Origin: a virus | Virus record (IMG/VR): IMGVR_UViG_3300042308_001789 | Coordinates: 1 to 23,867 of that record | Strand: one strand, 5' to 3' | DNA length: 23,867 bases | Notes under the pieces: generated by a model | Databases searched by the model: none | What the model saw: only the letters and a program-made list of their open reading frames with translations | What the model was told of the DNA's origin: nothing | Shown: positions 1 to 23,867 of the stretch, one piece after another | How the letters are laid out: each line of letters opens with the position of its first letter | Position numbering within the stretch: the first letter of the stretch is position 1 | Translations under genes and position numbers: made by a program

Positions 1-2756
1 GCGGCGGGCTGCTCATCCTTTCGCGGAAACTCTGCTAGCGTCTTACTGATCTCATCCGAAAAAACGTAGGCGCGAACGTCTCCGCCTCCTATCCGCACCT
101 TGTGGGTACTCCGCTTGTCGCTGGAGGGCTGGAAATGTCCCTTTTCAAGTAGGGAGGCTATCACGCTGTCTACTGCGAATCCTGAGCTCCGGAGAAACGT
201 CGCGGCCTCATGCGGGAGGATTGCGGCTAGGGTCTGGCCTGCTCGGGTTGTCCATACCTTGCCTATCGTGCTGGCGTTGGCCTCCGGTGCTGTCTCGTGG
301 TACTGCACGCGCCGAAAGTTCGCGGCAAAAAACGCGGTCAATGCGTCAATGGCCTGGCTCGGCTTGTCGGCTTCTAGCGCCGCGTCGAAAGTCGCCTCTA
401 GATCCTGAGCGGAGAACAGTCCGAACGGTCCGCGGCTGCTCCAGCGGAGTCCGATCGCGGCCGTAAACGTGCTCCATGCAAACTCCATGCTGGCGACGTG
501 GTTCGATACGCGGCGCGTAGTGTCCCGCGCTGGGTGCTTCATCTGTGCGTAGCTGTAGACGCGTGCGGAGAGTTCGCGGTAACGCTCTGCCAGCTGCGCG
601 CGCTCCGTCTCGCTCAGTCCTACTAGATACTCTGCGTACCGTTGTCCCGCGGTTCCGTGGTGGGCGGCGTATAGCGCTGTCTGGTTGTGGATGAGCTCTG
701 CGGCGGCGGCGTCGTTCGTTGCGAACATAGGCGCTTTGATGCTCACTAGGCGGGAGACGGTTCCGGCCTGTTTGCCCATCGTGCTGATACTGCTCTCGCC
801 GGTGCTGATCGCTATGTTTTGGAAGTCTACCGTTGTCTGTGTCCCTGTGATGGTCCCGCGCGCTTTCCCGCGTCCCTGGGTGATCGCGTAAACAAAGGCG
901 GTGACGGATTGGAAGCTGTCGAGCATATGCTGGGTTTCGTCGCGGTAGACGGGGAAGCTGCGGAGTGCTCCGGCGACTCGCTCAACGGCTGTAGCGGTGT
1001 CGTTCCATTGTCCGACAAGGGCGCTACTGCCAAAAATCGACGCGGCCCATTTGATGCTAGTGCTCTTGCCTCCTGAGCTCTCGCCGTGGATATCGAGACA
1101 AAACTGCTCGCATCCGATCAGTTCGATAAGCGGAGCGACAACGGAGGCCGCGTAGGGAAACGCAACGCGGGGATGCGCCTCTAGTACGCGCTCCGTAGAC
1201 TCTTTCCACGTGTTGAAGTCGCCGCGGCTCCTCACCGCCTCTACCTTCGCTCTGATTTCACCTTCTAGCGGCGCAAGGTACAATCCTCCGGCCGTCTCTC
1301 CTGGCGGGTAGTGCGTCTCCTCGTAGCCGCGTATAAATGCTCCCTGCGTCCATCCTGTCGAGTGACTGAGGCGCGTAACGGGAGCTCCAGTCCGCTCCGC
1401 CTCCTCTCGGCAAGCGTCGATGTAGTTTACGAGGTCTCTCGCGCTGTTACTCGTGACGGGCAATCCCTGCGCGGCTAGGGTCACAATGCTGCGGGTGCTG
1501 GCGATGGTTTCGGCGGGTACGTGCAACCTGAGCGCGCCTAGTTTCGGCCACCCTGTCGCTAGGGTCGCATACCGTGTCTGCGTTGCGATATCGAGCGAAC
1601 GGGCTGCGAGAAAGATCGGGGGAAACGCTATCCGCGTCTCTCGCTCGTTTCCTGAGCGGTCCGTATCGTATCGCACTAGCGCCCCATCTCGGGAGAGGGC
1701 GTATCCGTGTGGTAGGCGGATTGTGGAGCGGTCGGCTAGGAGGATGCCTCTCGTATCCTGCTCAATCTCTGCGGCGGGCTGCTCATCCTCCGGCGCGGGC
1801 TCGAGTTTTTCCGGCGCGGGCTCCTCTGCTAGCAGCTGCCTCCGCACCTCCTCGATTGAAGTGAGGCGCGCAAGATCGTTGTAGTCCGTATCTGTCTCCC
1901 CGCGGGTCTCTGGAAACTGCGGCGCTCGGATGTTTGCTCCAGTCCGCTCCGCTGCAACGCGCGCGGCTTTCATCCCTGGGTTGCCTGTAGTCCTATGGTC
2001 GTCGTCCGCTGCTATCACTAGGCGCGCGGAGGGTAGGAGGCTGCGAACGTAGGCGGCGACGGCTGGGAGCTGGGTGGAGTCCATGCTACAGACTGTGAGC
2101 GCTCCGGTTGCCTCGCGGATGGTCGCGCCGGTGGCGTAACCTTCGCAAACGTAGACGGTCTCCAGCGTTCCGGCGATCGGGTAGTAGGTTCCGCTTCGCT
2201 CCATACCTCGCGCGTACCGTTTCTCTCCGTTTGGGTGGATCGTCTGGTAGCCGCGGAGCTCATCCTTTGCGCGGTAGAGCGGGATGAGGATAACGGCGTG
2301 CTCCTCTATCCTGAGTCCGTAACTCTGCACGCGTTTACGGTCTAGGTATCCTACGCTCTGTGTGAGGGGCTGCGCTCGATTCCAGCGCTCTAGCGCGCGC
2401 GCTGCTACAACGTCCTGGCTCGCGCGCTGCTCCGCGTTCTCCGCGGTCTTTCGCTCAGTCTCCCGTTGCATCGCCTCAAGGGTGCTCCGGCCGTGGGCTC
2501 GGTCCTCGTCTCGGATCGCTCTCCATAGCTCATCGGGGCAAGTCCATCCGACGGGCTCCGCGCTCCAGTTGCGAAAGATGCCGCGCGGCTTCCCATTGTC
2601 GCTGTAGCGGTAGCTCCCCTTATCCTTGCGGCTCCCCTTGCCACTATCGGCGGGTACACTGTGCCAGCGGTCGTCTACCTCGATTCCGTTAGGGAAACTG
2701 AGTCCCGCTGCCTCCGCATCCCTGCGGAAACATTCTAGCGCCTCTCTCCGGCTCAT
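1..2756 (-). CDS. TOPRIM/DUF927-type primase-helicase, C-terminus cut by window edge
   Basis: About 918 codons are open from an ATG at 2756 to the left edge with no stop, so the protein is partial. The start has a clear ribosome site (AGGAG, minus strand, 2762-2766). The N-terminal ~190 residues resemble the leading part of TraC/P4-alpha-like primases. A TOPRIM_3-like domain follows, with VYVCEGYATGA near residue 200 and AADDD near 250, the acidic residues that bind metal in primer synthesis. A Pro/Glu/Ala-rich linker (about 305-330) joins a DUF927-like ATPase: STGWTQGAF near 455, Walker A GESSGGKST near 560 and Walker B-like VYRDE near 600. Known relatives prime and unwind DNA at replication forks. 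It is transcribed away from the late genes and faces the repeat-rich control region, which suggests it acts there. The domain assignment is fairly secure; origin binding is inference. Confidence 0.9.
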   Translation of the reverse strand, partial: MSRREALECFRRDAEAAGLSFPNGIEVDDRWHSVPADSGKGSRKDKGSYRYSDNGKPRGIFRNWSAEPVGWTCPDELWRAIRDEDRAHGRSTLEAMQRETERKTAENAEQRASQDVVAARALERWNRAQPLTQSVGYLDRKRVQSYGLRIEEHAVILIPLYRAKDELRGYQTIHPNGEKRYARGMERSGTYYPIAGTLETVYVCEGYATGATIREATGALTVCSMDSTQLPAVAAYVRSLLPSARLVIAADDDHRTTGNPGMKAARVAAERTGANIRAPQFPETRGETDTDYNDLARLTSIEEVRRQLLAEEPAPEKLEPAPEDEQPAAEIEQDTRGILLADRSTIRLPHGYALSRDGALVRYDTDRSGNERETRIAFPPIFLAARSLDIATQTRYATLATGWPKLGALRLHVPAETIASTRSIVTLAAQGLPVTSNSARDLVNYIDACREEAERTGAPVTRLSHSTGWTQGAFIRGYEETHYPPGETAGGLYLAPLEGEIRAKVEAVRSRGDFNTWKESTERVLEAHPRVAFPYAASVVAPLIELIGCEQFCLDIHGESSGGKSTSIKWAASIFGSSALVGQWNDTATAVERVAGALRSFPVYRDETQHMLDSFQSVTAFVYAITQGRGKARGTITGTQTTVDFQNIAISTGESSISTMGKQAGTVSRLVSIKAPMFATNDAAAAELIHNQTALYAAHHGTAGQRYAEYLVGLSETERAQLAERYRELSARVYSYAQMKHPARDTTRRVSNHVASMEFAWSTFTAAIGLRWSSRGPFGLFSAQDLEATFDAALEADKPSQAIDALTAFFAANFRRVQYHETAPEANASTIGKVWTTRAGQTLAAILPHEAATFLRSSGFAVDSVIASLLEKGHFQPSSDKRSTHKVRIGGGDVRAYVFSDEISKTLAEFPRKDEQPA

Positions 2757-2778
2757 GTTGGCTCCTGCGTTGCCTTTT

Positions 2779-2868
2779 CTATCTCATCCTGCTAGGATCC
2801 GTCTCTAGCAGGTCGCGGATCTTGTCCATCCGCTCGGCCTCCGTACCGTTCTCGCTTGGCGCTGTCAA
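2779..2868 (-). CDS. Candidate small leader ORF upstream of primase-helicase
   Basis: A 29-codon frame runs from TTG (2868) to TAG (2779-2781) on the minus strand, or 16 codons from the internal ATG at 2829 (MDKIRDLLETDPSRMR). The ATG form has GGAGG eight bases upstream (complement of 2838-2842). The peptide is helical-looking and charged, and it ends 22 bases before the primase-helicase start. It overlaps the perfect inverted repeat at 2788-2812, so it could be a leader peptide or a small phage protein. Evidence is only the frame and ribosome site; chance is quite possible at this length. Confidence 0.25.
   Translation of the reverse strand: MTAPSENGTEAERMDKIRDLLETDPSRMR
2788..2812. repeat. 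Perfect inverted repeat CCTGCTAG-N9-CTAGCAGG
   Basis: Arms of 8 bp (2788-2795 and 2805-2812) are perfect, with a 9-base spacer. It lies 32 bases upstream of the primase-helicase start, so it could be an operator for a dimeric protein or an RNA hairpin in the leader. The octamer CCTGCTAG occurs again at 9244-9251, upstream of the other minus-strand gene. Confidence 0.6.
2840..2868 (-). promoter_or_regulatory. Possible promoter for primase-helicase
   Basis: On the minus strand a perfect -35 box TTGACA (2868 to 2863) is followed after 17 bases by TACGGA (2845 to 2840). The -10 is poor (only TA matches the consensus). It would give a leader of about 75 bases containing the inverted repeat at 2788-2812. 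It conflicts with the small ORF if that starts at TTG 2868, so at most one of the two readings is right. Confidence 0.25.
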
Positions 2869-2880
2869 GTTACGAGCGGC

Positions 2881-2931
2881 CCCCTAGCGCTGAATCCGGC
2901 TAACTGCGTAGCTAGGGTGAGGCGCTAGGGG
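2881..2931. repeat. 10-bp perfect inverted repeat with 31-base spacer
   Basis: CCCCTAGCGC (2881-2890) is matched exactly by GCGCTAGGGG (2922-2931). The 31-base spacer holds another GCTAG and a TAGGGT. The arms could form a large stem-loop in single-stranded DNA or RNA, or bind a protein at two sites about five helical turns apart. It marks the primase side of the control region. Confidence 0.55.
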
Positions 2932-2948
2932 CGTGCGCGGTGCTGCTG

Positions 2949-2966
2949 GCGGGAGATGTATCCCGC
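2949..2966. repeat. Short hairpin GCGGGA-N6-TCCCGC
   Basis: Six-base perfect arms (2949-2954, 2961-2966) flank the loop GATGTA. The octamer GCTGGCGG is also repeated on either side (2945-2952 and 2964-2971). No T-tract follows, so it is not a typical terminator. Confidence 0.4.
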
Positions 2967-2975
2967 TGGCGGTCC

Positions 2976-3092
2976 GCTGTTCCACAAGTTCCCGCGATTT
3001 CCCGCGCGAATGGGAACGGCTGGGAACGGCTCGGAGCGAGGATCTAAGCGGGTCTCCGCGGCTCCGGTGCGGCTGTTCCACAAGTTCCCGCG
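2976..3092. repeat. 21-bp perfect direct repeat pair, 96 bp apart
   Basis: Positions 2976-2996 and 3072-3092 are identical. Each copy contains two GTTCC cores nine bases apart (as in TGTTCCACAAGTTCCC). The first copy is followed by a third similar unit, TTTCCCGCG, at 2998. A 21-bp identity is far beyond chance in 600 bp and neither copy is in a credible gene, so a protein-binding role is likely. Confidence 0.75.
3011..3030. repeat. Tandem decamer repeat TGGGAACGGC x2
   Basis: Two identical 10-bp units (3011-3020, 3021-3030) are head to tail, which puts the GGAAC cores on the same face of the helix. They point opposite to the GTTCC cores in the flanking 21-bp repeats. Confidence 0.7.
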
Positions 3093-3123
3093 GTTTTCGA
3101 TGATACTACGCGGAGTGTCGGGC

Positions 3124-3164
3124 TTCGTTCGTTCGTTCGTTCCTGAGCTAGGGAGAAACGAACG
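3124..3164. repeat. TTCG x4 tract ending in an inverted repeat
   Basis: Four TTCG units (3124-3139) run into CGTTCGTT (3134-3141), which pairs with AACGAACG (3157-3164) across 15 bases. The structure could be a hairpin or a small operator. Its core differs from the GGAAC iterons, apart from one GTTCC at 3139. Confidence 0.5.
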
Positions 3165-3257
3165 TAGGGAAAGGGGCTCGCGCACGTGTAGAGATAGGTG
3201 TTCATTGTGGAACATGTGTACCAGTGCCTAGATGCTGGCTCTGCGGGCCTTTTTTTG

Positions 3258-3287
3258 TGGGAACAGCGTGGGAACAGTTGGGAACAG
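3258..3287. repeat. Three phased iterons TGGGAACAG
   Basis: Identical 9-bp units start at 3258, 3269 and 3279, spaced 11 and 10 bp, one per helical turn. They follow a seven-T tract (3250-3256), which could ease strand opening. From memory, P4 alpha protein binds type I iterons of similar form (about GGTGAACAG); the likeness is suggestive only and should be checked. Confidence 0.7.
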
Positions 3288-3319
3288 TGCTTGACGCAAA
3301 GTTGAATAACGGGCTCGCG

Positions 3320-3348
3320 TTGCGGCTGGAGCGCTTCGCTGCTAGGGT
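3320..3348 (+). promoter_or_regulatory. Possible late promoter abutting the first late gene
   Basis: TTGCGG (3320-3325), a 17-base gap, then TAGGGT (3343-3348) resembles a GC-rich host promoter of the TANNNT type. Transcription would start at about 3355, exactly at the ATG, giving a leaderless message. Alternatively AGGGTG (3344-3349) is simply the ribosome site, since AAGGGTG precedes other genes here (portal, holin-like gene). Confidence 0.3.
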
Positions 3349-3354
3349 GTTTCC

Positions 3355-4128
3355 ATGCCAAAAATGCGAAAGATTGATGCTCCTCTGGATCCGGCTGCTA
3401 GCGATACGCGGGCGCGCGGAGCGGCTTTCTTTGTCGAGAGTCTCGATTGTGGCGATGTGTTCCGTTCGGTGGGCGTGCCAGCTGGCGCGATTGAAGCGAT
3501 GCAACCTGGCTCTCGCGCCTTCGCGCTGACGATGGGGCGCTGGAGTCTGTGGGAGCTCATCCGGCCGTTCTGTGCAAAGGTGGGCGGCGCTCCTCGGGTC
3601 ACGCTGTCTACGTGGTCCGTAGGTCAAGAGGAGTCGGCTAACCTCGGGGCGCTCCTGCGTAACGGTGAAGTCTCCTCAATCGATGTCTTCGTGGATGAGT
3701 CCTGGCCTTTGCGTCAACAAAAGTTCTGCGGGCTGCTAGTCGGCGCGATAGGTGCTGGCGGCGTGCGGCTGCTCCGTACTCATGCTAAGATCCTCCTAGT
3801 GGAAGGGGAGCGGGGCGTTATGTTCGCTCACGGCTCTCTGAATCTGAATCCTAATCGGCGGCTGGAGTCCTGCGGTATCGAGTTTGATACGGGCGCGGCT
3901 CGGTTCGTCGCTACTGAGTTCGATAGTCTCCGCGCTCACGTTCCGTCCGGCTTGACGGTATCAGCTGAGCGACAACGGGCGATCTTCGATGATTTCGCGC
4001 GAACGGATGGCGGGCGTCCGCATGGGGCTGAGTCGCGGGCGGTCGCGGATGAGGCTGCGGAGGGTGCGGCGGCGGATACCTTCGATGTTCTGGATCTGGA
4101 TGGTGGATGGGATTGGGAGGATGCATGA
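3355..4128 (+). CDS. PLD-like (HxK motif) protein at the head of the packaging operon
   Basis: The product has 257 residues. The start is fixed by an in-frame TAG at 3343. Residues 141-170 contain the half-motif of the phospholipase D superfamily: H143 and K145 (THAKILLV) followed by HGSLNLNPNRR, as in the HxK...GSxN active site. Only one such half is visible, so activity would need a dimer, as in the Nuc/bacterial PLD-like endonucleases. The last ~50 residues are acidic, ending DLDGGWDWEDA. Family members act as phosphodiesterases, including nucleases and DNA-binding proteins. It overlaps the small terminase gene by ATGA, so the two are probably co-translated. That suggests a role in packaging or DNA processing, which is inference. 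A degenerate, non-enzymatic protein is also possible. Confidence 0.75.
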   Translation: MPKMRKIDAPLDPAASDTRARGAAFFVESLDCGDVFRSVGVPAGAIEAMQPGSRAFALTMGRWSLWELIRPFCAKVGGAPRVTLSTWSVGQEESANLGALLRNGEVSSIDVFVDESWPLRQQKFCGLLVGAIGAGGVRLLRTHAKILLVEGERGVMFAHGSLNLNPNRRLESCGIEFDTGAARFVATEFDSLRAHVPSGLTVSAERQRAIFDDFARTDGGRPHGAESRAVADEAAEGAAADTFDVLDLDGGWDWEDA

Positions 4129-4529
4129 CGCGTGAAACTTTCGAGAGTGTCCTGGGCTCCTATGCGGAGGGTAAGTCTCTCAACGGGGTGCTGCGGGAGC
4201 ATGGTACGGGCTTTTGGGATTTCGCGCGCTACCTGAAGCGGGAGGGAGCTCCAGCTGAGGAGGTCTACGCGCTGGCTCGGCAAGCTAACGCTATGGTCCT
4301 CGTGGAACAGATTACGGCCGTGGGCGTCCAAGCTATGCGGGGCAAGGTTCCGGTTGACGCGGCGCGCCTCCATTCGGATAATCTGAAATGGTTGGCGGTT
4401 CGGATGCATCCGGATAGGCTGAATCCTGTGGCGCGAACGGATATCACGTCGGGCGGCGAACCTGCGCGCTACGTTGTCTCGATTCCGCGTATCGATCGTA
4501 TCGAGGATGCGGCTGAGGATCAGGGATGA
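4125..4529 (+). CDS. terS: Terminase small subunit
   Basis: 134 residues from ATG 4125, chosen over an upstream in-frame ATG at 4107 because GGGAGG (4115-4120) sits four bases before it and it forms an ATGA overlap with the preceding gene. The N-terminal part (TFESVLGSYAEGKSLNGVL...) looks like the helix-turn-helix that TerS proteins use to recognise the packaging site. The C-terminal half has the DNLKWLAVRMHPDRL pattern common in this family just before the portal-binding tail. It would bind the viral DNA and regulate the large subunit, whose gene overlaps it by ATGA. Identification rests on this pattern and on the large terminase next door. Confidence 0.85.
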   Translation: MTRETFESVLGSYAEGKSLNGVLREHGTGFWDFARYLKREGAPAEEVYALARQANAMVLVEQITAVGVQAMRGKVPVDAARLHSDNLKWLAVRMHPDRLNPVARTDITSGGEPARYVVSIPRIDRIEDAAEDQG

Positions 4530-5791
4530 GCGGCGGAGTACCGTTCGCGCTGCCGGGGCTCTACGGTAAGCAATTTGACGCGGTGAATGATCCGGCGCGG
4601 ATAACGGTAATCGAGTCGACTACAAAAGCGGGCAAAACTCTAGGCTGCGTCGTTTGGCAAATTGGGCAAATGATGAGCGCTCCGGAGTCCGCGGAACATT
4701 GGTGGGTAGCTCCGGTGTATGATCAGGCGATGATGGCTTATCGGGTCGCGTGGGGGCTGCTCCGCGGGCAAGATGGGTTCCGTCAAGCGCTATCGGAGCG
4801 GGCGATTATCGCTCCTGGCGGGCGGCGCTGGAGTTTTCGTAGCGCGGATAAGCCTGATTCTCTGTACGGCTCCGCGGTGCATTCTCTGGTTCTGGATGAG
4901 TGCTCCCGCATCAAAGATGATGCTGTAGACGCGGCGTTTTCCACTACAACGCGTACGCGCGGGAGGATCAGGGCGATAGGGAACGTCCGCGGCCGCTCCA
5001 ATCGTCACTACCAGTTCGCGCGCAAGGCTGAGTCCGGGGAGCCTGGATTTTCGTATCATAGGATTACCGCGGATGATGCTGTAGCGGCGGGTATCTTCGC
5101 GCGCTCGGATCTCGATCTGGCGCGCCGCACCTTGCCTCACGCGGTCTATCGGGAGCTCTATTTCTGTGAGCCTGCGGATGATGGGGCGAATCCGTTTGGT
5201 ATCGATGCGATCAGGGCGTGCGCTGAGCTCAACGGTGGGCAACCTAGCGCGGCTCCGGTCCGCGTATGGGGTCTGGATATCGCGCGGAAACGGGATTACG
5301 CGGTGCTCATCGGGCTGGATGCTGAGCGGAACGTATCCGCGATGTACCGTTGGCATGGTCTGTCTTATGCCGCTCTCTCCGAATCAGTCGCGCGGATTGT
5401 GGGCAAGCGCTCGCGGGCGCTCTGTTTCTTCGATGCGACGGGAGTGGGAGACGCGGTAGGGGAGCTGCTCATCGCGGCGGGTGTCAACGCGGAGCCTTTC
5501 ATTTTTTCGTCCGCGTCTAAGCAAGGGCTTATTGAGGGGCTGGCGGTCGCGCTCCAGTCGGGCCGGACGTCTGTTCTAGACGGGGTGCATCGCGCTGAGC
5601 TGGAGCAATTCGAGTACGATATGAGGGCGGGGCGGGTGGTATACTCTGCTCCTCCTGGCGCGCATGATGATACGGTTTGCGCTCATGCTCTCGCGTGGTA
5701 TGGTGCGGAGCGTCTAGGGGTGCGCGCGGAGTCCGGGCGGCGGTTCGCGGTTACTCAGTCTGCAAAGGTATCAAGGGTGCGACAATGGTAA
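4526..5791 (+). CDS. terL: Terminase large subunit (packaging ATPase-nuclease)
   Basis: 421 residues. The ATPase domain has Walker A STTKAGKT (31-38), Walker B LVLDE (121-125) and a coupling-motif candidate around GNV (152-154). The RNase H-like nuclease domain has acidic residues D251 (GLDIARKRDYAV), D303 (FFDATGVGD) and D381-D382 (AHDDTV). Together these are the complete catalytic set of TerL, which pumps DNA into the prohead and cuts it. The length is typical. The gene starts with an ATGA overlap on terS and its stop overlaps the portal start by seven bases. The cutting mode (cos or pac) cannot be decided from the sequence. Confidence 0.95.
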   Translation: MSGGVPFALPGLYGKQFDAVNDPARITVIESTTKAGKTLGCVVWQIGQMMSAPESAEHWWVAPVYDQAMMAYRVAWGLLRGQDGFRQALSERAIIAPGGRRWSFRSADKPDSLYGSAVHSLVLDECSRIKDDAVDAAFSTTTRTRGRIRAIGNVRGRSNRHYQFARKAESGEPGFSYHRITADDAVAAGIFARSDLDLARRTLPHAVYRELYFCEPADDGANPFGIDAIRACAELNGGQPSAAPVRVWGLDIARKRDYAVLIGLDAERNVSAMYRWHGLSYAALSESVARIVGKRSRALCFFDATGVGDAVGELLIAAGVNAEPFIFSSASKQGLIEGLAVALQSGRTSVLDGVHRAELEQFEYDMRAGRVVYSAPPGAHDDTVCAHALAWYGAERLGVRAESGRRFAVTQSAKVSRVRQW

Positions 5792-8700
5792 GAGGTCCGA
5801 TTCTCGATTCCCGTGGGCAAGTTATCGGCCGTCAATCTGCTACTGAGCGTACCAACCTCGTAGCGGCGCGAAACTTTCTAGGAGGGTTGCCGGATTCGGA
5901 TCCGAATCTGTCTTTCATTCCTATGGATCGTCGCGGCGTCGCGGGTCTGGCGGGAAAGTATCGGGAAATGTTGGAGACTCACGTGGGGATTGGCTCCGCG
6001 GTCTATTGGGCGATCACGGAGGGCGCGGCGCTCCCGAAAGAAATTTGTTGGGGCGCGGTGGAACCTAACGCGGATGAGCTGGCTTTCGCTGAGCTCTGCA
6101 AGCGCGCCGTTATCGATGATGCGGTAGTGTATGATGGGATGGTAGAGGGCGAGTCCGCTCTATGGTCCTATCCGCTCCTCGATGCTTTTATCGGGTTCGG
6201 GCTCATGTTCCCGCGGATGCTGGAGGGCGGCGGGGTGGAGTGGTATCCGGTCGCGCATAACGCGGTAATGCTCTGGAAACCTAACGGCTATCTGTTCGGC
6301 GGCTGTCGGTTCTCGACGCCTAACGGATATGATGATCTAGACGCGGATCAGCTGGTTCATGTGGTGCATGGCATGGCGAATGCGGGCGAGTTTGAAGGGC
6401 GCTCGATGCTCCGCGATTGTCTGCAACCTTTCGAGCTCTGGAAAGAAATTGCTATCAATGCGGGTATCTATAATCAGTTGGCTTGGGGCTTTCTGGATAT
6501 CTCGTATGAGCCTAGCGTTTCTGAGGATGATATCGCTTCGTTCAATCTGTTTGGCCAACAATTTCAGGATGGGCAACGGAAGTACCTTCTGCGGCCTAAA
6601 GCGGTTGACGTGGATATGCGCTATCCGTCGGGTACTCCTCCGGCCGTTATCGAGCAGCTGGAGTATTGGGATCGTCAAATTGAAAAGAAATTGAACGCGC
6701 CTCTAGCGGGGATCGCTCAGTTCGGTTCGCGGGCGATGGCGGAAACGTTGGATGGGGCGGCGGGTCGCAAGGCTAAAGCGTGGCTGAATTCCATTTTCTC
6801 GCGCGCCTCTCGCTCGATGTTCCGCTGGCTTGCGAATCAAGTGGGGTATGAGGGGCGGCTCCCTACGGTGCAAGTGCAATCTGCGGAGCTAACTAGCGGG
6901 ATCGGCGGCTTCACCGCCTATCTGGAGGGCGTGCGAGAGGGTCTGATCTCGCGGGCTCCTGGGGATGAGGCTTGGGCGCGGCGGGTAATCGGCGCTCCGG
7001 AGTTGTCGGTAGACGCGGCGGCTGCGGAGGATCTGGTAGAGTCGCGCGATTCGCGGGTAGCGGTTGCGGCTCAAACGATCCTCTCCAGTCTCGCTCCGGG
7101 GGCTCCTCAGCCTCTCTCTGCGGAGGCGGCGCGGATGCTCCTGGTCCTAAACGGGATGCCGGATGAGCTCGCGGCCGCGCTCGTAAACGCGCAAGTGTCG
7201 GGGCTGAGTCTCGGCGCTGCTCCCGTTGCGGCTGAGGGTGCGGCGGTAGTACCGATTGCGGCTGATCCGCTGCCCGCGACGGCTCCGGCGTCGGTAGTTG
7301 TCAACGGCTCGGTAGAGGTTCCGGCTGCGATCGGAGAGAGTAGCGCGTTCGCTCCAGTGGGCGCGGCGCTGGCGGATGGGGAGGTTGATCTTACTCCTAC
7401 TGCGGGGATGGCTGAGGCTGCGGCGCGGGCGCTGGAATGGCGGCGGGAGTTCGGCCGCGGCGGAACGGCTGTAGGCGTGGCGCGGGCGCGGGATATTTCT
7501 AACGGGCGCTCTCTGTCCGCGGATACCGTTGGTCGGATGGCGTCCTATTTCGCTCGGCATGAGGTCGATAAGAAAGGCGCGGGCTTTACGTCCGGAGAGG
7601 ATGGGTTCCCGTCCGCGGGTCGCATCGCCTGGGATCTGTGGGGCGGGGATGCTGGAGCGGGCTGGGCTGCGCGCAAGGTTGCGGAGCTGGAGCGCGCGTC
7701 TTCGGATGCTGGAGATAGGGCGAGCGCTCTGGCGGCGTCTCTGTCTGATACTCCGGATGTAATCGTGCCGGATGATGTGGTGGCGGCTGCGGTCGCGGCG
7801 CTGGCGGCTCATCGGGCGCTCTCGAAAGGTAGGAGCTCGGATTCGGAGGCGGTGCTAGTGGCGCGGGATCTGGCTGCGGGTAAGTCGCTGGCTTGGTCGC
7901 GGGTAATGCGGATGGGGGAGTATTTCTCTACAGACTATCCGCGGCACGTTGCGTCTAAGAGTTTCGCGGAGGGCGGTCCTAGTTTCCATGCGTATCAGCT
8001 GCGCGGCGGCGATGCGGCTCGCAAGTGGGTACGCTCGCTCCTAGTCGGTTACGCGGCTCGCGCTCACGCTAGGGCGGCGCGGCTGTCGGATATCACGTCT
8101 CCGGAGTTCGCTCCGGATGGCGATTCGGAGGGTCCGCCTAGCGGTGTGCTGGTAGTCGGCGCGGATGGTAGGGAGTTCGTCACGTATCGGGAGCTCCGTC
8201 CTGAGGAGTCCTGCGTAGGCTGGGTGACGCTCGCGGAGTCGCGCGCGGATCTCGATGCGGAGCTGGCGGCGTCTCTGGATGAGATCGCGGCTGCTCATCG
8301 CGCGGCGGTGGTGTCCGGTCTTTCGGACGGATGGCAAGCGGGCGAGCGGGATCGGATTTATGCGGAGTACGTCGCTAAGTATCAGGGGGCTCTGACGGCG
8401 AATGCGGAGCGGCTGCGCGCGAGTACCGTGGATGAGGTGTTGCTGGAGGGCAAGCGGGCGGCGCGGTCCGGTGTTGTTGGCGCTACTGCCTCCGCGGTGG
8501 AAACGGCTGGAGTCTCCGCGGCTTTCTCCAGTGCGGCAAGCGCTCAGTTCGCTAACGCGGCGGCGCTGACTCAAAAGGCTGGAGAGGAGATCGCGGATAG
8601 GGTGCAGGGCGAGGTGGAGACGGCGATCCTAACGGGCGCGACAATGGCAACCTGGGAGTCTCGGATAACTTCGGCGGGGCTCATGCGCGGCGTCTCTGAA

Positions 8701-8976
8701 TCGCGGAACGTGCTGGAGGCTGCGTCTAGGAGCGCGGCCTATTCCAGCGGTGCGGAGGTCAACGCGCTAGTACCGACTACGGTAATCCGGAGCTCGATCG
8801 CGGATTCGCGGCGCTGCGATCATTGTGCGGCTGAGGATGGCAAGCGGTATCGGGTCGCGGATTTCGTTTCCGGCGGGGAGCTGGCTCTGCCTCCTCTGCC
8901 TGATCCGGATTGCGAGGGTCGCGCGCGGTGTCGCTGCGGTTATATCGGCCTGTATGAGCGCGCCTCCTCCGGTTAG
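5785..8976 (+). CDS. Giant portal-MuF fusion protein with duplicated internal module
   Basis: 1063 residues from ATG 5785 (AAGGGTG five bases upstream), far longer than a usual portal of 400-500. Residues 1-405 look like a Mu gp29/DUF935-type portal, for example the core around WDRQIEKKLNAPLAGIAQFG. An Ala/Pro/Val-rich linker fills about 406-545. Two related modules follow: 552-631 (RGGTAVGVARARD, RM, YF, GGD, W) and about 677-749 (VARDLAAGKSL, RM, YF, GGD, W). Residues 760-1063 resemble Mu gpF head-morphogenesis proteins and end with cysteines C1011, C1014, C1043, C1049 and C1051 around LPPLPDPDCEG. Portals form the 12-mer DNA gate; MuF proteins sit inside the head. Fusion of the two is known in phages; the duplicated middle is unusual. 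The earlier in-frame ATG at 5677 lies within terL and was rejected. Confidence 0.88.
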   Translation: MVRGPILDSRGQVIGRQSATERTNLVAARNFLGGLPDSDPNLSFIPMDRRGVAGLAGKYREMLETHVGIGSAVYWAITEGAALPKEICWGAVEPNADELAFAELCKRAVIDDAVVYDGMVEGESALWSYPLLDAFIGFGLMFPRMLEGGGVEWYPVAHNAVMLWKPNGYLFGGCRFSTPNGYDDLDADQLVHVVHGMANAGEFEGRSMLRDCLQPFELWKEIAINAGIYNQLAWGFLDISYEPSVSEDDIASFNLFGQQFQDGQRKYLLRPKAVDVDMRYPSGTPPAVIEQLEYWDRQIEKKLNAPLAGIAQFGSRAMAETLDGAAGRKAKAWLNSIFSRASRSMFRWLANQVGYEGRLPTVQVQSAELTSGIGGFTAYLEGVREGLISRAPGDEAWARRVIGAPELSVDAAAAEDLVESRDSRVAVAAQTILSSLAPGAPQPLSAEAARMLLVLNGMPDELAAALVNAQVSGLSLGAAPVAAEGAAVVPIAADPLPATAPASVVVNGSVEVPAAIGESSAFAPVGAALADGEVDLTPTAGMAEAAARALEWRREFGRGGTAVGVARARDISNGRSLSADTVGRMASYFARHEVDKKGAGFTSGEDGFPSAGRIAWDLWGGDAGAGWAARKVAELERASSDAGDRASALAASLSDTPDVIVPDDVVAAAVAALAAHRALSKGRSSDSEAVLVARDLAAGKSLAWSRVMRMGEYFSTDYPRHVASKSFAEGGPSFHAYQLRGGDAARKWVRSLLVGYAARAHARAARLSDITSPEFAPDGDSEGPPSGVLVVGADGREFVTYRELRPEESCVGWVTLAESRADLDAELAASLDEIAAAHRAAVVSGLSDGWQAGERDRIYAEYVAKYQGALTANAERLRASTVDEVLLEGKRAARSGVVGATASAVETAGVSAAFSSAASAQFANAAALTQKAGEEIADRVQGEVETAILTGATMATWESRITSAGLMRGVSESRNVLEAASRSAAYSSGAEVNALVPTTVIRSSIADSRRCDHCAAEDGKRYRVADFVSGGELALPPLPDPDCEGRARCRCGYIGLYERASSG
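7438..8031 (+). repeat. Intragenic duplicated protein module in the portal-MuF gene
   Basis: Copy 1 (7438-7677, residues 552-631) and copy 2 (about 7813-8031, residues 677-749) share ARD, then RM 14-15 residues later and YF 18-19 residues later. GGD and W come at +50 and +57 in copy 1 and at +46 and +53 in copy 2, consistent with a four-residue deletion. The DNA copies have diverged, so this is an old duplication. Confidence 0.65.
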
Positions 8977-9236
8977 CTCCTGGGCGTGCAATAGGGGCAA
9001 GGGCAATCGGAGAGGGTGTAACGGGTTCCCGCGGTTCCTCTGCCTACCTCGATTGCGGTAATCGAGCCATCCTCTAGGAGTCGGATGAGCTCCGCGCGTA
9101 TGGTTTTCCCGCCTCCTAACCTGTGTCCGGTGGAGTGTTCGATAAGGTCCGCAAGCGCCGCCGGGGATGGGTGGTAAAGCAGGGCGTGGCAATTCCGGAT
9201 CAGCTGTAGGATCAGTTTCTGGCGGCGGGTCTGCAT
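8973..9236 (-). CDS. Small winged-helix DNA-binding protein with CxCxxC tail
   Basis: 87 residues, the only complete minus-strand gene inside the late region. Its stop overlaps the portal stop by three bases (convergent). AGGA lies six bases before the ATG. The fold reads as a winged helix: helices at about 6-20, 24-35 and 43-55 (GKTIRAELIRLLEDGS), then a hairpin wing ITAIEVGRGTAGTRYTL. A cysteine cluster, C78, C80 and C83 (DCPCPYC), ends the protein and could bind metal or act as a redox switch. Such proteins are usually transcription regulators. A near-palindrome and a promoter candidate lie just upstream, between it and the divergent protease gene, suggesting control of itself and of the head genes. 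The specific function is unknown. Confidence 0.75.
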   Translation of the reverse strand: MQTRRQKLILQLIRNCHALLYHPSPAALADLIEHSTGHRLGGGKTIRAELIRLLEDGSITAIEVGRGTAGTRYTLSDCPCPYCTPRS

Positions 9237-9246
9237 TTGTGTTCCT

Positions 9247-9272
9247 GCTAGTGGGAGTTTCTACCCGCTAGC
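9247..9272. promoter_or_regulatory. Candidate operator: imperfect palindrome between divergent genes
   Basis: GCTAGTGGG (9247-9255) and CCCGCTAGC (9264-9272) form 9-bp arms with one G-T mismatch and an 8-base spacer. The right arm contains the putative -10 of the minus-strand regulator gene. A winged-helix dimer bound here would block that promoter and could affect the plus-strand promoter next to it. It could also be an RNA hairpin. Confidence 0.5.
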
Positions 9273-9293
9273 GGGGCTGCGGTGGTATTATCA
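9265..9293 (-). promoter_or_regulatory. Possible promoter of the minus-strand regulator
   Basis: TTGATA (minus strand, 9293 to 9288; five of six match TTGACA), a 17-base spacer, then TAGCGG (9270 to 9265). The -10 is weak but sits inside the palindrome arm. The leader would be about 20 bases and include the ribosome site. Confidence 0.35.
9283..9291 (+). promoter_or_regulatory. Possible extended -10 promoter for the protease/capsid genes
   Basis: TGGTATTAT (9283-9291) fits an extended -10 (TGnTATAAT, five of six in the hexamer). No good -35 is visible. It overlaps the -35 of the opposite promoter. Transcription would start about 9298, just before a GTG start at 9306, and restart head-gene expression after the antisense gene. 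Confidence 0.35.
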
Positions 9294-9305
9294 AGGGTAG
9301 ACTCT

Positions 9306-10550
9306 GTGAAACTCGGGGTGCATAGTGCCGATATGCGTTCCTCCCGTCTCAAAGTGCGTAGCGTCTCCGTCAATCTGGCGGATGATAGCTCGCTCCGCTG
9401 GGTCTCTCTGATTCCGGAGGCGGTGATTCATGCTCACGGCTCCCGCTGGAATTTCGCGGCGGCTGAGACGGATCCTAATGATCTGTCTTTCCGTTTCGAT
9501 GATGCGGTGGAGTCGCTGGAGCGCTGGCTGCTGGAGTTCGCTCCGCCTATCGCTATCGAGCATGATAAGAACGGGATGGCGGCGGGATACCTTCGGCGCA
9601 TTCGGGTTCTGTCGGCGGCTGAAGCGGCCGCGCTGGGTATCGTCCAGCGGGTATCGCGGATGATTTATGGCGGGCTCGATTTCACCTCTCCTATGTGGGC
9701 TGAGCGGTTCGATGCGGGAGAGATTCCGTACGTCTCGCCTAACATTCGCGCTTATGCTGCTACGGAGCTGGATGAGTTCCCGGCGTATCCGTTTGCGATC
9801 GGGGAAGTCTCGCTCGTCACGATTCCTCAGATCAAGTCTAATCAAGTTCCCGTTGCGGATATGCGCGGGGTTTCTCTCTCGGAAGGTGATCTCATGATGT
9901 CTATGGAAGAATGCGCGGCGTACTGTGCTGAGAACGGAATGGATCAGGCGGCGGTTATGGAGCTCATCGGCAAGCTCTTTGCCGGTGCTCACGCGGAGGC
10001 GCATAAGGCGAATCCTGAGCTCGCGGAGGATCCGGAGGCTATCGAGGCTGCGGCTATCGAGGAGCTGGAGCGCGCTGCGGAGCTGGAGAAGGTAGAGGAG
10101 GATAAGAAAGCGGAGACTCTCCTTGCGGAGAATGGTCGTCTCAAGGCTGATCTCCGGGCTGCTCGCAAGGCTGCGGCTCTCGCTCACGTCCGCGCGGCGC
10201 TCGGCGGTCGCAAGGTTTCGGCTGCTACGGAGGCTACGCTCGCGGATGCCTGGCTGTCTGGTTCGGGCAAGTTCGATGCTCTCCTCAAAGATTTCTCCGG
10301 CCGCGTTGCTACTGCCGCGCGTACCGTTGCTCCGGTCGCTGGCTCTGCCAAGTCGGTGAGCCTGTCGGATGTTATGGGTCCGGCTAACTTTGCGAAGTGG
10401 GATAATCTTTCGGATGATGATCAGTGGGGCTTCATCAAGGCTCTTTCGGAGCGGGAGAAGATCGCTCCGCACCTTGCGGCAAGCTGGATCCGGTTCGGCC
10501 GCGTTCCTGATTCCGTCGTCGAGCAACGCGCCTCTAAGGGCGGTTTCTAG
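9306..10550 (+). CDS. Mu I-like prohead protease with C-terminal scaffold
   Basis: 414 residues if started at GTG 9306, which has AAGGGT seven bases upstream; GTG 9282 and ATG 9333 are alternatives. The N-terminal half resembles the Mu gpI protease family: AIEHDKNGMAAG around H86-D87, the TSPMW segment, and VSPNIRAY with S144 as a likely catalytic serine. About residues 225-300 are charged and helical (coiled-coil scaffold), and the end SDDDQWGFIKALSEREKIAP is a plausible capsid-binding tail. The protease cleaves scaffold and capsid proteins during head maturation. Its position before decoration and capsid genes fits. A nested start at 9894 probably yields the scaffold alone. Confidence 0.88.
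   Translation: MKLGVHSADMRSSRLKVRSVSVNLADDSSLRWVSLIPEAVIHAHGSRWNFAAAETDPNDLSFRFDDAVESLERWLLEFAPPIAIEHDKNGMAAGYLRRIRVLSAAEAAALGIVQRVSRMIYGGLDFTSPMWAERFDAGEIPYVSPNIRAYAATELDEFPAYPFAIGEVSLVTIPQIKSNQVPVADMRGVSLSEGDLMMSMEECAAYCAENGMDQAAVMELIGKLFAGAHAEAHKANPELAEDPEAIEAAAIEELERAAELEKVEEDKKAETLLAENGRLKADLRAARKAAALAHVRAALGGRKVSAATEATLADAWLSGSGKFDALLKDFSGRVATAARTVAPVAGSAKSVSLSDVMGPANFAKWDNLSDDDQWGFIKALSEREKIAPHLAASWIRFGRVPDSVVEQRASKGGF
9894..10550 (+). CDS. Nested in-frame scaffold protein (internal start in protease gene)
   Basis: An internal ATG at 9894 (MMSMEECAAYC...) is in frame with the protease and preceded by GGAAGG (9881-9886) with a seven-base gap, a better ribosome site than the one for the full gene. 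The 218-residue product would be just the helical scaffold part. Mu I/Z and lambda C/Nu3 use the same arrangement. Existence is inferred from the ribosome site, frame and domain boundary. Confidence 0.55.
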   Translation: MMSMEECAAYCAENGMDQAAVMELIGKLFAGAHAEAHKANPELAEDPEAIEAAAIEELERAAELEKVEEDKKAETLLAENGRLKADLRAARKAAALAHVRAALGGRKVSAATEATLADAWLSGSGKFDALLKDFSGRVATAARTVAPVAGSAKSVSLSDVMGPANFAKWDNLSDDDQWGFIKALSEREKIAPHLAASWIRFGRVPDSVVEQRASKGGF

Positions 10551-10584
10551 TCTCCTCTCCTCCTCTCTACCTGAGGTAAAGTAA
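10551..10584 (+). promoter_or_regulatory. Pyrimidine-rich leader of the decoration gene
   Basis: A CT tract (TCTCCTCTCCTCCTCTC) leads to CTACCTGAGGT, whose GAGGT is the ribosome site. A similar arrangement precedes the capsid gene. Pyrimidine-rich leaders can bind ribosomal protein S1 and raise translation; that role here is inference. Confidence 0.4.
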
Positions 10585-11010
10585 ATGGCTCTCGGTTACA
10601 CTACGTATAAGACTCCTAATCCCATTACGGATATCGCTACTGATCTCGCTGATTACGAGGGTCACGGCGTATACCTTTCTGCGACGGGCGCGATCACGCT
10701 CGCTACTGCTAAGACGGATATTCCCTACGGCGTTATCGTCGTCGGTGCTGATTCGATCACTGGCGGCGGTGGCCAGATCGCGGCCTCCGCGCTGGAGATC
10801 GTCGATGCGCTGGGCTGCGTCGTCCAGTGCACCGCGGGTACGGGCGGCGTTGTCGCTGGAACGTTCGTCTCCATCGGCGCGGCTTCGCATTTCGTCGCGG
10901 CGTCTACGACTCCTGGCGATTATAACTGGGGTTTGGCGCTACAGGATGCGGCGGCTGGGGAACAGTTCCTCATGCGTTTTCAGCCGTTCAAGGTCTATTC
11001 GCTCACCTAA
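10585..11010 (+). CDS. Head decoration/stabilisation protein (DUF2190-like)
   Basis: 141 residues, small and rich in Gly, Ala, Val and Thr, with a beta-rich pattern (DIPYGVIVVGADSITGGGG, GTFVSIGAASHFVA, LMRFQPFKVYS). It lies directly between the protease/scaffold and the capsid genes, the standard place for a cement protein that binds the outside of the expanded capsid. Ribosome site TGAGGT is about eight bases from the ATG. Its codons favour CAG and avoid CGG, like the capsid gene, as expected of an abundant product. The family assignment rests mainly on size, style and position. Confidence 0.75.
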   Translation: MALGYTTYKTPNPITDIATDLADYEGHGVYLSATGAITLATAKTDIPYGVIVVGADSITGGGGQIAASALEIVDALGCVVQCTAGTGGVVAGTFVSIGAASHFVAASTTPGDYNWGLALQDAAAGEQFLMRFQPFKVYSLT

Positions 11011-11030
11011 CCGATAGGGTGCGGCGCTCC

Positions 11031-11060
11031 GCTCTCTCTCTCCCCTACTGAGGTCCTGTT
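11031..11060 (+). promoter_or_regulatory. Pyrimidine-rich leader of the major capsid gene
   Basis: GCTCTCTCTCTCCCC is followed by CTACTGAGGT and the ATG at 11061. It closely matches the leader of the decoration gene (CT tract, then CTAC, then TGAGGT), so the two most abundant head proteins seem to share a translation signal. Confidence 0.4.
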
Positions 11061-12089
11061 ATGGCTTTCGCATTTCCTAGTGTTGGTGTTAATACCGGAG
11101 CGCTCCGTCCTGGCGTTCTCCAGCGGATTTCTCTCTATCGCGGCGGCTCCGCTTCTACGGCTGCTCTCGATATCGCCCCCATCGTCAAGGTTGCGACTCG
11201 TCAAGGCGCGTACCATTGGTTCGCTGAGAATGACGCGCTCGTCACGGATGGCGCTCAGGGTATCATTCCCGTCAATTACGATACTCCGGCTGTTCCTGGC
11301 GGTCTCCGTATCTCTAGCTCAAACTATGCGAGCTCGCTGTTTCGCTGGGGCTTCAACATTTTTACGCTGAAGCAGATTGAGGAGTTCGCCGCTCGTGCGG
11401 AGGATATCACCGCTGTTATGGCTAACCGTCTCTCGCATCAGGGTGTCCAGCATCATGCGGCGGTTGTCGGCGCGGCGCTCAACGCAACGGGTAACTACGG
11501 CTCCACGCTGGCGGTCACGGGCGGCGGTACTGCGGCTGCGAATCTTCAGCAGACGTTCAATTCTCTCCTCCTGGCTTCGGCCGCGGATGGCGCGGATATC
11601 ACGGAGGGTCGCTGGGTTGCGGTGTGTAACCTCAATACTGCGAACGTCCTGCTCCAAAAGAATGAGGTAGCTCAGATGGGCTATGCTCTCGCGGCTGCTA
11701 CGGTCGGCGGCGCTCTGTCTCAGGTTCGTACGGGCGCGGCTGATTTCGGCCAGCTGGCGGCGTTCTTCGCTACTAAGCTGATTACTCCGGTGGAGTTCGT
11801 CTGCCTCCCGCACTACCTCCCGACGGCCGCAAGCCAGACGGGTACTCCGGTTATCTCGGATGGTATCGTGTCGCTGTTCAAGGTCGCGGAGACGTATGGC
11901 GCTTCGGGCTTTCTTCAGACGTTTACGCCGGATCCGAATGCGGCTCTCGGCCAGATCATTAGTTACAACGTGGATAATCCGCGCGGTATCGCTATGTACG
12001 TGGAATCCGACTACGGTATCATCCCGCTGGGTGGTACTCCTGGCTCGGCTGCTAACAAGTGGGCGCGCCTCGCTACGGGTCTCTCGTAG
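11061..12089 (+). CDS. Major capsid protein, HK97-fold type
   Basis: 342 residues. An N-arm is followed by FTLKQIEEFAARAEDITAVMANRLSHQGVQHHAAVVGAALN, a spine-helix-like segment, then a mixed alpha/beta body ending ESDYGIIPLGG. Length, position after protease and decoration genes, and downstream connector genes all fit a capsid protein. Of 12 Arg codons I counted six CGT, five CGC and one CGG, and Gln is mostly CAG, whereas CGG and CAA are frequent in the portal gene. This codon shift matches very high expression. The ribosome site GAGGT is in a pyrimidine-rich leader. Two hairpins directly follow the stop. Confidence 0.85.
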   Translation: MAFAFPSVGVNTGALRPGVLQRISLYRGGSASTAALDIAPIVKVATRQGAYHWFAENDALVTDGAQGIIPVNYDTPAVPGGLRISSSNYASSLFRWGFNIFTLKQIEEFAARAEDITAVMANRLSHQGVQHHAAVVGAALNATGNYGSTLAVTGGGTAAANLQQTFNSLLLASAADGADITEGRWVAVCNLNTANVLLQKNEVAQMGYALAAATVGGALSQVRTGAADFGQLAAFFATKLITPVEFVCLPHYLPTAASQTGTPVISDGIVSLFKVAETYGASGFLQTFTPDPNAALGQIISYNVDNPRGIAMYVESDYGIIPLGGTPGSAANKWARLATGLS

Positions 12090-12100
12090 TAGGTAGACGG

Positions 12101-12118
12101 GGCGGGCTTCGGTCCGCC
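12101..12118 (+). terminator. UUCG-tetraloop hairpin after the capsid gene
   Basis: GGCGGGC-TTCG-GTCCGCC forms a seven-base-pair stem (one G-U) closed by C(UUCG)G, an exceptionally stable loop. It begins 11 bases after the capsid stop. No T-tract follows, only TCTCTC, so it may be a partial terminator or protect the capsid message from 3' exonucleases. Confidence 0.55.
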
Positions 12119-12130
12119 TCTCTCGCTGGG

Positions 12131-12162
12131 CTGTAGAGCGCTCCCCCCCTCCCGTTCTACAG
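12131..12162 (+). terminator. Second hairpin between capsid and connector genes
   Basis: CTGTAGAGCG (12131-12140) pairs with CGTTCTACAG (12153-12162): ten base pairs with one G-U and a C-rich 12-base loop. It ends shortly before the GGGAGG ribosome site of the next gene. With the UUCG hairpin it could lower expression beyond the capsid or mark an RNA-processing site. No U-tract follows, so classic termination is doubtful. Confidence 0.45.
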
Positions 12163-12182
12163 TCCTGCAAGGGAGGTACAGT

Positions 12183-12662
12183 ATGGAAATTTTCCTCTTT
12201 GGCGTCACGCGTACCGATATCGGGCGCTACCTCCCGCGGATCGCGTTCGCGGCTGATTCGGCTCCCTCCTCTACGGAGGCGGATGCGATTATCGATGATC
12301 ACGCTGCGGAGCTGTGCGCGTTCCTCTATGGGATGGGCGTAAACGTCGCGGATCTGGATCTGCATCCTACCTACGCTCTGTACCGTACTTGCCAGCGGTA
12401 TATTTTGCTCCGCTACTCGGCGCAAGTGATCCGGCTGCGGAATCAGAATTCTCAAACGATGGCGGATAAGCTGGATGAGCAAGCGCAAGGCATTTTTGAT
12501 CGTCTCCGCAAGCTCCCGCAAGATATGGGAGCTCAGCGGCCTAACGGCGTAAACTCTCCTAACCTCCTGCATAGTAACGCTGACTATCCGGAGATCATCA
12601 ATGCGAAGATCCGGGCGAGCGGCTCGCGGCTGGCGCTCAACGCGCAAGCGGATAAGATGTAA
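12183..12662 (+). CDS. Head-tail connector/adaptor (gp6- or Mu gp36-like)
   Basis: 159 residues, mostly helical: TEADAIIDDHAAELCAFLYGMG, YALYRTCQRYILLRYSAQVIRLRNQ and MADKLDEQAQGIFDRLRKL. This mix of short helices directly after the capsid gene is typical of the adaptor ring that docks under the portal. It follows two hairpins, has a strong GGGAGG site, and its stop overlaps the next start (TAATG). No diagnostic motif is present, so the call relies on synteny and shape. Confidence 0.6.
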   Translation: MEIFLFGVTRTDIGRYLPRIAFAADSAPSSTEADAIIDDHAAELCAFLYGMGVNVADLDLHPTYALYRTCQRYILLRYSAQVIRLRNQNSQTMADKLDEQAQGIFDRLRKLPQDMGAQRPNGVNSPNLLHSNADYPEIINAKIRASGSRLALNAQADKM

Positions 12663-13306
12663 TGGGATCGCTCCTCATTCGGATGCAAGATAACTCCGGC
12701 GCGGGTGTGGTGATGCTGGAGCTCGCCGCGCGGAATGCTGGAGACTGGTCTCCGTTTTGGGGCGATAAGAATTCGCCTCTCTCGATGGCCTGGGCGCGGT
12801 CGCGGCGGGAAATGTTCCTCTCGCAAGGGTCGTCTACGGGCGCTACCTGGCCCGCGTATACGTCTCTGGAGCGGAAGTATTGGGCTCCAGTCAAGCGCGC
12901 GGTGCTCGGTGTGAAGACTCTGGATAAGGGCTCGATCCTGCGGTGGAGTCCGTCTCCGTCTAACTCCGGCGCGGCCGCGTATGAGCGGCTGTATCCTTCG
13001 ATGGGCTATCCGTCGCATCCTGAGTACGTCTACACGGTCACGGATAACAGTGTTGAAATGGGTACGCGCGTACCGTATGCTCGTAATCACGATAAGGGGC
13101 TCGGCGCGTATCAGCGGCGGTTCAAAACTAAGACGGTCACGATTCCTACTCCGCGTCGGCCGTTGGTCCGGTTCGGGGAGCCTTTTATCGAGGATGTGAG
13201 GCGCGCGCTGGGTCAAGTTGTCGGCGCTATGGATGGGCAAGTAGGTATCACGGATCAGGAGCTGGCGGATAGGTATAAGCTCAACGGTGGGCGGATAGGT
13301 TTATGA
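12662..13306 (+). CDS. Tail completion protein (Mu gpG / virion morphogenesis-like)
   Basis: 214 residues. The segment GATWPAYTSLERKYWAPVKRAVLG, then ILRWSPSP, EYVYTVTDNSVEMGTRVPYARNHDKG and RRPLVRFGEPFIEDV, follows the layout of the phage virion morphogenesis family: a helical substrate part, a beta strand read-out with YA..H..G, then a proline-rich RPL/RPF turn. These proteins help join or finish head and tail. Start and stop overlap both neighbours (TAATG, ATGA), so it is part of a tightly coupled connector set. Confidence 0.72.
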   Translation: MGSLLIRMQDNSGAGVVMLELAARNAGDWSPFWGDKNSPLSMAWARSRREMFLSQGSSTGATWPAYTSLERKYWAPVKRAVLGVKTLDKGSILRWSPSPSNSGAAAYERLYPSMGYPSHPEYVYTVTDNSVEMGTRVPYARNHDKGLGAYQRRFKTKTVTIPTPRRPLVRFGEPFIEDVRRALGQVVGAMDGQVGITDQELADRYKLNGGRIGL

Positions 13307-13938
13307 CGATTCCTGCTACAAGTTTTGGTCCTCAGATCGTCGCGGATACGGCTCGCGCGCTCGTAATCGCGCATTGGAGCTCCGTTGCCACTACCGACTA
13401 TCTCAAGGCGATGGGGGCTCCCGGTCTACCCGCTCCCGTCCTGGCGAACGTCTACACGTCGCGGCGGGCTCTCTTTACCGCGGAGACTCAACCTGCGATC
13501 GGGCTGTCTGTGGCGCGTACCTCCTCCTCGATAACGGATGCGCTCGGGGCTATGGATCAGGTGCACGAGCTGGAGATCGTTCTGTGCTCCGATTGGGGCT
13601 GGTATGATGCGACGGGCGCGGCGCTCCCGCTTGTGCAGGCTGATCCTTTGGATCCTGCGATACCGTTTACTGCTGAGGTTTACGAGACGGCTCTACGCTG
13701 CTACGTGGAAACGATCGTGCTCATCCTCACGTCTCCTCAGTTCGGGTTTCCGAATTATGACGCGCGCAATAGGTTCGTGCCTGGTGCGACGTTTACGGGT
13801 ATCTACAACGCGTCTCCGTTCTCAGGTATCTCTCCGCAAGATTTTGTTGTAGGGGAGGATGAGACGGGTCAAACGGTGATCCAACAAACTGTGCGGGCCT
13901 CCATCCAAGTTTTCCAGCGGCGCTCTCTCGCTCTCTAG
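13303..13938 (+). CDS. Probable tail terminator protein
   Basis: 211 residues with no motif I recognise. It starts with an ATGA overlap on the tail completion gene and is followed by the tail tube gene, the place where siphoviruses encode the tail terminator that caps the tube. An alpha/beta pattern (ADTARALVIAHWS, VHELEIVLCSDWGW, VYETALRCYVETIVLILTS) is compatible with that fold. The assignment is by order only; a neck protein is the alternative. Confidence 0.45.
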   Translation: MTIPATSFGPQIVADTARALVIAHWSSVATTDYLKAMGAPGLPAPVLANVYTSRRALFTAETQPAIGLSVARTSSSITDALGAMDQVHELEIVLCSDWGWYDATGAALPLVQADPLDPAIPFTAEVYETALRCYVETIVLILTSPQFGFPNYDARNRFVPGATFTGIYNASPFSGISPQDFVVGEDETGQTVIQQTVRASIQVFQRRSLAL

Positions 13939-13949
13939 TAGGTGTTCTC

Positions 13950-15017
13950 ATGCCAGCTATTCTTGCTAATCCGCAGTTCCTGCTCGCCTCTAACCTCTCC
14001 TGCGTTTGGATCAAAACTCAGGACGATCTAGGTGTGTTCGATGATCCTACGCTTTCGGGTTATCCGGTGCGCGTCGTGGGGACTCCGGCGTTTGCGGTTC
14101 GGGGTGCTGGTATCATCGCGCGTACCGATGTCTATACTCCGTTTGGCGGGAATCAGTCGTCTAAGACTGGCGGGCTGGGCTGGGATATCACGTTTACTAC
14201 GGAGTTTTTCTGGAATCCTGCGGGAACGTATGACGTAACGCTCGGGACTAAAACTCAGTTGGCGCCGTTGTTCCTGGCTTCTCCGTGGGATATTCAAGCG
14301 GGCGGGCCTACGGAAACGCTCCTGAAGGTTCAACCTCAATTCACCGCGTCTGCTCCTACGCGCGTGCTGCCTCATACGGTGCAACCTTTCTCAATCGTGT
14401 ATGAGGAGGCAGGCGGCAAGCGCTTCTCTGCGTATGACTGTGTGTGCGTTCCTAAGATAAGCTGGGAGTATGGGCAACGGATCATGCTGGAATGGACGGT
14501 AAAGGGTAAGTGGATGTCTGTAGACGATTCTACCGACCAGCCCCCTAATTATGTTGATCCGGCTACTGAGGCTCCGATCGTAGGCGTTAACTGTAACCTC
14601 ACTATGCCTACGCTCCTCGATAACGTCTCTGCGCTCTCTAAGGTAACAATCGAGACGGGTTGGGCGATTACGGATGTGGCGGATATGCGCGAAACTTACG
14701 GCTTCGGCCTGGGCTTCATCGCGCTCGCTGCGTCTCCGTCGCTGGAGGTTTCGGTAGCGGATTTCAATGAAACGGTGCAACCTGATTGGGGCTTTGCGGA
14801 GGATAACACTATTTCATCCGCTAACCTGCTGGAGCTGGAGTTGACGGTAGGCGGTGTTAGTTTCGTTTGGGCTTGGGCCAACGCTCAGTTGCTTTCCTTC
14901 CCTACTCCGGCGGATGAGAACGGCTACCGGAGCAACGGTCTAAAGTTTATCGCGGTTTCGGATGGTGGGGATACCCTCGTCTGGACGTTGCCTAACGCGG
15001 CGCCTCCGGCGCCCTAA
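13950..15017 (+). CDS. Major tail tube protein
   Basis: 355 residues, beta-rich throughout, for example WDITFTTEFFWNPAGTYDV, IMLEWTVKGKWMSVD and LLELELTVGGVSFVWAWANAQLL. It sits between the terminator/connector genes and the frameshifted tail chaperones, the constant location of the tube gene in siphoviruses. It is larger than minimal tube proteins (about 200-250), so an extra surface domain in the second half is likely. The ribosome site is AGGTG with a five-base gap. A 20-base gap with a strong AGGAGG leads to the next gene. Confidence 0.65.
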   Translation: MPAILANPQFLLASNLSCVWIKTQDDLGVFDDPTLSGYPVRVVGTPAFAVRGAGIIARTDVYTPFGGNQSSKTGGLGWDITFTTEFFWNPAGTYDVTLGTKTQLAPLFLASPWDIQAGGPTETLLKVQPQFTASAPTRVLPHTVQPFSIVYEEAGGKRFSAYDCVCVPKISWEYGQRIMLEWTVKGKWMSVDDSTDQPPNYVDPATEAPIVGVNCNLTMPTLLDNVSALSKVTIETGWAITDVADMRETYGFGLGFIALAASPSLEVSVADFNETVQPDWGFAEDNTISSANLLELELTVGGVSFVWAWANAQLLSFPTPADENGYRSNGLKFIAVSDGGDTLVWTLPNAAPPAP

Positions 15018-15037
15018 CTTGTCTAGGAGGGTGTGGT

Positions 15038-15388
15038 ATGATTGAATTTCTGGATAGTGTCTGGCTGGATGTGACTGTTCGCGGAGCTCCAGCGCGGCTC
15101 TTGGTTCGTGAGCCTAACGCGCTGGAGGGCGTGCGGTATTTCTCCGCAATTCAAAAGTGGCGGGATCGGCTGGAGTCGGATGAGGCTGCGCTAGAGTCGA
15201 TGATTCAGGTTCATCTAAACCTGCTCGCGGCTTGTGTGCTCAACGCGGAGGGGTTTGCAGTACCGTATCCTGCGGATGGGACGGTTACGGAGCGGACGGC
15301 GTGGTTGATCCGGCTCCCGTGGGGCGATGTGAGCGGGCTTGCTAGCAAGGTGGCGATGGTGGGCTACCCTGCAAATTTTCCCGCGTAG
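15038..15388 (+). CDS. Tail assembly chaperone G
   Basis: 116 residues with the strongest ribosome site in the region, AGGAGG (15025-15030), seven bases from the ATG. It is helical and acidic in the middle (YFSAIQKWRDRLESDEAALESMIQVHLNLLAACVL), like lambda gpG analogues that coat the tape measure before tube assembly. Its last codons contain the slippery sequence A_AAT_TTT, allowing a share of ribosomes to move to the -1 frame and make the longer GT form. Position between tube and tape measure genes fits exactly. Confidence 0.8.
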   Translation: MIEFLDSVWLDVTVRGAPARLLVREPNALEGVRYFSAIQKWRDRLESDEAALESMIQVHLNLLAACVLNAEGFAVPYPADGTVTERTAWLIRLPWGDVSGLASKVAMVGYPANFPA

Positions 15389-15410
15389 CCTGGCGCGATT
15401 ACGCTAGGCT
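15373..15410 (+). promoter_or_regulatory. -1 programmed frameshift signal: slippery heptamer plus hairpin
   Basis: The heptamer A_AAT_TTT (15373-15379) is in the X_XXY_YYZ phase with G codons GCA AAT TTT. Seven bases later AGCCTGGCG (15387-15395) pairs with CGCTAGGCT (15402-15410), nine base pairs with one G-U and a six-base loop. The G stop codon (15386-15388) is in the spacer and stem base. All parts of a classic signal are present. Confidence 0.85.
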
Positions 15411-15759
15411 CATAACGTCGTTTTCTATGCGGTGCTGGGAGTGTCCGGATGAGGTCCGTTACAATCGCGGCTGTAGCCTGGGCTATCGTCAAGGGCTTGG
15501 ATACGAGACGCGGCCTCCGCTGGAGTCTACCTGTCCAGTGCTCCTTACGGAGCCTAGCGGTTTCTCCTCGGCTCATCGGGTTAGTAAATGGCTGGAGCGC
15601 GGGTCCCCGTCTCTCTCTATGTCGGATGTTACGCATGCTCAGTTGGATCTTGCGGAGTTCGTGGCGTATGAGGTAGCGGAAGGGCAACGGAATTATGACG
15701 AGCGGAGAGAGAGGGCTAATCGTAGACTCGCGGAGTTAGCCGCTAAGGTGCAAAAATGA
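15379..15759 (+). CDS. T extension of chaperone GT, made by -1 frameshift from G
   Basis: The -1 frame is open from 15346 to the TGA at 15757-15759. After slippage at 15373-15379 the ribosome reads TCC, CGC, GTA and onward, adding 126 residues to the first 114 of G (240 in total). The extension contains CWECPDEVRYNRGCSLGY and a helical tail LDLAEFVAYEVAEGQRNYDERRERAN. An ATG at 15427 exists but has no ribosome site, so separate translation is unlikely. In lambda, GT recruits tube subunits to the tape measure. Its stop overlaps the tape measure start by ATGA. Confidence 0.8.
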   Translation, partial: SRVAWRDYARLITSFSMRCWECPDEVRYNRGCSLGYRQGLGYETRPPLESTCPVLLTEPSGFSSAHRVSKWLERGSPSLSMSDVTHAQLDLAEFVAYEVAEGQRNYDERRERANRRLAELAAKVQK

Positions 15760-17573
15760 GCAGTACCGTTGCAAAGATTGATGGTGACTCCTCCGGCCTA
15801 GTCTCCGCGCTCGATAAGAGTGCTAAGAGTATGACGGCCGTCAAGGTCGATGCGGCGAAGCTCTCCGATCAGTTGAAAGAAGTCGCTGACGATGCGGATA
15901 AGGCGGCGGGCGCTCTCGCGCAAAAGCTGGGCGGTCCTGGCGCTATAAAGGCTATGGCGGGGATAGGTGTAGCGGTTGGCGTTGCTAAGGGCGCTGTAGA
16001 GGCGTTTCTAGGCTCATCTGAAGCGCTGTTCCGGTCGTATGGGGAGCAGGGCCAAAAGGTTTGGGATGAGACGGAAAAAAGCCTGTTCGCGGTAAAGGGT
16101 GCGTTTGCGGCTGCGGTGCTGGGTGGCGGCTCGGTGGAGGAAATGGGCGCGCGTCTTCAAACGATGTTTACTCAGGTGGGGACGGTCGTAACTACGCTCC
16201 TAACTCCTCTCGGCAAGATCGCGGATGCGTTTTATGAGGTCGCATTTTATCAAACGGAAGCGACAAAGGCTAATAACGCGTTTGTAGAGAGTAAGAATCG
16301 GGCGGATAAGAAAGCTGCGGAGAGTGCTGCGGCTGCGGCTGCGGAGGCGGATGCGTCGCGTAACCTTCTGAAGCAAGCTGGCAAGCGTGCGGGCCTCGCT
16401 GGGTTTGCGGATGCTGCTACGGTCGCGGATGAGGCTAACACTTATCGCGCGCAAATTAAGAAAGAATTGGGCAACGCGTCCAACCTGATCGCTCAACAGA
16501 TCGCAAAACAACCTCGCTACAATCCTACGGGTTTCGTCTCCGCTCATCGGATGCGGGAGCTCAACAAAGATATGCTAGCGGAGATCAAGCTCTACACGGA
16601 TGATGTGAAAAATATGGCTCCTGGGTTTACTAACCTGCTGGAGCGGTTCGGGCTGAAGGAGCTGGTCCCTCGCTTGGCGATTTTTGCGGAGGGTGCGCGG
16701 CTGGCCTCAAATGAGGCGGATCAGTTGCGCGTTGCGGCGGGTAAAGCTCAAGAGGTCGCTAACAGTATGACGGCTCCTCCGCGGGTGGCGATGGTGGGCG
16801 CGCGCGCAACGGTAGCTCCGGCTAAGGCGGATGAGGGGCCTCCGCCTCCGGCTGTAGAGGAGGATTACTACACGTGGGTTGTAGAGCGGGAGAACGGCGT
16901 TCTAGAGGAGATCTCCGCGTCTAGGGCTGCGGAATATACCGCGATGCAAGAAGCGGCCGGCGATAACTCCACGCGGCATTTTGAGATCCTCAAGTCTGAA
17001 CTCGCAAATATCGAGGTCCTGCGGCAAGGGGCGCAAGATGCGGAGACGCGGATTCTGACTGAGGGGCAACAAAATCGAGAGGCGCTGGAGGATGAGGCGC
17101 GCGATCGCAAGCGGGAGAAAGATGCTGCGGCTGCGGAGGCTAAGAGGGCGGCGGATGAGGCTGGGTACAATGCCTGGGTGGGGCAAAATGCAAAGCAAAT
17201 GGCGATTATGATAGGCTCGGGCAAAAAGGGCTCGGATATCGCGCGGGCGATGGTGGGCAACGTGATCTCCGCGCTGGGCGATAAGGCGGCTGCGGAGGCT
17301 GGTATTATGTACGCGGCGGGAAACATTCCTGGCGCGGCTGCGATGACGGCTGCATCGATGGGGGCCTATGCGATCGCGGCGGCGATCGGGTCTACTGTCA
17401 AAAAGTCTGCGAGTTCGTCGCCGGCGGCGGCTGCTCCAGCGGCTCCGCAAAATATCTCATACAATCTCCGCGTGGATGCTGCCTTTGCGGATGGGGAGCT
17501 TGTCGCGCGCCAGTTCTCGCGGATGCAACGGGAAGCGGGGCGGCGCGGATTCGCTGCGGTAGGAGCGTACTAA
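15756..17573 (+). CDS. Tail tape measure protein
   Basis: 605 residues, largely helical and Ala-rich. The N-terminus (SSTVAKIDGDSSGLVSALDK) has the usual tape measure start. Long coiled-coil stretches follow, for example around residues 170-210 and 430-470 (EALEDEARDRKREKDAAAAEAKRAADEA), and a hydrophobic segment lies near 515-545 (PGAAAMTAASMGAYAIAAAIG). Tape measure length sets tail length, here predicting roughly 90 nm. It follows GT with an ATGA overlap and AAGGTG as ribosome site. It is the longest helical protein in the tail block. I see no lytic enzyme domain in it. Confidence 0.85.
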   Translation: MSSTVAKIDGDSSGLVSALDKSAKSMTAVKVDAAKLSDQLKEVADDADKAAGALAQKLGGPGAIKAMAGIGVAVGVAKGAVEAFLGSSEALFRSYGEQGQKVWDETEKSLFAVKGAFAAAVLGGGSVEEMGARLQTMFTQVGTVVTTLLTPLGKIADAFYEVAFYQTEATKANNAFVESKNRADKKAAESAAAAAAEADASRNLLKQAGKRAGLAGFADAATVADEANTYRAQIKKELGNASNLIAQQIAKQPRYNPTGFVSAHRMRELNKDMLAEIKLYTDDVKNMAPGFTNLLERFGLKELVPRLAIFAEGARLASNEADQLRVAAGKAQEVANSMTAPPRVAMVGARATVAPAKADEGPPPPAVEEDYYTWVVERENGVLEEISASRAAEYTAMQEAAGDNSTRHFEILKSELANIEVLRQGAQDAETRILTEGQQNREALEDEARDRKREKDAAAAEAKRAADEAGYNAWVGQNAKQMAIMIGSGKKGSDIARAMVGNVISALGDKAAAEAGIMYAAGNIPGAAAMTAASMGAYAIAAAIGSTVKKSASSSPAAAAPAAPQNISYNLRVDAAFADGELVARQFSRMQREAGRRGFAAVGAY

Positions 17574-17574
17574 C

Positions 17575-18420
17575 ATGGCTAACTTTCCTCTGGCTACCTG
17601 GGGTGTGCAACGGCCGCGGTTTCGGGTGCGGAAGGGTTCTGGCGCGTATACCGTGTTCAACGGTGAGCTGGTCTACGGCTTCGGGCTGAATTCCGCGATT
17701 TCGGCTGTCGCGTCTACTGAATCAGTCGCGGGCAACCTGGCTGCTGCGATAAGTTCGCTAGGGTCCGTTTTCACTATTGCTTCGTACAATTTCACGGCGT
17801 CTACGGTTCCGGCTACGTCGCCGCTCACCTATACGCTCTCGAAAGGCTCCGGCGTCTCGGTGGAGATCCTTTTCGACTCGCTGGCGGATGCGGCGTTTTT
17901 TGGATTCAGTGCGGTATCAATCGTGATCGCCTCCGGCGCTGCCTCTGTCACTACGGATTACAACGTTGGCGCGGTCTGGTGTCCCTGCGGAGTCGCGGGC
18001 GACGTTCGGCGTACCGTTATCCAGCGGGCCGCGTCTACCTCGTCGGATATGAGCGGGCTCTCTACGGATGTGGTCAATTGGGGGAGCGTCGCGAATGTGG
18101 AGCTCCTCTCCTCGATGTTTCCGGCTGCTAACCTAACTGCCTGGTATGCCTCTATTGATATCTATGCGACGGCTGCGGGTCGGCTCCTCGCGGATCCTAA
18201 CAATACGCTGGAGGGGCTTCTAGACGCGGCCTCTGCGGGAGTGACGTTCCGGATTTATCGGCAACCTGCGGCGGCTGCTGGGTTCCTGCCTACTAACTAT
18301 CTGGTAGCTAGGATGCCGGATGTGAGCTCTAAGGGAGCGGTAGCGGATTACTCCAGTGCGGAGGATGAGCCGCGTATCTGGAGTACGTCCGCTCTCTTTT
18401 TCCGTGGGGAGTCGTCGTGA
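17575..18420 (+). CDS. Probable distal tail protein
   Basis: 281 residues, beta-rich with many Ser, Ala and Val (SPLTYTLSKGSGVSVEILFDSLADAAFFGFSAVSIVIASG). It begins one base after the tape measure stop and its stop overlaps the hub gene start (GTGA). The gene after the tape measure usually encodes the distal tail ring, and size and composition are compatible. No motif confirms it, and a second tube-like or minor tail protein is possible. Confidence 0.45.
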   Translation: MANFPLATWGVQRPRFRVRKGSGAYTVFNGELVYGFGLNSAISAVASTESVAGNLAAAISSLGSVFTIASYNFTASTVPATSPLTYTLSKGSGVSVEILFDSLADAAFFGFSAVSIVIASGAASVTTDYNVGAVWCPCGVAGDVRRTVIQRAASTSSDMSGLSTDVVNWGSVANVELLSSMFPAANLTAWYASIDIYATAAGRLLADPNNTLEGLLDAASAGVTFRIYRQPAAAAGFLPTNYLVARMPDVSSKGAVADYSSAEDEPRIWSTSALFFRGESS

Positions 18421-20909
18421 GCTCGCGGCGCATCCTCATCGTGCGGATTCATGGGGTCGGCTATCTTGCGGATCTGGCGGCTCCGCTGACTCTTACCTCG
18501 CGGGCTGGGCTGGCTTACCTCCCTGCTACGGCTATCGAGGGTGTAGTAGTGGGCCTGAGTTCGCAATTGAGCTCCGAAATAGCTCTGTTCGACGCGCTCG
18601 GCTCTGATCCGACTACCTCGTTTTCGGTGCTCTCAAACGCTAGTACCTTGTCGGCGCTGCTCTCTCGTGGCGCTCAGGTCCTGCGGGCGGCGAACGGCTC
18701 TGCGGTCCTGACTACGGCCTATCTCTCGCGGGATCCGGCTCCTATCGTCTATGTTACCTCTACGGCTACGATGGTCTCCGGCGATGTGGTGCGGATCGGA
18801 ACGTCTACAATTCAGGTAGCCGCGGTGCTGGATGCGTTTTCATTCTCGGGAACCTACGTTTACGGCTCTACTCCGGTTCCGATTCCGCTTAGGGATAACG
18901 GCTCCGGATACGAGGGAGCGACGGTCTACAGTCTCGTAAAGTCGGGCGTGCAGCTGGCGCTGGGCGGTGTGGAGCAGTTGCCTATCGTGATCTCTACCGC
19001 GGATGAGTCGGCAACGTCTGAAGCTGGGGAGCAGGTAATTTTTCGCGGGTTCATCTCGCGGCTCTCTACGGATACCTCTGCACGTGGGCAAAACCTCATC
19101 AAGGTAGAGGCTGCGAGCATGATGGGGTTTCTCCGAACGGCTCCGTTTCGGCCTGTCCCTTACGCTATGTTTTTAGCGTATACGTTTACGGCTATCGGCG
19201 GTGAAGCTGTTTTGTGGGATCCTGTCGCGGAGTTGCTGTCCTCCGATAACACTCGCTGGTTCGCGGTGCATCGTCCCGAACTGCTCGGGTATCCGTGGAA
19301 TCCTATTGAACCGCTGGCCTGGGATACGAGGATCGGCGCGTTTCAATGCCGTAAGGATTCCTGCGGCGGTGTTACTGATGTTGAAAAAATATTACCTCCT
19401 CCGGAGTATGATACGTATTACCTGCTCCAGTTGACGGCCTCGCAAGTTGGGGTCAACGATGTTGAAATTTCGGGTTTCAATCTCATGTTCAAGGATGCTT
19501 TTTACGGGCTGGCTAATGCGGCGCGTCTGAACGTGACTCTTACGGAGGGTGCTCTAGCGGGCGATGGGCGCGGGCGCTCGGGTCCGTGGGAGTCGTGGAG
19601 TAGCGTCGTGAATCCGGAGTATTTCGGAGAGATTTGCTTCGTTTCTAACTCAATTCCTAACCTCATCGTGGATCTGATCTTCGGGACGTATGAGGGTGAT
19701 TTTTCTGGAGTCTCGGGCGTGCGGGCTGCGGGTCAATCTGCGGCGTTACCGTTCGCGTGGGCGGATGCGGCTGATCTCATTGATTACCCTAGTCTCCTCG
19801 CGGCGCTCGGGGATGCGCGGGTCGCGTCGGATATTCCGGCTCTGCGGTTCGATGGTACTAACTATGTTCTCCCGTATGAGCATAGCAGCGTAAAGACGGT
19901 GGGGGAGCTGCTCGAAAAGCTCCTGAAGGGTCTAGGCTGTTTTATGGTCTACGATCGCGGTCGGTTCACCTTCGGTAGCTGGGCCTCTAACGGTGCCTGG
20001 GCGCGGGAGGTAAACGATACGGGCCTTGCTACTCCGCAGATTTCTCTCCAGTTCGATCGCCTCAACGCGGTGCGTAGCGCGGAGGCGGTTCGGGTGCTGT
20101 CCCTGCATGATGGGGAGATCGTCAAGGTTACGCGGCCTGTTACTAACTCGGCTATGGTCTCGGCCTCTGGCGGCAAGATCGTTACGCTGCAAAGTTTCGT
20201 GGTCTCGGATGCGCCGGATTCTCAGGTCAACGCGTGGCGCTCTGCGGTCTCTACGGTCCTGCGCTACGGTCAAGCCTGCGCGATCGTGGAAGTGCAGTAC
20301 CGTAATAGCGTTTACGATCTGAGCGTCGGTGAGGCGGTATCTTTTACCTCTGCCTTCGTTCCTAGCGGTGCGGGTACGATGGGCGTTTTCGCGGCGGCTG
20401 GGTTTGTGCTCAAGGCGGCGCGGAACTGGGCGAGTCCTGCAACCTCGTATACGATTGTCCTACCTGGCTACCTCTACGCGGCCTCACGTCCTGCGTATGT
20501 CTCTGTGAGTGCTACTGTTGATGTGGTGGATGTTGCGGAGCAGATTTTCCAAGTAGCGGCTAATGATTTCACGCTGCCAGCTGGGGAGGCGTTAGCGGGC
20601 GCTCCGGTGTCGGATGCGGAGGCGTTTACTCAGGCGCTGGATAGGATGGGCTCTCCGCTCCCTTGCCAGCTGGTAGACGCTAACGGGACTCCGTACGGAG
20701 TTACCGCGGGTTTGCTCACGGTCGCGGGTAACGTGTTGACGTTCAATGCGCCCCTAACGGGAGCGGTCGCTGGGGATAAGATCGTACTCGATGGTACGGC
20801 TGCGTTTACGCTGGCTGCGCTGGAGTCTAGCTGGGATGCGTTCCTAGCGGATGCTACCGGCGCGGTCGATGGGAACGTGGATCTAGCGGTTCAATGGGGG
20901 GCTGGGTAA
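18417..20909 (+). CDS. Tail hub/tail-tip protein
   Basis: 830 residues starting with GTG (GGGGAG five bases upstream; GTGA overlap). Beta-rich domains dominate. The stretch from about 480 to 700 (VGELLEKLLKGLGCFMVYDRGRFTFGSW, then ISLQFDRLNAVRSAEAVRV, YDLSVGEAVSFTS and SYTIVLPGYLYAASRPAYVSV) resembles the central hub of siphoviral tails, where paired domains form the ring beneath the tube. The C-terminal ~130 residues look like a small added domain. As the longest gene of the tail-tip block, it is the likely hub that opens to release the tape measure. Confidence 0.6.
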   Translation: MSSRRILIVRIHGVGYLADLAAPLTLTSRAGLAYLPATAIEGVVVGLSSQLSSEIALFDALGSDPTTSFSVLSNASTLSALLSRGAQVLRAANGSAVLTTAYLSRDPAPIVYVTSTATMVSGDVVRIGTSTIQVAAVLDAFSFSGTYVYGSTPVPIPLRDNGSGYEGATVYSLVKSGVQLALGGVEQLPIVISTADESATSEAGEQVIFRGFISRLSTDTSARGQNLIKVEAASMMGFLRTAPFRPVPYAMFLAYTFTAIGGEAVLWDPVAELLSSDNTRWFAVHRPELLGYPWNPIEPLAWDTRIGAFQCRKDSCGGVTDVEKILPPPEYDTYYLLQLTASQVGVNDVEISGFNLMFKDAFYGLANAARLNVTLTEGALAGDGRGRSGPWESWSSVVNPEYFGEICFVSNSIPNLIVDLIFGTYEGDFSGVSGVRAAGQSAALPFAWADAADLIDYPSLLAALGDARVASDIPALRFDGTNYVLPYEHSSVKTVGELLEKLLKGLGCFMVYDRGRFTFGSWASNGAWAREVNDTGLATPQISLQFDRLNAVRSAEAVRVLSLHDGEIVKVTRPVTNSAMVSASGGKIVTLQSFVVSDAPDSQVNAWRSAVSTVLRYGQACAIVEVQYRNSVYDLSVGEAVSFTSAFVPSGAGTMGVFAAAGFVLKAARNWASPATSYTIVLPGYLYAASRPAYVSVSATVDVVDVAEQIFQVAANDFTLPAGEALAGAPVSDAEAFTQALDRMGSPLPCQLVDANGTPYGVTAGLLTVAGNVLTFNAPLTGAVAGDKIVLDGTAAFTLAALESSWDAFLADATGAVDGNVDLAVQWGAG

Positions 20910-22315
20910 TGGTCTGGAAAAAACTCGATGATGATCTGGCGGCTGCAAATATGCCGTACTCCTCGCTCCTCGCGGATGGGTTGACGGATAACGTAAACTC
21001 CTACTCATCCCTCAATTCAGGCTCTACGATTAGCTGGTCTGCGGATGATGGGCCTATGTGGGCCTCCTACGGTCAACCTATGGGGACGGTCGTAACGCTC
21101 GATGTTGGCGTAAACTGCGGGCAAATTGATTTTGAGATTGCCTATCGCACTGCAACGGGAAACGAGAAAGATGGGAGTTGCGGGCGGCTGTTCGTTCGTC
21201 ACCTCACCTCAACGCGGCAAGTTACGATTCCGGTTCCCGCGGAGGTTGTGTTCGGTACGCTGAATCTTTCTCTTGAGTTCGATGCTGTCTCTAACTGGCC
21301 TAGCGGACCTCAAGCGTTTTTCGTGGCTTTTCAGTCGGTAGTGCTGGAGGATCGCGGGTTTATTTATATAAACAATGCGAATCGGAATCAGGTTTACTGC
21401 TTCCCTGATCCGGGGATCCCTGGCTACTACAATTTGACTCAGGGCGAGAAATATGAGCTCCTCACGGTAGGCGGGGATAAGAAATATGCGCTCGAAGAAA
21501 ACTCTTTGGGTACGTATTCCTATCAAATTGGCTTCGCGCGCGATTTGCTCACGCTCAACGCGTTCGTCGTTTGGCCTGCGGTGGATAACTCTCCGGCGCT
21601 GATTCCTACGGATGGGACACAATATATAGGGACGGGCGTGGATGCTGTGGTGCGGGAGCTCGGCGCGTTCGGGCTGCTCTCCATTTCGTACACGGTGCTG
21701 GGTGGTCCCGCGCGTAATCCGCGCCAGTTGGCTCATGCTCCGGCGTTTTCTCTCAATTCGTTGTCGCTGGAGCAATCCTTAGCGGTGGTGGAGCTCCGTC
21801 CTGATGTTGCTTCTAACGCTACTGAGGCGCGGCTAGGCTATCTGCTACAGTCGTCGGGAGATTCAATCTCAGGAGTGATCGCTACTCAGGCGGATACCGT
21901 GGGCCGTTTGTCGTTGTCGTTTCGCGCGGTGCGTATGGATGATGATACGGCGCTCCCGCTGAATTTTGTTCTAGACGTTCTCAAAGAGAACGGTGCTGCG
22001 ATAACTCCTCAGGTGGAGCAGTTGCGCTCATCGGTGCCGCGTATGTCGTATCAAAGCGCTATCGCTGCCTCTCCCGCTTCGATGCGGGTAATCGAGGGGG
22101 CGCGGCGTGGTCCTCAGTCGTGGGGTATGCGGGATTCTATGCCTCTAACGGATTGCCTCAAGGGTGCTCCGGTGTATCTGGAAACGGCTCCGTTCAACCT
22201 GCCTGGCGTTGGTGGCGCGATTCAGTCGGGGAGCGTAGCAACGTTCAAGTTGACAATAACGGGCGGGGAGGATTTGTCCGTGTACGTCTACGGGTTCAAT
22301 GCGAGGTTCGACTAA
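20909..22315 (+). CDS. Tail-tip structural protein of unknown function
   Basis: 468 residues from ATG 20909, chosen over an in-frame ATG at 20894 because it forms a TAATG overlap with the hub stop. I do not recognise a family. The N-terminal ~150 residues resemble a jelly-roll-like beta domain (ISWSADDGPMWASYGQPMGTVVTLDVGVNCGQIDFEIAYR). A second beta-rich part follows, with YINNANRNQVYCFPDPGIPGYYNLTQGEKY. Position after the hub suggests a tail-tip or receptor-binding component; that is inference. Confidence 0.6.
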   Translation: MVWKKLDDDLAAANMPYSSLLADGLTDNVNSYSSLNSGSTISWSADDGPMWASYGQPMGTVVTLDVGVNCGQIDFEIAYRTATGNEKDGSCGRLFVRHLTSTRQVTIPVPAEVVFGTLNLSLEFDAVSNWPSGPQAFFVAFQSVVLEDRGFIYINNANRNQVYCFPDPGIPGYYNLTQGEKYELLTVGGDKKYALEENSLGTYSYQIGFARDLLTLNAFVVWPAVDNSPALIPTDGTQYIGTGVDAVVRELGAFGLLSISYTVLGGPARNPRQLAHAPAFSLNSLSLEQSLAVVELRPDVASNATEARLGYLLQSSGDSISGVIATQADTVGRLSLSFRAVRMDDDTALPLNFVLDVLKENGAAITPQVEQLRSSVPRMSYQSAIAASPASMRVIEGARRGPQSWGMRDSMPLTDCLKGAPVYLETAPFNLPGVGGAIQSGSVATFKLTITGGEDLSVYVYGFNARFD

Positions 22316-22770
22316 TGGGCTTTCCTATCCCTATCGCTGATCCTGGGCCGCCTCTCTACGGTCAACCTCCGGACAATATCCGCTCCTCTACGCTGGTGGG
22401 GCTGCTGGAGCGCGATCGTTATATCTATGCGTACTCGCGGCGATGTCTCGTCAAGGTGGGCGGGGTCGTTGCTGAGGTTGGCGCTCCGGTTGGGATTCGT
22501 GGCGGATACTGCCGCACCTCCTCTATCGTTACGGGAAACCTTATCGTTGTCGCTACGGGGTTTGATTGCACCTTCGCGCTCCAGATCGGCGCTAACGCGG
22601 TGGCGATTACGCTGGGTGCTGGGTTTGATTCCTATCGAGCTCTGAAGCTGGGTTGGGTCACGGGTGGCGCTGTGCTGCCTTTCGCTATAACGCTTTACGG
22701 CTCTCCTGGGCGGCTGTATGGTCTCGCGGTTTACGAGCAACGTCTGGATGAGGCGGATTTGCCTGCGTAG
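22315..22770 (+). CDS. Small tail-associated protein, unknown
   Basis: 151 residues from ATG 22315, which overlaps the previous stop as TAATG; an in-frame ATG at 22120 lies deep in the preceding gene and was rejected. The protein is beta-rich with Gly turns (CLVKVGGVVAEVGAPVGIRGGYCR, LPFAITLYGSPGRLYGLAVYEQR). I recognise no family. Tight coupling to the preceding gene suggests a partner or chaperone at the tail tip. Confidence 0.6.
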   Translation: MGFPIPIADPGPPLYGQPPDNIRSSTLVGLLERDRYIYAYSRRCLVKVGGVVAEVGAPVGIRGGYCRTSSIVTGNLIVVATGFDCTFALQIGANAVAITLGAGFDSYRALKLGWVTGGAVLPFAITLYGSPGRLYGLAVYEQRLDEADLPA

Positions 22771-22779
22771 GGGTGTCTT

Positions 22780-23142
22780 ATGTCCATTGTGAATCTTGCC
22801 AGTTCAATCCTCGCGCTCGATGGGTGCCAAGTCGCGGCTACGCGGGATGGGTTCTCCGTCTGCACCTCGGATCGTCACGTCGTGCAGGTGTCTACGCGGT
22901 TCGCGGATGAGTCGCGGATCGTGGCGGCGCTGGAGGCTATCGTTTCAATCCTGCGCGCTCGCGGTGCGGCTCCAGCTGCTCCGGCGTTTGCGGCGCTGGA
23001 GGCTCCTACCTCGGGTATCTCCGTTGATTTCTCTCCTCCTGAGGGTGAGTTCGATTCCTTCAATTCTGCGCTGCCTCCGGTCGCGGCGGCTGAGGCTGCG
23101 AGTACCGTTGGTGCTGGCGTCAAGCGTCGGCGGGCTAAGTAG
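22780..23142 (+). CDS. Small hypothetical protein between tail and lysis genes
   Basis: 120 residues. Residues 1-65 look folded (CQVAATRDGFSVCTSDRHVVQVSTRFADESRIVAALEAIVSIL), then comes an Ala/Pro-rich low-complexity stretch and a basic end GVKRRRAK. Ribosome site GGGGTG. No family recognised. It sits between tail and lysis genes and could belong to either. Codon use matches the neighbours. Confidence 0.55.
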   Translation: MSIVNLASSILALDGCQVAATRDGFSVCTSDRHVVQVSTRFADESRIVAALEAIVSILRARGAAPAAPAFAALEAPTSGISVDFSPPEGEFDSFNSALPPVAAAEAASTVGAGVKRRRAK

Positions 23143-23151
23143 GGGGCTGCG

Positions 23152-23700
23152 ATGCGGATTATCGAGGTCGCGGAAACTGAGCTGGCTAAGGGCGTGCGGG
23201 AGATCGGCGGCAAGAATCGCGGTCCGGATGTAGAGGCGTATCAAAAGTGCGTCGGGCTGCGTCCTGGGGATCCGTGGTGTGCAGCGTTCGTTTCGTGGTG
23301 TCACCTCACGGCTACGGGGCTGGAGTCCGCTCCGTGGTGCTCAGGCTCCGCGATTACGATTTTTCACAAGGGTACGCGCAAGGGTGCATCCGCTGAAGTC
23401 GTCTATCCTGACTCTCCGGAGCTCGCTACGCGCGTGCGGCCTGGGATGATTTGGGTGCGGGCTAAGAGTCCTGAAGGGGCGCGGTCTGCTTCTCGCGGTG
23501 TATGGGTGCAAGGTCACTGCGGGATCGTGGTAGCTGTAGACTCTGTGGGCTTTACCTGTGTCGAGGGTAATACTAACTCTGCGGGCGCGCGGGATGGGGA
23601 CGGCGTGTATCGTAAACTCCACAAGTGGGGCGCGTCTGATATCACGCGTACCGTTGGCTGGTTCATGCCTCCTGCCGCTCCTGCGCGGCCTAACGTCTAA
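23152..23700 (+). CDS. CHAP-domain endolysin
   Basis: 182 residues, essentially a single CHAP domain. The catalytic cysteine is C43 in GDPWCAAFVSWC, the histidine H122 in VQGHCGIV, and the third residue E138 in CVEGNTN, in the order and spacing of CHAP amidase/endopeptidases that cut peptidoglycan peptides. There is no signal peptide or clear wall-binding domain, so it would need a holin to reach the wall. The next gene encodes a hydrophobic protein that fits this role. GGGG lies six bases from the ATG. Confidence 0.9.
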   Translation: MRIIEVAETELAKGVREIGGKNRGPDVEAYQKCVGLRPGDPWCAAFVSWCHLTATGLESAPWCSGSAITIFHKGTRKGASAEVVYPDSPELATRVRPGMIWVRAKSPEGARSASRGVWVQGHCGIVVAVDSVGFTCVEGNTNSAGARDGDGVYRKLHKWGASDITRTVGWFMPPAAPARPNV

Positions 23701-23709
23701 GGGTGCCGG

Positions 23710-23867
23710 ATGGTCAAGTTTACTCATAGCAAAGGGAGACTGAATCTCTCTCTCGCGTTCGGCGCTATCCTCGGCGCTGCGATTCCGGTTATCGCGGTCG
23801 CGGCTACGGGTGGTATCGCGGCCGTCTCGCTCCCGCTCTGGATCGCGCTCGGTGGCGCGGTTTCGGG
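23710..23867 (+). CDS. Holin-like membrane protein, 3' end cut by window edge
   Basis: 52 codons are visible from ATG 23710 (AAGGGTG six bases upstream) to the right edge without a stop. After a short basic N-terminus (MVKFTHSKGR) come two hydrophobic segments, about residues 13-33 and 35-52, rich in Ala, Ile, Val and Gly. A small membrane protein immediately after an endolysin is usually the holin that triggers lysis. The truncation prevents counting membrane segments. Confidence 0.6.
   Translation, partial: MVKFTHSKGRLNLSLAFGAILGAAIPVIAVAATGGIAAVSLPLWIALGGAVS

Follow-up and report, generated by a model that had tools for sequence, protein, structure and literature searches.

A dense iteron array beside a TOPRIM/DUF927 primase-helicase gene is a probable replication origin of a tailed phage

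Positions 2976-3287 of a 23,867-nucleotide viral DNA (the window; the complete, linear IMG/VR record IMGVR_UViG_3300042308_001789) are very probably the replication origin of a tailed phage, and the TOPRIM/DUF927 protein encoded beside them would combine the roles of initiator, replicative helicase and primase in a single polypeptide. We favour this reading, which draws on sequence comparison and structural models, because the repeats in this region co-vary with the primase, because the C-terminus of the protein is predicted to fold like the DNA-binding domain of SaPIbov1 Rep, and because an unstable stretch lies between two sets of iterons. A sequence-only reading of the window had already proposed an origin made of iterons bound by the adjoining primase-helicase, and these three lines of evidence support that proposal. 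Relatives with end overlaps measure 32-33 kb, so the window probably represents about three quarters of a phage genome. Phage records showed no direct DNA similarity to the window and held no annotated DNA relative of it.

The array was found where it had been placed, in a divergent gap adjoining the primase-helicase gene, which runs leftward, with the genes on the other side running in the opposite direction. To the right lie an endonuclease-like gene, the genes for TerS and TerL, and structural genes (Mu-F-like and scaffold-like proteins). In relatives, terS follows the array directly, and the endonuclease-like gene is an addition in the window; by eye, residues THAKILLVE...GSLNLN of its product recall a phospholipase-D-type motif. 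Upstream of the primase gene there is also a 10-bp perfect inverted repeat (CCCCTAGCGC/GCGCTAGGGG, 2881-2890 and 2922-2931, 31 bp between the arms). Consensus scans for sigma-70 promoters and terminators gave no signal exceeding shuffles, an Rfam search of 2600-3500 gave no match, and a tRNA search found none. The features to which we refer below are as follows.

3-2756, minus strand: TOPRIM primase, DUF927 (MCM-like) helicase and C-terminal winged helix, candidate initiator (918 residues before the record ends)
33-410, minus strand: C-terminal winged-helix domain, residues 783-908, proposed to bind the iterons (domain modelled alone)
2863-2868, minus strand: TTGACA, possible -35 box of a promoter reading left into the primase gene (TGTCAA, unchanged in 6 of 6 aligned sequences)
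2976-2996, minus strand: iteron pair of the left set, CGCGGGAACTTGTGGAACAGC, 9-bp spacing (repeat search, relatives' alignment, weight matrix)
3011-3030, plus strand: iteron pair of the left set, two copies of TGGGAACGGC, 10-bp spacing (repeat search, weight matrix)
3072-3092, minus strand: iteron pair of the left set, identical to 2976-2996 (repeat search, weight matrix)
3124-3164, no strand: (TTCG)n tract with an inverted AACGAACG arm, hairpin-capable, absent from aligned relatives
3186-3235, no strand: 50-bp stability minimum of the gap, flanked by the two iteron sets and a candidate site of unwinding (stability scan)
3205-3215, plus strand: degenerate iteron TTGTGGAACAT, kept at the same place in relatives
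3258-3287, plus strand: right iteron set, three copies of TGGGAACAG (repeat search, weight matrix)
3291-3296, plus strand: TTGACG, possible -35 box of a rightward promoter (relatives also have TTGAC after the last iterons)
3355-4128, plus strand: endonuclease-like gene (PHROG 16945) separating the array from terS; no counterpart seen in the compared relatives
4107-4529, plus strand: terminase small subunit, Sf6-like (profile search, TerS comparison)

The repeats themselves are as first described. Eleven GGAAC/GTTCC cores fall between 2979 and 3285, out of 60 in the whole record; the 21-bp perfect repeat GCTGTTCCACAAGTTCCCGCG occurs at both 2976-2996 and 3072-3092, the decamer is duplicated in tandem at 3011-3030, and the three units at 3258-3287 start 11 and 10 bp apart. 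A scan of repeat density over the whole record, which the first reading had suggested as a check, found nowhere else comparable. The 11 cores compare with a maximum of 3-7 per 320 bp in 300 order-2 Markov shuffles, and GGGAAC/GTTCCC was present 7 times in the array versus at most 4 times in such shuffles. When every 6-mer was scanned at every position with no preset motif, the array ranked first in the 23.9-kb record and outscored 40 of 40 shuffles. A weight matrix built from relatives only identified 7 sites at 2984-3289, where shuffles gave no more than 4 per 320 bp. Individual cores differ in standing: the GTTCC at 3139, inside the (TTCG)n tract, is probably not a repeat unit, and the GGAAC at 3209 belongs to a degenerate unit, TTGTGGAACA, that is nevertheless kept in relatives.

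We then considered the protein. Pfam profiles matched it as Toprim_3 (6e-10) and DUF927 (2.5e-35). In an AlphaFold2 model (45 sequences, mean pLDDT 84.5), residues 337-918 aligned with SCCmec Cch (5dgk, Z 30.7) and SaPIbov1 Rep (8tch, Z 30.0), and the TOPRIM part aligned with T7 primase (Z 16.9). The C-terminal domain folded alone matched the C-terminus of 8tch (Z 13.3; Foldseek E 4e-5), 5dgk (Z 10.5), and TcpK, a DNA-binding protein with a structure in complex with oriT DNA (Z 9.9). The Pfam helix-turn-helix profile of Cch, HTH_56, scored 0.012/0.00073 in the window protein, below the cut-off, and above the cut-off in two relatives (L004 and L006). As modelled, the window protein is a T7/DnaG-like primase fused to an MCM-like helicase of the SaPIbov1-Rep/Cch type with the matching winged helix.

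Relatives were reached via TerL because a scan of viral contigs with the window primase protein alone found none. The TerL scan yielded 18 loci, 17 of them with a TerL 70-76% identical, and the primase-helicase was also visible in 11. Six relatives have a primase that matches that of the window at about 55% identity over the aligned part (45% in the short L002 fragment), and their primase-terS gap held 14-16 GGAAC/GTTCC units. These arrays span about 450 bp and consist mostly of GTGGGAACAG in either orientation, paired at distances of 9-11 bp; compared with them, the window array has fewer and less regular units. Two sister groups, with TerL about 70-72% identical but primases only 33-36% or 26% identical, lacked GGGAAC-type units altogether. 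In their place, one group (L003, L006 and L024) carried 10-15 copies of TGGGAAG[AG] in the gap, and the other (L007, L010 and L015) carried 8-10 copies of GGTAACAGG. In the latter clade a DEAD/ResIII-type helicase gene lies between primase and array (L007 7012-8736, L010 7049-8761). The L015 array is a large mirror image (9038-9128 versus 9220-9310; 91-nt arms, 79% complementary, site order ++-++--+--), a layout well suited to the head-to-head loading of two rings. When two clade A relatives were scanned along their whole length with the weight matrix, each had one dense array; RecT, YqaJ exonuclease and resolvase genes were found, and among the scanned ORFs there was no other initiator or repressor.

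The stretch between the two iteron sets is weakly paired. In the window its instability is modest (rank 59 of 4764 stretches), and at the equivalent place in L004, L008 and L018 it ranks first in the whole locus. The least stable 50 bp of the locus falls inside the array in those three loci and also in L006, L007 and L047. Cumulative GC skew rises from the array position in the window, where the gene strand also switches and confounds the skew, and the cumulative-skew minimum coincides with the array in only one of four longer relatives, so that skew lends the origin no clear support there. Other points that weigh against the origin reading are the sparser, less regular array of the window, the sub-threshold HTH_56 match of its protein, the location of the array 5' of the gene where SaPIs and PICIs have theirs directly 3', and the lack of a strong array at about 25 of the 56 full-length loci in the first survey described below.

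By analogy with SaPI Rep, Cch2 and P4 alpha, which serve as our guide for binding, ring assembly, melting and priming, initiation might proceed as follows. The C-terminal winged-helix domain would bind the GTGGGAACAG iterons, which run in both directions and form pairs spaced by 9-11 bp. Two MCM-like rings would then assemble, one on each of the iteron sets flanking approximately 3186-3235, and would melt this low-stability stretch, load on the strands and travel outward. The fused TOPRIM domain would prime both forks, with host or other phage enzymes carrying out elongation.

A different function for the repeats would be that of a multiple operator, bound by a transcriptional regulator of two divergent promoters and without a role in replication. 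The array does sit in a gap between divergent genes, and the possible -35 boxes TTGACA and TTGACG flank it. However, no regulator gene was seen adjoining the array in the relatives examined, the repeat follows the primase-helicase from clade to clade, and at 8-15 sites most arrays exceed the usual number of operators. The repeat also adjoins TOPRIM-DUF927 genes in unrelated contexts, in most cases on the 3' side, where a divergent promoter would not be expected. We therefore consider a purely regulatory array improbable. Because the array lies between divergent genes, its occupancy could additionally regulate both promoters; this, like possible control by the initiator of its own expression, is compatible with the origin reading.

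TerS proteins often bind repeats near their own gene, and terS is near the array in the window clade, so that the repeats could instead be a pac or cos site recognised by the TerS encoded to the right. The TerS N-terminal domain, however, changes without the repeat and stays constant while the repeat changes: the window TerS is Sf6-like at its N-terminus and that of L004 resembles L006, yet the window and L004 share a repeat and L006 differs. The repeat thus does not track the DNA-binding domain of TerS. In Aeromonas elements with the same repeat, furthermore, the array is directly 3' of the TOPRIM-DUF927 gene. This dissociation of TerS and repeat led us to reject a packaging site, which is very unlikely. 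Chance or compositional clustering in GC-rich intergenic DNA was a concern, as the motif had been picked after the sequence was viewed, but it is scarcely credible given the unbiased 6-mer scan and the shuffles, and it is refuted by conservation in independent relatives with more copies. Host DnaA sites recruiting the host replisome are just as implausible: TGTGGAACA resembles TGTGGATAA and, on inspection, the degenerate units TTGTGGAACA are about two positions off a DnaA box, but most units are TGGGAACA, unlike that box, and the repeat changes wholesale between sister phages together with the phage-encoded initiator.

Arrays of the kind that we read as an origin are not confined to this group of phages. 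In Aeromonas and related genomes, distant TOPRIM-DUF927 genes have the same TGGGAACA array directly 3' of the gene, which is the side on which arrays lie in most other DUF927 loci as well; in the window clade they lie 5'. Loci from Gammaproteobacteria add variants (GGCTACA, GGTAACC, TGGGACA, GGTGACA and others). The arrays of L047 and L030 share one layout (++-+++---+---) with all 13 sites changed from GGGAAC in L030 to GGTTAC in L047, and along the entire L047 protein the 25 residues that set it apart most specifically from the GGGAAC group are those of the C-terminal wing. A first survey without a preset motif covered 56 full-length TOPRIM-DUF927 loci, some of them overlapping; 31 had a strong 6-mer cluster, in 24 cases no more than 700 bp from the gene, and the inserted-gene clade accounts for most of the roughly 25 loci without a strong array. 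Among approximately 100 DUF927 loci surveyed, similar arrays adjoin the gene in about half; the same search thereby gives about half of the examined DUF927 helicases, those of cultured phages included, a candidate origin next to the gene. In named tailed phages, among them the cultured THSA-485A, FP_Epona and phiRg507T2_3, the arrays lie just 3' of the helicase gene, and the examined stretches of the four records listed below hold no origin or repeat annotation.

THSA-485A, L242 4607-4898: iteron-like array 3' of the DUF927 gene (GGTAACCGA)
FP_Epona, L243 4800-5088: iteron-like array 3' of the DUF927 gene (TAGGTGAAACA)
phiRg507T2_3, L244 4610-4810: iteron-like array 3' of the DUF927 gene (GTAACA)
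AC844P1, L246 4441-4718: iteron-like array 3' of the DUF927 gene

Repeat clusters (e.g., GTCCCA, 7-8 copies) also occur about 500 bp 3' of the TOPRIM gene in L071-L099, whose TOPRIM primases accompany non-DUF927 helicases, and because of these clusters the rule of an adjacent origin may be wider than DUF927 helicases. To our knowledge, the origins of most environmental phages have not been identified; here the sequence points to a putative origin, to its initiator and to the binding domain of that protein.

The variation among iterons also allowed a search for residues that might read them. We computed per-column mutual information over 513 columns for 30 non-redundant pairs of initiator and GGnnACA-type iteron. 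For base b3, the top two of the 513 columns were residues 808 and 886 (window numbering), both in the C-terminal winged helix, and residue 886 was also the top column for base b4.

333-335, minus strand: codon of Ala808, best co-variation with b3 (suggestive)
99-101, minus strand: codon of Lys886, in the wing, co-varying with b3 and b4 (suggestive)

In simulations along the helicase tree, the value for residue 808 was equalled in 0 of 200 runs and that for residue 886 in 2%, but in 39% of runs the top-scoring column did as well as the observed maximum. Because of this last figure, and because residue 808 was chosen after inspection of the data, we offer the residue 808 code as a conjecture. 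These sequence data are suggestive of two winged-helix residues setting the variable iteron bases. More broadly, and tentatively, it is possible that the DUF927 MCM-like initiators encoded by phages and genomic islands belong to a single large family, with iterons that are mostly GGnnACA and variable bases read by a few winged-helix residues at the positions equivalent to window Ala808 and Lys886. If this is true, the sequence of an origin would be predictable from that of the protein, which would amount to a readable code of origin recognition. At least eight changes at one iteron base occurred along the helicase tree, and this natural series of iteron switches makes the choice of origin by an MCM-like initiator testable.

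The suggestion that the window carries a P4-like replicon was borne out in part. P4 alpha likewise joins a TOPRIM primase (EGYAT motif) to a helicase within a single protein; it ends in a winged helix, the fold predicted for the C-terminus of the window protein. An hhalign comparison matched the window protein to P4 alpha (probability 99.9, E 2e-32), best over the N-terminal half. The P4 type I iteron GGTGAACAG, taken from the annotated record, equals the window unit TGGGAACAG at 7 of 9 bases without being identical, and P4 type I iterons are paired about 9-11 bp apart in both orientations, a spacing similar to that in the window. In contrast, the P4 alpha helicase is of the D5/SF3 type (Pfam D5_N, Pox_D5), whereas the window helicase is DUF927, and P4 has two cis regions (ori and crr) as opposed to the one dense array in each whole-scanned clade A relative. 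The C-terminal domain of the window protein, a predicted winged helix, gave no profile match to the C-terminus of P4 alpha, and we dropped homology between these domains; the P4 domain was also absent from the fold matches, which is no evidence that the folds differ. The comparison with P4 suits the architecture and the repeat, but in helicase and DNA-binding domain the window protein is of the SaPI Rep/SCCmec Cch kind and not D5; the statement that the window works like P4 stands, and the statement that it is a P4-type replicon does not.

Two cultured tailed phages have the same helicase type, in the DnaG primase-MCM-like helicase of the Faecalibacterium phage FP_Epona and the DUF927 protein of the Thermoanaerobacterium phage THSA-485A, with iterons that differ in sequence and side. 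Cch2 of SCCmec resembles our reading of the window in being a self-loading initiator helicase whose C-terminal domain, when isolated, binds the Cch2 repeats, short AAGTG direct repeats adjacent to the gene (PMC7581432); unlike the window protein, it is a member of the Primase_Cterm/D5 family, and its primase is separate. SaPI Rep is also reported to recognise short iterons beside its own gene via its C-terminal domain (PMC7581432), and PICI origins are described as two iteron sets flanking an AT-rich region (PMC6092414); features of the SaPIbov1 origin were taken from papers. SaPIbov1 Rep and the PICI rep-ori (as well as SCCmec Cch) share with the window a DUF927 MCM-like helicase and the same C-terminal winged-helix fold, and the PICI rep-ori likewise has short iterons adjoining the gene in two sets around a weakly paired region. 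The differences are that the window protein has a TOPRIM primase fused in front of the helicase, that the SaPI/PICI origin is directly 3' of rep whereas the window array occupies a divergent gap on the 5' side of the gene, and that SaPIs and PICIs are satellites whereas the window is from a full tailed phage with TerS, TerL, Mu-F-like and scaffold-like proteins. Because the window protein has a helicase and a DNA-binding domain of the SaPI Rep/Cch kind (DUF927, MCM-like), the nearest known replicon is that of the phage-inducible chromosomal islands (SaPI Rep/ori).
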